Assembly: GCA_024451685.1 (NCBI GenBank)
Contig: JAMXCW010000004.1
Coordinates: forward strand, 1-64,000
Origin: Candidatus Bathyanammoxibius amoris
GTDB taxonomy: Bacteria > Planctomycetota > Brocadiia > Brocadiales > Bathyanammoxibiaceae
DNA length: 64,000 bases
Reading direction: 5' to 3'
A program made the translations under genes and the position numbers. The notes under the pieces were generated by a model. It had not been told where the DNA came from and ran no database searches. It worked only from the letters and a program-made list of their open reading frames with translations. How positions within the stretch are numbered: position 1 is the first letter of the stretch; every line of letters begins with the position of its first letter. Below, piece by piece: positions 1 through 64,000 of this stretch.

Positions 1-692
1 CCTGCGCCGGGTGATTGTGGACGCTTGCGGGGTCCGCCGGGTCCTGCGCCGGGTGATTGTGGACGCTTGCGGGGTCCGCCGGGTCCTGCGCCGGGTGATT
101 GTGGACGCTTGCGGGGTCCACCGGGTCCTGCGCCGGGTGATTGTGGACGCTTGCGGGGTCCACCGGGCCCTGCGCCGGGTGATTGTGGACGCTTGCGGGG
201 TCCGCCAGGTCCGGCTTGTGATGGTCCACCAGGCCTCTGGGGTCTGTCCGATCTGTCCACCCTGTCCGGTCTATTCCCACTATCCCCTCTACCAAGTCTA
301 TCTGCACTGCCCGGCCTGTCTCCCCTCTCACCCTTATCAGGTCTGTCCTGTCTATCTCCCCTCTCACCCCTATCGGGCCTGTCCGGTCTATCTCCCCTCT
401 CACCCCTATCGGGCCTGTCCGGTCTATCTCTCCTCTCCGGCCTATCAGGTCTGTCCGGTCTGGTATTCGGTGACCTGGAACTATCGGGCATCTGGGGTCT
501 ATCCGGCCTCTCCCCCCTATCGGGCCTGTCCGGTCTATCTCCCCTCTCACCCCTATCAGGCCTGTCCGGTCTATCTGGTCTGTCCTGTGACGAAGCATTT
601 GTATCCGCCGGGTACAATTCCTGGGTCGCCGCGGGTGCAGGAAACGAAAGGAGAAATAGGGCCGCTAAGGCGATGACAATGTGTTTCCGCAT
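1..692 (-). CDS. secreted low-complexity Arg/Asp/Pro-rich repeat protein (3' end outside window)
   Basis: The minus strand is open from an ATG at 692-690 to the window edge, so at least 230 codons are present and the C-terminus is missing. The first 22 or so residues (MRKHIVIALAALFLLSFPAPA) form a clear signal peptide, so the product is exported. About 110 residues then repeat the 12-mer DRGERGDRPDRP with minor variants. After a short linker comes a second repeat, the 14-mer PGAGPGGPRKRPQS, in five near-identical copies up to the edge. The charge pattern alternates acid, base and proline, so the chain is probably disordered and possibly cell-wall or matrix associated. The plus-strand frames through this region carry no signal peptide and look like shadows. 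No family is recognised and the function is unknown. Confidence 0.8.
   Translation of the reverse strand, partial: MRKHIVIALAALFLLSFPAPAATQELYPADTNASSQDRPDRPDRPDRGERGDRPDRPDRGERPDRPQMPDSSRSPNTRPDRPDRPERRDRPDRPDRGERGDRPDRPDRGERGDRQDRPDKGERGDRPGSADRLGRGDSGNRPDRVDRSDRPQRPGGPSQAGPGGPRKRPQSPGAGPGGPRKRPQSPGAGPGGPRKRPQSPGAGPGGPRKRPQSPGAGPGGPRKRPQSPGA
13..222. repeat. 42-bp tandem repeat, five copies
   Basis: Units begin at 13, 55, 97, 139 and 181, each starting GATTGTGGACGCTTGCGGGG. The last unit diverges at its end. The unit equals 14 codons of the minus-strand secreted protein, so the array keeps its reading frame and can expand or contract without a frameshift. Confidence 0.9.
300..590. repeat. 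36-bp degenerate tandem repeats within the secreted protein gene
   Basis: The unit CCCCTCTCACCCCTATCGGG plus about 16 further bases recurs in phase and encodes the 12-mer DRGERGDRPDRP on the minus strand. Shorter 9- to 12-bp sub-repeats (RPD, RPDRP) are interspersed, suggesting growth by replication slippage. Confidence 0.8.
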
Positions 693-739
693 TGTTTCTT
701 ACCGTCCATGAAATTACGCATGCAGCGTAGTCCCTGCCG

Positions 740-1147
740 TTAGTCTTTCAGGCGCTGCAGCTGTTCGGTCAGCCTTTCAATTAACGCGTTAAGTTTTTCG
801 CGTGCGCTCTCGCTCAGGTCTCCAAGCTCTTCTTTCATCAGTTTACGCATGTTAGTCAGGTCTTTTTCCAATTGTTTGCGCATTTTTTCCCGTTCGACCT
901 TCCGTTTGGCGTGCTTCTCGGTGCGTGTGGCGTCTCGCTCCTGCCGGTGTTTGGTCCTGAGTTCTTCCATCTCTGTCTGGTGTTTTGTGCGCATCTCGCC
1001 CATTTCCTGCTTGTGCCGTTCCTTGAGGCCGGCCTTGTCTACCTTTTGAGCCGAGGCTTCCGGTGCGGGTTTTTCCTCTTCCGCCAGGGCTGCAACTGAC
1101 AGGGTAAGACAAAGTGCCGCCAGCACAGGTATCATTAGTTTATACAT
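740..1147 (-). CDS. secreted charged coiled-coil protein
   Basis: This is a 135-residue product with a signal peptide (MYKLMIPVLAALCLTLSVAALA) and an almost wholly charged mature part rich in Lys, Glu, Arg and Met. Repeated patterns such as EMGEMRTKHQTEMEELRTKH fit a long helical coiled coil. GAGGT lies about nine bases before the ATG. It lies just upstream, on the same strand, of the low-complexity secreted protein gene, and both may act in the envelope. A periplasmic chaperone-like or Spy/CpxP-like metal-binding role is conceivable, but no family motif is present. Confidence 0.75.
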   Translation of the reverse strand: MYKLMIPVLAALCLTLSVAALAEEEKPAPEASAQKVDKAGLKERHKQEMGEMRTKHQTEMEELRTKHRQERDATRTEKHAKRKVEREKMRKQLEKDLTNMRKLMKEELGDLSESAREKLNALIERLTEQLQRLKD

Positions 1148-1220
1148 TAACTTTTACCTCTTTCATGAGTTAAGGGAATGAAATACACGGGTTCCTGCCA
1201 GGGATTAGAAATTGTACCAA

Positions 1221-1700
1221 CTATGATTTGGATGGTTCTAAAGTCGACTCTTCCAGGAAATTACGAACACTCCGCTCTACGTCTTCCATGGTCACGTCGG
1301 TATCCTTACAGTACCCATGAGGCCTCAGGTTGGGTACCGAGACAATAGCCTTAGGGAACGCGGCCATTAGTCCTATACGCAGTTCCTTCTCGCACGCTAT
1401 GGCTATCACACCGCGGATTTCGTCAGACTTGACCCTCTGCAGTGCGGCCCTTCCCCCGGTAGCCACGGCCAGATGGACACCGTATTTATCGGATAAAGCT
1501 ATTAGATCCATTACCTTACACTTACCGCAGCGCTTGCACTCTGCAAGGTCGAGGGTTATCTTCTGCGGACACTTTGACCACTGGATGCAGTGTGGAAACA
1601 TTATCAGGAGGCTGGAGGGTGGGCACTTAGAGCCCTTCAACCTCTGCAGCATGTTGCTCAGAGAGACAAACTTGCCGTCCAGTACCTCACCAATGCTCAT
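1221..1700 (-). CDS. DUF116 family protein
   Basis: This 159-residue protein has the DUF116 layout: an N-terminal part ending in FPHCIQWSKCP, a CKRCGKCK cysteine cluster near residue 57, a hydrophobic stretch with ATGG, and IACEKEL near residue 105. The conserved cysteines suggest metal or Fe-S binding, but the function of the family is not established. AAGGGG precedes the ATG closely. It lies 74 bp downstream of fmt on the same strand, so it is probably the third gene of a def-fmt operon, an arrangement consistent with a housekeeping role. No transmembrane segment is evident. Confidence 0.8.
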   Translation of the reverse strand: MSIGEVLDGKFVSLSNMLQRLKGSKCPPSSLLIMFPHCIQWSKCPQKITLDLAECKRCGKCKVMDLIALSDKYGVHLAVATGGRAALQRVKSDEIRGVIAIACEKELRIGLMAAFPKAIVSVPNLRPHGYCKDTDVTMEDVERSVRNFLEESTLEPSKS

Positions 1701-1774
1701 ATATCTTTCCCCTTCGAAATTATAGGACTTTTATGCCATTTTATATGGGGTGTGGTGAAAGTCAAGGATGTTTA

Positions 1775-2740
1775 TTACGACACAAAGCACTCACCTTCAA
1801 CCACATGGTGCCCCAGCAGGTATTCCCGTGCCGTCATCTCCCTGCCGCCCTCCGGCTGGAGCCGGGTTATCCATAACGAGCCTGCCCCCGCGGCTACCTG
1901 TATGCCCTGGTCTGACGTGCCAAGTATGGTACCCGGCCTGCCGGGTTCTCGTGACTCGTTTTTGGCCTCTACGCGCGAGCGCAGGACGATGAGCCTTTTC
2001 TTCGGCCTGCCCCCTTTACCGGGGAGGAAAGCAAAGGCACCCGGCCACGGGTTCATCCCACGGACAAAATTATGTATATTTTCCGCTGGCTGGTTCCAAT
2101 TGATGAGGGCATCTTCTTTCTTTACCCGGCGTACGTAACTTGCCGATTCTTCCCGTTGAGGGGTACAGGATACCGTCGAGTCTTCGTAGGTGTCGAGTAC
2201 CCTTATCAGGAGGTCACCGGCTACCACGGCAAGTCTCCGTTCCAGCTCCCCGGCCGTTTCATCAGGCCCTATCTCCACCACTTCCTTGTCGATAACGTCC
2301 CCGGTGTCTATTTCATATGCCACCTTTTGCGCCGTAACGCCCGTGACCTTTTCACCGTCTATGATGGCCTGTGCGATGGGTGCGGCCCCACGATATTTGG
2401 GCAGTAATGAGGCATGGAGGTTGATGCAGGCAATCCTTGGGATCTTGAGGAATTCCCGTGACAGCTTTTGGCCGAATGCGACCACAACGATGAGGTCCGG
2501 AGCAAGGCCCTCAAGCGTCCGGATCGTACCCTGCTCATTGACGCTCTCGGGCTGGATTATTCTGAGACCGAGCTCTTCGGCCAGCTGTTTTACGGGCGGG
2601 GGGAACGTGTGCTGGTGGTGCCGTCCCCTGGGCCTGTCCGGCCGGGTAACTACCGCAGTGATGCGATGTCCGGGGGTACCGGCAAGGCGTCTGAGCGGGG
2701 GCAATGCGAAGTCAGGCGTTCCCATGAAAACAACGTTCAT
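1775..2740 (-). CDS. fmt: methionyl-tRNA formyltransferase
   Basis: It transfers a formyl group from 10-formyl-tetrahydrofolate to Met-tRNA(fMet) in the cytoplasm for translation initiation. The 321-residue length is typical. The N-terminus MNVVFMGTPDFALPPLRRL is the family signature, and INLHASLLPKYRGAAPIAQA carries the catalytic folate-binding region (Asn, His and a downstream Asp in IDTGD). The C-terminal third with NFVRGMNPWPGAF matches the tRNA-binding OB-fold domain. It follows def by 57 bp on the same strand, the classic def-fmt pair. The initiator tRNA gene at 33804 is its substrate source. Confidence 0.97.
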   Translation of the reverse strand: MNVVFMGTPDFALPPLRRLAGTPGHRITAVVTRPDRPRGRHHQHTFPPPVKQLAEELGLRIIQPESVNEQGTIRTLEGLAPDLIVVVAFGQKLSREFLKIPRIACINLHASLLPKYRGAAPIAQAIIDGEKVTGVTAQKVAYEIDTGDVIDKEVVEIGPDETAGELERRLAVVAGDLLIRVLDTYEDSTVSCTPQREESASYVRRVKKEDALINWNQPAENIHNFVRGMNPWPGAFAFLPGKGGRPKKRLIVLRSRVEAKNESREPGRPGTILGTSDQGIQVAAGAGSLWITRLQPEGGREMTAREYLLGHHVVEGECFVS

Positions 2741-2797
2741 TTGCTGAAAATTCTCCAGGACGGGGCACAGACGGCAGGGGGTTGTTAGTGGGGCGGT

Positions 2798-3319
2798 TTA
2801 AAGCCTTTGGGTGCTGGCGGTCTCTTCTTTGTAGATCGTCTCCAGTTCCTTGATTCTCCTCGAGTTTGCCACACTGCCGGCAGGGGTCATCCTGTCAATA
2901 ATCAGCCTGCCGTTGAGGTGGTCTATCTCGTGCTGCCACACCCTTGCCTCAAGGCCCTCCGCCTCCATCTCCAACCTCTCACCTTCAAGATTGTACGCAA
3001 CTACCCTTACCGTTTCAGACCTTGCTATGTTTCCGAACACGCCGGGCAGGCTCAGACAGCCCTCCTCTTCCAGCGACGCGCCCTCCTCATGCGTTATGAC
3101 AGGGTTTACGAAGACGCTCCCGCCGGTCTTTTCGCCGGAGGTGTCTTTCACCAGCAGCCTTACGGGCCAGCCCACCTGCGGGGCGGCAAGCCCCACCCCT
3201 TCAGCCTCGTACAGAAGCCGGAGCATCTCCTCGGCCTTTTTACAAACCTCTTTGGTTATCTCTTTTACGGGCCCGGCCTTCCGGCTCAGCCTGGAGTCAG
3301 GGTAAAGTAGTATCTTCAT
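2798..3319 (-). CDS. def: peptide deformylase
   Basis: It removes the N-formyl group from nascent proteins using a metal centre. The 173-residue sequence has all three deformylase motifs: GVGLAAPQVG near residue 42, EEGCLSLPG near 85 and the metal-binding HEIDHLNG near 130. The cysteine of motif 2 and the two histidines of motif 3 are intact, so the enzyme should be active. It is the first gene of the def-fmt-DUF116 set. The ribosome-binding site is weak, with no clear purine run before the ATG. Confidence 0.97.
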   Translation of the reverse strand: MKILLYPDSRLSRKAGPVKEITKEVCKKAEEMLRLLYEAEGVGLAAPQVGWPVRLLVKDTSGEKTGGSVFVNPVITHEEGASLEEEGCLSLPGVFGNIARSETVRVVAYNLEGERLEMEAEGLEARVWQHEIDHLNGRLIIDRMTPAGSVANSRRIKELETIYKEETASTQRL

Positions 3320-3495
3320 GCTCTGTTTAAAGGAATTTTATGGGCAAAAAAGCCTGGGACAACCTGATACCAGAGAGTCCCTGCTAAAAACCAAGTATAA
3401 CAGCCACTTGATAGTTCTGCAAGGGGCAGGGGGCAGCCACTTGCTTTTTACAGCGGTGGCGAGCCGGTGAGGCGGCCTCCAAAGAGTTATTTCTG

Positions 3496-3524
3496 TTGAC
3501 AGATGGTTTCACGTCTAATAAATT
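3496..3524 (+). promoter_or_regulatory. putative sigma70 promoter of rpsT
   Basis: TTGACA at 3496-3501 is followed after 17 bp by TAAATT at 3519-3524, about 30 bp before the rpsT start. The -35 is perfect and the -10 only fair. The TTG of this -35 is also the first codon of a longer but implausible N-terminal extension of S20. Confidence 0.5.
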
Positions 3525-3555
3525 ATACTGTTTTCATGTTTCTTGGGAGGAGACT

Positions 3556-3855
3556 ATGCCACAAAGACCAACGGCAAGCAAGAGCCTGAGACAGAACGTA
3601 CAGCGGCGGGCGCGAAACCGCACGGCAAGGTCTGCACTCAGGACGCAGTTGAAGAAATTTGTTACGGCCGCTGAAACAGGAAACGTAGATGCGGCAAAGG
3701 AAGAACTGCGCCTTACCATCAGGGCGCTGGACCGGTCGGCAGCCAGAAACCTCATCAAAAAGGGCACGGCTGCGCGTCAAAAATCCCGCCTTACCATAAG
3801 ACTCAGCAGGCTTGTGGCCGGAGAGGGCAAAAAAGCCTCAGAGACCGGGAAGTAA
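3556..3855 (+). CDS. rpsT: 30S ribosomal protein S20
   Basis: This 99-residue basic protein binds 16S rRNA in the small subunit. MPQRPTASKSLRQNVQRRAR and the helical remainder (RNLIKKGTAARQKSRLTIRLS) match S20. The ATG at 3556 was chosen over an upstream TTG because GGGAGGAG lies five bases before it and because S20 normally begins with a short M-x-x-x-x-S/A-K stretch. It is transcribed alone, opposite to def. A palindromic repeat follows within 35 bp and could serve as a transcript end. Confidence 0.95.
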   Translation: MPQRPTASKSLRQNVQRRARNRTARSALRTQLKKFVTAAETGNVDAAKEELRLTIRALDRSAARNLIKKGTAARQKSRLTIRLSRLVAGEGKKASETGK

Positions 3856-3887
3856 CTGCCAGGCAAGACCGTGCAAACGTCATTATG

Positions 3888-3946
3888 TCATTCTGAGTTT
3901 TTTGAGCGAAGAATCCAGGTAGGGGCACGTTGCAACGTGCCCCTAC
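3888..3946. repeat. palindromic repeat element (TCATTCTGAG type)
   Basis: TCATTCTGAG at 3888 and GAAGAATC at about 3909 are followed by a perfect 28-bp palindrome at 3919-3946 (GTAGGGGCACGTTG and its complement, no loop). The same TCATTCTGAG...GAAGAATC pattern recurs near 47439 and 63414. Confidence 0.8.
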
Positions 3947-4011
3947 GATTAGATTCATTTTTCTCCCTTAGAATGGTCCGCCACAGGTGTAATTCTTCAT
4001 AATTATTCTGG

Positions 4012-4089
4012 TAACAGTCTGGCAGGGTAGCGGCAGGGTAGCGCGGAAGTTGGGAAATCCATTAACTAACCCTGCCAGGGAGGCTGTTA
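4012..4089. promoter_or_regulatory. long imperfect hairpin in the lysC leader region
   Basis: TAACAG (4012-4017) pairs with CTGTTA (4084-4089), and inside it CTGGCAGGGT (4019-4028) pairs perfectly with ACCCTGCCAG (4069-4078). The enclosed part contains two direct copies of GGCAGGGTAGCG. It ends 97 bp before lysC. It may be a structured leader or another palindromic repeat. It does not match a lysine riboswitch as far as I can read. Confidence 0.5.
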
Positions 4090-4185
4090 GCAACGACAAA
4101 GTCTATCAAATCTGTCTTGACCGGTAATCGGGTATTGGAGTAACGTCTCTGAGCTTTCACGATTTTTAAAGGCATGAATTAAGAA

Positions 4186-5418
4186 ATGGGATTAACTGTA
4201 CAGAAATTTGGCGGCTCATCCGTTGCCGACGCGGAGAAAATTAAGGCCGCGGCCCGGAGGGTGGTGCAGTCCTTCAGGGAAGGTAACCAGGTGGTGGTGG
4301 TCGTGTCGGCCCGCGGGGAGATGACCGACGAGCTCTTCGGGCTTGCAAAGGAGATAACAGAGAAACCTTCGTCCAGGGAACTTGACACGCTGGTCTCCAC
4401 CGGTGAGCAGGTGTCCATCGCGCTAATGGCTATGGCCATACATGCCCTGGGCCACGACGCCATATCGTTTACCGGCGCGCAGGTAGGTATAGTCACGGAC
4501 GGCTACCACACCAACGCCAGAATACTAAAGATAGACACAAAGAAGATAAAAAAGGAACTGGACAGCGGTAAGATCGTGGTGGTGGCCGGATACCAGGGGG
4601 TAGATGCCTACAAGAACATCACTACCCTGGGCAGGGGCGGCTCGGATGCGACTGCCGTGGCGCTTGCGGCGCTGCTGAAGGCTGAACACTGCGACATCTT
4701 TACGGACGTGGATGGTATATATACGGCAGACCCCAGGATAGTCCCTGAGGCGAGAAAGCTGGACAGGATATCGTACGGTGAGCTCCTCGAACTGGCCAGT
4801 ATGGGCTCTCAGGTGATGCAGGCCCGTTCCATAGCGTTTGCCAAGAAGTACAACGTACCGTTGAGGGTGAGGTCGTGTTTCAACAACTCAGAGGGAACCA
4901 TAATATGTCAGGAGGTTAAGGAAATGGAAGAAATCGTGGTCAGCGGTGCCACGGTCACCAAGGACGAGGCCAAGGTGGTTATCAGAGGCATTCCGGACCG
5001 GCCCGGGCAGGCCGCCGGGGTATTTAGAGAGATGGCACGGAACAACATTAACGTAGACATGATAATCCAGAACATAGGCTCCCGCGGCCTTGCTAACATT
5101 ACCTTCACCGTGCCGAAGGCGGAACTTGACGCGGCAATGGAGGCGGTACGCAAGTTACAGAAAGAGGAGGGGTTCGCTGAGGTCCATGCCGACAGCAAAG
5201 TGGCGAAGTTGTCTGTGGTGGGCATAGGCATGCGGAGCCACTGCGGAATTGCCGAGAAGATGTTCCACGCACTTGCGGAGGAAAAAGTAAACATCCAGAT
5301 GATAAGCACTTCAGAGATAAAGATCTCATGCATCATTGACGAGGCGCAGGCGGAGCGGGCGCTGAAGGCCGTGCACAAGGCATTTGAACTGGAAAAGACG
5401 GGAAAAACAGCCGTATAG
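4186..5418 (+). CDS. lysC: aspartate kinase
   Basis: It phosphorylates L-aspartate, the first step towards Lys, Thr, Met and diaminopimelate. The 410-residue monofunctional form starts MGLTVQKFGGSSVADAEKI, the kinase signature. TLGRGGSDATAVALAA and the FTDVDGIYTADPR segment complete the kinase domain (residues 1-245). Two C-terminal ACT repeats (about 265-405, with RPGQAAGVF and the GIGMRSHCGIAEKMF region) predict feedback inhibition by end-product amino acids. A structured element precedes the gene. It stands 175 bp upstream of cimA, so the two may form an amino-acid biosynthesis group. Confidence 0.97.
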   Translation: MGLTVQKFGGSSVADAEKIKAAARRVVQSFREGNQVVVVVSARGEMTDELFGLAKEITEKPSSRELDTLVSTGEQVSIALMAMAIHALGHDAISFTGAQVGIVTDGYHTNARILKIDTKKIKKELDSGKIVVVAGYQGVDAYKNITTLGRGGSDATAVALAALLKAEHCDIFTDVDGIYTADPRIVPEARKLDRISYGELLELASMGSQVMQARSIAFAKKYNVPLRVRSCFNNSEGTIICQEVKEMEEIVVSGATVTKDEAKVVIRGIPDRPGQAAGVFREMARNNINVDMIIQNIGSRGLANITFTVPKAELDAAMEAVRKLQKEEGFAEVHADSKVAKLSVVGIGMRSHCGIAEKMFHALAEEKVNIQMISTSEIKISCIIDEAQAERALKAVHKAFELEKTGKTAV

Positions 5419-5483
5419 CTGGGACTTTTAAGTCTGTGAAACACTGTGTTCCTGATTTTAGTGGAAGTTTATTTGAAAGAAAT

Positions 5484-5540
5484 GTAGCGTCGGGTCTCCG
5501 TACCCGACGCGGGACGTCCGATACAGAGGTCGGACGCTAC
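5484..5540. repeat. three-stem palindromic repeat upstream of cimA
   Basis: The outer arms GTAGCGTC (5484-5491) and GACGCTAC (5533-5540) enclose two hairpins, GTCGGGT/ACCCGAC and GTCCGA/TCGGAC, giving a cloverleaf-like fold. The GTAGCG...CGCTAC ends match the inner part of the element at 47407-47607. Confidence 0.75.
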
Positions 5541-5593
5541 AGTAAGGTTTCGCCTGGTGCATTTGTATACGTATAAAAAGAGTGTATAAAAAA

Positions 5594-7192
5594 ATGAAAA
5601 AAATCATCGTTTACGACACAACACTGCGTGACGGAAGCCAGGCCGAAGGGGTCTTCTTCTCTCTGCAGGACAAGATAAGCATCGCCCTGAAGCTCGATGA
5701 CCTGGGGGTGGACTATATCGAAGGCGGTTACCCCGGCTCTAACCCGAAGGACAGGGACTTTTTCAGGGATATCGCGTCCAAAACGCTCTCTAACTCCAAA
5801 GTCGTCGCGTTCGGCAGCACACGGAGGGGGGATAAAAATGCCGAGGCAGACCCCGGTTTGCAGGCCCTGCTTAAGGCCGAGACCCCTGTGGTTACCATTG
5901 TGGCCAAGGGCTGGGACCTGCACGTCAAAGAGGTGCTGCGAGTGTCTCCGGAAAACAATTTAAATATGATATCGGACACCGTCAAGTTCCTGAAATCCCA
6001 CAACAGAGAGGTATTTGTGGACATCGAGCATTTCTTTGACGGATATAAGTCAGACGCCAAGTATGCCCTCAAGGTAGTGAAGACTGCCGTATCCTCGGGT
6101 GCCGATGCCATCGTGTTGTGTGACACCAACGGTGGCTGTCTTCCTTCTGAAATATCATGGATGGTAAAGAAGGCGAGGGGTGGTGTGAAGGTCCCGTTAG
6201 GCATCCATACCCATAACGACTGCGACCTGGCAGTGGCCAATACACTGGCGGCCGTGGAAGCCGGAGCTACACACGTACAGGGAACCATAAACGGGTTTGG
6301 TGAGAGGTGCGGCAACGCCGACCTATGCTCAATCATCCCCGTCCTTACACTGAAACAGGGTCTAACGTGTCTGGACGAGGGAAAGCTGAAGAAGCTTACC
6401 GAGGTCTCGCGCTACGTGAACGAGGTGGCGAACCTCGCCTCCAGGTCCAACCAGCCGTTTGTGGGCGTCAGCGCGTTTGCCCATAAAGGCGGCCTGCACG
6501 TGGACGCAATCACAAAAAACCGGCAGACATACGAGCACATATCCCCGGAGGTAATAGGAAACGAGAGACGTATACTCATCTCCGAGCTCTCCGGGAACGC
6601 CACCTTGCTGGCCAAAACGGCTCAATACGACATAACCAAAAACAAGGAGACGATGAGGAAGATACTGAAGCAGGTCCAGGACCGTGAGAACCAGGGTTAT
6701 CACTACGAGTCGGCGGAGGCGTCATTCGAGATACTGGTAAAGAAGGTGCTGGGGAGGTACAAGCGCTTCTTTGACACGGTAGGCTTTCACGTCACCGTAG
6801 AAAAACACGATGGCGCGCCGGTAACGGTGGCGACCGTCAAGATTAGTGTGGACGGCGTGGAGGAATTAACCGCGGCAGAGGGGGATGGCCCTGTAAACGC
6901 TCTGGACGGAGCACTGAGGAAAGCGCTGAAAAGGTTTTACCCGGAGCTTAAATGGCACCTGGTGGATTTCAAGGTCAGGGTCATCAATCCAAAAGACGGC
7001 ACCGCCGCAAGGGTCAGGGTAATCATTCAGTCCCAGGACGAACAGGACATCTGGGGTACGGTAGGCGTCTCCGAGAATATCATAGAAGCCAGCTGGGAGG
7101 CCCTGGTAGACAGTATCGAGTACAAGCTCCTCAAGGACCAGGAAAAGACAACCCGGCGGCCGGCCGCGGCGCTAAAGAGCAGACAGCAATGA
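5594..7192 (+). CDS. cimA: (R)-citramalate synthase
   Basis: It condenses acetyl-CoA with pyruvate to (R)-citramalate, the threonine-independent entry to isoleucine. YDTTLRDGSQAEGVFFSLQDK is the signature of the citramalate/alpha-isopropylmalate synthase family. The HTHNDCDLAVANTLAAVEAG metal-binding motif is intact, and the C-terminal LeuA-type allosteric domain (about 405-525) is present. EGGYPGSNPKD separates it from leuA. The ATG at 5594 gives about 532 residues; an in-frame GTG at 5582 would add four. Neither start has a strong ribosome-binding site. Its stop overlaps the valS start by ATGA. Confidence 0.93.
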   Translation: MKKIIVYDTTLRDGSQAEGVFFSLQDKISIALKLDDLGVDYIEGGYPGSNPKDRDFFRDIASKTLSNSKVVAFGSTRRGDKNAEADPGLQALLKAETPVVTIVAKGWDLHVKEVLRVSPENNLNMISDTVKFLKSHNREVFVDIEHFFDGYKSDAKYALKVVKTAVSSGADAIVLCDTNGGCLPSEISWMVKKARGGVKVPLGIHTHNDCDLAVANTLAAVEAGATHVQGTINGFGERCGNADLCSIIPVLTLKQGLTCLDEGKLKKLTEVSRYVNEVANLASRSNQPFVGVSAFAHKGGLHVDAITKNRQTYEHISPEVIGNERRILISELSGNATLLAKTAQYDITKNKETMRKILKQVQDRENQGYHYESAEASFEILVKKVLGRYKRFFDTVGFHVTVEKHDGAPVTVATVKISVDGVEELTAAEGDGPVNALDGALRKALKRFYPELKWHLVDFKVRVINPKDGTAARVRVIIQSQDEQDIWGTVGVSENIIEASWEALVDSIEYKLLKDQEKTTRRPAAALKSRQQ

Positions 7193-9867
7193 CAGGTGCT
7201 TCTCTGGCCCCGAAGTACGACCCCAAGGAGGTAGAAGACAAGCGGTACAGCTTCTGGGAAGGACATAACTACTTCCACAGTGAGCCGGACCCCGACAGAA
7301 AGAGTTTTACCATTGTCATCCCGCCGCCCAACATCACCGGTGCCCTCCACATGGGCCATGCCCTCAACACCATCATCCAGGACGTACTCATCAGGTGGAG
7401 GAGGATGGACGGTCACAACGCCCTCTGGATGCCCGGTACCGACCATGCCGGCATCGCCACACAGAACGTCGTGGAGAGAGAGCTCATACAAAAGGGGCTC
7501 AACAGGAAAGAGATGGGCCGTGAGAGGTTCCTCAAGGCCGTCTGGGAATGGAGGGACGAGTACGGCTCCACCATCATAAAGCAGCTAAAAAAGCTCGGCA
7601 GCTCCTGTGATTGGGAGAGGGAGCGGTTTACAATGGACGAGGGCCTTTCCGCAGCCGTTAGAGAGGCCTTTGTACGGCTGTGGGAAAAGGGGCTGATATA
7701 CAGGGGCAAATACATCATTAACTGGTGTCCCAGGTGCCAGACGGCACTCTCAGACGATGAGGTGGACCACGAGACCCATGACGGGCACCTCTGGTATATC
7801 AAGTATCCCTTCAGAGACGAGAGCCACCTGAACATGATTGTGGCCACGACAAGACCGGAGACCATGCTGGGCGACGTGGCCGTGGCAGTAAACCCGGAAG
7901 ACGGGCGGTATAAGGACTTCGTTGGCGAGACACTCGTGCTGCCCGCAATAGGCAGGGAGATACCGGTAATTGCAGATGTTATGGTGGATAAGGCGTTTGG
8001 TACAGGAATCGTGAAGATAACCCCTGCCCATGACCCTAATGATTTCGAGATGTCACTCAACCACGGGCTTGAACCCATCGTGGTTATGGAAGGGGATGGG
8101 ACGATGAACAAGAATGCCGGCGAATATGCCGGCATGGACAGGTACGAGTGCAGAGAGGCCCTTATAGAAGACCTGAGACATAAGGAGCTTATCGCCAAGA
8201 TTGAACCGTACACCCATTCCGTGGGACACTGCTACAGGTGTCACACGGTAATCGAACCCCGTCTATCCGACCAGTGGTTCGTAAAGATGAAACCCCTGGC
8301 AGAGGCTGCCATAAAGGCCACAAACGACGATTTAGTCACATTCTACCCGGCCAGGTGGACAAAGGTGTATCTGGATTGGCTGGAAAACGTCAGAGATTGG
8401 TGCGTCTCGCGGCAGATATGGTGGGGCCACCAGATTCCCGCGTGGCACTGCAAGGATTGTGGAGAAATTAACGTCTCAAGGGACACGCCGACCGGATGCT
8501 CCAAATGTCAGGGTACAAATCTCGACCAGGACCCTGACGTCCTGGACACGTGGTTCAGTTCCGCCCTTTGGCCGTTTTCTACCCTCGGCTGGCCTGAAGA
8601 TACGCCAGAGCTGGGAAATTACTACCCCACCAGCGTGCTGGTGACCGATAGGGGGATAATATATTTCTGGGTGGCCAGAATGGTGATGATGGGACTTGAG
8701 ATGCTTGGTTCTCCGCCGTTCTCCAAGGTATACATCCACGGCACCATACTGGATGAACTGGGCAGGAAGATGAGTAAATCAATGGGCAACGGCATAGACC
8801 CTCTGGACATGACAGGGCGCTACGGCACCGATGCGGTAAGGATGTCGCTCCTGCTCCTGACCACCGAGGGCCAGGACATAAAGCTCTCAGAGAGTAAGTT
8901 TGAAATGGGCAGGAATTTCACCAATAAGATATGGAACGCAACCCGGTTTATACTGATGAATCTGGAGGGCCAGACACCTCCGGCCCTTTCTACCGTAAAA
9001 GACAGTCTGAGTTTTGAGGATAAATGGATACTGAGCCGGCTCAATCTGACGATCAAAACTGTAACCTCAGAACTGGAAAGGTTCAGGTTCAACGACGCGC
9101 TGAGAACGGTCTACGAATTCTTCTGGCATGAGTTCTGTGACTGGTATCTTGAGATAGTAAAACCGAGGCTCTATGAATCCGCCGGCCAGGAAGAAGAAGA
9201 AGATAAGACGGTTGCTCAGACGGTACTTGTCCACGTCCTGAAAGATACGGTGAAACTGCTCCACCCCTTCGCGCCCTTCCTTACCGAGGAGATATGGCAG
9301 GGCCTGCGCGAGAACCTCGATAAAGGCGCTCGGCTCGAAGAAGGCGTAATAATCGCCTCATGGCCAACGGCTGAAGCCCAAGACCATAACACAGAAACGG
9401 CCATGGAGTTGCTGCAGGAAATAGTACGGTCGTTGAGGAATATACGGCGAAACCTGGACATACCGGACAGGCAACCCCTCTCGGCCTCGATTTCTACACG
9501 CACGCCGGATAGTGTGCAGATGCTGGAACGACACTCGCAGTTTCTGAGGAAGATGGTCATCCTTAAGGATTTAGAGATAGGACAGGACATAGCCAAGCCT
9601 CCTTCATCTGCCAGTGCAGTGGTGGGACAACTCCGGCTGTTTGTCCCCCTGTCGGGGATAATAGACATTGAGGCCGAAAGAGAACGCCAGCAAAAGCGTA
9701 TCACAGAGTTGGAGTCATACCACCGGAAGGTCGTGCAAAAACTATCCAACAAGAATTTTGTAGAAAAGGCACGGCCTGACGTCGTTGAGAAGGAACGGTC
9801 GCGGGAGACAGAACTCTCTGAACAGATAGGCAAGCTCAAGCAAACACTTACGGAGTTAGAGAGATGA
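7189..9867 (+). CDS. valS: valyl-tRNA synthetase
   Basis: It charges tRNA(Val) in the cytoplasm. The 892-residue class I synthetase has the HIGH-type motif PPPNITGALHMGHAL near residue 45 and KMSKS in GRKMSKSMGN near 527. It also has zinc-like cysteine pairs (WCPRCQ and HCKDCG...GCSKC), the CP1 editing domain and a C-terminal coiled coil (about 825-890, rich in E, R and K). The start was placed at the ATG overlapping the cimA stop, because MTGASLAPKYDPKEVEDKRY is the expected N-terminus. A longer upstream reading in the same frame overlaps cimA and has no homology-like content. Confidence 0.97.
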   Translation: MTGASLAPKYDPKEVEDKRYSFWEGHNYFHSEPDPDRKSFTIVIPPPNITGALHMGHALNTIIQDVLIRWRRMDGHNALWMPGTDHAGIATQNVVERELIQKGLNRKEMGRERFLKAVWEWRDEYGSTIIKQLKKLGSSCDWERERFTMDEGLSAAVREAFVRLWEKGLIYRGKYIINWCPRCQTALSDDEVDHETHDGHLWYIKYPFRDESHLNMIVATTRPETMLGDVAVAVNPEDGRYKDFVGETLVLPAIGREIPVIADVMVDKAFGTGIVKITPAHDPNDFEMSLNHGLEPIVVMEGDGTMNKNAGEYAGMDRYECREALIEDLRHKELIAKIEPYTHSVGHCYRCHTVIEPRLSDQWFVKMKPLAEAAIKATNDDLVTFYPARWTKVYLDWLENVRDWCVSRQIWWGHQIPAWHCKDCGEINVSRDTPTGCSKCQGTNLDQDPDVLDTWFSSALWPFSTLGWPEDTPELGNYYPTSVLVTDRGIIYFWVARMVMMGLEMLGSPPFSKVYIHGTILDELGRKMSKSMGNGIDPLDMTGRYGTDAVRMSLLLLTTEGQDIKLSESKFEMGRNFTNKIWNATRFILMNLEGQTPPALSTVKDSLSFEDKWILSRLNLTIKTVTSELERFRFNDALRTVYEFFWHEFCDWYLEIVKPRLYESAGQEEEEDKTVAQTVLVHVLKDTVKLLHPFAPFLTEEIWQGLRENLDKGARLEEGVIIASWPTAEAQDHNTETAMELLQEIVRSLRNIRRNLDIPDRQPLSASISTRTPDSVQMLERHSQFLRKMVILKDLEIGQDIAKPPSSASAVVGQLRLFVPLSGIIDIEAERERQQKRITELESYHRKVVQKLSNKNFVEKARPDVVEKERSRETELSEQIGKLKQTLTELER

Positions 9868-11198
9868 ACAGATTGTCAGGCTTTCTCTTCATCATGGTTT
9901 ACATCATGCTGGTCGTTTCCGCACTATCGGCGGGCGAAGAGGTAAAGATATGCCCCAAATGTAACGCCACGTACCCCGCGGAGGCCGGCTTCTGTGCTGC
10001 GGACGGCACAGCGCTGGTTGAACAGGGGGTTGTGCTTCAGTGCCCGAAATGCGGGAGGATGGGAAGGACGGCCGAGATATTCTGTCCACTGGACGGCGAG
10101 AAATTAAGGCCGGCAGGAGAAAGGGTGCGGGCACAAAGAGCCCGTGACGCAGTGTTGGCCACACAGCACTATAAAGAAGGAAACAGACTGAGCGACCAGC
10201 GTGATTATGACAAGGCCCTGGAAGAATATCAGGAGGCGGAAAGGCTGTATCCTGACCTCCCTGAATTGCACCACAATATGGGCTGGGTCTACAGCAAACT
10301 GGGCAGGCAGAAGGAGGCGGTGAAGCACCTGCGAAGATACATTATACTAAATCCAGACGGGGAAGACTACATCGAGGTCCTTTCGTATATTACCATAATG
10401 GAAAAGTCAATGGCCGCAAATAAGGAAGGGGAAGAAACCCGGATACAGCGTGACGAGGCGATGAAAAAGGGTCTGGAAGAGGGCCGGGACAAATTGGACA
10501 TGGTCCTGATACCCGCCGGTGAATTTATCATGGGGATAGAGAACCAGAGGGAAGACTCCAGACCTGCACATACCGTCTACCTGCCGGCCTTTTACATAGA
10601 CAGGTATGAGGTAACAAACGCTCAATACTACGAGTTTCTAGAATATATGAAGAAGACCGGCGACCACAGCAAATGTCATAAAGACGAATCCCCGGGAAAG
10701 GACCACACCCAGAGGGAGTGGAAAGACCCTTACTATAACAACCCTGAGTTTCCCGTATCCCGGATAGATTGGTTCGACGCCTACGCGTACACTGCCTGGG
10801 CGGGTAAGCGGCTGCCTACGGAGGCGGAGTGGGAGAAGGCGGCCAGGGGGCCGAACGGCAACTGGTGGCCGTGGGGAAACGTCTGGGACCCGAACAGGTG
10901 TAACATGGGAGACGAAGCAAAACCCGTGGGGAGTTACGAGGCAGGCAAAAGTCCATACGGGTGTTATGACATGGCGGGGAGTGTGGCGGAGTGGGTGGCC
11001 GACTGGTATGACCCTTTCTATTACCCGACGAGTTCATCCAGTAGTCCAAAAGGGCCGGAGAAGGACTTGAGGAAGTGCGTCCGCGGGGGTTCACGCTACG
11101 GACGCGGCTTCCTGCTGAGGACCACCTACAGGAAATCAGAACAACCGAACTTGCACAACAAGGCCATCGGCTTCCGTTGCGTCAAGGACCCTGCATGA
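9864..11198 (+). CDS. zinc-ribbon/TPR/formylglycine-generating-enzyme-like exported protein
   Basis: This 444-residue mosaic has, in order, a signal peptide (about 1-23), two zinc-ribbon-like knuckles (CPKCNATYPAEAGFC and CPKCGRMGRTAEIFC, about 29-75), TPR helices (about 95-165, with HHNMGWVYSKLGRQKEAVKHL) and a C-terminal SUMF1/FGE-sulfatase fold (about 215-443). The SUMF1 part has VLIPAGEFIMGIENQ, FYIDRYEVTNAQYYEF, KRLPTEAEWEKAARG, GSVAEWVADWYD and GFRC. Many such domains are not true formylglycine enzymes, so activity is uncertain. Its start overlaps the valS stop by ATGA, so the two are translationally coupled. It precedes a minus-strand TPR cluster. Confidence 0.85.
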   Translation: MNRLSGFLFIMVYIMLVVSALSAGEEVKICPKCNATYPAEAGFCAADGTALVEQGVVLQCPKCGRMGRTAEIFCPLDGEKLRPAGERVRAQRARDAVLATQHYKEGNRLSDQRDYDKALEEYQEAERLYPDLPELHHNMGWVYSKLGRQKEAVKHLRRYIILNPDGEDYIEVLSYITIMEKSMAANKEGEETRIQRDEAMKKGLEEGRDKLDMVLIPAGEFIMGIENQREDSRPAHTVYLPAFYIDRYEVTNAQYYEFLEYMKKTGDHSKCHKDESPGKDHTQREWKDPYYNNPEFPVSRIDWFDAYAYTAWAGKRLPTEAEWEKAARGPNGNWWPWGNVWDPNRCNMGDEAKPVGSYEAGKSPYGCYDMAGSVAEWVADWYDPFYYPTSSSSSPKGPEKDLRKCVRGGSRYGRGFLLRTTYRKSEQPNLHNKAIGFRCVKDPA

Positions 11199-11213
11199 GA
11201 ATCTTGAGTCTTA

Positions 11214-12137
11214 TCACTCATTCAACGCCCTGACAAAACACTCTTCCGCTTCTTCGTGGCGTCCCATCTTCTCCAGCACCACTCCTTTATTCTGCCATGC
11301 ACTCTTGTTATCAGGGTTCTCCTTGAGCACCACATCGTAACACTCCAGCGCCTCTTCATACCTTTCCAGTCCCGTAAGTGCGGCCCCCTTGTTGTTCCAG
11401 ACGGCGTTGAACCTCGGGTTTATATCCAGGGCCCTTTCGTAGCACACCAGGGCGCTTCCATACTTCTTCAACTGGACATAGATGTTTCCCTGGTCGTACC
11501 AAATAGTGGCGTTACCGGGGTCAAACTCAATCGCCTTGTCATAACACTCCAGGGCATCGTCGTATCTCTTCAGACTCTCGAGAACCTGTCCCTTATTGTA
11601 CCAGGCATGACTGTATACGGGGTCTAACTCAATCGCCTTATTATAAAATTTCAAGGCCTCTTCATGTCTGTTCAGACTGTCCATTACATTGCCCTTACCG
11701 TTCCAGGCAAAGGTGTATTTCGCATCTAACTCGATGGCCTTGTTATAACACTTCAGTGCCTCTTCATACCTCCCCAGGCCATACAGCACGTTGCCCTTGC
11801 TGTTCCACGCGTCGACGTAGTCCGGTTTTAACTCAATGGCTCTACTATAACATTCCACGGCATCCTCCAGATCGCCGCGCCGGACAAAATCGTTTCCCTG
11901 CACCAGGTACGCCTCGGCCTCTCCCGCATACGCAGTATGACATCCGGACCACCCCGATTGATTAAACCCTGCCGTCAGGTATGTTGCAATAAACATACAA
12001 CTGAACAAAATGCAGCCTGTCAGCCTTTGATTAAAAACCCGTGTGAACAATTTTTCTGCTCCTAACTGGTGCAAGCGAAAGAATATAAGCGGCCTTTCGC
12101 ACACCTCCTGCCATTTAACGCGCACATCACCCCCCAT
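11214..12137 (-). CDS. TPR protein, membrane-anchored or secreted
   Basis: This product of up to 307 residues has an N-terminal hydrophobic stretch and then six or seven tandem TPR units (for example EAYLVQGNDFVRRGDLEDAV and AWNSKGNVLYGLGRYEEAL). These probably form a protein-interaction scaffold in the periplasm. The start is uncertain. The ATG at 12137 overlaps the preceding gene by 11 bp, but a TTG at 12050 with AGGAG nine bases upstream gives a cleaner signal sequence ending in HTAYAG. It is the last of three adjacent TPR genes, with which it shares WxNKGxxLxxLxRYEEALECY-type units. Confidence 0.85.
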   Translation of the reverse strand: MGGDVRVKWQEVCERPLIFFRLHQLGAEKLFTRVFNQRLTGCILFSCMFIATYLTAGFNQSGWSGCHTAYAGEAEAYLVQGNDFVRRGDLEDAVECYSRAIELKPDYVDAWNSKGNVLYGLGRYEEALKCYNKAIELDAKYTFAWNGKGNVMDSLNRHEEALKFYNKAIELDPVYSHAWYNKGQVLESLKRYDDALECYDKAIEFDPGNATIWYDQGNIYVQLKKYGSALVCYERALDINPRFNAVWNNKGAALTGLERYEEALECYDVVLKENPDNKSAWQNKGVVLEKMGRHEEAEECFVRALNE

Positions 12138-12957
12138 GATGTCCTGAGTTTACTTCCTCGTGCTCTTTGAGACATTCCCTCGCCTCCCCATCACGGCCCA
12201 ATTTCTCCAGCATGTGGGCCTTTTCGTGCCATGCATCATCAAAGGACGGCTCCAGTTGAATCACCATATCATAATGCTCCAATGCCTCCTCGTACCTGTT
12301 CAGTTGATTCAGCAGGGTCGCCTTCTCATAGAATGACGCAATAACCTCAGGACCCGCAACCTCTATGGCCTGATCATAACACTCCAGCGCTTCATCGTAC
12401 CTCTTGAGCGCAGAGAGTGCACTTGCCTTCCCTAACATGGCGTTGACAAAGTTAGGGTTGATTTCTACGGCCTTACCGTAGGCGTCAAGCGCTGCGTCAT
12501 GCCTCTTCATATTGAACAAAATATTTGCCTTATTGAACCAGATATAATCATGTTTTGCCTCGACTGCCAGCGCCCTGTCTATGGACTCAAGTGCCTCGTC
12601 GTTCCTGTTCAACTGGGTAAATACGTTTGCCCTTCCACTTAACGCATGGACGTCGTCCCGGTTTATCTCCAGCACCTTGCCAAAACACTCCAGGGCCTCA
12701 TTATACCTCTTCAGTATGCTCAGGGCATTGCCCTTGTTGTTCCACGCATGCGCAAACCCGGGGTCGGCGGCAATCGCCTTGTCGTAGTACTCAACGGCTT
12801 CCTCATATCTGCCCTGTGCGGACTTGTTGTTCCCAAAAATGTACCATTCTCTGGCATCTCCGGCACGGACTGATGTCTGGAGCGACATAATAACGCCCAG
12901 GCTGAATAAGGCCGATACTACGATGCGGGTACAGCGTCTGTGCAGGGAAGCCGTCAT
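12127..12957 (-). CDS. secreted TPR protein
   Basis: About 276 residues: a signal peptide (MTASLHRRCTRIVVSALFSL...SVRAG) followed by roughly six TPR units such as AWNNKGNALSILKRYNEALECF. The ATG at 12957 is preceded by GGAGGA seven bases away and gives the best signal peptide. ATGs at 12978 (also with GGAGGA, 11 bases away) and 12972 are alternatives. It lies between two other TPR genes on the same strand, overlapping the next and 53 bp after the previous. Its role is unknown, probably a protein-protein scaffold. Confidence 0.85.
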   Translation of the reverse strand: MTASLHRRCTRIVVSALFSLGVIMSLQTSVRAGDAREWYIFGNNKSAQGRYEEAVEYYDKAIAADPGFAHAWNNKGNALSILKRYNEALECFGKVLEINRDDVHALSGRANVFTQLNRNDEALESIDRALAVEAKHDYIWFNKANILFNMKRHDAALDAYGKAVEINPNFVNAMLGKASALSALKRYDEALECYDQAIEVAGPEVIASFYEKATLLNQLNRYEEALEHYDMVIQLEPSFDDAWHEKAHMLEKLGRDGEARECLKEHEEVNSGHHGG

Positions 12958-13010
12958 GTCTTTTTCCTCCATATGCATCGTTACAACCTTCCTCCGTAAA
13001 ACTCTATGAC

Positions 13011-15740
13011 CTAGCCCTTGCTCCCAATCTTGGGGTCTAATTCCAGCGCCCTGGCATTGCACTTCTCGGCCTCGTCCCGGTTGCCCATAACGTCAAGTAT
13101 ATTGCCTTTAGCATACCAGGCCATGGCCGATCTGGCGTCGGCGCTAATTGCACTGTCATACGCCGCGACGGCCTCGGTGAACCTGCCCAGCGTGCGCATG
13201 ACGTCGCCCTTTTTGATCCACGCTCCGACATTTTCAGGATCAATTTCCACGGCCTCGTTGTAAGACCTCAAGGCCTGAACGTATCTGTGCAGCCCCAGAA
13301 GTGCGTTCCCCTTGTGTAGCCACATCTCCGCATAATCCGTGCCATCCGCTCCCCCCGCCGCATACACTCCCCTCATCGCTTCCTTTCCTTCCAGAGCCGG
13401 GTTGAGCACGTCAAGGGCAACTTTATATCTATGTAACCCATTCAGCGCGCGAGCCTTGATATTTAACATCTTATCCCCGCCAACGCGTGGTGCCGACGGG
13501 TCTTTGACAAGGTCTTCAATCGTCTTTTTCTGTTTTACCTCTTGCCTTGACTCCATATAGGTGAATATAGGCTTCTTCGCGGGAAGGGGTTTTGAGGTCT
13601 CGGCAATAACCAGCAATACGTCCTTGTATTTCCCCTGGTCAGCCAGGATTTTAGCCTTGGTCCGGATGAGCTCCACATCCCTCGGATTAATCTCCAGCGC
13701 TACGTTAACAAGTTCTTTTGCATCCTCACTTCGTCCTATTTTGTGTAGTACCTGCGCCTTGTCACACAGTATGTCGACGTCCCTGGGATTGAAATCCAGG
13801 AGCCTGTCGAAGCATACGATGGCCTCTTTATACCTGGATAAGGCTACCAGAATGTCGCCCCTGTTGGCTAGAGCAGTCAGGTCTGCCCGGTCTATCTCCA
13901 GGACCTTGTCAAAGCATACAAGGGCTTCCTCCATCCTGCCCAGTTCCTTCAGGAGCATACCCTTGCCGAACCACGGGCCTGTAAGGTCGGGGTTTCTTTC
14001 AATGGCCTTGTCGTAAAATGCAATCATCTCCGCCACGTCTTCCGCTTTACTCCTGTCCCCCCCTCTTCCCGACACCCTCACGCGTGCGCCTCTGACGGTC
14101 AATTCATGTGCGAGCCTCGAATCCAGCCCCAGGGCCCTTTCAAAGGACGCGTTGGCCGCTCCCTCATTTCCCAGCCTGTTCAGGGCGACACCCCTGTTAC
14201 TCCATATCTGGGCCACATCCTCTCTAATCTCCATTGCGGCATTAAAATATCCCAACGCCTCCTCGTATTTCCCCTGCACCAGCATTACCTCCCCCCTGGC
14301 ATTCAACATCCAGATGTCTTCCGGATAGAACTCCAGGAATTCGTTAATGGAGTCCAGGGCCTCTTCGGCCTCGCCCATCTTGGCCAGGGCTACGGCCTTG
14401 TTGCTCCACCCTCGTGAAAGGCTGTCATCAATATCAATCATAGCCTCAAAGCACTCCAGCGCCTCCGCATTTTTGTTAAGCCTCACCAGGGCCTGCCCCT
14501 TGCCGTCCAACGCGTCTATGTCATTGGGGTTGAACTCCAGTACACTGCTGAATGATTCGGCGGCGTCTCTGTACATGCCTTGTGCGCTGCTGGTAACGCC
14601 TTTGTTGTACAACGCCAGGATATTGTCCTCATCGAGCAGCAGCACCTCATCAAAACACCCAACGGCCTCTCCCCACCTGCCCAGTTTATACAAGGCAACC
14701 CCCTTGTTACCCAATGCCCTTATATCCCGGGGGTTTATCTTCAGTGCCATGTCAAAAGACGTTACGGCTTCTCTATATCTACCCAGTTTGCTTTGGGCCA
14801 GGCCCATATTATACCAGGCCTCGTAGAGTGTCGGATATATCCGTATGGCCCTTGAGAAGAAGTCTATTGATTCCTGGTACTCGCCGCCCTCGCTGAACGT
14901 TAAACCTTCTCTAAGCCACTCTTCCGCATATTGTTTTACAACATCTTTACTCCCTTCGTAAGACTCGTAAATCTCTACCATCGTGCCAAAGGCCTCCACG
15001 GCCTCGGCGTCCTTATTCATCTTCATCAAGACCGTTCCCTTCTCGTACCACGCATTAGTGTAATAGGGGTCCAGCTCCAATACCCTGTCAAACAGCACGA
15101 CGGCCTCTTTATACATCTCTTCCACAGACTTGAAATCCTCTTTGCCATTGTCTTTCATACTTCCGCCAGCCTCCCGGCGCGTGGCCTGCGCGGAGACGGC
15201 AATGCCTTTATTGTACAACGCCAGTACATTGTTCCCGTCGGATGCCAGCACCTCACCAAAACACTCAATGGCCTCTTCCCACTTTCCCACCTTGACCAGG
15301 GAGACTCCTTTGTTAACCAGCGCGTCAGGGTCCTCCGGGTCAAATTCCAGCACGTGGTCAAAAGACGTTATGGCCTGTCCGTATCTGCGCAGTCTATTTT
15401 GAACAAGCCCCAGATTGTACCAGGCCTCATAGAGTTCCGGGTCCGCGCGTAACGCCCTTGTTAAGAAGACTAATGACTTATCGAGCTCGCCCTTTTCCCG
15501 CAGCGTTAATCCTTCACTGAGCATCCCGCTTGCATATTCCTTGAAAATATCATTACCGCCTTTATAGACCTTATATTCAATTGGAGGCAATTCCATTACC
15601 TGCGAAACATCGAGCTCATCTGCGTCCCCTGTTGACAGCTCCTCTTCCCATACGACTTCCACGTCCTCCGGTTGAGCCACGGCAGGGACTGAGCACCAAC
15701 CTGAAACGAGAGCCGCGAGCATTAGCAGGAGGTAAATCAT
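13011..15740 (-). CDS. large secreted TPR protein
   Basis: This 909-residue protein has a signal peptide (MIYLLLMLAALVSGWCSVPAVA), then at least 18 TPR units in several blocks. The first and second blocks (about 65-260 and 270-480) resemble each other closely, both starting EYA...L.EGLT/F..GE, so the gene grew by internal duplication. A non-TPR linker lies near residues 700-770. Its ATG overlaps the stop of the CCA-adding enzyme gene by ATGA, so it is co-translated with it. It is presumably a periplasmic scaffold; no enzymatic domain is seen. Confidence 0.88.
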   Translation of the reverse strand: MIYLLLMLAALVSGWCSVPAVAQPEDVEVVWEEELSTGDADELDVSQVMELPPIEYKVYKGGNDIFKEYASGMLSEGLTLREKGELDKSLVFLTRALRADPELYEAWYNLGLVQNRLRRYGQAITSFDHVLEFDPEDPDALVNKGVSLVKVGKWEEAIECFGEVLASDGNNVLALYNKGIAVSAQATRREAGGSMKDNGKEDFKSVEEMYKEAVVLFDRVLELDPYYTNAWYEKGTVLMKMNKDAEAVEAFGTMVEIYESYEGSKDVVKQYAEEWLREGLTFSEGGEYQESIDFFSRAIRIYPTLYEAWYNMGLAQSKLGRYREAVTSFDMALKINPRDIRALGNKGVALYKLGRWGEAVGCFDEVLLLDEDNILALYNKGVTSSAQGMYRDAAESFSSVLEFNPNDIDALDGKGQALVRLNKNAEALECFEAMIDIDDSLSRGWSNKAVALAKMGEAEEALDSINEFLEFYPEDIWMLNARGEVMLVQGKYEEALGYFNAAMEIREDVAQIWSNRGVALNRLGNEGAANASFERALGLDSRLAHELTVRGARVRVSGRGGDRSKAEDVAEMIAFYDKAIERNPDLTGPWFGKGMLLKELGRMEEALVCFDKVLEIDRADLTALANRGDILVALSRYKEAIVCFDRLLDFNPRDVDILCDKAQVLHKIGRSEDAKELVNVALEINPRDVELIRTKAKILADQGKYKDVLLVIAETSKPLPAKKPIFTYMESRQEVKQKKTIEDLVKDPSAPRVGGDKMLNIKARALNGLHRYKVALDVLNPALEGKEAMRGVYAAGGADGTDYAEMWLHKGNALLGLHRYVQALRSYNEAVEIDPENVGAWIKKGDVMRTLGRFTEAVAAYDSAISADARSAMAWYAKGNILDVMGNRDEAEKCNARALELDPKIGSKG

Positions 15741-17065
15741 ACCCTGGCCCCCCCTGTTAATTCTCTAGCCCTCTCAACGGCCTCTTCCCGTGTGTGGACC
15801 TTTCCCTCCAGTTGTTCATCATAGACCTGCGTAAGGATTTTGGAAAAAATAGGGCCCGGCTTCAAATCCATCGCTATGAGGTCGTGGCCGGTAAGGAAGT
15901 GCCGGGGCTTTAGTTCTTCTTCCCTGAATTCTTCGCGCATACGCTGGCAGTAATTGTAGTCGGTGAGGTCGCCACTGCTGGCAAGCGCGTCTGCCCTGCT
16001 GACCTCGGCCAGGAGGGGATAATCCTGGTGGGACAGCAGCCTCTTCAGCTTGCTCAGCCTCATCTTCCGGGCGTCTTTAAAGACCAGATGCTTCTTGACC
16101 AGCCATTTTATCTTATCCTTTTCCTCCCCGGACGTTCTCAGGCGGTCACAGATATCTCCCGCCATATCGGCCCCCACTGATTCATGGAGGGGATAACGTA
16201 TCCTGCCGCCTTTTTCTTCCATGGTTGCGGGCTTTGCCACATCATGAAGGAGCGCGCCCATCGCAAGCACCCATGACGGTGACCTCAGATGTGACACGGT
16301 GAGCAGCGTGTGTACAAACACGTCGCCTTCGGGATGGAGATTTTCCGGTTGTTCAACGCCTTTCATGACACTTACTTCCGGAAGTATATGCTCCATAAGC
16401 CCTAGATCGTCAAGCAGTTGTAAACCTCTTTTCCTGTTCTCGTCCAGGAGTATCTTTTGCAACTCCTCCCGTATCCTCTCCCAACTAACGCCCAGGATTT
16501 TCCCGGCGTTTTCCTTGATGACATCTCTGGCCGACTCCTCTATCTCGTAGCCAAAACGGCTGGCGAAACGCGCGGCGCGTATCATGCGGAGATGGTCCTC
16601 GGAGAACCTGTCCGAGGGGTTTCCTATAGCACGCACAATCCTTAGCTTTATATCCTTCCCGCCATCAACAAAATCCAGTATTTCGTCCCTGACGGGGTCG
16701 TAAAACATACCGTTAACGGTAAAATCGCGCCTGCGGGCATCGGCTTCCGGTTCAACGAACTTGACACAGTCCGGGTGGCGGCCGTCGGAGTAAGGACCTT
16801 CGGTGCGAAACGTGGCCACCTCATAGTTAAAACCCCCGGCAACCACTACGACCACACCGAACTGCACCCCCACGGGGACGGTCTTCTCGAAAAGGGCCAC
16901 CACCTCTTCAGGATGCGCGCTGGTGGCTATATCGTAGTCGGCCGGTTTTATACCCATAAGCATGTCACGGACGCAGCCGCCGGCAAAGAGGGCCTTGTAA
17001 CCCCTTTCCTGCAGGCGCCTGACAAGCCCGACCGCTACCTCTTTCTTTTTGTCCTGATAGCTCAT
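15737..17065 (-). CDS. CCA tRNA nucleotidyltransferase / poly(A) polymerase family protein with HD domain
   Basis: It adds or repairs the 3' CCA of tRNAs. The head domain has GGCVRDMLMG and DYDIATSAHP with the two catalytic aspartates of the class II nucleotidyltransferase fold. RRRDFTVNGMFYDP, DRFSEDHLRMIRAARFASRF and the linker helices follow. A C-terminal HD domain (MGALLHDVAKP near residue 270) matches the enlarged bacterial forms with phosphohydrolase activity. About 442 residues from the ATG at 17065; a TTG two codons upstream is possible. CCA-adding and poly(A)-adding members cannot be told apart by eye, so no symbol is given. It follows murD by 18 bp. Confidence 0.9.
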   Translation of the reverse strand: MSYQDKKKEVAVGLVRRLQERGYKALFAGGCVRDMLMGIKPADYDIATSAHPEEVVALFEKTVPVGVQFGVVVVVAGGFNYEVATFRTEGPYSDGRHPDCVKFVEPEADARRRDFTVNGMFYDPVRDEILDFVDGGKDIKLRIVRAIGNPSDRFSEDHLRMIRAARFASRFGYEIEESARDVIKENAGKILGVSWERIREELQKILLDENRKRGLQLLDDLGLMEHILPEVSVMKGVEQPENLHPEGDVFVHTLLTVSHLRSPSWVLAMGALLHDVAKPATMEEKGGRIRYPLHESVGADMAGDICDRLRTSGEEKDKIKWLVKKHLVFKDARKMRLSKLKRLLSHQDYPLLAEVSRADALASSGDLTDYNYCQRMREEFREEELKPRHFLTGHDLIAMDLKPGPIFSKILTQVYDEQLEGKVHTREEAVERARELTGGARV

Positions 17066-17083
17066 ACCCAAACAAGCCCGTTC

Positions 17084-18505
17084 TCATTTAGCCTCAATCG
17101 CTTGAACCAGGGACTTGAACTGCCTGCCCCTCTCCACAAAATTGACAAACATATCATAACTCGCACATGCGGGTGACAGTAATACAGTGTCCCCGCTTTG
17201 AGACGCAACCCCGGCAGACCTTACCGCTTCTTCCAGGGACGGTGCAAAGAGGACTTCAGGGGTATCCCTGCCGTCTTTCGCCCGGTTAATCAATTCCCCG
17301 ATAGTTTGTGCGGTTTTACCTACAAGTATAACACATTTGGTGTGCTTCGCGCATTCTTCGGCAAAGTTGTCAAACGGCACCCCTTTGTCATAGCCACCCG
17401 CAATTACCACTACCGGGGTTTCAAAGGCCCTGATGCCGGCGATAGCCGATTCGCATGTGGTAGCGATTGAATCATTGTAGTAGCGCACCCCGTCTATCTC
17501 ACGAACAAACTCCAGCCTGTGCTCAAGGCCGGAGAATTCTTTCAACGCGGCGTCTATATGTTTACCGTCCGCGTCCATCAGGAATGCCACGCAGGAGGCG
17601 GTGAGGATGTTTGCCACGTTATGTGCGCCGGGAATTTTTACCTCGGAAAGGGCGGAAACCTCTGCCTCTCTTCGTCCTCCCCCGCCCAGACGCAGACGAA
17701 TCTTCCCGTCCTTAAGGGAGGCCCCGTCTTCGACGGCCTCTTTGGTGCTAAACCAGCAGACCTTTGCCCCGGTCTCGGCGGGCCATTTCCTGAGTTCCTC
17801 GTCATCAAGATTGAGGACACAGTAGTCGTCGGGGCCCTGAAAGTGGATTATACTCTTCTTTGCCTCTATGTATTCCCTGTAGCTTTTATGCCGGTCCAGA
17901 TGGTTTGGCGCTATGTTCGTAACGACACTCACGTGAGGAGACATCTCCAGCTCCCCCAAGTCCTCCAGTTGGAAGCTGGAAAGCTCCAGCACGACCACGT
18001 CGCCTGCGTCTATTTCGTCCACGTGCTCAAGGAGCGAATACCCGAGGCCGATATTGCCTCCGACCCATACCTTGCGCCCCTGATGACGAAGCATCTCGCC
18101 TGTCAGCGCGGTCGTGGTCGACTTGCCCTTCGTCCCCGTCACACCGATTATAGGGGCACGGCAGAGTTTGAAGAACAGGTTCATCTCAGTCTCAAGGGGA
18201 ACGTTACTGTCCCTGGCAATCTGTAAGAATCTGGAATCCTTCGGCACGGCTGGGTTTACCATCACCATATCCACGTCTCTAAAGTCGTCTTCCCTGTGCC
18301 CCCCAAGGTGGAGTTCCATGGGCGGTGCGTCTGGCGTATCCAGTGAGGTTAATGAGCGGGCCAACTGTTCCTCCGTCTTCAGGTCTGTGACGACGAGTCT
18401 GGCCCCCCGGCGTCTCAGGTAGCGGGCAAGGCCGGCACCCCCGCCAAAGAGCCCCAGGCCAAAAACAGTTATCTTTTTGTCTCTGAACATCTTATCGTCC
18501 ATCAT
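17084..18505 (-). CDS. murD: UDP-N-acetylmuramoyl-L-alanine:D-glutamate ligase
   Basis: It adds D-Glu to UDP-MurNAc-L-Ala in cytoplasmic peptidoglycan synthesis. The 473 residues include the N-terminal Rossmann region (VFGLGLFGGGAGLARYL), the ATP-binding P-loop GVTGTKGKSTTTALTGEML near residue 117, the Mur-ligase ELSSFQLEDL and NIAPNHLDRH motifs, and a C-terminal domain with FSGLEHRLEFV and DSIATTCESA. All central motifs are intact. It starts 6 bp after pyrF. It shows that the organism makes peptidoglycan. No other mur gene is nearby, so it lies outside the usual dcw cluster. Confidence 0.95.
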   Translation of the reverse strand: MMDDKMFRDKKITVFGLGLFGGGAGLARYLRRRGARLVVTDLKTEEQLARSLTSLDTPDAPPMELHLGGHREDDFRDVDMVMVNPAVPKDSRFLQIARDSNVPLETEMNLFFKLCRAPIIGVTGTKGKSTTTALTGEMLRHQGRKVWVGGNIGLGYSLLEHVDEIDAGDVVVLELSSFQLEDLGELEMSPHVSVVTNIAPNHLDRHKSYREYIEAKKSIIHFQGPDDYCVLNLDDEELRKWPAETGAKVCWFSTKEAVEDGASLKDGKIRLRLGGGGRREAEVSALSEVKIPGAHNVANILTASCVAFLMDADGKHIDAALKEFSGLEHRLEFVREIDGVRYYNDSIATTCESAIAGIRAFETPVVVIAGGYDKGVPFDNFAEECAKHTKCVILVGKTAQTIGELINRAKDGRDTPEVLFAPSLEEAVRSAGVASQSGDTVLLSPACASYDMFVNFVERGRQFKSLVQAIEAK

Positions 18506-18511
18506 CCATCC

Positions 18512-19474
18512 TCACCACACCGCGCCAGTCGCGCGGGATATGTCCCGCCGCATCCTAATGACCGCGTCCTCAACCGCCCTCTCCCAGTCCTTCGCCCCAT
18601 ATCTTTTTTTCCATGACGGGTTCTCATACGCAAAGATTATTGACCGGGAGGAACTGATAATGACCCCGTAGCCGTTAGCGTCAAAGTAATGCCGCATGTC
18701 TTCGGCCTTCGCGCCCTGAGCGCCGTAACCCGGCACAAGAAAGAAGGCCCGCGGCATAAGACGCCTCAGGCGCTTCCCCACGCCCGGTGAAGTCACGGCC
18801 ACTACCGCACCCACCGCGCTGTAACCCGACTTACCCACCAGACCACTACCCCAGTCATTCACCTTCCTGGCCACAAGCTCGCAAAGCCTCTCCGCACCAC
18901 AGCGTCTGTCCTGAAAGTCCTTCGAAGAAGGGTTGGTACTCTTGACAACGATGAATACACCCTTACCATTGGCCTTTGCCATTTTGAGGAAAGGCATGAT
19001 ACTGTCCGACCCGAGATAAGGGTTGAGCGTAACGGCATCCACGCCGTATCCCTGAACCGTGGAGCCGTCTATGTCCATCTCACCCAGGTGCGCGCGCGCG
19101 TAGGCCTCCGCAGTGTGTCCAACGTCGCCACGCTTTATGTCCCCAATGACAAGAAGCCCTTTCTTCAGTGCAAGGCGGACGGTCTTCCGGTAGGACTCAA
19201 TTCCATGCGGGCCAAGGGCCTCGTAAAATGCGATTTGAAGTTTTACCACACCCACATGCGGGGATATGACGTCCAGGACGCGGCGGTTGAATTCGAGGAT
19301 GGCCCTGCCGGCCCCCTTGAGATTTTTTCCGAAACGCTTGAAGTTTTTGGTCTTTATCTCAGGCGGCAACGATTGAAGCTGAGGGTCCAGACCCACTACT
19401 GCCGGGGTACCCTTCTCTTCAAGTGCTTCTATAAGCCGGTCGCTAAAACTCTTCAAAGTCCCTTCAAAGCTCAA
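18512..19474 (-). CDS. pyrF: orotidine 5'-phosphate decarboxylase
   Basis: It makes UMP from OMP, the last step of de novo pyrimidine synthesis. At 320 residues it is the long subfamily-2 form. [14 protein letters not shown], the [13 protein letters not shown] segment and the catalytic [16 protein letters not shown] (the Lys and Asp of the D-x-K-x-x-D motif) are all present. Loops such as [12 protein letters not shown] close the phosphate site. The start overlaps the trpG/pabA stop by 11 bp, so the genes pyrF, murD, cca and the TPR protein may be one long transcript starting at the amidotransferase. Confidence 0.95.
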
Positions 19475-20027
19475 AGAAATTACGTATTATCTTCGGCCCC
19501 ACTTCAGTTAGGAAAGATTCCGGGTGAAACTGTACCCCCTCCAGTACATATTCTTTGTGTCTCAGCCCCATTATCTCGTCCTCGTCAGCCCTGGCCGTCA
19601 CCTCCAGGCAATCGGGCAAGCCATTCTCCCCCACTATGAGGGAGTGATACCGTGTAGCCTCAAAGGGATTGGGCAGTCCCTTGTAAACACGCTTTCCGTC
19701 ATGATGTACCATGGAGGTCTTTCCATGCATTAACCTGCGGGACCTCACCACCTCGCCACCAAACGTGTGGGCGATACACTGGTGCCCCAGGCACACCCCC
19801 AGTATCGGCACCTTCCCGGAAAAGTGCCTTATTACATCATTAGATATACCGCTTTCCTTTGGCGTGCACGGGCCGGGGGAGATAATTATGTGGTCCGGCG
19901 ACTTACCCTCAATCTCTTTGACAGTAATCTTGTCGTTCCTGAACACCTCTACCTCCCTGCCCAGCTCTCCCACACACTGGACCAGATTATAGGTAAAGGA
20001 ATCGTAGTTGTCGATTACGAGAACCAA
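19464..20027 (-). CDS. anthranilate/aminodeoxychorismate synthase glutaminase subunit
   Basis: This class I glutamine amidotransferase of 187 residues supplies ammonia to chorismate-using synthases for tryptophan (TrpG) or folate (PabA). [16 protein letters not shown], the nucleophile elbow GVCLGHQCI with Cys near residue 79, and the [10 protein letters not shown] His/Glu pair complete the catalytic triad. The synthase subunit (TrpE or PabB) is not in the window, so TrpG and PabA cannot be separated. It is the promoter-proximal gene of the minus-strand pyrF-murD group. Confidence 0.92.
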
Positions 20028-20579
20028 CTTAAGCCCTTAGTTTAAAAGACTGTAACCATCATCAGATTACTAAGATACTAACAAAAACACGGTTGGATTT
20101 AAAGATAAATAGGTTATGTGTTGTCAGCATCGTTATCCTCATTATTTATAATATAAACGGCTAGGATTGGCCTCTTTGAAACAGCCTTATTTATTGTCAA
20201 GAAATCATCAAATAAACACTCCAAACTGCCCTCAAGAGGTACACCTCCACCGGAGCTCTGGGACAGCTTACACGATAGCAGATTGTATAGAAAGTCTTTT
20301 AGGACGTGTAAGGGGAAATCTGGTCATGCACGGATTTGCCGGTCAACAAAAGGTTTTCCTCTGAGCTCATAAGGGGTTTGCCGCAGGTATGTTATGATGT
20401 TTGGAATGGTGAATACTACTGGGCAGCACCAAGATATGTGGTAAACTTATAGATTAAGGCTACTTTTATAGCATTCTTGTTCTGTCAATGTCCGGGGGGT
20501 TTTGTTAATTTAAAGGTACGGGCATGAAAGTTTATTACACACCTATTTTATTGTATCTAAAATAGGGGAGGGCTGTTGC
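20028..20579. other. 552-bp divergent intergenic region upstream of the polysaccharide operon
   Basis: No convincing gene is present. A 65-codon frame near 20167 lacks codon bias and a ribosome-binding site. The region must hold promoters for both the amidotransferase and the TackOD1 operon. The only clear element is the inverted repeat next to the TackOD1 ribosome-binding site (20543-20565). I looked for a c-di-GMP (GEMM) aptamer and could not recognise one. Confidence 0.5.
20543..20565. promoter_or_regulatory. 8-bp inverted repeat beside the ribosome-binding site
   Basis: CTATTTTA (20543-20550) and TAAAATAG (20558-20565) are perfect arms around a 7-nt loop. GGGGAGG (20565-20571) and the ATG at 20580 follow immediately. 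The repeat could be an operator or an RNA hairpin controlling access to the ribosome-binding site of the operon. Confidence 0.5.
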
Positions 20580-22007
20580 ATGGGTAAGATTGCACAGCGC
20601 AAGCAGGCGCAATTTTGCTTACTGGCCCCAAAGAAGCGGGACGTACGCAAGGGGTTGCTTGAAGACTTAAGTGGCCTGAGCGTGGAAGTTGTCGACTCGG
20701 TAACCGACTCGGGCTTGCGTTCGGCAGACGTTATTATGCCGTACGTAAAGGACGAGCAATGGGGCAAAGAAGCTGTAAAGGAGCTAAGGTCCCGGCCGGA
20801 GTTTTTTCTCAAGCCTCTGTTAATCCTTTCGGAACGCCCTCTTGAGCAGGTCACGGACGTTGTGGACGATGTGTTAGTCCTGCCTGTCCAACAAGACGTC
20901 CTGCGTCCCAAGATAGAAAGGCTCCTCGCTATATCCCAAAGGGTAAAAGGGCTTGCCGCCGTGCCTGATACATTAAGCGGAGAAATGCAGTTAGAGATAT
21001 TGCTCCTGCGGTTCCTTTACACCAGAGAAAATTATCTCTTGAGACCCAGAAGAGACACCGCCGCCAGCATAGGGTATTCTTATGCCCTGGTCCGGTCATT
21101 GTTTGACATGTCTCCCGGTGCTGAAGCCGGCCTTCTGGAAGGGCAGGAAAGGGCGCGCCTGCTTAAATGGGAGATGGAAGACAAGGTCAATCTGTGTCCT
21201 TTCTGCCAGCATTTCCAGATAAACTTCCGGGAGATATGCCCCGAGTGCCGTTCCCTGATGATTAAGGAGGAGCCGACTATCCATCACTTCAGATGTGCCT
21301 ACGTCGGGAAAGAAATAGACTTCAGGGAGGGTCCCGTCCTGAGATGCCCTAAATGCGGGAGGGAGCTCCGTCACATTGGCGTCGATTATGACAGGCCCAC
21401 CGAGGACCTGTGGTGTACCTCATGCAGCAGCAATTTTTACGAGAGTACGGTGCAGTGTCACTGCCTTAACTGTGACAAGATATTTCCCCCTGAAGAAACC
21501 CTCCTCAAGTATATAAAGGTATACTCCCTTACCCCCGAGGGCCGGACGGTTGCCGAGAACGGGGTACTCCCCAGGATGGGCCTTATGAACATCTTAAAAG
21601 GCGAGGTCGACCTGTACAAATACGAGGCATTTAAGGAACTCTTCAGGCTGGAGGTGTTAAGGTGTAGACGCTATGACTACGACTCGGCTCTGGCCAGGGT
21701 GACTATGAAGAATTTTGATGAGATACTTGACACAAAAGGTATTACCTATGCGCACATGTTCACCAGGGAGTTTGCGACCATCTTCAAGGAAACGTTTAGA
21801 GAAACCGACATCCTGACCGAGCTCGACGGCAACGAATTCCTAGCCCTCTGCACGAACTGTGGCAACATAAACGTTAAAAAGGCCCTCGAGAGGCTGAGAG
21901 AAAAAAGCAACACCGTCTTTAAGACAGGATTAGACCTGAACTACAACATCATAGACCTCCGCACGGAGGTGGAAGACCTGGACATCGTCCTGGATAAGAT
22001 GAAATGA
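20580..22007 (+). CDS. REC-like / TackOD1 / degenerate GGDEF regulator
   Basis: This 475-residue cytoplasmic protein has an N-terminal receiver-like domain (about 1-125; ends in VLVLPVQQDVLRPKIERLL), then a cysteine-rich output domain of the TackOD1 type (about 135-310; LLLRFLYTRENYLLRP, then CPFC...CPEC, RCAY, CPKC, CTSC, CHCLNC from residue 206). The C-terminal part (about 335-475) resembles a GGDEF domain whose active-site loop reads LDGNEF (415-420) instead of GGDEF. It is therefore probably a c-di-GMP or zinc-linked sensor rather than an active cyclase. The ribosome-binding site GGGGAGG is eight bases from the ATG. Its stop overlaps the GT2 start by ATGA. It is the first gene of the operon and a likely control subunit. 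The TackOD1 assignment rests on motif layout. Confidence 0.7.
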   Translation: MGKIAQRKQAQFCLLAPKKRDVRKGLLEDLSGLSVEVVDSVTDSGLRSADVIMPYVKDEQWGKEAVKELRSRPEFFLKPLLILSERPLEQVTDVVDDVLVLPVQQDVLRPKIERLLAISQRVKGLAAVPDTLSGEMQLEILLLRFLYTRENYLLRPRRDTAASIGYSYALVRSLFDMSPGAEAGLLEGQERARLLKWEMEDKVNLCPFCQHFQINFREICPECRSLMIKEEPTIHHFRCAYVGKEIDFREGPVLRCPKCGRELRHIGVDYDRPTEDLWCTSCSSNFYESTVQCHCLNCDKIFPPEETLLKYIKVYSLTPEGRTVAENGVLPRMGLMNILKGEVDLYKYEAFKELFRLEVLRCRRYDYDSALARVTMKNFDEILDTKGITYAHMFTREFATIFKETFRETDILTELDGNEFLALCTNCGNINVKKALERLREKSNTVFKTGLDLNYNIIDLRTEVEDLDIVLDKMK

Positions 22008-23299
22008 CAGACTACTCCGTCACAGACGTCATCAGCTACTTACAGTCCTTCAGCTGGGAAAAGACCGTCCGCGTGTACTGGTTCTTTCTTCTTTTTGACT
22101 TTCCCAGGTACGTCTTGACCGATGTCTACATTTTTATATACGAGATGATCAGGCTTGGCACGCCCAGGAAAAAAAGGAGCGCGTTTGCCGAAAGTCTGAT
22201 GGAGAACCCGCCGCTTGTTTCCGTCCTTATCCCGGTCCTGAACGCGGGCGACACGATACAATGGACCATCCGCTCTCTAACCGAGCAGACGTACAAAAAC
22301 ATTGAAATCATAATCGTAGACGACGGCTCAACGGACAGTACCCCGAGAATATGCCGCAGGCTGGAGAAGCAGGAAAGAGTCACGTATTTCCGTTTTGAAG
22401 AAAGGGCCGGGAAGTCCGCCGCCCTGAATCACGCCCTAAGATATGCCAGAGGCGAATACATTGTTTTCATAGACGCAGACACCACCTTTGACAGAGACGC
22501 CATCTTTAACGTTATAAAGAACTTTGCCGACCCGAAGGTGGGCGCCGTAGCAGGAAACCTGAGGCCACGGAATGCGAAAAGGACCCTGCTGACCCGTCTC
22601 CAGCAGATAGAGTATCTCTTTACCATCGACGTCGGACGCAGGATCCGGGCGAACTTCGGTATACTGCCCATCGTATCGGGCGCGTTCGGGGGGTTCAGAC
22701 GTGAACTCGTGGAACAGGTAGGCGGCCACGAACCCGGCCCGGGAAACGACTCGGACCTCACAATCAGGATCAGGAAGCTGGGTTATAAAATAGTGTTCGC
22801 CCCGGACGCCGTCTGCCTTACCAACGTGCCGGACAAACTGTACAACCTGTTAAGACAGAGAATGAGATGGAACAGGAACCTCGTCAAAACCAGAATCATG
22901 AAGCACAAAAACGTCTTTAACCCCTTCTCCAAGAACTTTATGATCCGGACCACCCTTTCGTTTATGGATACGATATTCTTCCACGTGGTGCTCGCAGTAC
23001 TGAGTCTCGTTTATTTGATAGACCTTTCTGTCAACTATCGCCAGATAATGATATTTATACTGGTAGTAAACTACCTGGCCTATTTCCTGGCCGAGTGTTT
23101 AGAATTGATAATCGCCGCAATTCTGACAAGAAGCTGGTCAAACCTGGGGCTGTTCCTTTACCTGCCGGTATACAACCCCTACAAAATTATGTTGAAGATT
23201 TTCAGAGTGGTGGCATACTTCCAGGAGTTGGTATTCCGTTACTCGTACCATGATCCTTTTGCCCCGTACAAGGTAAGGGAGAGGATGATAAGATGGTAA
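22004..23299 (+). CDS. membrane-bound processive GT2 glycosyltransferase (polysaccharide synthase)
   Basis: This 431-residue protein has an N-terminal membrane-proximal helix (about 20-48), a GT2 catalytic domain and three or four C-terminal transmembrane helices (about 310-400). The catalytic signature of BcsA/PgaC/HasA-like synthases is complete: VDDGS (D106, D107), DAD (157-159), a GND-SD acceptor/base motif (D249, D251) and Q-x-x-RW as QRMRW (285-289). It is expected to polymerise a sugar from a UDP-donor on the inner face and pass it through the membrane. No PilZ domain is present. It overlaps both neighbours (ATGA with the TackOD1 gene; 7 bp with the OMF gene), indicating tight coupling. 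Confidence 0.9.
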   Translation: MTDYSVTDVISYLQSFSWEKTVRVYWFFLLFDFPRYVLTDVYIFIYEMIRLGTPRKKRSAFAESLMENPPLVSVLIPVLNAGDTIQWTIRSLTEQTYKNIEIIIVDDGSTDSTPRICRRLEKQERVTYFRFEERAGKSAALNHALRYARGEYIVFIDADTTFDRDAIFNVIKNFADPKVGAVAGNLRPRNAKRTLLTRLQQIEYLFTIDVGRRIRANFGILPIVSGAFGGFRRELVEQVGGHEPGPGNDSDLTIRIRKLGYKIVFAPDAVCLTNVPDKLYNLLRQRMRWNRNLVKTRIMKHKNVFNPFSKNFMIRTTLSFMDTIFFHVVLAVLSLVYLIDLSVNYRQIMIFILVVNYLAYFLAECLELIIAAILTRSWSNLGLFLYLPVYNPYKIMLKIFRVVAYFQELVFRYSYHDPFAPYKVRERMIRW

Positions 23300-25404
23300 G
23301 CCACAAGACTTTAAGTCTTCTGGCCGTGTCCATACTGGTCTTCTTATTCCAGACGGTTTATGCCTCCGATATGACTAAGCCCCCACGAAAGACCTACGGT
23401 CTAAAAGAACTCGAGCAACTGGCCGTAGAGAGAGACGCCAATGTAGAATCGGCCCGCCACCTGGTAAATTCGGCAAAGGGCGAACTGGGCGAGACCGGGC
23501 TAAGCTACGGTCCCGACGCCGACATCCTTTTTATATACGGCCCCCGTGGCGGAAAAGTAACGAAAGAAGAAATTCACAAGGAATACCAGGTGTGGATGCT
23601 CGTTGAACAGGACCTGGTAGACCTGTTGAAGATCAGGCCCGGACGGATAAAGGAAATGATGGCCGGGGTAGAAGGCGCGGAGGCGGAATTTGAAGAGGCA
23701 CAGAGATTGGCAATCTATGAATTAAGGGAGCAATATGTTGACATATTGGAGGAGAAGACCCAGGCAGACTTCTACCTCCAGCTTAAAGACATCTACCAGA
23801 ATTTGCTGGCAATCATGAAGATAAGGCAACTGGAGAAAGAGGCCTTGCTCTCTGACGTACTGGAAATAGAGGGGGCCCTGATTGAGGCAAAGGAGTCATT
23901 TCTCACCTTCTGGAACAACTACGAAAGCAGCAGAAACCTCCTGGCACTGTCGCTGGGACTGATGGCGGAAGAGATAGAGATAAGAGACATTAGGCCCCTG
24001 CCTCCCCTTCCTTCGGAAGAAAAATTGACACATGCCTCTCTCAAGAACAGAGGAGAGATAAAACTCTTTGAAGCCAACGCGAAACAGGAAGAAGCGAGGG
24101 CGTCTACCTCCGCCTATGAGGACATAGACGCGGAGATATTCGGCGGTTACCGTTTCAGGAAAAACAAGGAAGGGGAGTGGAGGTCCGGCCCGGAAGTGGG
24201 AGTCGGGTTTTCAATCCCCTTGAGTTACCTGGGCCTTAAGAAAAGCAGGCGGAAACGGTTTACTGAGGCGAAAAGATTCTGGGAGTCGGAGGCGAAGGCC
24301 GTTGCCGAAGAGACCAGGAGGGAAATAAGACGGGCCTATGAGAGATATGCACTCGAAAACATCCGAAGCCTGAACGCCGAGAAGGGGATGGAGCTGAAAA
24401 GAGAAGAGATGAGAATAGAGCGGGCGAGAATTGAGAACGCCGTAAGCACCGTACCGGCCGACCGTGTCAATCTTCTGATATTGGAGGCGGAAGCCGTAGA
24501 GATGGACATGGAGAAAAGGCTTGCGGAATACGAAAAGATGAAGAGCTACTATGAATTGCTTTTCTTGGCCGGCGTATCGCAGCCGGAGGAGTTGAGCGTA
24601 TACAATCTTGCGGGTGGAGGCGGCAGAAAACTCTACCCCAGGGCCCTCTGGGTATGGGATGTGAAGAACGTCCTGGGCAATGACCCGCAGGAGGCGTTCT
24701 TTGTGTCCTTTTGCAAGACAAAGGGTATCGACAGGGTGTTCTTCTCTGTTAACAGGCAGATGGAGGGTTCCCTGCCCCGGAACACAGACATGCCCGATTT
24801 CATTACAAGGCTTCACCAGAACAACATAAAGATATCCGCACTCTTTGGCGACAGCCTCTGGGTCTATCCGAGGAAAAGGGCGAGGCTGATAAAACGCATA
24901 CAGTCGATTGTGGCCTATAACGCCGTCCACGGCAAGCGAGCAAGATTTGACGGCATTCACCTGGACATCGAACCCCACACCTTAAAGGAATGGGGCTCAG
25001 AAAAGAAAGAACTTTTGAAGATGCTGGCGGACACCTATGGCCTGGCGAAGGCCGAAATAGCAACCGAGACCGGGTTGCTGCTGGAGGTAGACATACCCAC
25101 CTTTTATGAGAAGGTAGACCCTTCAGTGTTCAAAAAGATTGTAGAGACGGTCGATGTCATAACCGTTATGGACTATGAGAGAAAGACTCCTGAGAAGGTA
25201 ATCGGCGCGGCCCGGGCGGAGATAGACGCAGTCGTTAAGGCTGACAAGGGCGTTATAGTGGGTCTCAACGCCGGGGATTTTCCGGACGAGACCGACCTGG
25301 AGAAACTCATGATTGAGGTGGGTAACAGACTGTCCGCAACCCACTCCTTTATGGGGTTCGCCATCCATGACTTTGATTCTTATCGGGCACTGGCGGTAAA
25401 GTAA
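23293..25404 (+). CDS. TolC-like outer-membrane factor fused to a GH18-like TIM barrel
   Basis: This 703-residue protein has a signal peptide (about 1-24), a TolC/OEP-type region (about 30-435; long helices with YGLKELEQLAVERDANVESA and GVGFSIPLSYLGLKKSRRK) and, after a Gly-rich linker (AGGGGRKLYPRALWVWD), a C-terminal barrel (about 450-703). The barrel carries FDGIHLDIEP (D553, D558, E560), which resembles the DG-x-D-x-D-x-E catalytic motif of GH18 glycosidases, and VITVMDYE at a later strand. A fusion of an export duct to a glycosidase-like domain suggests it trims, binds or gates the exported glycan. The start overlaps the synthase stop, and HlyD follows after 2 bp. Confidence 0.82.
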   Translation: MVSHKTLSLLAVSILVFLFQTVYASDMTKPPRKTYGLKELEQLAVERDANVESARHLVNSAKGELGETGLSYGPDADILFIYGPRGGKVTKEEIHKEYQVWMLVEQDLVDLLKIRPGRIKEMMAGVEGAEAEFEEAQRLAIYELREQYVDILEEKTQADFYLQLKDIYQNLLAIMKIRQLEKEALLSDVLEIEGALIEAKESFLTFWNNYESSRNLLALSLGLMAEEIEIRDIRPLPPLPSEEKLTHASLKNRGEIKLFEANAKQEEARASTSAYEDIDAEIFGGYRFRKNKEGEWRSGPEVGVGFSIPLSYLGLKKSRRKRFTEAKRFWESEAKAVAEETRREIRRAYERYALENIRSLNAEKGMELKREEMRIERARIENAVSTVPADRVNLLILEAEAVEMDMEKRLAEYEKMKSYYELLFLAGVSQPEELSVYNLAGGGGRKLYPRALWVWDVKNVLGNDPQEAFFVSFCKTKGIDRVFFSVNRQMEGSLPRNTDMPDFITRLHQNNIKISALFGDSLWVYPRKRARLIKRIQSIVAYNAVHGKRARFDGIHLDIEPHTLKEWGSEKKELLKMLADTYGLAKAEIATETGLLLEVDIPTFYEKVDPSVFKKIVETVDVITVMDYERKTPEKVIGAARAEIDAVVKADKGVIVGLNAGDFPDETDLEKLMIEVGNRLSATHSFMGFAIHDFDSYRALAVK

Positions 25405-25406
25405 CG

Positions 25407-26438
25407 ATGCGCTTTAGAAAACGAACAGCATCCATGATCACACCTGAAGAGAGGGAAAGAAGGGGCTTCCCCTGGGGGAAGGTCGTCTATTTCGGCATCC
25501 TTGGCGCGATTGTCATCGGTTTCGGGGCCTGGGGGTTCAGCAAGGTATTTTACATCAAAGGCAGGGGAGTCCTCGAGGCCGATTCCATCAAGGTGGAGTC
25601 CAAGCTTAATGCCAGGATTATAGAGATAAAGCCGGGCGTAAACGACCGGGTGACAGAGGGAGAGCCCGTCGTCTTTCTGGACAAATCCAGCCTGAAAGCA
25701 CAAATAACCAGCAAAGAGACAGAAGTCGGCCGGAAGAACATCCTCTCCAGAAACGAGCTTGTGAAGGCGGAGAGTGAGCTCAAACTTGCGGAACAAGAGA
25801 AAAGGAACCAGGAGGAGTTGGTAAACGGCCTGCGCGGGGAATATGACAGGGCAAAGAGACTGCTGGCACTGGAAGCCATTACACGCCCCCAGTTCCTGGA
25901 GATACAGGGTGCCTTCGGGCAGGCGGAAGCCAATCTCTCCGTCCTATCGACAGCGGCAGCCGTGGCGACGACGACGTATGAGACCCATAAGAAAGAATAC
26001 GACTACTATCACGAGCTTGTACAGGCAGACAGAAAAGAACACCAGGGACTCCTCCTGGAGACCGAACTTCTGGCGCCGATTAGCGGCGTGGTGACAAAGA
26101 TATACAAGCAGGTGGGAGAGATGGCGTTGAGGGGGCAGCCGGTTATCGGGATTGCCGACCCGTCAAAGATATTTGTTAAGACCTATTTTGACCCGGCAGA
26201 CGAGGGGAAGATATACGTAGGGAAAAGAGTCACCGTTATTTTCGCGAACGGAGACAAATACCTGGGAGAAATCAGGGCGGTTTATCCGGCCAGCCATAAA
26301 TTGCCCCTGGTGTACAGGAAGTATTATGGCCCTGCAGAGACCCCCATAGTATCTGAGGTGGACCTGCTGGCAGAAGAGCCTCCGTCTCAAACCCTGGGGA
26401 CGACGGCCATGGTGCGATTCAGAAGGCCCTGGTTTTAG
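25407..26438 (+). CDS. HlyD-family periplasmic adaptor (membrane fusion protein)
   Basis: This 343-residue protein has one N-terminal transmembrane helix (about 24-48, VVYFGILGAIVIGFGAWGF), a biotinyl-lipoyl half-motif (KLNARIIEIKPGVNDRVTEG), a long alpha-hairpin (about 95-200), the second half-motif (LLAPISGVVTKIYKQVGE) and a beta-barrel domain. It should bridge the inner-membrane synthase and the TolC-like duct. No ABC or RND transporter is present in the cluster, so the GT2 synthase itself appears to be the inner-membrane partner. It ends the four-gene operon and converges on the c-di-GMP signalling gene. Confidence 0.9.
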   Translation: MRFRKRTASMITPEERERRGFPWGKVVYFGILGAIVIGFGAWGFSKVFYIKGRGVLEADSIKVESKLNARIIEIKPGVNDRVTEGEPVVFLDKSSLKAQITSKETEVGRKNILSRNELVKAESELKLAEQEKRNQEELVNGLRGEYDRAKRLLALEAITRPQFLEIQGAFGQAEANLSVLSTAAAVATTTYETHKKEYDYYHELVQADRKEHQGLLLETELLAPISGVVTKIYKQVGEMALRGQPVIGIADPSKIFVKTYFDPADEGKIYVGKRVTVIFANGDKYLGEIRAVYPASHKLPLVYRKYYGPAETPIVSEVDLLAEEPPSQTLGTTAMVRFRRPWF

Positions 26439-26455
26439 AGAAGAAGGGAATGCCT

Positions 26456-28201
26456 TTAATTCCCCACCCCATGTTCCAGGACTGACGACAAGCGCTTACC
26501 CTCTCTCAGTAGTTTTTCAAACTCCTCCGGCGGGACCGGTTTGTTGAACAGCGTCCCCTGTATCTCGTCACACTTTGCCGAGCGCAGAAACTCCAGTTGT
26601 GCCGGGGTCTCCACACCTTCGGCAACGGCCTTCAGCTTCAGGCTGTGCGCCATGGCAACCGTCGCCTTCACGACTGCGTCGTTGTCAGGATGTATCGTAA
26701 GGTCACGCACAAAAGACTGGTCGATCTTCAACTTGTCTACCGGCAGGCGTGTCAGATAGCTCAGCGAAGAATACCCGGTACCAAAATCGTCTATAGCCAC
26801 GTGTACCCCCATGTCTTTTAATTCGGCCAGGGTCCTGGCACCGGCTTCCAGGTCTTTCATCAAGACGGTCTCCGTTATCTCAAGTTCAAGAAGACTGGGG
26901 GGCAGACCGGTATCTTTCAATACGCGGCCGACTACTTCTGGAAGACCCTGTTTCTGGAACATATGGGCCGAAAGGTTCACCGCCACGCATACGGGCGGAA
27001 GCCCGGCCTCCTGCCAGGCCTTATTTTGCTTACACGCAGTCCGCAGCACCCACTCCCCGATGGGTATAATAAGCCCGATATCCTCCGCCAGCGGGATAAA
27101 TTCCGTCGCCGCTACAATACCCCTCTGGTTGTGCCGCCAGCGTGCCAGGGCCTCCATGCCGACAATCTCCCCGGTGTTGAGATTCACCAGAGGCTGGTAG
27201 TATACCATAAGTTCCTGATTTTTCAGAGCGCGTCGCAGGCTGTTTTCCAGTTCCAGTTTCTCAAGCACATTGGTATGCATACTCGGTGAATACAGCTGGT
27301 ACTTATCCCTCCCCTCCTCTTTCGCCCGGTACATGGCGGTATCAGCATTCTTTAACAGTGTCTCAGCGTCTTCGCCGTCATTCGGGAAGAAGGCAACCCC
27401 CATGCTGGTGGTAATAAAGAGTTCATGGCCTTCGAGCATATACGGCTGCTTGATGGATTCTATAATTTTACCGGCAATACCGACCACGTCCTCCACATGG
27501 GGGACCTCAACTATTAACAGAGTAAATTCATCACCTCCCTGACGGGCGACAGTATCCTCCTTACGCACACAGCTTTTGAGCCTGCCCGCGGCGCTCTGCA
27601 GCAGCAGGTCCCCTATGTCGTGCCCCAGCGTGTCATTAATGACCTTGAAGCGGTCCAGGTCGAGGAATATAACGGCCAACATCCGTCCGGTACGCCTTGC
27701 GTGCTCCAGTGCCTGGTCAAGACTCTCCCTGAAGTGTTTCCGGTTTGACAGCCCGGTCAGGGCGTCGTGATAGGCCATGTATTTAATCTTTTCCTCGGCC
27801 TTCTTGCGCTCGACAGCATAGCGCATGGAGCGGACCAGCAGACTGGTGTCCACATTCCCCTTGACCAGATAGTCCTGTGCCCCCTGTTTCACCGCCTCAA
27901 TCGCCATCGTCTCATCGTTCGAACCGCTGAACACTACTATCGGCAGTTCCGGCGCCTTTTCGTGGACACCGCGGAAGGTGTCCAGCCCGACGCTGTCCGG
28001 CAGTCCGAGGTCTAAGAGGACAAGGTTTATCTCGCCCTTCTCAAGACGTTCCAGCCCCCCGGAGAGACGGCCTACCCACTCCAGTTTAAACGGCTCGTCA
28101 CGCGCCTCTGCCAGCATCTCCTTTACAAGACGGGCGTCGCCCGGATTGTCTTCTATCAGTAGCACGTTAATCTTTTCGCTCTCCATTTCCCCTTCTCTCA
28201 T
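26456..28201 (-). CDS. response regulator with GGDEF and EAL domains
   Basis: This protein of about 581 residues has an N-terminal receiver (about 6-125; [23 protein letters not shown]), a diguanylate cyclase domain (about 140-300; active-site [10 protein letters not shown] intact) and a phosphodiesterase domain (about 310-565; [10 protein letters not shown] and [13 protein letters not shown] intact). It could therefore make and degrade c-di-GMP. The ATG at 28201 overlaps the previous stop by ATGA and was preferred over a frame starting ten codons earlier. It is co-transcribed with a receiver protein and a histidine kinase, and it points at the polysaccharide operon that it probably controls. 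Confidence 0.92.
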
Positions 28202-28638
28202 CTCGGTGGCAGTTTCACTATAGTGAGCCAAAAATCCTCGACAGTCTTTACTATCCCCATGAACTGGTCCAGGTCAACGGGCTTTGTTATGTAGCAGTTG
28301 GCGCCCAGGTTATAGGTCTTCAGGACGTCCTCTTCGGCCTTTGAGGTGGTCAGTATCACTACGGGGATGCGCTTCAGGTCTTTGTCGGCCTTGACCTCTG
28401 CCAGCACCTCGCGTCCGTCCTTCTTCGGCAGGTTCAAGTCCAGTAAGATAATGTCCGGACGGATCGCCCCGGCATATTTGCCCTCCCTGCGCAGGTAGGC
28501 CATGGCCTCTACACCGTCCATGACCACGCTAAGGTTGTTGCGGACCCTGCCCTCCTTGAAGGCCTCCTGCGTCAGGCGCACGTCACCGGGATTGTCCTCC
28601 ACCAGTAGTATCTCGATAGGTCTGTCGTGAAGTTCCAT
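28198..28638 (-). CDS. single-domain response regulator (Rcp1-like)
   Basis: This is a stand-alone 146-residue receiver domain. LLVEDNPGD holds the acidic pair, [14 protein letters not shown] the phospho-accepting Asp, LTTSKAEED the Thr/Ser switch and [11 protein letters not shown] the conserved Lys. It resembles receiver proteins paired with bacteriophytochrome-like or PAS kinases. It lies 9 bp after the PAS-histidine kinase gene and overlaps the REC-GGDEF-EAL start by ATGA, forming a three-gene signalling operon in which it may shuttle phosphate. Confidence 0.93.
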
Positions 28639-28647
28639 TTTTGTATT

Positions 28648-30177
<1,530 letters not shown>

Positions 30178-30309
30178 ATAGTTAAAACCTCTGCTCGGGC
30201 TACCCTTCTCGTCGTTGATATTTACATCAACCCAACCCGCAAAATCCAGTCATAAATACCCTGGACGTGCTTTTGGCGAGTAACCAGTTGTGTATAAATT
30301 AACGCCCCA

Positions 30310-30333
30310 TTAAGTAATCTGTCTGTTACTTAA
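30310..30333. promoter_or_regulatory. 8-bp inverted repeat upstream of the kinase operon
   Basis: TTAAGTAA (30310-30317) and TTACTTAA (30326-30333) are perfect arms with an 8-nt spacer, 133 bp upstream of the kinase start. It is a candidate transcription-factor site in the divergent region. Confidence 0.45.
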
Positions 30334-30404
30334 ATCCCCTAAAGCGTATATCATTCCGCGGCCTGAGACAAGGGTTTTCAACGGGCCTGAAGACCGCTGT
30401 TGCG

Positions 30405-30427
30405 ATGTCATGGTGTGACCATGACAT
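30405..30427. promoter_or_regulatory. perfect 10-bp inverted repeat, candidate operator
   Basis: ATGTCATGGT (30405-30414), the spacer GTG and ACCATGACAT (30418-30427) form a near-perfect palindrome between the divergent kinase operon and the nucleotide-sugar dehydrogenase gene. There is no T-run, so a protein-binding operator is more likely than a terminator. Confidence 0.6.
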
Positions 30428-30508
30428 ACCCGACTCATACGGCCAAAAAAGTTCTTGTCTAAGGGCCTATCCGGCGTGTATCCTTTTCTTTACTCAGGAG
30501 ACGCGAGA

Positions 30509-31816
30509 ATGGACCTTGTAGAAAGAATCAAATCAAAAGACGCGAAGGTCGGCGTTATCGGTCTCGGTTATGTCGGGCTGCCGCTTGCCTTTGAGTTCTG
30601 CAAGGCAGGCTTTAACGTAACGGGCCTTGATACAGATAAAGAAAAGGTAGAGTCGCTCGCGCAGGGCAAGAGCTATATTACATATATAGGCGCGTCACAA
30701 ATCAAACGGGCCTCGTCGCTGTTTTCGGCGACGTCCGATTTCTCAAGACTTTCGGACATGGACTGTATTATTGTCTGTGTGCCAACGCCTCTCGACGAGC
30801 ATCTCAGACCCAACCTCTCATACGTCCTCAGCGCAACAAAGGCCATCGCCAGGTGCCTTCGTAAGGAACAACTGATAGTCCTGGAATCCACCACGTATCC
30901 GGGCACCACCGACGAGCAGATGAGACCAATACTTGAGAAGACGGGGTTAAAGGCCGGTGAGGATTTCTACCTGGCATTTTCGCCTGAAAGGATAGACCCC
31001 GACAACAAGGACTTCTCTTTGGCGGACATCCCGAAGGTGGTAGGAGGGTATACAGGTAAATGCCTTGCCGCCGCGCAGACCCTGTATGATTCGATTGTCG
31101 TCAGGACGGTGCCGGTGTCATCGACGAGGGTCGCTGAGGCGACGAAACTCCTGGAGAACATCTACAGGGCGGTGAACATCGCCCATATAAACGAGATGAA
31201 GGTAATATTGGACAAGATGGGGATAGACGTCTGGGAGGTCATTGAGGCTGCAAAAACCAAGCCGTTCGGCTTTCAGCCGTTCTATCCGGGGCCGGGCCTT
31301 GGCGGACACTGCATCCCCATAGACCCGTTCTACCTGACGTGGAAGGCTAAGGAGTATGACTGCACCACTCACTTCATAGAGCTTGCGGCCGAGGTAATCG
31401 CTAACATGTCAAACCACGTTGTGGAAAAAGTGGCATGGGTATTGAACAGGGCCGGAAAGCCGGTTAACGGTTCCAGGATTCTCGTGCTGGGAGTCGCGTA
31501 TAAAAAAGACGTTGACGACCAGAGCAGGTCGCCCGCACTCAAGATTATACAACTCTTAAAGGAACACGGCGCGGAGGTCAGCTACAACGACCCGTACGTC
31601 CCCGTATGCAGAGGGCACCACCATTATCCCGATATCGACATGAAATCCGCAGAACTCACGGAGGAAACGCTGAGAAAAGCGGACCTTGTACTCTTGATAA
31701 CGGACCATACGCCCTATGACTACGGCTTCATAGAAAGACATGCACAACGGATTGTGGATACAAGGAACGTTTTCGCGAGGAACGGAATCAAGAGCGACAA
31801 GGTGCACAAGGCCTGA
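30509..31816 (+). CDS. UDP-N-acetylhexosamine/UDP-sugar 6-dehydrogenase family protein
   Basis: This NAD-dependent nucleotide-sugar dehydrogenase of 435 residues oxidises C6 of a UDP-hexose or UDP-HexNAc to the uronic acid. VGVIGLGYVGLPLAFEFCKAG is the NAD-binding start, AFSPERIDP and STRVAEATKLLENIYRAVNIA lie mid-protein, and the catalytic cysteine sits in GGHCIPIDPFYL. The layout is closer to the WecC/TviB/WbpA group (HexNAc) than to UDP-glucose dehydrogenase. The ATG at 30509 is preceded eight bases earlier by CAGGAG; the longer TTG frame is unlikely. It may supply precursor for the GT2 synthase upstream or for other surface glycans. Confidence 0.88.
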   Translation: MDLVERIKSKDAKVGVIGLGYVGLPLAFEFCKAGFNVTGLDTDKEKVESLAQGKSYITYIGASQIKRASSLFSATSDFSRLSDMDCIIVCVPTPLDEHLRPNLSYVLSATKAIARCLRKEQLIVLESTTYPGTTDEQMRPILEKTGLKAGEDFYLAFSPERIDPDNKDFSLADIPKVVGGYTGKCLAAAQTLYDSIVVRTVPVSSTRVAEATKLLENIYRAVNIAHINEMKVILDKMGIDVWEVIEAAKTKPFGFQPFYPGPGLGGHCIPIDPFYLTWKAKEYDCTTHFIELAAEVIANMSNHVVEKVAWVLNRAGKPVNGSRILVLGVAYKKDVDDQSRSPALKIIQLLKEHGAEVSYNDPYVPVCRGHHHYPDIDMKSAELTEETLRKADLVLLITDHTPYDYGFIERHAQRIVDTRNVFARNGIKSDKVHKA

Positions 31817-32180
31817 CGTTTTTATAACCTCCCTTGAGTAAGACCGTGTATCTGACCAGCCCCTCTTAAACATACATAAAGTGTAAAGAGGGTCACTCTC
31901 ATAACCCCTAATAGAATTAAATAGATAGCAATAGACAGGAAAACAGCCCACCCTAAACAATTTAATTTAAAGAAAAATAGAGGAAGGAGGCACTCCCGCG
32001 AAAGCACTTACATGCCGGGTTCATTCTCAGGGAGTGGAGTAACCGAATAATTTTTGTGAAGTGACGAGATACTTCGCCAGTTCCTTCGCTAATAAGGCTC
32101 GGAGACACAGGCGTATTGGAGTGATTCTCTCAGACTCTCAGAACTCTCAGATTAGGGGGGACTGTCTACCGGAAAACAGT
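31817..32180. other. intergenic region between converging genes
   Basis: No gene-like frame is seen on either strand. The only pattern is a short triplicate of CTCAGA/CTCAG units near 32128-32150. No clear terminator was found, although both flanking genes end here. Confidence 0.5.
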
Positions 32181-33629
32181 TTATGAGGCGCTGTTGGGGG
32201 GAATGGGGTCATTCTTACTGCTGTAGATAAAATCGGATAAACTCTTTTCTATTACTTCATCTTCCAGCATTTCCTTCATCTCAAAGAGACCGTCATCACC
32301 TAGACTGTCGGCCTCGTCCACCGGGCTATCGGCCACTACACCCGTGTTGCTGTAGACGATGTCGGACGCGTCAATCTCTAGCGTATCGCCTTCTACGGTA
32401 TTATAAACGACGTCGACGCGTGCAATCTCCATCACCTCCTCCAGGCCGTCATCCGCGGTCAGTCCGGGAGTGGAAGCTAAATAGGTAAAATTATCGCCGC
32501 CCGTTGTGTCGCCAACCGCAGTCGTCCCGGTATCTCCCGATTCCAGGGCCTTGTCCAGCACGCTGTCCCTCAGCAGAGTGTCCAGTTCCCGAGGCGACTC
32601 GGTGGCCCGCCCTGCACCATTGGCATGGGCAAGCTGCACCCCCTCTATTACTTCTTCAGGGGTATCTTCACCCGGCTTGATGGCAGTGATGGCGCCGCTA
32701 TCCTCATCTGCCACGCTGGGTTCCTCGTTAGCGCCCTCGGCCACAAGGACTGCCCCGCCGCTGTTGGCAATCGCTATTTTCTCCTTGATGGCCTGTATGT
32801 CAGTGTTAGAGGCGACGTAGTTCTTCCAATACGATTCTTTCTCCTTCACCAGCTTCTCGACAATGGGAATATTCGCGACCAGCTCCCGGCAGGCCTCGTC
32901 TGCGGCCCTGGCCAAATGAAGTTTCCGGACGTTAAAAGTGTTTTGCAGAGAGGTGGCAATCATGTCTATCGGGCTGAACGCCATGCGGAACTTGTTGTCG
33001 CGTCTTACCTCGCTCGCGATAAAAAGATCCTGGCCGTCCTTACCTGATACGCACTTCACCGAGAGCCCTACGGCCACCTGAGTGTAAAGGAATAAATACT
33101 TGGCGCTGTACTTAGTCATTTTTCCATATATCACGGCATCCACTCCGAGCACCTTGGCAAGGTCGCGCGCGTCCGTGTTATAAAGTTGTTCGGAGTTGTT
33201 TATCTCTAATTCCTTCAGGATGGTGTCCGTCTCCATCAAGCTAAGAAGCTCAAATTCCCTGAGCGACATGTAGGCAAAGAAGAACTTTCTCAGCCTGTTG
33301 GCGTAGGTCCAGCTCCAGTCATCCTCTTCCTGTTCGTCACGGGCCGTAACGGGTATCCAGTTGAGCCTGAAATTGCCTCCCTCCAGGTTCTCAAACGGCA
33401 GGATGGCAATCTTTCTGGGTGGGTCGTCGAGAAATGACTGGGAGTACTGCACTTTGCCTGTGGCGGGGTCAAGTTGGGCGGCCCTGTCCAGTGCGGTCTT
33501 TTTCCCGAAGGTTCCGTTTTCCTGCTCTGACCGGTAAAACGGGTCGTCACTCTTCCAGACCAGGTCGTGACTCTGCATGGCACAACCGGCAACTAAGAAT
33601 AACGACAAAAAGAGTACAAAGCCCTTCAT
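32181..33629 (-). CDS. DUF799/GNA1162-like lipoprotein with acidic C-terminal extension
   Basis: This 482-residue lipoprotein has lipobox LVAGC at Cys16. Residues about 70-260 resemble the GNA1162/DUF799 family: KIAILPFEN, a segment on gene products that accumulate (LAKVLGVDAVIYGKMTKYSAKYLFLYTQVAVGL cut here for length), and a downstream strand-rich core. The remaining 200 residues are acidic, Ser/Gly/Thr-rich and of low complexity, a part I cannot assign. It is probably anchored to the periplasmic side of a membrane and involved in envelope assembly. It stands alone. Confidence 0.7.
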   Translation of the reverse strand: MKGFVLFLSLFLVAGCAMQSHDLVWKSDDPFYRSEQENGTFGKKTALDRAAQLDPATGKVQYSQSFLDDPPRKIAILPFENLEGGNFRLNWIPVTARDEQEEDDWSWTYANRLRKFFFAYMSLREFELLSLMETDTILKELEINNSEQLYNTDARDLAKVLGVDAVIYGKMTKYSAKYLFLYTQVAVGLSVKCVSGKDGQDLFIASEVRRDNKFRMAFSPIDMIATSLQNTFNVRKLHLARAADEACRELVANIPIVEKLVKEKESYWKNYVASNTDIQAIKEKIAIANSGGAVLVAEGANEEPSVADEDSGAITAIKPGEDTPEEVIEGVQLAHANGAGRATESPRELDTLLRDSVLDKALESGDTGTTAVGDTTGGDNFTYLASTPGLTADDGLEEVMEIARVDVVYNTVEGDTLEIDASDIVYSNTGVVADSPVDEADSLGDDGLFEMKEMLEDEVIEKSLSDFIYSSKNDPIPPNSAS

Positions 33630-33760
33630 TATCCCGATTTCCCCCCACTTTAGAAGCGATTTGCTGTGAGCAGCCCACTCCCAGCTTAATCTTAAGAGTA
33701 TAAGGCTTTAGACGCTAGTGTCAACAAATAATTCCTGAAAATTTTGCATAAATCATTGCC

Positions 33761-33788
33761 TTGACAGGGGATGTTTTTGTGTTATATT
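33761..33788 (+). promoter_or_regulatory. sigma70-type promoter of tRNA-fMet
   Basis: TTGACA (33761-33766), 16 bp, then TATATT (33783-33788). The predicted start near 33795 lies about nine bases before the mature tRNA. Confidence 0.7.
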
Positions 33789-33803
33789 ATTTTATATAAA
33801 GAA

Positions 33804-33880
<77 letters not shown>

Positions 33881-33890
33881 TTTGCCATAT

Positions 33891-33926
33891 AAGGACTTAG
33901 GATAAAATCCCGAGTCCTTCTTTTTT
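33891..33926 (+). terminator. Rho-independent terminator after tRNA-fMet
   Basis: AAGGACT (33891-33897) pairs with AGTCCTT (33913-33919), with an inner GGAT/ATCC pair, followed by CTTTTTT. It begins 10 bp after the tRNA. Confidence 0.85.
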
Positions 33927-34170
33927 GGCCTGAGGTGCCCGAAAAGTGTCCGCCTGTAAAAAATTGCCACATTAATGCGGACCTGTCTTACATTACCCGG
34001 CCATTTTCTATTAACTGTTTTTAAAATAAACCGGCCTAAACTCCTACCCCGCCGCCAACATCATTTAAAGTCGACACATTTTCAGGTATCATAAATATCC
34101 CGGAAAAATGCACCGGAATTTTTTTGGCGGTCTTTTTGGCGGTTCTTTTGACGGAAAAGGGGTGGTATTC

Positions 34171-35373
34171 GTGTCTGACCCGTTCTTCGATGAGATAGGT
34201 CTAAATAATGCGGAGAAAGAGCGGCTGCTGCTATCCGAAAAATACGCAACCAAAAGTTCCGACGGCCTTCGCAGGCGCCCGGAGGTGGAGGACGACCTGC
34301 GGGGCGCATTTTCACGTGACGCCGACCGTATACTCCACTCCGGCGCATACACAAGGTACATAGACAAGACCCAGGTTTTTTACCTCGTCCCCCACGACCA
34401 TATCACCCACCGGGTGCTCCACGTCCAGCTTGTATCGAAGATATCCCGGGTGATCGGGCGGGCCATGGGGCTCAACGAAGACCTGATAGAGGCCGTCGCG
34501 CTGGGACACGACCTGGGACACTGCGCCTACGGCCATGACGGTGAAGACTATCTCTCCGCACTGTGCGTGGAACACGGCATCGGCATGTTCGTTCATTCCG
34601 TCCAGGGCGTCCGCTTCCTGAACAGGATTGAATGGCAGGGCAGGGGCATGAACCTGACCCTGCAGGTACTCGACGGCATCCTCTGCCACGACGGGGAGAG
34701 CGACCTGCTCACACTTAAACCATACCGCAACAAAACATGGACCGACCACGAAAGAGAGTTGAAAGAAAAGATGGACGAAAGCGTACGGGCGAAGCCCCTG
34801 CCCATGACCCTTGAGGCGTGTGTGGTCAGGCTGGCGGACGGTATCAGCTATGTGGGACGAGACATTCAAGACGCCATCACCCTGAGCCTTATCGGACGGA
34901 AAGACATCCCCGCCGACTGTGTAGAGACCCTCCGCATAGACCCCGACAAGATAGTCGCAACACTGGTAAACACCCTGGTCAGGGATTTAATCAGGAACAG
35001 CCTGGACAGGGACCGCGCGGCCTTTAGTAGACATGTCTCTAAAGCTTTCGTTAAGCTGAAAAATTTCAACTACGAGAACATTTACAAAAACCCCCGGATA
35101 AAGACGCAGGCACAAAAGATACAAAAAATCTTCCGGTTTATGTTCGAGTCCTTCATCAAACACGTAGAGCAGGGCAATGAAGATTCCCGCATATTCAAAG
35201 ACTTTTTGGATAATAAGAACGACGACTATTCGCGTAACACCCAACCGGCGGAAAAAGTCAGGGACTTTATCGCGGGTATGACGGACAATTACTTTATCGA
35301 CTGCTTTGAGGAACTGCCCTCCCGGCCCGAAGGCCTGACACCGCCGGAACCATTCGGCTACATAATTCCATGA
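34171..35373 (+). CDS. HD-domain dNTP triphosphohydrolase (dGTPase-like)
   Basis: This metal-dependent HD hydrolase of about 400 residues probably cleaves dNTPs to deoxynucleoside and triphosphate. DADRILHSGAYTRYIDKTQVF, the HRVLHVQLVSKISR segment and HDLGHCAYGHDGEDYLS carry the HD ligands; GLRRRPEVEDDLRGAFSRD is the usual N-terminal lead. The GTG at 34171 with AAGGGG eight bases upstream is preferred. An ATG at 34108 would add a low-complexity FFGGLFGGSF stretch encoded by a short DNA repeat. A second member of the family lies at 50772. The two differ in length and in the region after the HD motif, so their roles probably differ. Confidence 0.85.
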   Translation: MSDPFFDEIGLNNAEKERLLLSEKYATKSSDGLRRRPEVEDDLRGAFSRDADRILHSGAYTRYIDKTQVFYLVPHDHITHRVLHVQLVSKISRVIGRAMGLNEDLIEAVALGHDLGHCAYGHDGEDYLSALCVEHGIGMFVHSVQGVRFLNRIEWQGRGMNLTLQVLDGILCHDGESDLLTLKPYRNKTWTDHERELKEKMDESVRAKPLPMTLEACVVRLADGISYVGRDIQDAITLSLIGRKDIPADCVETLRIDPDKIVATLVNTLVRDLIRNSLDRDRAAFSRHVSKAFVKLKNFNYENIYKNPRIKTQAQKIQKIFRFMFESFIKHVEQGNEDSRIFKDFLDNKNDDYSRNTQPAEKVRDFIAGMTDNYFIDCFEELPSRPEGLTPPEPFGYIIP

Positions 35374-35425
35374 ACATTATGAATGACAAAAGATTCCTGT
35401 CATATTTTTTTGGAGAAAAATAATT

Positions 35426-35731
35426 ATGGACATAATAGACATATCCGGGCACAAGGGAGGTTTTTTCAAGATCCTTCAGCAGACGGAGAAGACCCAGTCG
35501 GCGGTGATGACTTTCGAGGTGGGACAGGACTCCGGAGGGGAAGACTCACACCCCGGCGACCAGATTATTTACGTCGTGGAAGGCAGGGCGTTCGTGCGCG
35601 CGGGAAAGGAGGAGGCTGTGGCCGGACCGGGGATGCTGCTCACCATCCCGGCGGGCGTTAGCCACTACGTGAGGAATGAGGGAGACGTGCCGCTGTTCAT
35701 CCTAACCGTGTATGCCCCGCCATCCTTTTGA
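35426..35731 (+). CDS. small cupin-domain protein
   Basis: This 101-residue single cupin barrel has GGEDSHPGDQIIYVVEGRAFVRAG as cupin motif 1 (one His, Gln/Asp instead of some ligands) and PAGVSHYVRNEGDVPLFILTVYAPP as motif 2 with a conserved His. It probably binds a metal and a small ligand; the substrate is unknown. GGAG lies 11 bases before the ATG. It converges with the selenoprotein gene (6 bp apart) and is downstream of the dNTPase gene. Confidence 0.85.
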   Translation: MDIIDISGHKGGFFKILQQTEKTQSAVMTFEVGQDSGGEDSHPGDQIIYVVEGRAFVRAGKEEAVAGPGMLLTIPAGVSHYVRNEGDVPLFILTVYAPPSF

Positions 35732-35737
35732 CAATTT

Positions 35738-36475
35738 CTATAATTTCTCCAGCGCCCCGATTACCTCTTCGGGCGCCGGGCGGACCATAAAATTCGGCGC
35801 AACCCGCATCCAGCGGATTTTGCCCTCTTTGTCTATAACAATCGTCGCCGGCCTCGCGATGTCCCCGCCTTCGTGCCCCTTCGGGTGCACAAGACCGTAC
35901 TGCGCGATGACCTGGCACTTTGGATCGGAGAGCAGCGTTACGTCAAAACCAAGTTTTTCATCCTTAAAGACCCTGAGTGATTCCACACTATCCGTGCTGA
36001 CCGCCACCAGCCTCGCCTCCAACCCCTTAACGTCCGGTATCCTTGCCCCAAGACCTTGGAGCTCCGCGTTGCACGTCATTCACCACACCCCGCGGTAGAA
36101 TACCAGTACAACGTTTTCCTTTCCGCGGAGGTCTGAGAGGACAAACTCCCTGTCTTCAGAGTCGGGCAGCTTGAAGCCAGGGGCCTCGTTCCCGACCGCG
36201 ACATTGACATGCGCCTCGGGCAGCGACGCGAGGCCGAAACGCACGTATAGAAACCCCGCGGCTATTACCAGCGTGACCGCCAGCGCCACAGAGGTGCCGG
36301 TTGAATGTTCCTGTCTTAATTGTATTAACGCCCAGGACACCGCTATCAGGAGGATAAAGACGTTGGGCCAGGCAGTGTTCCTTACCCAGGGGATTTTGAG
36401 TAGTAGAAAATAGGCCACCGGCCCGCCCAACAGGGCGAGAAAGACGGGACCCATGCAAAGAATGTTGGACTTCAT
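35738..36475 (-). CDS. membrane-anchored peroxiredoxin-like selenoprotein with in-frame TGA as selenocysteine
   Basis: Two abutting frames on the same phase form one 245-residue protein if the TGA at 36082-36080 is read through. The N-terminal 131 codons hold about three transmembrane helices (about 8-28, 36-52, 61-80) and the start of an AhpC/TSA thioredoxin fold (NEAPGFKLPDSEDREFVLSD, VLVFYRGVW). The C-terminal 113 codons continue the fold (CNAEL, STDSVESL, LLSDP, GLVHPKGHEGGDIARPATIVID). The TGA stands at the peroxidatic cysteine position: FYRGVW-U-MTC gives a U-x-x-C pair (U132, C135). A bacterial SECIS-like hairpin follows the TGA. It is probably a Sec-dependent peroxidase facing one side of the membrane. 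A plain nonsense mutation is the alternative. Confidence 0.82.
36045..36062 (-). promoter_or_regulatory. bacterial SECIS-like hairpin
   Basis: On the minus strand, 17 bases after the TGA, GCTCCAA (36062-36056) pairs with TTGGGGC (36051-36045) in a seven-pair stem closed by the loop GGTC. The loop begins about 24 bases after the TGA and its first two bases are G. Both features fit the published rules for bacterial selenocysteine insertion elements (short apical loop starting with G, about 16-37 nt downstream). Confidence 0.75.
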
Positions 36476-36585
36476 TGGTCAGTAGCCAGTAACTAGTTTA
36501 TACCAGAGTGATAAACCGGCGGGGGGTTTTCTTGATAAAAGCTCAGTCCGGACCTATCCAGTCAGATTGAAAAGACCTGCTGCTA

Positions 36586-36678
36586 TTATTTACCCTTGGC
36601 CTTTCTCTGGCGCCTCTTGAGCAGGTACTTCTTCCTGTTCAGCCTGTGTTTCTGCTTACCTTCAAAACCTGCTGCCAC
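36586..36678 (-). CDS. 30-residue strongly basic protein
   Basis: GTG at 36678-36676 with AAAGGAGG six bases upstream opens a 30-codon frame, about half Lys, Arg or Gln: MAAGFEGKQKHRL, then NRKKYLLKRRQRKAKGK. The excellent ribosome-binding site and tight frame argue that it is real although it is very short. The composition recalls small ribosome-associated or RNA-binding proteins. I do not recognise the family. It lies between the selenoprotein and a PEGA lipoprotein, on the same strand as both. Confidence 0.6.
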   Translation of the reverse strand: MAAGFEGKQKHRLNRKKYLLKRRQRKAKGK

Positions 36679-36750
36679 TAAATTCCTCCTTTAAAACGAA
36701 TTGATACGCCAGATAAACTACCACAAATCAGGCACATGTACAACCAACAC

Positions 36751-37215
36751 TTACGGAATCTCGGTAGAAAAGGCCTTGACCCGAAGCTCAGCGGCCTCCC
36801 TTTCCAGTCTTTCTTTAACCTCAACCAACGGCACAAACTTCTTTTTCCTCAATTTAATGCTCAGGAAATGGTCGTCCTCTATTTTCATCGGCACTATTAC
36901 CTCGGAAAAGAAGTCTATGGGGAACCTCTGGTAATATGGCGTGTCTATCTTCGCGTACAGAGTCTCCCTTTCGTATTCCAGCGTCCCGTCCTTGTCTCTC
37001 TTCTCTATCACAATCTTCCGTGTGCCGTAGTAGGTAAACTCCATCACCACCGGGCTCTCGCCGATCAGCTCGTTATCGACGAATACCTGCGCTCCCGGAG
37101 GGTCTGTCTTGATGGTAAGCGTCCTGGTCACGCATCCGGCACCGCTCAGGATAATAAGCGCCAGGCATGCACATAGCTGAAAATACCTGCTGTTATTGTT
37201 CAAGAAAGACAACAT
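36751..37215 (-). CDS. PEGA-domain lipoprotein
   Basis: This protein of about 154 residues begins MLSFLNNNSRYFQLC and has a lipobox LSGAGC near residue 28, followed by a PEGA domain (IKTDPPGAQVFVDNELIGESP and YYGTRKI) that commonly binds surface glycans or proteins. The remainder is charged. The ATG at 37215 was chosen; a TTG three codons upstream with GGAG is possible. Its 5' end overlaps the upstream phosphoesterase gene by about 23 bp, so the two are co-translated. Confidence 0.8.
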   Translation of the reverse strand: MLSFLNNNSRYFQLCACLALIILSGAGCVTRTLTIKTDPPGAQVFVDNELIGESPVVMEFTYYGTRKIVIEKRDKDGTLEYERETLYAKIDTPYYQRFPIDFFSEVIVPMKIEDDHFLSIKLRKKKFVPLVEVKERLEREAAELRVKAFSTEIP

Positions 37216-37669
37216 GCGCCTCAAGTGTCTCCAGGTCGAGAATGGCGGCAGACGGCCTGCCGTAAAGCCACCCGCCGCACTCCCCCGGGTTTATAAACAG
37301 CGGCCTGCCGCCGTTTATCTCAGGCTCGTGCGTATGGCCGGATATGACCACGTCGGCCTTTTCTTTCAGTTTATCCCGCACCCGTTCCAGATGGTGTGTC
37401 ACAAGGATGTTCCGGCCGTCAAGTTCGAACATGAACGGCGCCTCGTGCACCTCGCCGCAAAGTTTTTTAAGACCCTGCTTTTCGCCGTCATTGTTGCCGA
37501 ACACACCGATTATTTTTATCCCCGGTTTCTGCAGTTCCTTCAGGGCGAAGGGCGCCACGTAGTCACCGGCGTGTATCATGCATTCCACGTCATGCGCCTT
37601 AAACATCTCCATGGCCCGCCGTATCATCGGCACGTTATCGTGGGTGTCCGCTATTACTCCTACCTTCAT
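37193..37669 (-). CDS. YfcE/MJ0936-type metallophosphoesterase
   Basis: This 158-residue calcineurin-like phosphodiesterase has all five metal motifs: VIADTHDN, HAGDYV, FGNNDG, THHLE and SGHTHEPE. It probably hydrolyses phosphodiesters or cyclic nucleotides; the physiological substrate is unknown. The fold and length match the small MJ0936/YfcE group. It overlaps the PEGA lipoprotein gene downstream. Palindromic repeats lie upstream. Confidence 0.92.
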   Translation of the reverse strand: MKVGVIADTHDNVPMIRRAMEMFKAHDVECMIHAGDYVAPFALKELQKPGIKIIGVFGNNDGEKQGLKKLCGEVHEAPFMFELDGRNILVTHHLERVRDKLKEKADVVISGHTHEPEINGGRPLFINPGECGGWLYGRPSAAILDLETLEAHVVFLEQ

Positions 37670-37704
37670 GGGCTAAACACGTATTTACAAAACAGTGATA
37701 TAGG

Positions 37705-37776
37705 ACTGGGGCTCTGTCCCCAGTCAGACATCAATGTAGACAGTGTAACTTAAACATGGGTGGCAGAGCACCCATG
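37705..37776. repeat. pair of hairpin repeats
   Basis: ACTGGGG/CCCCAGT (37705-37724) and CATGGGTG/CACCCATG (37755-37776) lie between the phosphoesterase gene and the AT-rich island. They resemble the hairpin units at 42173 and 47500. Confidence 0.7.
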
Positions 37777-37798
37777 CTATAGTTGTTTGAAACAATGC

Positions 37799-38680
37799 TT
37801 AGAAATTTATATCGTCTTTTATTAAATATCGTTTAGCTGGTTTTTTAAATGGGGTAATAAAATATTCTTCTTCCATTCTTCTTGCAGGTGAATTTATTGA
37901 GTACGGAAAGGCAAAACCGGAGCGTATACACCCTCTGTATATCCTGTACATTTTCTTTATCTCCTGTGCTTTATCATAACTCAAAATCCATTTATTTTTC
38001 AGGCGTTTAATTGCCTTGCTTAATTCTAAATGCTCTTTTTCGTTAAAATAATGCCTGTACAAACGATTACCCTTTTTGTAAAAGGGGGGGTCAAAATAAA
38101 AAAATATCTTATTATTTTGTTTTACCTTTTCAGCATATCTAATCGTTTTTTCCCAGCCATACGGCAAGACAATCACCCGATTCTTAAAGTGAGAAATGTA
38201 TTTTATTTTTTCAATCAATAATTTTCTATTAAACCTACAATTTATTTTATATTTTGCGTTTTGCTTCTTTCCGCCTATCGGCCCAGTGCTATCTTTTAAA
38301 ATCCCTGAAAAACTTGTTCTGTTTAAAAATATACATGCCTCCGCGAATTTTTTATTACTTGCCTCTTTACTTGTTGCTATTTTTTTATATTTGCAAAAGT
38401 TTTCAACATTTATATCTACATTCTTGATAAATTTTATTAAACATTTAGGATCGTTAAATACAACCTTCCAAAAACTATATATTAACCGATCTTTGTCGGC
38501 AATAATAACTTTATTCACCCAGTTATTTAATAAAAAATTTAATGAAACACTTCCCCCACCAACAAAGGGTTCTACTAAAACGTCAGGCTTGAATTCATTA
38601 AAATCCAAAACTTTCTTAATATATTTAACTAAATTGTTTTTAGATCCAGGGTATCTTAATGGGCTTGTGATTTTTTTCAT
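37799..38680 (-). CDS. Dam-family DNA adenine-N6 methyltransferase
   Basis: This 293-residue D12-class methylase has SPLRYPGSKNNL (AdoMet-binding entry), VEPFVGGGSVSLNFL, and the catalytic DPPF in FFYFDPPFYKKGN. It transfers a methyl group to adenine N6 in an unknown target sequence. The gene is strikingly AT-rich (long A/T runs, Asn/Lys/Ile-rich product), unlike its neighbours, indicating horizontal transfer. The next gene upstream is a ParB-like protein of the same composition, 18 bp away, so they form a two-gene module, probably defence or mobile-element linked. No restriction endonuclease is adjacent, so it may be an orphan or a new pairing. Confidence 0.9.
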   Translation of the reverse strand: MKKITSPLRYPGSKNNLVKYIKKVLDFNEFKPDVLVEPFVGGGSVSLNFLLNNWVNKVIIADKDRLIYSFWKVVFNDPKCLIKFIKNVDINVENFCKYKKIATSKEASNKKFAEACIFLNRTSFSGILKDSTGPIGGKKQNAKYKINCRFNRKLLIEKIKYISHFKNRVIVLPYGWEKTIRYAEKVKQNNKIFFYFDPPFYKKGNRLYRHYFNEKEHLELSKAIKRLKNKWILSYDKAQEIKKMYRIYRGCIRSGFAFPYSINSPARRMEEEYFITPFKKPAKRYLIKDDINF

Positions 38681-38698
38681 AACACTATCAAATAAATT

Positions 38699-40069
38699 TT
38701 ACTTTTTCATTTTTGGATCATTAACGAGAAAACCAAAAAACTTGCTCAAATTTTTCCATAAATCCTTTATAGTAGTCCCTGTCGCTGAAAAGACTGTGTT
38801 ATGAACTACTTGGTTTAAATTTTTTGTCAGCAGTTCGTTATTAAGTAAAACAACTGTGTCCTTTAAATCTTCGTCTTTAATATACTTATCTCTTACATGA
38901 TTGATTCTGCTAACAAGTGGCTTCCCGTCTTTTCTTGAATCACCCTTCTTCTTTAAATACTCATCTATTGTAATTTCAATTAATGTCCTTACTAAAAGAG
39001 TGCTTGCCGTTGGACACTTAGTTACATTAACCTCTTGCAGCTCTCTAAAAACCTCCTTTATTTTTTCAGATTTAATTCTTGGTAGCGCTTTTCTTGGGTT
39101 AATAAGCGATGAAAAGCTTCCTTGTTCAACTATCTTAGTTTTCCTAACACTTATTTTGGGGGCTTCTTTTGCTTTAGGAGGGTTCTCTCTTGCTATTTTA
39201 ATTAGACCATCAATAACTTTTGCATCAGTAATCGATATGGAATTTAGATATTTTTGTATCTCGGTGTCTTTATTAAGAGTTCTAGTGTTAAGTGGCTCTC
39301 CAGATAATGTTTTTTTATGAAAAATATTATATACAATCACTTTTAGTAGAGACAAAAACTCTTTTTCATTATCAATGTATAGACCGTAATCATCTTTTTT
39401 TTCGTATTTTAATTTTTTTCTACCTTGCGCACTGTCTACCACTCTATAAAATATTGTCGTAAAGCCTCTCCCTAGTATTTCTTGTTTTATCTTCCGTGGA
39501 AAGTCAAGTAACTCAATTTTCTCACCAAGTCTAGCTCGAAATATACTCTTTCGTTCCTTTGGAGAAAGCTTATCTTCAGACTCGCCTCTTGTTCTTTTAA
39601 TGTAGTGGTCTCGTTCATAATGTTCCCATCTTTTCTCATTATTGCCATGATAGTGCTTCCGCTTTACATAACGCATTCCTTCTTCTTTGTTAGATGTTAC
39701 GACGGATTCTAGTTGAAACTCTTCGCTGATGGGGATTTTATTCTTTAAAGCCTCAAACTCTCCTCTTAAATTATCCTCTCTGACAAGATTTGGATTTATT
39801 AAGCATTTGTAAGCCGCAACTCTTCTATTGCCCTCTAAAACAACATTTTTATCCCTCGTTTTCCAAACGACCAGTTTTTCTAATTGAGGCAAATAAAACT
39901 CTTCTACTATTTCATTAGCTAAAGCTGCAATATCATATCTTTCTAATAGAACTTTGATTAATTCTCCCTCATTCCCATCTTGAAGATAATCAGGGAATCT
40001 GGAATTTGCATCCCACAAGGTTAGATCCTTAATTGCAACTTTTTTAGCTTCGAAATTCTTATTTCTCAT
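38699..40069 (-). CDS. ParB-like nuclease-fold protein of an AT-rich island
   Basis: This 456-residue protein has an N-terminal ParB/sulfiredoxin-like core (about 10-100): KKVAIKDLTLWDANSRFP and VVLEGNRRVAAYKCLINP, the E-G-N-R-R-x-x-A motif typical of ParB-like nucleases and DndB-like or DUF262-like proteins. The rest is Lys/Glu-rich with helix-like segments; its C-terminal third is of unknown fold. It pairs with the downstream methyltransferase and is likewise AT-rich and foreign. It may be the specificity or effector part of a defence system; this is inference from neighbourhood and motif. Confidence 0.7.
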   Translation of the reverse strand: MRNKNFEAKKVAIKDLTLWDANSRFPDYLQDGNEGELIKVLLERYDIAALANEIVEEFYLPQLEKLVVWKTRDKNVVLEGNRRVAAYKCLINPNLVREDNLRGEFEALKNKIPISEEFQLESVVTSNKEEGMRYVKRKHYHGNNEKRWEHYERDHYIKRTRGESEDKLSPKERKSIFRARLGEKIELLDFPRKIKQEILGRGFTTIFYRVVDSAQGRKKLKYEKKDDYGLYIDNEKEFLSLLKVIVYNIFHKKTLSGEPLNTRTLNKDTEIQKYLNSISITDAKVIDGLIKIARENPPKAKEAPKISVRKTKIVEQGSFSSLINPRKALPRIKSEKIKEVFRELQEVNVTKCPTASTLLVRTLIEITIDEYLKKKGDSRKDGKPLVSRINHVRDKYIKDEDLKDTVVLLNNELLTKNLNQVVHNTVFSATGTTIKDLWKNLSKFFGFLVNDPKMKK

Positions 40070-40082
40070 ATGTTTAATTTTA

Positions 40083-40259
40083 TTAACCGTTTTTAATAAG
40101 TAGTAATTCTCGGATGTTTTCTTCCAGCCTTTGCTTATAAATATTTATAGACGGAAGGATGTCCTCAAAAAGAGCTGTTCGAACTTCTGCATTGGTGAGC
40201 GGACACTTGTCCTTGATTTGAGCAATCCTTGGAAAATAGCCAAAACAATAGCTTGTCAA
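40083..40259 (-). CDS. possible small gene or gene remnant between the island and tRNA-Ser
   Basis: A 58-codon frame starting at TTG 40259 and ending TAA 40083-40085 reads FGYFPRIAQIKDKCPLTNAE and then a helical, Glu/Lys/Leu-rich tail (RLEENIRELLLIKNG). There is no strong ribosome-binding site. It may be a small protein of the island or the 3' remnant of a lost gene (for example one broken on integration beside the tRNA). It ends 14 bp before the ParB-like gene start. No family is recognised. Confidence 0.3.
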   Translation of the reverse strand: MTSYCFGYFPRIAQIKDKCPLTNAEVRTALFEDILPSINIYKQRLEENIRELLLIKNG

Positions 40260-40293
40260 GGCAACAGCCCCCTAATAGCCGAAAGCAAAAATA

Positions 40294-40387
40294 TGGCGGA
40301 GAGGCCGGGATTCGAACCCGGGGAGGGGGTAAAAACCCCCTCAATGGGTTAGCAACCCACCGCTTTCAGCCGCTCAGCCACCTCTCC
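40294..40387 (-). tRNA. tRNA-Ser (GCT)
   Basis: This 94-nt tRNA with a long variable arm, as for serine, has encoded CCA. The acceptor stem is GGAGAGG/CCTCTCC, the anticodon loop TTGCTAA contains GCT, and the T-arm is CCGGGTTCGAATCCCGG. The variable arm is GAGGGGGTTTTTACCCCCTC. Its 3' end faces the AT-rich methyltransferase island, a common integration arrangement. Confidence 0.95.
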
Positions 40388-40472
40388 TAAGACGGATTAT
40401 AACCACTCATATTAACAGGGTCAACACAAAACGGCTTGCTTAAGAATTTCTATTACAAACACCTACGACTTG

Positions 40473-41033
40473 TTACCGTTTCCCAAGCGCAAGGATTATC
40501 TTCGAGGATTCCTCGAGGGCGGAGGTATAGTACAGGGCCTCTTCAAGTGTTTCGCCGGCCGCAAAACTGCCGTGCCCCCTGACCATCACTACGTGGGACT
40601 TCTTGAGGGCCGCCGCCACCGCCTTAGCCACCTGTTTGGACCCCACGGCATCAACCACATTCCGCGTAGTAACCACGGGTATCTCGCCCAGGAGGATTTT
40701 GCCCTCAGCGTCCAGCGGTTGTATATTCTTGGCCGCCAGTGAGAGGGCGATGGTGTTTGGAGGATGCGCGTGGATGACGGCCCCCGTGCCTGTCGTCTCA
40801 TATATCTCCCTGTGGACCGGGTACTCCTTGGATACCGTAACATGCCGCCCCCTTGCATTGTTATTGACATAAGAGACCCTGACCACGTCGCCCCTTTGCA
40901 GGTCTCCCAGCATGGCGGAGTGGCGGGTGATATGCATGAAGCTGCCCCTGCGGACGCTGGCGTTTCCGCCGTGGGAGGTTATCAGCCCCAGGTGCAGGAG
41001 TTGTCTGCCGACTCGTTGGAATTCTTTCAGCAT
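40473..41033 (-). CDS. class II aldolase/adducin family (fuculose-1-phosphate aldolase-like)
   Basis: This 186-residue zinc aldolase has GLITSHGGNASVR, EYPVHREIYETTGTGAVIHAHPPNTIALSLA with the HxH metal ligands, and MVRGHGSFAAG with the third His. It cleaves a sugar 1-phosphate or a related ketose phosphate into DHAP and an aldehyde; the exact substrate is not resolvable. It follows an alcohol dehydrogenase and an LsrF-like aldolase on the same strand, which suggests a small sugar-catabolic or salvage route. Confidence 0.88.
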   Translation of the reverse strand: MLKEFQRVGRQLLHLGLITSHGGNASVRRGSFMHITRHSAMLGDLQRGDVVRVSYVNNNARGRHVTVSKEYPVHREIYETTGTGAVIHAHPPNTIALSLAAKNIQPLDAEGKILLGEIPVVTTRNVVDAVGSKQVAKAVAAALKKSHVVMVRGHGSFAAGETLEEALYYTSALEESSKIILALGKR

Positions 41034-41055
41034 AATCTATTAATTAACGGGTAGA

Positions 41056-41076
41056 CAACGACCTTTACGGTCGTTG
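41056..41076. repeat. hairpin between aldolase and dehydrogenase genes
   Basis: CAACGACC (41056-41063) pairs with GGTCGTTG (41069-41076) around a 5-nt loop. There is no T-run on either side, so it is perhaps an RNA-processing or stability element. Confidence 0.5.
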
Positions 41077-41111
41077 ATGTTAACGGTTCTGAGAATCGTA
41101 GTCCTCCACGC

Positions 41112-42137
41112 CTATCTCTGCGGCTCAATAATGACCTTGACTGATTCCCCGCCGCCCGCGACAAGCCCGAAACCTTTACCCGTCTCGGCCAGACCCAGGC
41201 GGTGTGTAATCATCTCATTAACAGGTACCCTGCGGGCGCGTATGAGTTCCATTGCCGTGGCGATGTCCACGGGCGCGGCGCCGTACGAGGGCATTATGGT
41301 TATGGAATTGCGCCAGAAATCGTTGACGGGGACGGGCAGCTCGACGCCGGGTTCGGTGGGCGCGAAACATAGTACAGTGCCGCCGCGGTCCGCCGACCTC
41401 AGCGCCTGTTCAAAGGCGGGGAGGGCACCGGCGCATACTATCACCACGTCCGCAAGCCGGCCGCTGTTCATCTCCGGGAGCCGCGCAGGTACGTCATCGG
41501 AGGCACGCATGACCGCGTCCGCGCCAAATTTCCCGGCCATGTCGAGACGGTATTCGTTCAAATCGGTGGCGATTATGCGTCCCGCACCGAGCGCGCGGGC
41601 AAGCGCTATGTGGAGCAGTCCCGAAATGCCGCTGCCTATGACCAGTACGCTGCCGCCCGGCCGCAGGCGGGCCGTCCTCTGACCCCGTACCACGCACGCA
41701 AGGGGCTCGATAAAGGAACCGTCTTCGTAAGACATCTCGCCGGGCAGGACATACACCCCCCTGTCGACGTTGATTTCCGGCACACGCAGGTATTCAGCGA
41801 ACCCGCCGGGGTCAAAATTCGTGGTGTGCAGGGTATCGCATGCGGTATGGTTGCCGTTCAGGCAGTAGTGGCACGTGTTGCAGGGGACGTGGTGCGAGAC
41901 AAACACCCTGTCGCCCTTTTTATACTGCACAACCCCCTCCCCAACCTCGACTATCTCTCCCGTAATCTCGTGGCCGAGTATAAGTGGAGCCTTCTTGACG
42001 CGGTACCACTCCATTACGTCGCTGCCGCAGACGCCGCTGGCCATCACCTTTACCAGCAGCTCGCCGTCGCCGACTTTGGGAACCGGCCTTTCTTCAAGCC
42101 GCACGTCACTGTTGTTGTAATAAACCGCTACGCGCAT
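41112..42137 (-). CDS. zinc-dependent medium-chain alcohol/polyol dehydrogenase
   Basis: This 341-residue MDR enzyme has the catalytic-zinc region MASGVCGSDVMEW and LGHEITGEIVEVGEGV, and structural-zinc cysteines in CNTCHYCLNGNHTAC. The cofactor fold (GSVLVIGSGISGLLHIALARAL) is of the NAD type. It resembles sorbitol/threonine/galactitol dehydrogenases. Its substrate is probably a sugar alcohol or hydroxy acid made or used by the neighbouring aldolases, as the three genes lie in one direction. Confidence 0.92.
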   Translation of the reverse strand: MRVAVYYNNSDVRLEERPVPKVGDGELLVKVMASGVCGSDVMEWYRVKKAPLILGHEITGEIVEVGEGVVQYKKGDRVFVSHHVPCNTCHYCLNGNHTACDTLHTTNFDPGGFAEYLRVPEINVDRGVYVLPGEMSYEDGSFIEPLACVVRGQRTARLRPGGSVLVIGSGISGLLHIALARALGAGRIIATDLNEYRLDMAGKFGADAVMRASDDVPARLPEMNSGRLADVVIVCAGALPAFEQALRSADRGGTVLCFAPTEPGVELPVPVNDFWRNSITIMPSYGAAPVDIATAMELIRARRVPVNEMITHRLGLAETGKGFGLVAGGGESVKVIIEPQR

Positions 42138-42172
42138 GTGTACCGATGAACTGGGAATGCCTAGTTAAAAAA

Positions 42173-42230
42173 CGTGGGAGCAAGCTCCCACGCTACGTTT
42201 TGTTGTAGGGGCGGGGTAATCCCGTCCCTG
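42173..42230. repeat. hairpin repeat of the GTGGGAGC type
   Basis: CGTGGGAGC-AA-GCTCCCACG (42173-42192) is a perfect hairpin followed by CTACG and a second weaker hairpin (GGGGCGGG/CCCGTCCC). It is related to the CGTTGGAGC and CGTGGCAGC hairpins inside the element at 47407-47607. Confidence 0.75.
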
Positions 42231-42276
42231 CGCAGGAAATCAGAGAAATGGAATTTTAGGAAGACTTTTCTCACAC

Positions 42277-43083
42277 CTACGAAGCTACGACCTCTTTACC
42301 GCTCTTGACCTCATTGAATATCTCGTTGGCCTCCCCGGCGGTGGCCTTTTTATGGATAATGGCGTGCAGGGCCTTGGCCATGGCAACGGGGTGTTTGTTC
42401 TGCCAGATGTTCCTGCCCAGGTTTACGCCTATGGCCCCCTTTTCCATACCGTCGTGGACGAACTCGAAGACGGGGAGTTCAGTGTCAAACTTGGGACCTC
42501 CGGCGATAACGACCGGGACGGGACAGCCGCCCGTGACCTTGTCAAAGTCTTCACACCAGTACGTCTTCACCACCCGCGCGCCCAGCTCAGCGGCGATGCG
42601 GCAGCACAGGGACAGATAACGGGCGTCCCTCTTCTCAAGCTCCTTGCCGACTGCGGTAACCGCCATTACGGGGATGCCGTACTCCTCGCACTCATCCACA
42701 AGCTTCCCGAGATTTAACAGCGTCTGGCGCTCATAGCTGCTCCCGATAAAGACCGAAATGCCGACCGCCGCGACGTTAAGCCTCACGGCCTCTCTTACGG
42801 ATGTGGTAAGCCCTTCGTTGGCAAGGTCTCCCCCGACGACGCTGGTTCCGCCGGATACACGGAGGATGATCGGCTTGCTCTTGTCAGGGTTAATCGCCGA
42901 GCGCAACACCCCCCTCGTTACGAAGAGCGCGTCAGCAAACCTGATTATAGGCTTAATCGTATCGCCGGGTCTTTCGAGTTTACTTGTGGGTCCCAGAAAG
43001 TATCCGTGGTCTATCGGCATAAACATACAGTGGCCGTCTTGTTTTATAAGCTGCGCCAGGCGGTTTTGCATTCCCCAATCCAT
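42277..43083 (-). CDS. LsrF/FbaB-family class I aldolase or thiolase
   Basis: This 268-residue TIM-barrel Schiff-base aldolase is close in pattern to LsrF: MDWGMQNRLAQL, MPIDHGYFLGPTSKLERP, FVTRGVLRS, KTYWCEDFDKV (the Schiff-base lysine) and PVVIAGGPK, GVNLGRNIWQ. LsrF processes the phosphorylated AI-2 signal, but no other lsr gene is in the window, so a sugar-phosphate aldolase role is equally possible. The ATG at 43083 with GGAGG seven bases upstream was chosen over an upstream in-frame start at 43119. It heads the group with the dehydrogenase and class II aldolase. Confidence 0.88.
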   Translation of the reverse strand: MDWGMQNRLAQLIKQDGHCMFMPIDHGYFLGPTSKLERPGDTIKPIIRFADALFVTRGVLRSAINPDKSKPIILRVSGGTSVVGGDLANEGLTTSVREAVRLNVAAVGISVFIGSSYERQTLLNLGKLVDECEEYGIPVMAVTAVGKELEKRDARYLSLCCRIAAELGARVVKTYWCEDFDKVTGGCPVPVVIAGGPKFDTELPVFEFVHDGMEKGAIGVNLGRNIWQNKHPVAMAKALHAIIHKKATAGEANEIFNEVKSGKEVVAS

Positions 43084-43173
43084 AACTGATCCTCCTCGAA
43101 TTATCTGAGTTACCGACAAGAGGGGGCATTGCGGCCTGCTTCACCCTCTTGCACCATATTATATCTATGAAAT

Positions 43174-43386
43174 TCATTTTTCGGGCCGCACTATCAGATA
43201 GCCTTTATCTATCAACCAGTGGTGAAACTCGTACGTGGTGCGTATACAGGCGGTCTGACATTTCTGGCGTATGTTTTGGTGCTCCTCGGAACCTTCCTGC
43301 CGGGTGTCCAGCTCCAGCTGTACGGGGCATTTCGTTTCCTTGCAGTATTCCCGCCGTTTGTAGTCTGCGTGTCCTTCGATTGGCAT
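43174..43386 (-). CDS. small cysteine-containing protein
   Basis: This 70-residue product has MPIEGHADYKRREYCKETKC near the start and a later CQTACIRTTYEFHHWLIDKGYLI stretch (cut here). Four cysteines in two pairs (C-x4-C and C-x3-C) plus His residues could bind a metal. AAGGGT precedes the ATG. It stands alone between aldolase and birA. I do not recognise it; the good frame, no overlap and distinctive C/H pattern support a real gene. Confidence 0.6.
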   Translation of the reverse strand: MPIEGHADYKRREYCKETKCPVQLELDTRQEGSEEHQNIRQKCQTACIRTTYEFHHWLIDKGYLIVRPEK

Positions 43387-43530
43387 GACCTTACCCTTTC
43401 AACACGTGTGGATCTTCGTCAAAACCCTGCAGGTCTTTAAGTCTGCAATACATAAGCAGAAGGCAGATGCCGCAATTATTACCACACAACCAGAATGGTG
43501 TCAACTCAAAATGCCGCGGCATCAATCAGG

Positions 43531-43560
43531 TTGACTCTCGTGCCGTAATACTGTTATAAT
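43531..43560 (+). promoter_or_regulatory. sigma70 promoter of birA
   Basis: TTGACT (43531-43536), 18 bp, TATAAT (43555-43560). The start is expected near 43567, 39 bp before birA. Confidence 0.7.
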
Positions 43561-43605
43561 CCGGCCCACCTCAACATCTTAAACAGGATCAAGGACGTCT
43601 CTGCC

Positions 43606-44586
43606 TTGAAAAAAACACTGCTCGACTGCCTGCGTGACAACATAGGTAGACGGTTCACATCCAGCGAACTGCTCCTGCGTACCTCCCTGACCCGGAGCCG
43701 GCTATATCAGGAAGTCCGGCACTTACGGCAGGCAGGCTACGTCATTGACCACCGCCCACGCCACGGATACCGGCTTAAGGCCATCCCTGACCGTCTGATA
43801 CCAGACGAAATACATCGGGGGCTCAAGACACACATAATCGGCCGGGACATACTTACGTACAAAGATGTGGATTCCACCATGGACGTGGCCGCAAGGCTGG
43901 CGGAAAAGGGCGCCCGCGAAGGGACCACCGTCTTTGCAGAACGACAGCGCGCCGGAAAAGGCAGGGTGGGACGCCACTGGTACTGCCCCGGACACAAGGG
44001 GATACTAATGACCACCATATTGAGACCACATATAAAGGCCGATCGTATATATTTATTGACGGTGATGATGACCGTGGCTACCGCGGAGGCCATTCGCGAC
44101 TTCCTGAACCTGCCCGCCTACATAAAATGGCCTAATGACGTCATCATCAATAACAAAAAGGTATGCGGCGTCCTGGTGGAGACGAAGGCACCCAGAGGAA
44201 GGAAGCCGTACTTCCTGGCCGGTATAGGAATAAACGCAAACCTTACAGGGCCGGAACTGCCGAAGGGCGTCATCTACCCCGCCACTTCATTGCTCCTGGA
44301 AAAAGGCTCGCGTGTCAACCGCATCGCGTTCTCACAGGCCCTTCTGATGCGGCTGGACGGATGGTACGCACATTTTAAGAAAGGAGACTACAGGAATATC
44401 AGAAAGCGGGGCGCGGAACTGTGCCCCATGATAGGACACCGGGTAAGGCTACAGGAAAAAGACATCGAATATACGGGCAAGATATTGGACCTGTCGGCGC
44501 ATGGCGGCCTGGTTGTGGAACTCGACACCGGCGCCCGTGTGACGTTCCGGGGCGAACACCTCGTAATAAAAGAAATCACTCCATAG
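43606..44586 (+). CDS. birA: biotin-protein ligase / biotin operon repressor (BirA)
   Basis: It activates biotin with ATP and attaches it to carboxyl-carrier proteins; the N-terminal winged helix (about 1-62, LTRSRLYQEVRHLRQAGYVI) may repress biotin genes. The central ligase has AERQRAGKGRVGRHWYCPG (GRGRxG-type loop), IKWPNDVIINNKKVCGVLVE and a C-terminal SH3-like domain. At 326 residues it is the bifunctional form. The start is a TTG with AAGGA ten bases upstream. No biotin operon is in the window. Confidence 0.92.
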   Translation: MKKTLLDCLRDNIGRRFTSSELLLRTSLTRSRLYQEVRHLRQAGYVIDHRPRHGYRLKAIPDRLIPDEIHRGLKTHIIGRDILTYKDVDSTMDVAARLAEKGAREGTTVFAERQRAGKGRVGRHWYCPGHKGILMTTILRPHIKADRIYLLTVMMTVATAEAIRDFLNLPAYIKWPNDVIINNKKVCGVLVETKAPRGRKPYFLAGIGINANLTGPELPKGVIYPATSLLLEKGSRVNRIAFSQALLMRLDGWYAHFKKGDYRNIRKRGAELCPMIGHRVRLQEKDIEYTGKILDLSAHGGLVVELDTGARVTFRGEHLVIKEITP

Positions 44587-44693
44587 CCTGTCTTCTTTTC
44601 AGGCCCCTTTTGCTTAAGCACCAGGTAAATTCGCCCAGAATACGTAAGTATCATAATACTGCCTCATAGGCATTCTACCCCCCCATTAAATCC

Positions 44694-44723
44694 TTGACAT
44701 ATGAGACACTTAGTGAATATAAT
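44694..44723 (+). promoter_or_regulatory. consensus sigma70 promoter of the PagL-like gene, predicted leaderless start
   Basis: TTGACA (44694-44699), 18 bp, TATAAT (44718-44723), both perfect hexamers. The expected transcription start (about seven bases downstream) coincides with the ATG at 44730, so the mRNA may have no leader. Confidence 0.75.
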
Positions 44724-44729
44724 TCCGCC

Positions 44730-45344
44730 ATGGGGAAATTAGTGAAATTGGGGGTTTTGCCTGTTTTCGTAATAGCCGCTTTTCTCAGTGCTTCCGCCTC
44801 TGCGCAGGTGGATTTTCAAGAAAAAAAGGTGCATCTTGATAAAAAGAAGCACTATGAAGCGGGCATGCAAGAGTATGGTATAAGCGGCGGCTTTGCGGTT
44901 AGCCCTGAGGACAAAATTATAACCGATTTCATTTTGCTTCCAAAATGGGGTTATATCGTTGCCGACTTTGACGGCCTCATCCCGGGAGCCTTTGAGGTAG
45001 AGCTGGAAGGTGTGGCCGGGATGTTTATGACACCCGGCGCGGCCTATGAGACCGGTTTTAATCTATTGTTCACCTATAATTTTGAGACAGGGACACAATT
45101 TGTACCTTTCTTCTCTGCGGGGGCAGGGTTTCTTTACACTAACCTCGGCAGCCAGGTCCCCGACGTGGGCTCAAAGTTTAACGCCAGCCCTCAGGGAGGA
45201 TTGGGGGTTAAATACTTTATAAACGACACGACCGCCCTTAGCCTCATGGGACGCATCAGACATATCTCCAACATGAGTACGGTCGAACCAAACGGCGGCA
45301 TTGACGGTGGCATGCTGTTATTCGGTATTGACTTCCTCCACTAA
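44730..45344 (+). CDS. PagL-like lipid A 3-O-deacylase
   Basis: This 204-residue outer-membrane beta-barrel has a signal peptide (MGKLVKLGVLPVFVIAAFLS, A-S-A-S-A). The PagL catalytic motif appears as RIRHISN-x7-PNGG (His178, Ser180, Glu186), so it probably removes the 3-O-acyl chain of lipid A in the outer membrane. Alternating hydrophobic strands (for example FNLLFTYNFETGTQFVPFF) fit an eight-strand barrel. There is no Shine-Dalgarno sequence, and the promoter hexamers lie directly before the ATG. It is not linked to other LPS genes. It supports a diderm envelope with lipid A. Confidence 0.78.
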   Translation: MGKLVKLGVLPVFVIAAFLSASASAQVDFQEKKVHLDKKKHYEAGMQEYGISGGFAVSPEDKIITDFILLPKWGYIVADFDGLIPGAFEVELEGVAGMFMTPGAAYETGFNLLFTYNFETGTQFVPFFSAGAGFLYTNLGSQVPDVGSKFNASPQGGLGVKYFINDTTALSLMGRIRHISNMSTVEPNGGIDGGMLLFGIDFLH

Positions 45345-45437
45345 AACGAAAACAAAAATTCTCTCATCAATTATCTCTAAAAAAACCCGCCTCACTTCTT
45401 TTGTGCACACGGACATCACCCAAAGAACCTGCCCGCG

Positions 45438-45466
45438 TTGACACGCCTTGCGTAATCTGCTAAACT
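45438..45466 (+). promoter_or_regulatory. putative promoter of the radical SAM gene
   Basis: TTGACA (45438-45443), 17 bp, TAAACT (45461-45466), about 58 bp before the ATG at 45525. Confidence 0.6.
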
Positions 45467-45524
45467 CGGAAATCGTCTTACCTGAGACTTGCTCAACGTT
45501 TGCGCCTGTAGCGGATAAAGTAAC

Positions 45525-46481
45525 ATGTCAAAAGTATACGCAGTAGAAAGACCCTGGCAACGCGAGACGCGATATTACTCCTTCGGCCGCTACCTCAAGG
45601 AGAGGTTCCCGTTCAAGGTACACAAGATACCAATCCACGCGGGTTTCACCTGCCCCAACAGGGACGGTTTCAGGGGCACCGGCGGCTGCACGTTCTGTGA
45701 GAACGAGAGCTTTAGTCCCAACGCCAAAGGCCCTTTGACGTCGCCTGTCAGAGAGCAGATACGCAGGGGCAAAAAATTTCTCCGCTCCAGGTACGGGGCG
45801 GAGAAGTTTATCGTCTATTTTCAGGCCTTCAGTAACACGTACGCGGACATCTCAACACTAAAATCCAGATACGACGAGGCCATGGATGAAGAAGACATCA
45901 TCGGCCTCTCAATAGGCACCCGGCCGGACTGTGTTTCAGACAAGGCGCTGAGGCTCATAAACTCTTACTCCGACGATTATCACGTCTGGATAGAGTACGG
46001 CCTTCAAAGTATCCACGACGATACCCTCGAGCGCATAAACCGCTGCCATACCTGTCAGGAATTCGAGGACGCGGTGTACAGGACCAAGGCGCTTGGGGGT
46101 GTGAACGTCTGCGCGCACGTCATACTCGGCCTGCCCGGCGAAAACCGCTCAGACATGATAGCCACGGCACGCAAGGTCTCCAGCATGGGTATCGACGGCA
46201 TCAAGCTACACCATCTCTATGTGGCAAGAGGCACCGCCCTGGAACGGGAATACAGGTCGGGGAGGGTGAAGACCATGGAGATGGAGGAATACGTCTCCGT
46301 TGCCGCCGATTTTCTGGAAAACCTTTCCCCGGACATCACCGTTCAGAGACTGGTCGGAGATACCCAGGGAGACGGCCTTGTCGCTCCCCTGTGGACCGCC
46401 GGTAAGGGTGAGGTCGTCCGGTCTATCAGCGGTGAGCTTCGCCGCAGGGGTACTTTCCAGGGTGCGCAAATTGTCCCTTGA
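45525..46481 (+). CDS. TIGR01212/YhcC-family radical SAM protein
   Basis: This 318-residue radical SAM enzyme of the YhcC type has a Fe-S cluster motif FTCPNRDGFRGTGGCTFC. It continues with NTYADISTLKSRYDEA, GLSIGTRPDCVSD and WIEYGLQSIHDDTLERINR, which match the family core. SAM is cleaved for an unknown, probably tRNA- or rRNA-related, modification. No partner gene is adjacent. A tRNA-Gly promoter overlaps its stop codon. Confidence 0.93.
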   Translation: MSKVYAVERPWQRETRYYSFGRYLKERFPFKVHKIPIHAGFTCPNRDGFRGTGGCTFCENESFSPNAKGPLTSPVREQIRRGKKFLRSRYGAEKFIVYFQAFSNTYADISTLKSRYDEAMDEEDIIGLSIGTRPDCVSDKALRLINSYSDDYHVWIEYGLQSIHDDTLERINRCHTCQEFEDAVYRTKALGGVNVCAHVILGLPGENRSDMIATARKVSSMGIDGIKLHHLYVARGTALEREYRSGRVKTMEMEEYVSVAADFLENLSPDITVQRLVGDTQGDGLVAPLWTAGKGEVVRSISGELRRRGTFQGAQIVP

Positions 46482-46506
46482 CTTTGATATGTTTTGTGCT
46501 TAAATT
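46478..46506 (+). promoter_or_regulatory. putative promoter of tRNA-Gly
   Basis: TTGACT (46478-46483), 17 bp, TAAATT (46501-46506), about 30 bp before the tRNA. The -35 overlaps the radical SAM stop codon. Confidence 0.55.
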
Positions 46507-46535
46507 CCCGCTGAAGGTTGATATACAACAAACAC

Positions 46536-46610
46536 GCGGGCGTAATTCAGTGGTAGAATACCAGCTTCCCAAGCTGGGTGTCGTGGGTTCGAATCCCATC
46601 GCCCGCTCCA
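46536..46610 (+). tRNA. tRNA-Gly (CCC)
   Basis: This 75-nt tRNA has encoded CCA. The acceptor stem is GCGGGCG/CGCCCGC, the anticodon stem CCAGC/GCTGG with loop TTCCCAA (anticodon CCC), and the T-arm GTGGGTTCGAATCCCAT. Antisense frames here that begin MGFEPTTPSLG are the usual tRNA artefact. Confidence 0.95.
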
Positions 46611-46638
46611 TTTCTACCAGCAAAGGACCCGCTAGCAG

Positions 46639-47382
46639 GTGATTTCAGAAGTAGATTTACAAGGTTCGCCAGAAAAAACCAGCCGGACTTCCCTGCTAAG
46701 GCTTTGTTTGACAGTATTGTTGCTAGCGTATTTCTCCGGCTGCGCCCGACCACCGGAAGCTGTCCCTCCGACACCTGCCGCGCTTAAAAGACCCGGATAT
46801 ACCACTCATAAGATCCGGCACGGCGAGACGGTGTGGGCGATCTCCCGGAGATACAATATCCCGCCCCAGACAATCATCCAGCTAAACGGGATTAAGGACG
46901 TAACGGATATCAACGTAGGAACAGAACTACTGATACCCCGCAGCGGTTATTCATCAGTCGCAAGCACTGCTTCCACGTCTTACACTACCCCCGGGCCGGC
47001 ATCCGGCAAAGGTTTCATCTGGCCCGTTAAGGGGAAAATCATCCAGCGTTACGGTGACATCGTGAACGGGCAGAAGTGGACGGGGATAGACATAGAAACG
47101 CAATCCGGGCAGGACGTCCTGGCGGCAAAAGGCGGCGTGGTTGAAGTTGTAACTGAAAATCCTGACGGCTGGGGTAAGGTAGTTGTGATAAGGCACAACG
47201 ACGGCATCCACACCTGGTATGCCCATAATTCAAAGGTCTTTGTAAGAAAGGGCAACTGGGTTAAGCAAGGGCAGAGAATTGCCCAGGCGGGCCAGACCGG
47301 CAGTGTGACAACACCGGAACTGCACTTCAAAGTCTTCAATAACGACAGGCCAGTTAATCCGCTATCCTATCTGCCCCGGTGA
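46639..47382 (+). CDS. NlpD-like LysM/degenerate LytM lipoprotein
   Basis: This protein of about 247 residues starts at GTG 46639. Lipobox FSGC (about residue 34) is followed by a LysM domain (THKIRHGETVWAISRRYNIP...IIQLNGI) for glycan binding and a C-terminal M23/LytM domain (GFIWPVKGKIIQRYGDI, KVVVIRHNDGIHTWYAHNSK, LHFKVFNNDRPVNPLSYLPR). The metal ligands are incomplete (WTGIDI instead of HxGxD; ELH instead of HxH), as in E. coli NlpD. It therefore probably activates cell-wall amidases for septal splitting rather than cutting peptidoglycan itself. It stands next to tRNA-Gly. Confidence 0.88.
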   Translation: MISEVDLQGSPEKTSRTSLLRLCLTVLLLAYFSGCARPPEAVPPTPAALKRPGYTTHKIRHGETVWAISRRYNIPPQTIIQLNGIKDVTDINVGTELLIPRSGYSSVASTASTSYTTPGPASGKGFIWPVKGKIIQRYGDIVNGQKWTGIDIETQSGQDVLAAKGGVVEVVTENPDGWGKVVVIRHNDGIHTWYAHNSKVFVRKGNWVKQGQRIAQAGQTGSVTTPELHFKVFNNDRPVNPLSYLPR

Positions 47383-47406
47383 TTGCAGTATGTTCAAATA
47401 ATACTT

Positions 47407-47607
47407 GAGACCTCTGAAAAAGTCACTACAGGGCTTTATGTCATTCTGAGCCGAAGCCCTGAGCGGAGCGAAGGGGCAGTGAAGAATCTAGTTTTTGTAG
47501 CGTTGGAGCTTGCTCCAACGTTGAACGTGGCAGCAAGCTGCCACGCTACACCTTCGGTCGTTTCACTCCCTCAGAATGACAATTGTGGGGAGCTTTGCAG
47601 AGGTCTC
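47407..47607. repeat. nested palindromic repeat element (about 200 bp)
   Basis: Outer arms GAGACCTCTG (47407-47416) and CAGAGGTCTC (47598-47607) enclose a second pair TGTCATTCTGAG (47439-47450)/CTCAGAATGACA (47570-47581). These in turn enclose two perfect hairpins, CGTTGGAGC/GCTCCAACG and CGTGGCAGC/GCTGCCACG, within GTAGCG...CGCTAC. It looks like one element inserted into another. No gene lies inside. Confidence 0.85.
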
Positions 47608-47728
47608 TACCTGTAAGAAAAGGCTATTGTTGCCGTTCATTTCACAGGCGAACCGAAGGGCGCTTCTCATAAGGCCCTGCAGGACTGGATAAGGAAGCCC
47701 CGCCCACGGTATGACCGGTCTTTTTTCC

Positions 47729-47768
47729 GGCGGCCCTAAATCTCTGCACGAGGGCCGCCTGTTTTTTT
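47729..47768 (+). terminator. Rho-independent terminator or attenuator before the EamA gene
   Basis: GGCGGCCCT (47729-47737) pairs perfectly with AGGGCCGCC (47751-47759) and is followed by TGTTTTTTT. It ends 24 bp before the EamA start and lies within a leader that also holds an AGGGC/GCCCT hairpin. It could attenuate EamA expression or end an upstream transcript. Confidence 0.75.
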
Positions 47769-47792
47769 CAACCCTGGTTATTAGGGACAGAC

Positions 47793-48656
47793 ATGACCTG
47801 GTTCCATTATTCGCTTATCTCCGCGTTCTTTACCGCCAGTTCCGTTGCGCTCTCTAAGAAGGCCCTCGATGGCAGCGACGTATATACGGTGGCCTGGGTG
47901 CGCTACGGGTATGCGTTCCCGTTTCTGCTGTGCATGCTCCTGTTTATTGAGATTCCCCCGTTAGACTCCACTTTCTTTCTGGTTAATCTTGTGCAGGTGC
48001 CGCTCAACAGTCTTGCCATTATTCTGTATGTGAGGGCCATAAAGTACTCCCCCCTTTCACTTACCCTCCCGTTCCTCGCCCTGACCCCTGTCTTTCTCGT
48101 CGGTACCAGCTTCGTCATGTTAGGGGAACGGCCTGACAGGTCAGGTCTGGCAGGGATACTACTTGTCGCGCTGGGGGCGTACATGCTCAACGTACGCTCT
48201 ACCAGGGATGGCCTGCTCGGCCCGCTGCGCGCAATCCTTGAGGAAGAGGGTTCTGTCCTGATGATTGCCGTTGCTCTTATATACAGTATCAGCGGCAATC
48301 TCAGTAAACTTGCCATCCTGCATTCAAGCCCCATGTTCTTTGCCGCAGTTTATCCAGCTATCATGGCGCTGGCCCTCTTTCCCCTTCTAATGTTAGAAGG
48401 CGGTGGCGCCCTGAAGAAGGTGTTTTCCCGGCCCATACTGTTTGCTTCCATAGGGCTGTCAACTATACTAACGCTTATCCCGGGCAATCTGGCCTTCCAG
48501 CTTGGAGAGGTTTCCTATGTGGTCTCGGTCAGACGTATCAGCCTTGTCATGGGGATTTTATACGGCTGGATATTATTCCGGGAGACAAACGTGAGAGAAA
48601 GGCTCCTTGGGGGTGTAGTAATGCTAATCGGCGTGGTGCTTATAGCCGTCTTTTGA
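47793..48656 (+). CDS. EamA-family transporter (first of a tandem pair)
   Basis: This 287-residue inner-membrane protein has about ten transmembrane helices in two EamA halves (drug/metabolite transporter type). Landmarks are SKKALDGSDVYTVAWVRYGY, IPPLDSTFF, LRARAIKYSP-like IKYSPLSLTLPFLALTPVFL and ILFRETNVRERLLGGVVMLIGV. It probably exports an amino acid, nucleobase or similar metabolite; the substrate is unknown. The gene follows a strong hairpin terminator in its leader. The second EamA gene 97 bp downstream is about 70% alike in protein and has identical DNA stretches, so they are recent paralogues. Confidence 0.88.
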   Translation: MTWFHYSLISAFFTASSVALSKKALDGSDVYTVAWVRYGYAFPFLLCMLLFIEIPPLDSTFFLVNLVQVPLNSLAIILYVRAIKYSPLSLTLPFLALTPVFLVGTSFVMLGERPDRSGLAGILLVALGAYMLNVRSTRDGLLGPLRAILEEEGSVLMIAVALIYSISGNLSKLAILHSSPMFFAAVYPAIMALALFPLLMLEGGGALKKVFSRPILFASIGLSTILTLIPGNLAFQLGEVSYVVSVRRISLVMGILYGWILFRETNVRERLLGGVVMLIGVVLIAVF

Positions 48657-48753
48657 TGCGACGGATGTATTGTATATTGTCCGGCTCCGCATTCAGGCGA
48701 CCTTAAATACCTGAAAGGATGGATGTTCCTGGAGACCGAACAGGAAGACCAAA

Positions 48754-49620
48754 ATGACCTGGTTTTACTATTCTGAACTTGCCGCCTTCTTCGATGCCTC
48801 GACCTCTGCACTCTCAAAAAAGGCCCTTGAGGACAGCGACGTGTACACCGTGGCCTGGGTGCGTTACGGGTATGCGCTCCCGTTCCTGCTGTGCATGCTC
48901 CTGTTTATTGAGATTCCCCCGTTAGACTCCACCTTTTTCCTGGTCACCATAGTGCTGATACCCCTCGAGATCCTGGCCCTCATCCTGCGAATAAGGGCGA
49001 TTAAACATTCACCCCTGTCGCTCACCCTCCCGTTCCTTTCCCTGACCCCGGTTTTCCTCATAGGCACCAGCTACTTCATGCTGGGAGAGAAGCCGGATGA
49101 GTCCGGCCTGATTGGGATATTACTCATTGCGCTGGGTGCATACCTGCTCAACGTACGCTCTACCAGGGAGGGCCTGCTCGGCCCGCTGCGCGCAATTTAT
49201 AACGAAGAAGGCTCTTTACTCATGATTGCCGTGGCCTTTATATACAGCATCACCTCTAACCTCGGGAAGATTGCCATCCTCCATTCAGGACCCGTCTTCT
49301 TTGCCGCAGCCTATCCCGCCGTAATAGCCCTGGCCCTCTTCCCGCTCATGATGATGATGAAGCCCGCCAACGGCTTTAAAAACGCGGCTTCCCGTCCATT
49401 TCTTTTCGCAACCATCGGCGTCTCAAACCTGCTAATGTTTGTTACGCACAACCTGGCCATACAGCTGATAGAGGTGCCCTATATGCTGTCGGTAAAACGT
49501 ACCAGTCTTATCTTCGGCGTGCTGTACGGATGGCTACTATTCCGCGAGACAAACGTGAGAGAACGGCTGCTTGGGGGCGTAGTAATGTTAATCGGCGTGG
49601 CGTTTATAGTAGTATTTTAA
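48754..49620 (+). CDS. EamA-family transporter (second of a tandem pair)
   Basis: This 288-residue protein parallels the gene at 47793: ALSKKALEDSDVYTVAWVRYGY, IPPLDSTFFLVTIVLIP, GLLGPLRAIYNEEG and LFRETNVRERLLGGVVMLIGV. Ten transmembrane segments are expected. AGGAAG precedes the ATG. DNA near 48896-48931 is identical to that near 47935-47970, which suggests duplication or gene conversion. It may transport a related metabolite. An AT-rich inverted-repeat element follows. Confidence 0.88.
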   Translation: MTWFYYSELAAFFDASTSALSKKALEDSDVYTVAWVRYGYALPFLLCMLLFIEIPPLDSTFFLVTIVLIPLEILALILRIRAIKHSPLSLTLPFLSLTPVFLIGTSYFMLGEKPDESGLIGILLIALGAYLLNVRSTREGLLGPLRAIYNEEGSLLMIAVAFIYSITSNLGKIAILHSGPVFFAAAYPAVIALALFPLMMMMKPANGFKNAASRPFLFATIGVSNLLMFVTHNLAIQLIEVPYMLSVKRTSLIFGVLYGWLLFRETNVRERLLGGVVMLIGVAFIVVF

Positions 49621-49668
49621 TATATCGGCGGGCCGCATAAAGACATTTTTAACGGAGTATTGATAGAC

Positions 49669-49807
49669 GGAACCAAAGGTGTATTTTGTCCTACCTATAT
49701 GACCTTTTTGCGTACTACAAACTAGCACTTCTGTGGGTATCATTACCCACGTGCCCCCCTCCGCCAGGGGCTGTTAGAGGTAAACAGTTCTATACACCTT
49801 TGGTTCC
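49669..49807. mobile_element. 139-bp inverted-repeat element (MITE-like)
   Basis: GGAACCAAAGGTGTAT (49669-49684) and ATACACCTTTGGTTCC (49792-49807) are perfect 16-bp inverted termini flanking about 107 bp without a gene. I see no clear target-site duplication. A miniature transposable element is a plausible reading; a protein-binding site pair is another. Confidence 0.5.
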
Positions 49808-50049
49808 CTTTGCAGTTACCGACAAAAGTATACCACACCTTCAGGATTCTGCAAACCCGCCAGAGCGGACCTGACAGGGCCGTAAAGATTATAAATTCCT
49901 AATGCATTGTGGTGTGAACGGTTGAGACGAAACATACGACCGTAAAATATTGAAAATATACATGAAAGAAATTATTGTAGGGATTACCCCGGCACACCAC
50001 ATCTCCTGTAAGCTCTTACCTGAAACCACCTTACAGGAACAGCGCGGTT

Positions 50050-50736
50050 TTATCCCAAAAGGGCTTCGGCTATGGCAAGGTCGTCGGGGGTGGTAATCTT
50101 GATGTTGGTGTGGCTGCCGGGGACTATCTCGACGGGGTGGCCCAGTCTCTCAACCGCCTGGGCGTCGTCGGTGACCTCGGCGTCTTCTTCAACAAGGGCG
50201 TCATAGGCCCTCTCCAGAATGTCTTTCTTAAAACCCTGGGGTGTCTGGGCCAGCCATAATTTACCCCTGTCTACGGTGCGTATTACCCTCCCTTTTCCCT
50301 CCACCTCTTTGACGGTGGCGTTTACGGGTACGGCAAGTATGGCCGCGCCGGATGTGGTGCTCTTGTTGATTACAGCCTCTATCATCTCTCTGGTCACTAT
50401 GGGTCTGACGGCGTCATGCACCAGCACTATCTCTGTATCCGGTTCAAGATGTTGCAGGCCCTCGTATATGCTGTCCTGCCTCCTCCTCCCGCCCGGCACT
50501 ATCTTAACGCTGACACTGCGGTCTTTATATCTTTCGGCCCATTCGTCTCCAATTTCTTCAACCTCGGATTGACCCATCACAAGGATTATTTCGCGGACAC
50601 TGTCCACATCAAGGAATTTTTCCAGGGAATGCTGGAGGATGGGTTTACCCTTGAGGAGAAGATAGGGCTTTTTTACGTCTCCGCCCATCCGCACGCCAAT
50701 ACCCGCGGCGGCCATTATTATAGATACGTGTGGCAT
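50050..50736 (-). CDS. ispD: 2-C-methyl-D-erythritol 4-phosphate cytidylyltransferase
   Basis: It converts MEP and CTP to CDP-ME in the non-mevalonate isoprenoid pathway. SIIMAAAGIGVRMGGDVKKPYLLL is the CTP-binding signature (cut at 20 or fewer: AAAGIGVRMGGDVKKPYLL), with HSLEKFL, VLVHDAVRPIVTREMIE and RGKLWLAQTPQGF further on. The start ATG at 50736 gives 228 residues; a GTG at 50763 would add nine residues and overlaps no gene. It lies 35 bp after dgt. Confidence 0.94.
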   Translation of the reverse strand: MPHVSIIMAAAGIGVRMGGDVKKPYLLLKGKPILQHSLEKFLDVDSVREIILVMGQSEVEEIGDEWAERYKDRSVSVKIVPGGRRRQDSIYEGLQHLEPDTEIVLVHDAVRPIVTREMIEAVINKSTTSGAAILAVPVNATVKEVEGKGRVIRTVDRGKLWLAQTPQGFKKDILERAYDALVEEDAEVTDDAQAVERLGHPVEIVPGSHTNIKITTPDDLAIAEALLG

Positions 50737-50771
50737 CGTGTTGTAGGGTGCGTCTCGATGCACCGTGCCTG

Positions 50772-51917
50772 CTATACCCTCTCATAGGGATAGAACAGCT
50801 TCATGTATTCGTCCTGGGCGTAGCGGTCTGTCATACCGGCTATGTAGTCACAGATGCCTTGATAAACGCCCGCCTCTTTTACCCAGTACTGGGCATCCGG
50901 CGGCAGCTGCCTTGGGTTGGCGACATAAACCCTGAAGAGTTCTTCAACAAACCGTTTGGCCTTATCCGCCATGCGCATTACCCGGTAGTGCCGGTACACC
51001 CTTTCGTTAATGAAGTCCTGCAGTTTCTCTTTCTGCCGGGCCAGTTCCGGTGAGAACTGCACAATAGGCTCTTTGCACTTACGCACGTCCTGCACACCTC
51101 GTATACCGAGGTCTTCCAGCCTCCGCTGCGTATTATTTATCAGGTCGGTAACCTCAAGGTTTATGAGGAATATGATGGTCTGTGTCTTCTTGAATCCTTT
51201 GTCCAGGCCGTTCCACTTCTTTTCGACGTTTTCTGAGGCGTAGCGCCACAGTTCGACACTCTCCAGGTCGTCTTCGGTTATAAGTCCCGCTTTCAGGCTG
51301 TCATCGAGGTCATGGTTGTCGTACGCTATAGAGTCGGCGTTTTCCACCACCTGTGCCTCAAGGAGCGGCCTCTCTTCCGGATTGAATTCCGTGATTATAT
51401 TCCCGGTGGAGCCGTGCTTCACGATAGATTCCCTCAGTTCCCAGCATAGGTTAAGCCCCGGGAATCCCGGGTAGCGTTTCTCCAACATGTCAACCACCCG
51501 CAGGCCGTGCAGGTTGTGTTCAAAACCCCCGTGGTCCCGCATGAGTTCGGACAGCGCCTCCTCACCGGAGTGGCCAAAAGGTGTGTGTCCAAGGTCGTGT
51601 GCCAGGCCAATGGCCTCAGCGAGGTCCTCATTCAGATTGAGGGCCCTGGTCACGGAGCGCGAGATCTGCGCCACCTCCATCGTGTGAGTAAGCCGGGTAC
51701 GGTAGTAGTCTCCCTCGTGGTTCACAAAGACCTGGGTCTTGTATTCAAGCCGTCTGAAGGCGGTGGAATGGATAATACGGTCCTTATCTCTCTGGTAGAC
51801 GCTCCGGTAGTCATGTTCTTCTTCCGGGTGTTTTCTGCCGAGAGAATCCCTGCTCTTCATGGCATAGCCGGCAAGTTCTCTTTCTTCCCGTTCTTCTATG
51901 TCTTTCCTGGTAATCAC
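50772..51917 (-). CDS. deoxyguanosinetriphosphate triphosphohydrolase-like protein
   Basis: This HD-superfamily enzyme of 381 residues hydrolyses dGTP or other dNTPs. RDKDRIIHSTAFRRLEYKTQV leads into HTMEVAQISR, the metal-binding HDLGHTPFGHSGEEAL and ENADSIAYDNHDLDDSLK, and the C-terminal YRVMRMADKAKRFVEEL helices. Family members of this length act as dNTPases controlling nucleotide pools. It is translated between HIT-protein and ispD genes (12 and 35 bp apart). The distinct paralogue at 34171 is shorter at its N-terminal HD lead. Confidence 0.92.
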   Translation of the reverse strand: MITRKDIEEREERELAGYAMKSRDSLGRKHPEEEHDYRSVYQRDKDRIIHSTAFRRLEYKTQVFVNHEGDYYRTRLTHTMEVAQISRSVTRALNLNEDLAEAIGLAHDLGHTPFGHSGEEALSELMRDHGGFEHNLHGLRVVDMLEKRYPGFPGLNLCWELRESIVKHGSTGNIITEFNPEERPLLEAQVVENADSIAYDNHDLDDSLKAGLITEDDLESVELWRYASENVEKKWNGLDKGFKKTQTIIFLINLEVTDLINNTQRRLEDLGIRGVQDVRKCKEPIVQFSPELARQKEKLQDFINERVYRHYRVMRMADKAKRFVEELFRVYVANPRQLPPDAQYWVKEAGVYQGICDYIAGMTDRYAQDEYMKLFYPYERV

Positions 51918-51929
51918 CTGTCACCGGCC

Positions 51930-52397
51930 TCAGAAGGACTCTTTAAGCCTCGTTAACAGCGTCGAGTTATACTGGGAGACAACCTTCGTGTCAGAAATGA
52001 CGGGCATAAAATTGGTGTCGCCCGCCCATCTCGGCACTATGTGAAAATGAAGGTGCAGCAGGCCGGCCCCCGCCGAAACACCTATGTTTACCCCTATATT
52101 AAATCCGTCCGGTTTTATGTGCTGCCTCAAGGCCGTCTTTGTTCTCCCGATGAGTTTCATTATCCCCAGCATCTCCTTGTCGCTCAATTCATCGACGTCG
52201 CACTTGTGTTTGTTGGGTGCTACCATCAGGTGGCCGTAATTGTAGGGATATTTATTGAATATCAGAAAACATTCTTTTTCTCTGTGGACGACCAGGTTTT
52301 TATCGTCGTCGTCCTCCTCAATGACATGACAGAAGAAGCATCCCTTTTTCTCTGACTGGATATATTCTTGACGCCAGGGTGCCCAAAGATTTTTCAT
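51930..52397 (-). CDS. HIT-family hydrolase
   Basis: This 155-residue histidine-triad protein has MKNLWAPWRQEYI at the start, typical of the Ap4A phosphorylase-like HIT group, and the active motif HLHFHIVPRW (H-x-H-x-H). CFFCHVIEEDDDDKNL has a zinc-like C-x-x-C. It probably cleaves dinucleoside polyphosphates such as Ap4A. It lies 12 bp before dgt, with which it may share a stress or nucleotide-quality role. Confidence 0.9.
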   Translation of the reverse strand: MKNLWAPWRQEYIQSEKKGCFFCHVIEEDDDDKNLVVHREKECFLIFNKYPYNYGHLMVAPNKHKCDVDELSDKEMLGIMKLIGRTKTALRQHIKPDGFNIGVNIGVSAGAGLLHLHFHIVPRWAGDTNFMPVISDTKVVSQYNSTLLTRLKESF

Positions 52398-52449
52398 GAT
52401 ATCCCAATAACATTAAAACGGGCTAACGTGACAGTGAGGTAAAGGTCTT

Positions 52450-52671
52450 TTATCCACCACAAGAACTACAATCTTTGGATGTGCATGTGTCGCAAGAAGA
52501 ACCGCCGCCGGAGGCGTTGTTGCCGCCGCCCATACCAAACACAGAAAAAACCTTCTCTGTCTTTTGCCCCCCACACTCCGGGCATTTGACAGACCTCTTT
52601 TGTGAGGGGCTGGAGAAATACTCCTCAAATCTGTGTGTACAGCCTGTGCAGTTGAATTCGTAAATGGGCAC
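52450..52671 (-). CDS. FmdB-family zinc-ribbon protein
   Basis: This 73-residue protein has [20 protein letters not shown] and VKCPECGG, the two C-x-x-C pairs of the FmdB zinc ribbon, followed by a glycine/serine/cysteine tail ([14 protein letters not shown]). It is of the regulatory-protein FmdB type; the partner is unknown. It is independent of, but on the same strand as, the HIT gene. Confidence 0.9.
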
Positions 52672-52730
52672 GGCCTTCAGTCACGATGGTTCTTGGTCAA
52701 GATTCTCTATTCTGTTAAATGGCCTTGCGC

Positions 52731-53765
52731 CTAAAGTCTCTCGAGCAGTTCTCTTTTCTTCTTTTCGTAATCCCTATCTGAAATCAGGCCTTCGTCCAGC
52801 AGGTTCCTGAGTTCCTTGAGTCGTTGCGGAACAGACCCGCCGGACTTTGATTCCCTCTTGAGGAGTTCCTTTTTCTTATAGCTATACTCTTCAGGCGAGA
52901 TAAGGTCATCGTCCAGGAGTTCTTTCAGGTCCTTGAACTTCTGGTTCAGGCTCATTCCTTCCTCGGAGGAAGATTCATCCTCCGTGGGCTGGAAGCCTGA
53001 GATTGAACCGTCTGAAGACACAATCCCAACCCGTTCCTCCAGCTGCCTGAGTCTTTCTTCCAGTGCGGGGTTAGTATGCGCGAAGAACTCAAACCCCTTC
53101 TCCTGCCCTCGTTCAGCTAAGGGGGAGGCAGGTGTAGCTTCGAAGGTTTTTTCATGCAGGTTTATGACTACCCAGTTTCTGTGGCCCTGTTTGTAGCTAT
53201 GGCCTTCGCCGAGCCCAAGCTCCCAGAAACCACTGCTCTTGATAGAAGTTGGGTCTTTTGTGGAACGACCTCTCCTTGGGGCGCTGCGTAGCATCCTTTT
53301 CGACCTCGATCGTACGCTGCTAAAGGCCAGGTTAATGTTATCTTCCGTAACGAACACGCAGAAGATTGTCTCCAAATCATCAAGGAGTGCCCTGTCACGT
53401 GGGACGTAAACATAGAGATATTCATCCGCGTTTGCCTTGGAAAGGGTGTCTGTAATAAGTGGAACCAGCGTCTCTATCTCTGTTTCATTGAAGATCTTTT
53501 TGCCCCCCTTTTTACCCAGTATTCCCTTTTCTCTGTAGTAGAGTGAGCGCAGGATATTGCTCAGCTTTTCTTCTCTTATAATATACGGCTGGCTGAACGG
53601 AGGAGACGCGCCCCTTAACTTCTTTGCGTTTTTCAGCTCTACGTACGTATCCCCGTCCTTGAATACCTTGTCAGAGTCTGCCTGGATACTACCGGTCGGA
53701 AGGACAATCAATATGAGGCTGAAAAAAGCGGCCCTAACCACTGCAGCAATAAAACTTACTATCAT
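52731..53765 (-). CDS. exported protein with two C-terminal SHOCT domains
   Basis: This 344-residue protein has a signal sequence (MIVSFIAAVVRAAFFSLILI...), a central domain of unknown family (about 30-225) and two C-terminal SHOCT modules: FKDLKELLDDDLISPEEY and LKELRNLLDEGLISDRDYEKKK. SHOCT domains are short helical pairs often found at the ends of bacterial proteins with unclear function. Its start overlaps the stop of the upstream H1-like gene by ATGA, so the two are translationally coupled. The role is unknown. Confidence 0.8.
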   Translation of the reverse strand: MIVSFIAAVVRAAFFSLILIVLPTGSIQADSDKVFKDGDTYVELKNAKKLRGASPPFSQPYIIREEKLSNILRSLYYREKGILGKKGGKKIFNETEIETLVPLITDTLSKANADEYLYVYVPRDRALLDDLETIFCVFVTEDNINLAFSSVRSRSKRMLRSAPRRGRSTKDPTSIKSSGFWELGLGEGHSYKQGHRNWVVINLHEKTFEATPASPLAERGQEKGFEFFAHTNPALEERLRQLEERVGIVSSDGSISGFQPTEDESSSEEGMSLNQKFKDLKELLDDDLISPEEYSYKKKELLKRESKSGGSVPQRLKELRNLLDEGLISDRDYEKKKRELLERL

Positions 53766-54073
53766 CTTCTCTTTTTGGATATTTTCTTTCTGGACACAGC
53801 CTTTCTCGCCTTGGCATATAAGGATTCCATGTATGCGACCGTCTTCGTCAGACCATGTTTCTTGGCCTTGAAGCGTACGGCCTCCAGGGTCCTGCCAAGC
53901 TTTTTGGCCAGTTTCGTGGTTTCTGTAACCGGGTACTCTTCTCTGAGTTTAGAGATCTCTGACACCGTCCACTTTTTCAGACGCTTAAGTCTTGAAACTT
54001 TCCTTGTTCTTTTTGCCTTTGTTTTTGCCTTTGCCTTTGATTTTACTTTTGATTTTGTTTTTGCTTTTGCCAT
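53762..54073 (-). CDS. histone H1-like lysine-rich protein with SANT/HTH-like domain
   Basis: This 103-residue basic protein has MAKAKTKSKVKSKAKAKTKA as an H1-like lysine/alanine tail, then WTVSEISKLREEYPVTETTK and LGRTLEAVRFKAKKHGLTK, a Myb/SANT- or helix-turn-helix-like fold (about 38-82). It probably binds DNA and may act in nucleoid organisation. Starting at ATG 54073 fits the H1-like N-terminus. An ATG at 54136 would add 21 residues, with a close AGGGG. There is no strong site before 54073. It is coupled to the SHOCT protein gene. Confidence 0.75.
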   Translation of the reverse strand: MAKAKTKSKVKSKAKAKTKAKRTRKVSRLKRLKKWTVSEISKLREEYPVTETTKLAKKLGRTLEAVRFKAKKHGLTKTVAYMESLYAKARKAVSRKKISKKRR

Positions 54074-54264
54074 AGTGTTTGTGCCGAAGCGCCCATAGAC
54101 CTCTAAAGATTTATAATCACCCACAACACTTAACATACACCCCTATTACTTGTCAAGGAAAAACTAAATGATGACATAAGAGCCAACAATCGCAGGGTTT
54201 GGGTGTTTTTCCCCTTGAAAGACCGTGCCGCAGTATGTAGAATCTGTCGAAGGAGAAAACCGTC

Positions 54265-54888
54265 TTGAAGGCTACCGTTATAACACTTTTGAGAATATTG
54301 CTGGTATTCGTAATTGCAGTGCTTTTTGGGCACGGGTTCGCCTTTGACGCGATAGCTACACTCCTTATTGTCTGTGTCATAGCAATGGACGGCCTTGACG
54401 GATATATAGCCCGCAGGTATGGTGAGACGTCTAAACAGGGTGCCGTATTGGACATCCTGGGTGACCGGATAGTAGAAAACGTGCTGTGGATATATTTTGC
54501 CTGTGTTGGAGAGTACTCCTTTTGGATACCGATTATAGTAATTACAAGGGCTGCGGTGGTTGATAATATAAGGAGTCTCGCCCTTGCCCAGGGTCTAACC
54601 GCCTTTGGAGAAACAACCATGCAGAAGGAGGGGTGGGCCAGGTTTCTCGTCAGCTCAAACTGGAGCCGTGGCCTCTACGCCCTCGCTAAGTGCGTTTGCT
54701 TCGCCTACATTGGCCTGATGGTTACTATAGGAAATGCCAACGTTTCGGTGGCCTGGATCGATTATATGATAACCATAAAGTTCGTGCTTATCTATGGCAC
54801 TGTGGCTATGTGTTTGTTACGTGGGCTGCCTGTTATCTGGGAAGGGCGCAGGTACATCTTCGAGAACCGCCTAAAAGAGACCTCTTAG
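54265..54888 (+). CDS. CDP-alcohol phosphatidyltransferase
   Basis: This 207-residue integral membrane enzyme has the family motif D-x2-DG-x2-AR-x8-G-x3-D-x3-D as MDGLDGYIARRYGETS..GAVLDILGDR. It transfers a phosphatidyl group from a CDP-lipid to an alcohol (for example glycerol-3-phosphate, as in PgsA, or another polyol). The TTG start at 54265 is preceded by AAGGAG nine bases away. It is 5 bp before a HAD phosphatase gene with which it probably forms a two-step phospholipid path. The exact acceptor is unknown. Confidence 0.88.
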   Translation: MKATVITLLRILLVFVIAVLFGHGFAFDAIATLLIVCVIAMDGLDGYIARRYGETSKQGAVLDILGDRIVENVLWIYFACVGEYSFWIPIIVITRAAVVDNIRSLALAQGLTAFGETTMQKEGWARFLVSSNWSRGLYALAKCVCFAYIGLMVTIGNANVSVAWIDYMITIKFVLIYGTVAMCLLRGLPVIWEGRRYIFENRLKETS

Positions 54889-54893
54889 GCCAC

Positions 54894-55541
54894 ATGAAAA
54901 AGGCCGCTATCTTTGACATAGACAACACCATCCTGAAGAGGCACTCCTCCGAGCGCATCTTCATCAGATACCTGATGCGACGGAGCATTGTTACTGCCCG
55001 GGATATCGTTCGCTCTGTGTTTACTTTCCTGACGAAACTAATCAGCCTGAACGGCATCTTCATCAAGAACAACAAATCCTATTTGAAGGGAAAGGACGCA
55101 GCGGTACTGGAGAAAGAGGCGGTAAAGTGTTTCCAAAAGGAGATAATGCCTCTGATATCTGCGAAAGCCCTTAAAGAGATGCAGGAGAAGAAGGAATCCG
55201 GTTACAGCATTATTCTCCTGTCGGGCACACTTGACATACTGGCAAAGCAGTTTAAGGAGTCTTGCGGGGCTGACGTAGCTATAGGAACAAACCTTCAGAG
55301 GGTAGACGGCCTGCTCACGGGCGAACTCCAGAGCACTCATGTCTACGGCCACGGCAAGGCCAAGACACTGGAAGACCTCGCCTTAAAAATGGAAATAGAC
55401 CTGAAGAATTCCTATGCCTACGCTGACCACTTTTCTGATATAGAATTCCTCAGCATGGTTGGCAACCCCGTTGCGGTAAATCCGCATCTGGGCCTGAGAA
55501 TCTATGCAAAAATAAAGGGTTGGCCCGTCATTGATTTCTAG
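54894..55541 (+). CDS. HAD-IB family phosphatase
   Basis: This 215-residue phosphatase of the SerB-like HAD group has the DxDxT motif as FDIDNTIL, LLSGT as motif II and DHFSDIEFL as the acidic motif. NPVAVNPHLGLRIYAK is a C-terminal segment found in lipid-linked members. Placed directly after a CDP-alcohol transferase, it could remove the phosphate from phosphatidylglycerophosphate; this is inference. The ATG at 54894 was preferred to a frame starting 204 bp earlier inside the transferase gene. Confidence 0.87.
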   Translation: MKKAAIFDIDNTILKRHSSERIFIRYLMRRSIVTARDIVRSVFTFLTKLISLNGIFIKNNKSYLKGKDAAVLEKEAVKCFQKEIMPLISAKALKEMQEKKESGYSIILLSGTLDILAKQFKESCGADVAIGTNLQRVDGLLTGELQSTHVYGHGKAKTLEDLALKMEIDLKNSYAYADHFSDIEFLSMVGNPVAVNPHLGLRIYAKIKGWPVIDF

Positions 55542-55556
55542 AGACCGTCACGAGTC

Positions 55557-56252
55557 CTAAAAATCTTCAAGGATAAAGCCGCTCTTTTTCTCTTCCACAA
55601 CGCCGCCTTTCTCTACTATGACTTCCTCCTCCCCCACAATGATCAGTTCTTCTTTTTTCTTTGCTTGTTCAGCTCGAGCACGTTCTCTCCTGGCGGCTGC
55701 TGCTGCCCTCTTTTTCCTTCTCGCTTCCGCCCTTGCTTCCGCTTCCGCTTCCGCCCTTATCCCGGATTCGGGCCGCGGCGCCAGTCGCTCTATTTTTATT
55801 ATCTTGTCTCTGGGTATCTCCTGTATTTGTACCTCTTCTTCTATCTGGCTTCTCAGCCTTTCCTCCAGGCGTTTTCGCCTCTGTTCGGCAACTTCCGCCT
55901 TCTGCTTCTTGCCCAGTTGACCCACCTTTATGTTCAGCGATTCGGTATATTCACGTAATTTAACGACGGACCCCTTTAATGATTCCTGGTAGGAAACCAG
56001 CTCAAGTTGCATCTTCTCCATACCTGCCTGTTTTTCTTCCAAAAAAGTCAGCCTTCGGTCTGTCGACGTGTCTTTGGCAAGTTCTTCCACGTTCTCCATA
56101 ATTTCCTCGTTGGTTTCCTCAATGGTCCCAATCCTTTCAATCACTACTGCCAGCTGTTGTTCCACGGCGTCCATCCTCGTAGTTCTACTACCGCCACCAC
56201 CGAAACAACCTGAGACAAGCACTGCCAGGATAACGCATAAAGGCGTTCTCAT
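55557..56252 (-). CDS. coiled-coil lipoprotein
   Basis: This 231-residue protein has lipobox LVSGC at Cys16, then a heptad-rich region (about 26-150: TRMDAVEQQLAVVIERIGTI, RLTFLEEKQAGMEKM) and a basic-alanine/acidic repeat segment (about 165-205, AEAEAEARAEARRKKRAAAA). It probably lies on the outer face of the inner membrane or the inner face of the outer membrane, in a multi-protein complex. It starts 6 bp after the large TPR lipoprotein gene, so the two are probably co-expressed. The family is not recognised. Confidence 0.8.
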   Translation of the reverse strand: MRTPLCVILAVLVSGCFGGGGSRTTRMDAVEQQLAVVIERIGTIEETNEEIMENVEELAKDTSTDRRLTFLEEKQAGMEKMQLELVSYQESLKGSVVKLREYTESLNIKVGQLGKKQKAEVAEQRRKRLEERLRSQIEEEVQIQEIPRDKIIKIERLAPRPESGIRAEAEAEARAEARRKKRAAAAARRERARAEQAKKKEELIIVGEEEVIVEKGGVVEEKKSGFILEDF

Positions 56253-56258
56253 CGATCT

Positions 56259-58607
56259 CTACTCCTTTAGTGTTTTGTTATTGTATATTGCAAATTCCTT
56301 TTTCGCCTCTTTCTTGAGACCCTGCTTATGATAGCATAAGCCCAGGTTCTTGTGGGCCTCGGCCAGACTGGGATCTATTTCTAACGCCTTCTTATAGTAA
56401 GAAACGGCCTTTTTCAGGATGCCTCTTTTGTCGTACACCAGGCCGAGCCCCACATAGGCATTCCCCAGCGCCGGGTCTAATTCAATGGCTTTTTCATATT
56501 CTGTAATGGCGCTCTCCAGCAGCCCTTCTTCTAACATAATATCAGCTATATTGTAATGCATCAAAGCTTTGCTTTTCTTCCGACTATACATATTGGCGGC
56601 GTTTCTGTAGACGAGAGTGGCCTCATCGTACCTTGCCGTGCGCACATAACACGTCCCAAGCCTTTCATACAACCCCGCCAGGACGGGCTTGAGCTCCAGG
56701 GACCTTTCCCAATATCTAAAGGCCTCCTCGAACATGCTCTTACCATAGTATTCAAGTCCCTGCTCATCATAGCCCGTAATTACGGAAAGCCTTAACTCCA
56801 GTGTTTTGAGCAATTCACTTACGGCCAGTTCCGTCATATACTTCTTGGAATAGATGGACGCGAGGTGGTCGTGTATCTCAGCCTTTTGTAGATACCTGTT
56901 TTCGTCGAAGAACCCCAGCGCCTGCTCGTAATTGGCGATGGCTTCTTCCAATCTTGCCGCGTCCTCATCAATCATCGCCTTACCTTTATACGCACTGGCG
57001 AGATTAGGGTTCAGGCCCAGCGCCCTGTCAAACTCAAGGTCCGCTGCTTCCGCCATGCCTTTCCTGTAATATGCGCGCCCTAAATTCATGTGCAGTCTGG
57101 CTGACGACGGGACGGTCCCCATGGCTGTGCGGTATTCCCTGATAGCATCGTCCAGCCTGTTCTGTCCCACATATACTATACCACGGTTGTTGTGGACGCT
57201 TGCCCTCCCGGTCGATGACTCCAGCACCTTGTTATACTGCTCCATTGCCTTGTCAAGCATATCCATTTTCAAGTATACATTTCCCAGAAGGAGCTCGGCC
57301 TCTTCGTTGCCCGGGTAGAGTAGCGCAACCTTCCCGGCCTCTCTAAGTGCGCTTTCAGGGTCATTCTCCTTGATAAGTATTTTTACCAAATCAAGCCGCG
57401 CCCCCAAAAGGGTAGGATTAATCTCGAGGGCCTTTTTCAACTCGAATTGCGCCTCCTCGATGTCACCCTTCTTCAAATATGCCTGTGCCATCGTCAGGTG
57501 AATCTTTTGTGAAGCTTTGTCAAAAGTATCGGCCTGGAGTAATTCATTGAAAGAAGAACATGCCTCCTCCAGAGCATCTCTCTCAATCCTGGCACCCGGC
57601 ATGCTGCCCGCCTCAAGGCAGTGGACGATCAGACTCCTCCACTGTTCCAGGGCCTTAACCTTGTCTCCCATTGAGGAATAGCTCTCCGCCAGCTCTCGTT
57701 CCCTTGAGACAGTTTCCATCAGCACTTCCACTGACGTGGCCTTATGAGACGGCTCTGCCTCCGGCACGGTGGCCCGCGCAAAGTTCGGGTCTAGCTCCAG
57801 CACCCTTTTGAATCTTGACATTGCCTCACCATACTCTCCCACCCTGTAGTAAGCAAGGGCCATCTGGCTGTTAGCCATGGCCAGTCTACGGGCAGGTGCG
57901 TCAGGTCCGTAGTAGCTTATGCCCTTTTTGTACTCAGAGACGGCCTCTTCCAACATTCCCATTTCATAGTAAACGTCCGCCAGGTAGTGATGTACTTCCG
58001 CCATGTCAGGGTTTAGTTCTGAGGCCTTCGTCAACTTCTTCAGGGCCTCGTCCAACATGCCCTCCTCCGTGTATGCATGTCCCAGGTTAACGTAAGCAAT
58101 ATCGAGGTTCGGGTTAAGCTCTACCGCATCCTTATACTTGGAAATGGCCTGTTCACGCATTCCCATGAGCCAGTAGGCATTGCCAAGGTTATTATGCACG
58201 TCTGCATAGTTTCCGTCGACCTCTATGGCTTCTTTATACTGTAGAAGGGCCTCCTCAACCTTTCCATTATCCATGAACACATTGCCCCGGGCGCTGCGGG
58301 CCTCTACATACGCCGGATTGATACTCAACGCCCTTTTGAACTCCTCGGTCGCTTTGTCCTGCTCACCATTCTCGTAGTGGGCTATTCCAAGGTTAAAGTG
58401 CATTTTCGCGGAGTCGGGCCTGACCGCTACGGCCTTTTTGAACTCTCGGGTCGCTTCGTCCAGCCTGCCGCTTTCATAGTGGTCAATCCCGCGATAGTTA
58501 TGATAACTGGAAACGCCATAGTCGCTGGTTTCAGTGGTACAGGAGGAAACAAACAGGGCGGCAAAAATAGGCATCAGGCTAAGAATCCCAAGAGACTTCA
58601 TAATCAA
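56259..58607 (-). CDS. large TPR lipoprotein
   Basis: This 782-residue protein has lipobox VSSC (about residue 23), then some 18-20 TPR units in long tandem (for example YHNYRGIDHYESGRLDEATR, AYVNLGHAYTEEGMLDEAL, AYVGLGLVYDKRGILKKAV). It resembles TPR-rich scaffolds that organise envelope or secretion complexes. It is the upstream gene of a pair with the coiled-coil lipoprotein. It differs from the 11-16 kb TPR proteins in its lipid anchor and in longer PAxAxxY-type units, so it is not a simple copy of them. Confidence 0.9.
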   Translation of the reverse strand: MIMKSLGILSLMPIFAALFVSSCTTETSDYGVSSYHNYRGIDHYESGRLDEATREFKKAVAVRPDSAKMHFNLGIAHYENGEQDKATEEFKRALSINPAYVEARSARGNVFMDNGKVEEALLQYKEAIEVDGNYADVHNNLGNAYWLMGMREQAISKYKDAVELNPNLDIAYVNLGHAYTEEGMLDEALKKLTKASELNPDMAEVHHYLADVYYEMGMLEEAVSEYKKGISYYGPDAPARRLAMANSQMALAYYRVGEYGEAMSRFKRVLELDPNFARATVPEAEPSHKATSVEVLMETVSRERELAESYSSMGDKVKALEQWRSLIVHCLEAGSMPGARIERDALEEACSSFNELLQADTFDKASQKIHLTMAQAYLKKGDIEEAQFELKKALEINPTLLGARLDLVKILIKENDPESALREAGKVALLYPGNEEAELLLGNVYLKMDMLDKAMEQYNKVLESSTGRASVHNNRGIVYVGQNRLDDAIREYRTAMGTVPSSARLHMNLGRAYYRKGMAEAADLEFDRALGLNPNLASAYKGKAMIDEDAARLEEAIANYEQALGFFDENRYLQKAEIHDHLASIYSKKYMTELAVSELLKTLELRLSVITGYDEQGLEYYGKSMFEEAFRYWERSLELKPVLAGLYERLGTCYVRTARYDEATLVYRNAANMYSRKKSKALMHYNIADIMLEEGLLESAITEYEKAIELDPALGNAYVGLGLVYDKRGILKKAVSYYKKALEIDPSLAEAHKNLGLCYHKQGLKKEAKKEFAIYNNKTLKE

Positions 58608-58677
58608 CTCGCTGGGAAATAATACGAAAGGAAAGAAACGCTCTAAAGCGTAAAATAACGGTTTCCCTAAAAGTAGT

Positions 58678-58836
58678 TCAACGTGTCTTTTCCAGCTTTA
58701 GCGTTATTGTTTCTATAGTAACTGCCTCACTCCTAGCTGGCTTTTTGATAAGGCCGTAATAAACATTCACCGTAATAGCAACAATGGTTAACACTATAAT
58801 TGCGGGGATAAAACCGCATTTCATCAACTTTGTCAA
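58678..58836 (-). CDS. possible 52-residue single-pass membrane protein
   Basis: A TTG at 58836 (GGGG eight bases upstream) or an ATG at 58824 opens a short frame ending at 58678. It reads MTKLMKCGFIPAIIVLTIVA and on through ITVNVYYGLIKKPARSEAV to a Lys/Arg-rich tail: one transmembrane helix (about 8-26) and a short cytoplasmic end. Position in an otherwise empty gap and a clear hydrophobic segment support it, but the absence of a strong start leaves it uncertain. It lies between the TPR lipoprotein and the acidic membrane protein genes. Confidence 0.45.
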   Translation of the reverse strand: MTKLMKCGFIPAIIVLTIVAITVNVYYGLIKKPARSEAVTIETITLKLEKTR

Positions 58837-58928
58837 CGTCTACACCCCACTTTATCCGTGGTGTCCGGCACAGAGCCTGAACATTCCTGAGTACTAAGGG
58901 TAATCTGTCCTTTATCCCTCTACAGACC

Positions 58929-59318
58929 CTATTCGGCTTCCTCCGTTACTTCCACATCCCCCTCGACGGCTACTTCTTCTACTTCTTCTACTTCTTCGGC
59001 CTCTCCACCTTCTTCGGCCTCTGCACTTTCTTCAGCCTCTCCACCTTCTTCGGCCTCTGCACTTTCTTCAGCCTCTCCACCTTCTTCGGCCTCTGCTGTC
59101 TCCTCGGTGCCCGCTACCGCGGTGTTTTCTACAAGTGCATGGCTCAGCCACTCGTCGAAACCCTTGGGGTTTGCCAGATACATAACTGTAATCAACAGGC
59201 AAATACCCGATGCCAGGCATATCACAACAAAAAAGGCACCGGTTACCCTGCTTACAATGCCGGAACTCATTACCTTTCCCGATACTTCCTGAAGCCCGTC
59301 TAACAACGAATTTAACAT
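58929..59318 (-). CDS. membrane protein with acidic Glu/Ala/Gly repeats
   Basis: This 129-residue protein has an N-terminal helix region, one transmembrane segment (about 27-49, GAFFVVICLASGICLLITVMYL) and a C-terminal acidic tail with repeats of the 12-mer EEGGEAEESAEA (about 76-112), ending VEEVEEVAVEGDVEVTEEAE. The tail is probably disordered and strongly negative. The repeat DNA (36-bp units, CTTCTTCGGCCTCTCCAC type) shows slippage. The function is unknown; it may buffer or tether in the envelope. Confidence 0.75.
   Translation of the reverse strand: MLNSLLDGLQEVSGKVMSSGIVSRVTGAFFVVICLASGICLLITVMYLANPKGFDEWLSHALVENTAVAGTEETAEAEEGGEAEESAEAEEGGEAEESAEAEEGGEAEEVEEVEEVAVEGDVEVTEEAE
58995..59095. 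repeat. 36-bp tandem repeats in the acidic-tail gene
   Basis: Units built of CTTCTTCGGCCTCTCCAC and CTTCTTCGGCCTCTGCAC alternate two to three times. They encode the EEGGEAEESAEA repeat of the minus-strand membrane protein and keep its frame. Confidence 0.75.
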
Positions 59319-59679
59319 GTCACCCTCCCACCAAGCCTTATTCGTGAAGTCTGTACCACCGTATCTTTTTCAGATGGTGATTGTTCTTTCACTTCACCCC
59401 GCTTGAGTTTGAAAAAGACTTCCCAAACAGCTCCCGCCAGAGGCCATAAAACACGTATTATCTATGTTTTACGATACATCCGTATTTTACGCGCATGGCT
59501 TGCTATATTGCGCACAAAATAACATCCCGTATGGCGGTTGTCAAGGAGTTAAATACAGCCCACAGCGCGGATAAGGTATGCCCATTAGGTGTAATCGCTC
59601 CGGTGGTCCCGTCACCTCCGGAGTCGTTCCAGCATGGACCAATATTATATTAGAGGCCTAAACTGCGGAGAGTAAATGT
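59319..59679. other. intergenic region upstream of the acidic protein and downstream of an antiporter gene
   Basis: No frame with a start signal and coding character was found on either strand. CTCCGGTGGT and ACCTCCGGAG near 59603 form an imperfect hairpin that might end the antiporter transcript, but no T-run supports it. Confidence 0.45.
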
Positions 59680-61095
59680 TTATTGATAAAAGTCAAAGAA
59701 GATGAGCTCAAAAGCCATTCCCATTATACAGCAGGCGACCATTGTGGTCGTACCCGCCTTTAGCCATACCCTCATAGTGATGGGATACTTGGTCCTCTCG
59801 CTCACGGCGACAGTGACTATATTGGCGGTAGAACCTATCGGGGTGCCGTTGCCGCCGAAGCCCACACCCATAGCCAGTGCCCACCACAGGGGCATTACGG
59901 CGACACCCTCCGTCTCTAAGTGCTGTATTACGGGTACCATGGCAATGGTGAATGGGATGTTGTCTACAATGGCAGAACTTATCGCCGCCACCCAGAATAG
60001 CATGGCGCACGTAAGCATGGGGTTTGAATGTGCATGAGCGGCAATCTTGCTACCCAGTATCTCCAGCACGCCGGCCTTTTCTATACCACCTACGCATATA
60101 AAGAGCGCGATAAAGAACAACAACACGCTCCAGTGTACCTCCATCAACGCCTCATCAGGGTTCGGCCGGACCCAAATCAGGGCGATGGCGACACCAAACA
60201 TGGCAATGCTCGAGGGAAACAGGCCAAGCTTGCTCTGGAAAAAGAACAGCCCGATAATAATCCCCAGGGCAATCAGCACCTTCTTCAGAGAAGCCATGTC
60301 CGTAATTGCCCCTCTCGCGTTCATCTTCAGGAGCCCTTCAATATTCTTTGGCTTTTGGGACAGTTCCTTCCACAATACCAATCTGAGTACAAGCAGACAT
60401 ACCACCCAGCTTAGAAGTACGGGTGGACCAAGATGTATGATAAACGAGTTGAAGCTCAGTCCCGTAACAGACCCTATAATCATATTCGGCGGGTCACCGA
60501 CCAGCGTGGCGACACCGCCCACGTCTGAAAGCAAGGCCTCGGACAGAAGAACCGGGATGGGATTAATGCCTATTATCTCGCATATGGCGACAGTCACAGG
60601 GGCTATCACCACCACAGTGGTAACGTTATCAATCATCATTGATACTACGGTTGTAACAACGCCGAGGAGTATGGTCAGGCGCCACGGGTCACCCATCGTC
60701 TTTTTTGCGGTGATAATGGCAAGGTATTCAAAGAAGCCTGTCTTCTTAAGCATGCCCACAATGACCATCATCGCAAAAAGCAGGCCTATCGTGTACCAGT
60801 CTATTGCCGCTACTGCCTCGCTCTGGGAATAAAAACCCATCCAGTGCCCTACGAAGCCCATGGCAACCGCGCCACAGATTCCGGCTATGGTCCGGTGAAC
60901 CTTCTCGGAGAGGATGGCAATGTAAGTAACGCCAAAGATTCCACATGCCAGAATTATCGGGAGGGGGATCTTCTCCAGGCTCTCATATTTTGATGCGAGA
61001 AGATATCCTATGCCGGCGGCTACGACTATTACAAGACAATAGCCGGCAAGACGTAACAAGGAGGAGTTCTGGAGGACCCTCAGCGAGGTCTGCAT
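59680..61095 (-). CDS. ArsB/NhaD-superfamily ion transporter
   Basis: This 471-residue inner-membrane protein has about 12 transmembrane helices. Hallmarks are SMMIDNVTTVVVIAPVTVAI, GGVATLVGDPPNMIIGS, SSAIVDNIPFTIAMVPV and GGNGTPIGSTANIVTVAVSE. These resemble the P-protein/ArsB/NhaD group, which moves Na+, arsenite or dicarboxylates in exchange for protons. The transported ion is not resolvable. A second member lies at 61678, separated by a small acidic protein gene; the two share little exact DNA, so they are old paralogues. Confidence 0.9.
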   Translation of the reverse strand: MQTSLRVLQNSSLLRLAGYCLVIVVAAGIGYLLASKYESLEKIPLPIILACGIFGVTYIAILSEKVHRTIAGICGAVAMGFVGHWMGFYSQSEAVAAIDWYTIGLLFAMMVIVGMLKKTGFFEYLAIITAKKTMGDPWRLTILLGVVTTVVSMMIDNVTTVVVIAPVTVAICEIIGINPIPVLLSEALLSDVGGVATLVGDPPNMIIGSVTGLSFNSFIIHLGPPVLLSWVVCLLVLRLVLWKELSQKPKNIEGLLKMNARGAITDMASLKKVLIALGIIIGLFFFQSKLGLFPSSIAMFGVAIALIWVRPNPDEALMEVHWSVLLFFIALFICVGGIEKAGVLEILGSKIAAHAHSNPMLTCAMLFWVAAISSAIVDNIPFTIAMVPVIQHLETEGVAVMPLWWALAMGVGFGGNGTPIGSTANIVTVAVSERTKYPITMRVWLKAGTTTMVACCIMGMAFELIFFDFYQ

Positions 61096-61299
61096 TTTTT
61101 CCTACCCTCAAGTACCCAGTATCAAAGAAGTCGTACCAAGAAAAAGGCTCTAGAAGATAACATCAGAAACAGACTTTGTCAATAAAATATGGCCGGTTGA
61201 ACACTTCGGAAATCTATTACGCGGCTGGGACCACCTCTATATATCTTTATATATTTTGTTTGTAGCCATGGATTTGACAAGATATATAATGGCCAACCG

Positions 61300-61611
61300 T
61301 TACTTGTCACCCTTTATTTCATGGGCGCCCTCGCCGGAAGGTTTTTTAAGCGTCTCTTCTCGCCCCCAGTTATCCATTGGAAACTCCTCTTCCAATATAT
61401 CCTCTTCGTCATACTCCCCGGTTTCGGGGTATATTTCCTCCGGCCTCTGTTCCTGCGTGGTTGACTCCCCGCCTTCCTCCTCTTCCGCAGCCATCCCAAT
61501 CACTCCCGTTCCCGATACCTGTAAGAATGGTTCACTCCACAACTTACCCTCAAGGCCGCAGGTCAGCAAAACCGCCGCAAGAAAACAGGAAATCAACCTT
61601 CCTTTGCACAT
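61300..61611 (-). CDS. small exported acidic protein
   Basis: This 103-residue protein begins MCKGRLISCFLAAVLLTCGL and has a signal peptide (about 1-25) followed by a mature region rich in Glu, Asp and Gly (MAAEEEEGGESTTQEQRPEE and more). It may be a lipoprotein or a periplasmic acidic protein. The ATG at 61611 is preferred to a GTG at 61635 that would add a charged leader (MEEERRKG). It is sandwiched between two antiporter genes and may be part of that transport unit. The family is unknown. Confidence 0.6.
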   Translation of the reverse strand: MCKGRLISCFLAAVLLTCGLEGKLWSEPFLQVSGTGVIGMAAEEEEGGESTTQEQRPEEIYPETGEYDEEDILEEEFPMDNWGREETLKKPSGEGAHEIKGDK

Positions 61612-61677
61612 ACCTTTTCTTCTCTCTTCTTCCACCCGCGGGGTCTCCCGTTGTGTGGGCGTGGGTCGGCTGGATCG

Positions 61678-62943
61678 TTATTTCCATACGACCCAGAGGA
61701 ATATACACGATGACACTACAGCGACTATTGTAAACGGAAGTCCTACCTTGACAAATTCCATAAAGGTTACCTGGACACCCCGTTTTCTAAGGATTCCGAT
61801 GGCCACAATATTAGCAGAGGCTCCGACCGGGGTAATATTGCCACCGAGACAGGCGCCCACCAGCAGCCCGAACAATAACAGCATCGGTGAACTCTGCATA
61901 TCCTGCCCAAGTTGCTGTGACACGGGGATCATCGCCAGGAGAAAAGGAACATTGTCAATAAAAGCGGAAAACACTACGGACAAAAACACTATCATAACAA
62001 ATGTGCCAAAGACGCTGTTGCCGCTAATGCCCCGTATAAAAACCGCGATATCGTCTATCCATCCGGCGGAAATCAGTCCGCCAACAATAATAAATATCCC
62101 CATCAGGAAAAGGGTGGTGTCCCAGTCGAGGACTTTAACAAACTCCCTCATGCTGTCTCCCGATGTGGCCTTATACCACACCAGCCCAAATATGCCGAAC
62201 ACCATGCATATCAAACCAGCCATATATCCAAACCCCGGGTCGAGAAATGACGACAACGCCAGGGCAACCATAAGAAGCACCAGCATCCACGTCGGTACCC
62301 ACGAGGTAACCTTTTCCACCTCTATCACGCCCACCGGCTGCTGGAACCTTCTAAACAAGAAATAGAGGACAAAGAATGACGCTACCGCCCCTATCTCAAC
62401 CGCGAAGAATATGCTGGGCCTGCCCTGATAGAAGAAGAAGTCGTTAAAGGTCATCCCCGTCCAGCCCGCCAGGATCATACTCGGGGGGTCACCGATAAGT
62501 GTCGCCGTGCCCTGGAGGTTAGAACATATCGCCAGGGCGATGATAAACAGGCTCGGGTTTACATCCAGCCTGTCCGCAATCGCCAGTGCGATAGGCGCTG
62601 CGATAAGGACCGTAGCAACGTTTTCAGTAAAGGCCGACATAATGCTTGTCAGGCCACACACAAACAGCATGGCCACACACGTATTACTCGACCTGTTCAC
62701 CAGGTGCTCAGCCAGGTATGCGGGCATTTTGGAAAACATAAAGAGTTCCGCCACAACCAGCGTGCCGACAAATATGCCCATAACGTTCCAGTTTATAGCC
62801 TCCACGGCCTCCCACGGGCCTATTGCTCCAAACAATAACAACGCCAGGGCCCCTGCACAGGCACAGTAGGCGCGACGCGCGGGAAACATAATAAACCCCG
62901 CGTATGAAAGGACAAAAACAAACAGAGAGAAATACTTTTCCAT
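61678..62943 (-). CDS. ArsB/NhaD-superfamily ion transporter (second copy)
   Basis: This 421-residue membrane protein has about 11 helices. SAFTENVATVLIAAPIALAI, GTATLIGDPPSMILAGWTG, FIDNVPFLLAMIPVS and GACLGGNITPVGASANIVAI parallel the paralogue at 59680. It probably exchanges Na+ or an oxyanion for protons. The ATG at 62943 was chosen because the longer TTG frame at 62970 lacks a ribosome-binding site. Downstream, after a short gap, lies the acidic exported protein. Confidence 0.9.
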   Translation of the reverse strand: MEKYFSLFVFVLSYAGFIMFPARRAYCACAGALALLLFGAIGPWEAVEAINWNVMGIFVGTLVVAELFMFSKMPAYLAEHLVNRSSNTCVAMLFVCGLTSIMSAFTENVATVLIAAPIALAIADRLDVNPSLFIIALAICSNLQGTATLIGDPPSMILAGWTGMTFNDFFFYQGRPSIFFAVEIGAVASFFVLYFLFRRFQQPVGVIEVEKVTSWVPTWMLVLLMVALALSSFLDPGFGYMAGLICMVFGIFGLVWYKATSGDSMREFVKVLDWDTTLFLMGIFIIVGGLISAGWIDDIAVFIRGISGNSVFGTFVMIVFLSVVFSAFIDNVPFLLAMIPVSQQLGQDMQSSPMLLLFGLLVGACLGGNITPVGASANIVAIGILRKRGVQVTFMEFVKVGLPFTIVAVVSSCIFLWVVWK

Positions 62944-62970
62944 GGCAACCGTGTTTCGGCTAAAAGACAA

Positions 62971-63284
62971 AAGGAGACCGAAGGAAGCTTCTCTCTACCT
63001 CCGCCCCCCCTAAACAGGACACGTCAAGCAGGTCTTAACTTAATATCGAAGTTCTTTTATGTATCATATACTCACAGGGATGTCAATAATAGAAGCCTTC
63101 ACCCGCAAAGGCAGGTAGCTATTATGGAATAAGTACCGAATATTACAGGGCTTAAGATGTTTTTGCAACATCTCAGGCCGCCTTCTTTACCAGCATGGGC
63201 CTTCCGGGCAAAAGGATTGATTTTTAGGTATTCACCCATTAGAATTTTACCTTCTTGACCACCATTTTGTCTGGGAGAGAAACC
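62971..63284. other. gap between antiporter and malic-enzyme remnant
   Basis: No gene was found. A small hairpin GATGTT/AACATC near 63157-63173 is the only structure. Promoters for the two divergent units must lie here, but none is clear. Confidence 0.45.
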
Positions 63285-63422
63285 GTGAAAACCGAGGAAA
63301 TATACAAGAAATCATTAAAACTCCACAAGTCTTACAAGGGGAAGATACAGGTCATCAGCAAGGTTCCGTACAGGGGACATCTCGACGCATCTCAAACAGG
63401 TCATCGCATTTCGTCATTCTGA
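63285..63422 (+). pseudogene. truncated malic enzyme (N-terminal fragment)
   Basis: The GTG start (GGGAGAG seven bases upstream) opens a 45-codon frame reading MKTEEIYKKSLKLHKSYKGK and then IQVISKVPYR. This matches the N-terminus of NAD(P)-dependent malic enzymes (a KxLELHKKYKGKIEVxSKVP-type start). After KVP the frame breaks away and reaches a TGA inside a TCATTCTGAG repeat. The catalytic domain is absent from the window. It is probably a remnant left after a deletion or insertion at the repeat. Confidence 0.6.
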
Positions 63423-63556
63423 GCCAAAGTCCTGAGTGTAGCGAAGGGGCGGTGAAGAATCTGACACGAAGTGTCACTCTGAGTCGAAGTCCTGAGCATA
63501 GCAAAGGAGCCAGCGAAGAGTCTAGATTCTTCGATCGTTTCACTCCCTCAGAATGA
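63414..63556. repeat. TCATTCTGAG palindromic repeat element at the malic-enzyme break
   Basis: Arms TCATTCTGAG (63414-63423) and CTCAGAATGA (63547-63556) enclose two diverged copies of the unit CTGAGYCRAAGTCCTGAGYRTAGC and a GATTCTTCG tail. It is the same family as 3888 and 47439. Confidence 0.8.
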
Positions 63557-63569
63557 CAGTGTTTTGTAG

Positions 63570-63655
63570 GGACAGCCCTTGTGGCTGTCCGCGGACAGGC
63601 CCGCTCAAAAAATAGCGGGTCCGCCTCTGGCGTGAGACAAACCCTGTCCCCACAT
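63570..63655. repeat. hairpin repeats beside the element
   Basis: GGACAGCC/GGCTGTCC (63570-63590) is followed by a weaker stem with CCGCT/AGCGG and closing GGACAG/CTGTCC. It is similar in style to the hairpins at 37705 and 42173. Confidence 0.65.
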
Positions 63656-63689
63656 TTTGCCTGATAAATCAGGCAACTACGTATCGCAA

Positions 63690-63714
63690 TAAAAAAAGCA
63701 GGCGTTTAGCCTGC
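63690..63714 (-). terminator. Rho-independent terminator of ftsH
   Basis: On the minus strand GCAGGC (63714-63709) pairs with GCCTGC (63703-63698) around a 5-nt loop, then seven T follow. It lies about 48 bases after the ftsH stop. Confidence 0.85.
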
Positions 63715-63761
63715 CATTTAATTCATACCTGGAACTCTTGCTTTCCAACCCCCGCGCCCTT

Positions 63762-64000
63762 TTAGCTGCTACCCGAGCCCTCCGGCTTTGAAAAGGTTGT
63801 AACCCCCTCAACGGTCTTCTTCTTCTCGTACGCCTCCTTCTTCTTCGCGTATCTTTCCCTCTTTTCTTTCTCCTTCCCTTCAAGGCCCAGGAGTTCTATA
63901 ATCTGCTCGCCCTCCAGTATCTCAACCTCCTCCAGCTTACTGGCCAGGAGCTCTAGTTTGTCCCTGTTTACAGACAGCATCTGGTAGGCCTTCTCATAAC
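63762..64000 (-). CDS. ftsH: ATP-dependent zinc metalloprotease FtsH, C-terminal end (5' part outside window)
   Basis: The minus-strand frame is open to the window edge. YEKAYQMLSVNRDKLELLAS continues to LEEVEILEGEQIIELLG, the end of the FtsH peptidase domain where a long helix leads to a conserved ILExEQI/LDGEEI-type motif. A Lys/Glu-rich tail (EKEKRERYAKKKEAYEKKK) of variable length follows. The AAA and HExxH parts are outside, so activity cannot be judged. FtsH is a membrane-bound hexameric protease of quality control. A strong terminator follows. Confidence 0.75.
   Translation of the reverse strand, partial: YEKAYQMLSVNRDKLELLASKLEEVEILEGEQIIELLGLEGKEKEKRERYAKKKEAYEKKKTVEGVTTFSKPEGSGSS

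Follow-up and report, generated by a model that had tools for sequence, protein, structure and literature searches.

Selenoproteins in which a UxxC or UxxU motif is combined with a PF00578 domain have been catalogued as "Prx-like thiol:disulfide oxidoreductases" (PMC13188914 Table 1; PMC2398784 Table 2), and the true Sec peroxiredoxins carry a TxxU motif (PMC13188914, PMC2398784). Fusions of Prx-like selenoproteins from the GOS survey carry extra domains with conserved Cys (PMC2398784).

The window analyzed here is a stretch of 64,000 nucleotides from Candidatus Bathyanammoxibius amoris. An apparently broken gene on its minus strand is read as a single gene in which an internal UGA would code for selenocysteine in the redox active site, a reading that is very well supported by comparison with relatives. 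The product appears to be a three-helix-anchored member of the class catalogued as "Prx-like thiol:disulfide oxidoreductase" (PF00578, UxxC). Taken as a whole, the explanation of this locus as encoding a membrane-anchored UxxC selenoprotein oxidoreductase is very likely to be correct.

Gene Organization and Conservation of the UGA Codon

Direct reading of the minus strand from 36475 to 35738 confirms the original prediction that two same-phase frames are joined across a single TGA. This codon (36082-36080) is the sole interruption of the frame that runs from the ATG at 36475 to the TAG stop, and the features of the readthrough product are collected in Table 1. The sequence around the TGA reads VVLVFYRGVW-U-MTCNAELQGLG, and the 245 residues comprise approximately 85 hydrophobic N-terminal residues that form three helices, followed by an AhpC/TSA domain.

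Table 1. Features of the selenoprotein gene, with coordinates in the window.
Feature	Coordinates	Strand	Details
Whole selenoprotein gene	35738..36475	(-)	ATG 36475-36473; UGA is codon 132; TAG stop 35740-35738; 245 aa
Selenocysteine UGA codon (U132) at the start of UxxC	36080..36082	(-)	TGA in orthologues and homologues; Cys (TGC) in L047 and L048
Cys135 codon (TGC), second position of UxxC	36071..36073	(-)	Aligns with the peroxidatic Cys of peroxiredoxins; invariant in the anchored-group alignment
N-terminal three-transmembrane-helix anchor, approximately residues 4-85	36221..36466	(-)	Hydropathy, loop charges, alignments
AhpC/TSA (peroxiredoxin-like, thioredoxin-fold) domain, residues 92-245	35741..36202	(-)	Pfam PF00578
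bSECIS-type hairpin GCTCCAA-GGTC-TTGGGGC	36045..36062	(-)	Apical loop 36055-36052; comparative tests

An orthologue is present in seven of the eight other genomes of the host family (50-73% identity), and each of these orthologues contains exactly one TGA, at the same codon. Including the window gene, codon 132 is therefore TGA in 8/8 family orthologues, and the same is true of 20 further homologues, found by searching 392 genomes of the phylum with a profile, whose sequences were then read. In one genome (G098), that search showed two TGAs. In a second genome of the host genus (G005; 90% complete, 6% contaminated), neither the selenoprotein gene nor SelA was found, which may be due to fragmentation of the assembly into 370 contigs. 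A scan of contigs with the window protein returned only a Thr-type peroxiredoxin of Ca. Thermochlorobacter, which is unrelated to the anchored form.

Close homologues with Cys in place of the TGA, which the original prediction had anticipated, do occur. Two proteins with the same three-helix anchor, L047 and L048, have TGC at the UGA position, and a third homologue, L049, has CPFC at the motif. In the phylogenetic tree L047 pairs with L044 (99/92) and L048 pairs with L052 (96/79), with each pair consisting of a Cys form and a Sec form from the same family. Since each Cys form groups with the Sec form of its own family, at least two exchanges between Sec and Cys have probably taken place.

Selenocysteine Machinery of the Genome

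The machinery on which the original prediction depended is all present in the genome from which the window was taken (2.07 Mb; completeness 95%). The canonical tRNA-Sec, with anticodon tca, scores 70.1 bits, above the gathering score of 47. SelA (576.3 bits) is followed directly by SelB (375.6 bits), and SelD is present as well (352.4 bits). Together with the comparative evidence, these findings indicate that selenocysteine is almost certainly inserted at UGA 36082-36080. The gene for SelD (L016; G000:C3:76858-77781) has an in-frame TGA of its own at codon 11 of the match, in the active-site segment CGGUAGK, and this SelD is likely a second selenoprotein of the same genome.

The SECIS-Type Hairpin

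A bacterial SECIS element is expected as a hairpin directly 3' of the UGA, at a distance of 16-37 nt, with a G in the first positions of its loop. The hairpin that had been predicted 17 bases after the TGA, with GCTCCAA pairing to TTGGGGC across the loop GGTC, is found at 36062-36045; it starts exactly 17 nt 3' of the TGA, has a 7-bp stem, and opens into its loop at the 25th nt after the UGA. Considered as a single sequence, the window hairpin folds no better than chance relative to dinucleotide shuffles (z -0.35, 0.16, and -0.46).

Comparison among relatives gives a different result, and it is by comparison only, not as a single sequence, that the hairpin is significant as a putative SECIS-type element. 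In the family alignment (n = 8), the codons within the hairpin show 1.33 distinct codons per invariant residue versus 2.61 elsewhere after matching for degeneracy (permutation p ~5e-5 from 20,000 draws, a value that serves as a guide rather than an exact probability because the sequences are related). Stems of at least 6 bp are found in the hairpin stretch of 25 of the 28 UGA-bearing genes versus 17% of the other windows in the same genes, and in most of these genes approximately the 25th nt beyond the UGA is the first of the loop. The best stem in the Cys forms L047 and L048 is 3 bp, and the hairpin is absent from both. The homologues fall into two hairpin classes, with 4-nt and 3-nt loops, in each of which 91-95% of cells pair versus 81-84% after shuffling. 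The covariation scores of the two classes are matched by 1/500 and 0/500 shuffles, shifting the stem partner by one column abolishes pairing, and compensatory changes can be seen directly (CTCCAA/TTGGAG to CTCCGA/TCGGAG; CTGCAA/TTGCAG to CTGCGC/GCGCAG). The GGTC loop at the 25th nt, the conserved position, and the covariation are all features of a bacterial SECIS element. Frozen synonymous sites, covariation, and loss of the stem in the Cys forms thus bear out the SECIS-like character that was originally proposed.

Domain Class and Position of the Selenocysteine

The domain assignment is clear, with residues 94-222 matching PF00578 (AhpC/TSA) at 103 bits (cut-off 26; 1.3e-29). At its own cut-offs, no NCBIfam model matches the protein; the nearest models are thiol peroxidase, ResA, PrxU, and SelL-related. 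When the single sequence and the family profile are aligned with solved peroxiredoxins, U132 falls at the Thr/Ser position of PxxxTxxC, and the peroxidatic Cys corresponds to Cys135. R128 occupies the position of the Pro in this motif, and P209 that of the active-site Arg (as in KRAVFVID). Neither R128 nor P209 varies among 17 members of the anchored group, and Cys135 is likewise invariant in the anchored-group alignment. The protein consequently lacks the defining peroxiredoxin residues, since R128, U132, and P209 stand for Pro, Thr, and Arg, and the peroxidatic position is held by Cys135 rather than by Sec. Residues U132-M-T-C135 instead form a thioredoxin-like UxxC motif, which appears in relatives as UPTC, UPAC, UAAC, ULSC, UPFC, and others.

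The original prediction placed the TGA at the peroxidatic cysteine and described a membrane-anchored Sec-peroxidase. The selenoprotein, the anchor, the AhpC/TSA domain, and the U-x-x-C motif of that description all hold, but the TGA lies three residues before the peroxidatic position, on the Thr of PxxxTxxC, and the label of peroxidase is therefore unsupported. The motif and alignment suggest that the protein likely carries out UxxC thiol:disulfide-type chemistry rather than acting as a true peroxidase.

The Membrane Anchor

Of 28 anchored homologues subjected to hydropathy analysis, 26 show three helices. The anchor contains an invariant Arg32 in its first loop and no conserved Cys, and the lack of conserved Cys suggests that its role is probably anchoring only. 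A single-sequence AlphaFold2 model shows the helices at low confidence (mean pLDDT 47.5) and is otherwise unusable. According to the positive-inside rule, positively charged loops are cytoplasmic. The mean net charges are +1.3 for the N-terminus, +0.7 for loop 1, +2.2 for loop 2, and +0.7 for the C side, and these differences, which are modest, point to a cytoplasmic location for the N-terminus and loop 2 and to a redox domain on the outside. A related Sec protein, L058, has a lipobox-like lipoprotein-type signal (VLAGC) in place of the anchor, which likewise points to an outside location. Based on the loop charges and this lipoprotein-type relative, the redox domain is probably located outside the cytoplasm. 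Other Prx-like UGA proteins of the phylum also lack the three-helix anchor, L058 being the one with the lipoprotein-type signal. The anchor was initially described as unusual, which holds among known Prx-like proteins; it is not unique to the window gene, however, as it recurs in many genera across the phylum.

Proposed Mechanism and Alternative Explanations

The comparative evidence strongly supports a mechanism in which SelB and tRNA-Sec decode UGA 36082-36080 as selenocysteine by means of the hairpin 17 nt downstream. The three N-terminal helices would hold the protein in a membrane; the most likely orientation has a cytoplasmic N-terminus and places the redox domain on the opposite side. 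Because the domain lacks the peroxiredoxin-site Pro, Thr, and Arg and has U132-x-x-C135 as its redox center, the protein is most likely an oxidoreductase of the ResA/TlpA or PRXL2/SelL type. In the proposed cycle, the selenolate would attack a disulfide or a peroxide, C135 would resolve the product as an Se-S bond (selenenylsulfide), and a thiol partner would then reduce this bond. Its most likely role would be to reduce oxidized thiols or peroxides on the outer side of a membrane.

Two alternatives concern the reading of the UGA itself. If the TGA were a genuine stop codon or had arisen by recent nonsense mutation, the locus would consist of two genes, with the second ORF beginning at the adjacent ATG, or of a pseudogene. 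An ATG does lie immediately 3' of the TGA in the window, but this codon is CCT, CCG, CCC, or GCT in relatives, and L024 has no start codon among the 30 codons 3' of its TGA, which rules out a conserved two-gene arrangement. Furthermore, the TGA is kept down to 50% protein identity, the Cys relatives have one continuous frame, and dN/dS for L022 is equally low before (0.19; 0.16/0.87) and after (0.22; 0.15/0.70) the TGA. The comparative evidence has already refuted this explanation, which is scarcely credible. UGA-to-Trp codes and Cys-charged tRNA-Sec variants exist elsewhere, and the UGA might be read as Trp, or as Cys via a recoded tRNA, instead of as Sec. This is very improbable given the canonical tRNA-Sec with SelA, SelB, and SelD, the neighboring cupin gene that terminates in TGA, the Cys at this position in relatives, and the SECIS-type hairpin that accompanies UGA only.

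The remaining alternative accepts the selenocysteine and differs in its chemistry. In a strict Sec peroxidase, as first envisaged for this locus, Sec would be the peroxidatic residue, reducing membrane-adjacent H2O2 or lipid peroxides. In favor of this view, the AhpC/TSA domain is present, Sec often raises peroxidase rates, and extracytoplasmic detoxification of peroxide would suit an oxygen-sensitive anammox cell. Against this, U132 falls on the Thr/Ser and C135 on the peroxidatic Cys, R128 and P209 take the places of the site Pro and Arg (P209 is invariant in 17 homologues), the match to the NCBIfam PrxU model is 46.8 versus 270 bits, and the motif is UxxC rather than the TxxU of true Sec peroxiredoxins (PMC13188914, PMC2398784). 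A strict Sec peroxidase is consequently unlikely, and the thiol:disulfide-type oxidoreductase is the preferred reading.

Host, Distribution, and Genomic Context

Hydrazine synthase is the hallmark of anammox. Among 61 genomes of the order, 39 have a match to hydrazine synthase alpha (PF18582) above its cut-off, the host being one of them, compared with 0 of 14 control genomes. The presence of hydrazine synthase in the host genome thus identifies an anammox bacterium of the Brocadiales, Planctomycetota. Genomes of Ca. Bathyanammoxibiaceae are 1.9-2.4 Mbp with approximately 50% GC (PMC10467342), and the host is similar, with a genome of about 2 Mb and a GC content of 51.7% in the window. An order-wide search identified SelA in 8/9 genomes of the host family, in most genomes of families f1, f2, and f3, and in 0/17 genomes of f4, so that a whole anammox family seems either to have lost the Sec trait or to lack it.

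The region 35426-37669 of the window encodes a YfcE-type phosphoesterase, a PEGA-domain lipoprotein, the Sec protein, and a convergent cupin, an order that partly recurs in several loci of the family. No conserved functional neighbor, partner, or substrate was found, and the neighboring genes at the family loci suggest no function. Upstream of the Sec gene, at approximately 36586-36683 on the minus strand, is a very short, strongly basic frame, AAGFEGKQKHRLNRKKYLLKRRQRKAKGK, which we take to resemble the small COX24/AURKAIP1-type ribosomal peptides. Adjoining the locus, at 37799-40069 on the minus strand, inspection by eye identified two frames, one DNA adenine methylase-like and the other ParB-like/nuclease-associated, which have the appearance of an inserted defence or mobile segment.

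Novelty and Significance

The catalytic domain and chemistry are those of a known kind of selenoprotein. In the literature searched, nothing specific was found on a transmembrane Prx-like selenoprotein or on Sec in anammox bacteria, and no description was found of the fixed three-helix anchor, its phylum-wide spread, or its occurrence in anammox bacteria. Because standard gene callers take UGA as a stop, a split gene is to be expected, and the protein is probably missing from the annotations of anammox and other planctomycete genomes. The locus is of interest in that selection has maintained a Sec-using membrane redox protein, alongside a complete Sec system, in one anammox family, while SelA is found in 0/17 genomes of another family of the order. 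Additionally, the absence of the SECIS hairpin where Cys replaces Sec offers a testable case of Sec-Cys exchange. A bolder proposal is that these proteins form a distinct, phylum-wide Planctomycetota family of three-helix-anchored extracytoplasmic Sec oxidoreductases with a dedicated role in the energy-conserving or cell-envelope membranes of anammox bacteria, which is quite doubtful. If true, such a role might, for example, be to maintain the haem-binding thiols of the many c-type cytochromes in the reduced state, or to break down reactive nitrogen or oxygen species near hydrazine metabolism.

Comparison with Known Systems

The closest described systems are the Prx-like thiol:disulfide oxidoreductases ("Prx-like 1" of the GOS survey), which have in common with the window protein the AhpC/TSA domain, Sec in the first position of UxxC, a bacterial SECIS, and Cys homologues. 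The window protein adds an N-terminal three-helix anchor fused to this domain, a form of which no description was found in the literature searched. The GOS Prx-like 2 and 3 fusions also combine a Prx-like selenoprotein with an extra domain; in contrast to the extra domains of those fusions, the anchor of the window protein contains no conserved Cys. SelL and SelL-related proteins (NF040769) share the Prx-like fold and a redox motif in the UxxC/UxxU/CxxC register, and all eight family members match this model weakly (best 3.1e-17); the window protein itself scores 43.2 bits, where the cut-off is 120. Unlike SelL, the window protein has one Sec rather than two, and it has a membrane anchor.

PrxU (NF040737; 46.8 bits against a cut-off of 270) shares the peroxiredoxin-like domain and Sec in the active-site loop. 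The Sec peroxiredoxins are TxxU proteins with Sec at the peroxidatic position, whereas the window protein has UxxC and lacks the site Pro, Thr, and Arg. Finally, the ResA/TlpA/DsbE proteins share membrane anchoring and, probably, an extracytoplasmic redox domain of the CxxC type (UxxC in the window protein), and ResA is among the better NCBIfam (47.2 bits, cut-off 170) and PDB matches. The window protein differs from this group in having three helices rather than one, an AhpC/TSA-like sequence, and Sec.
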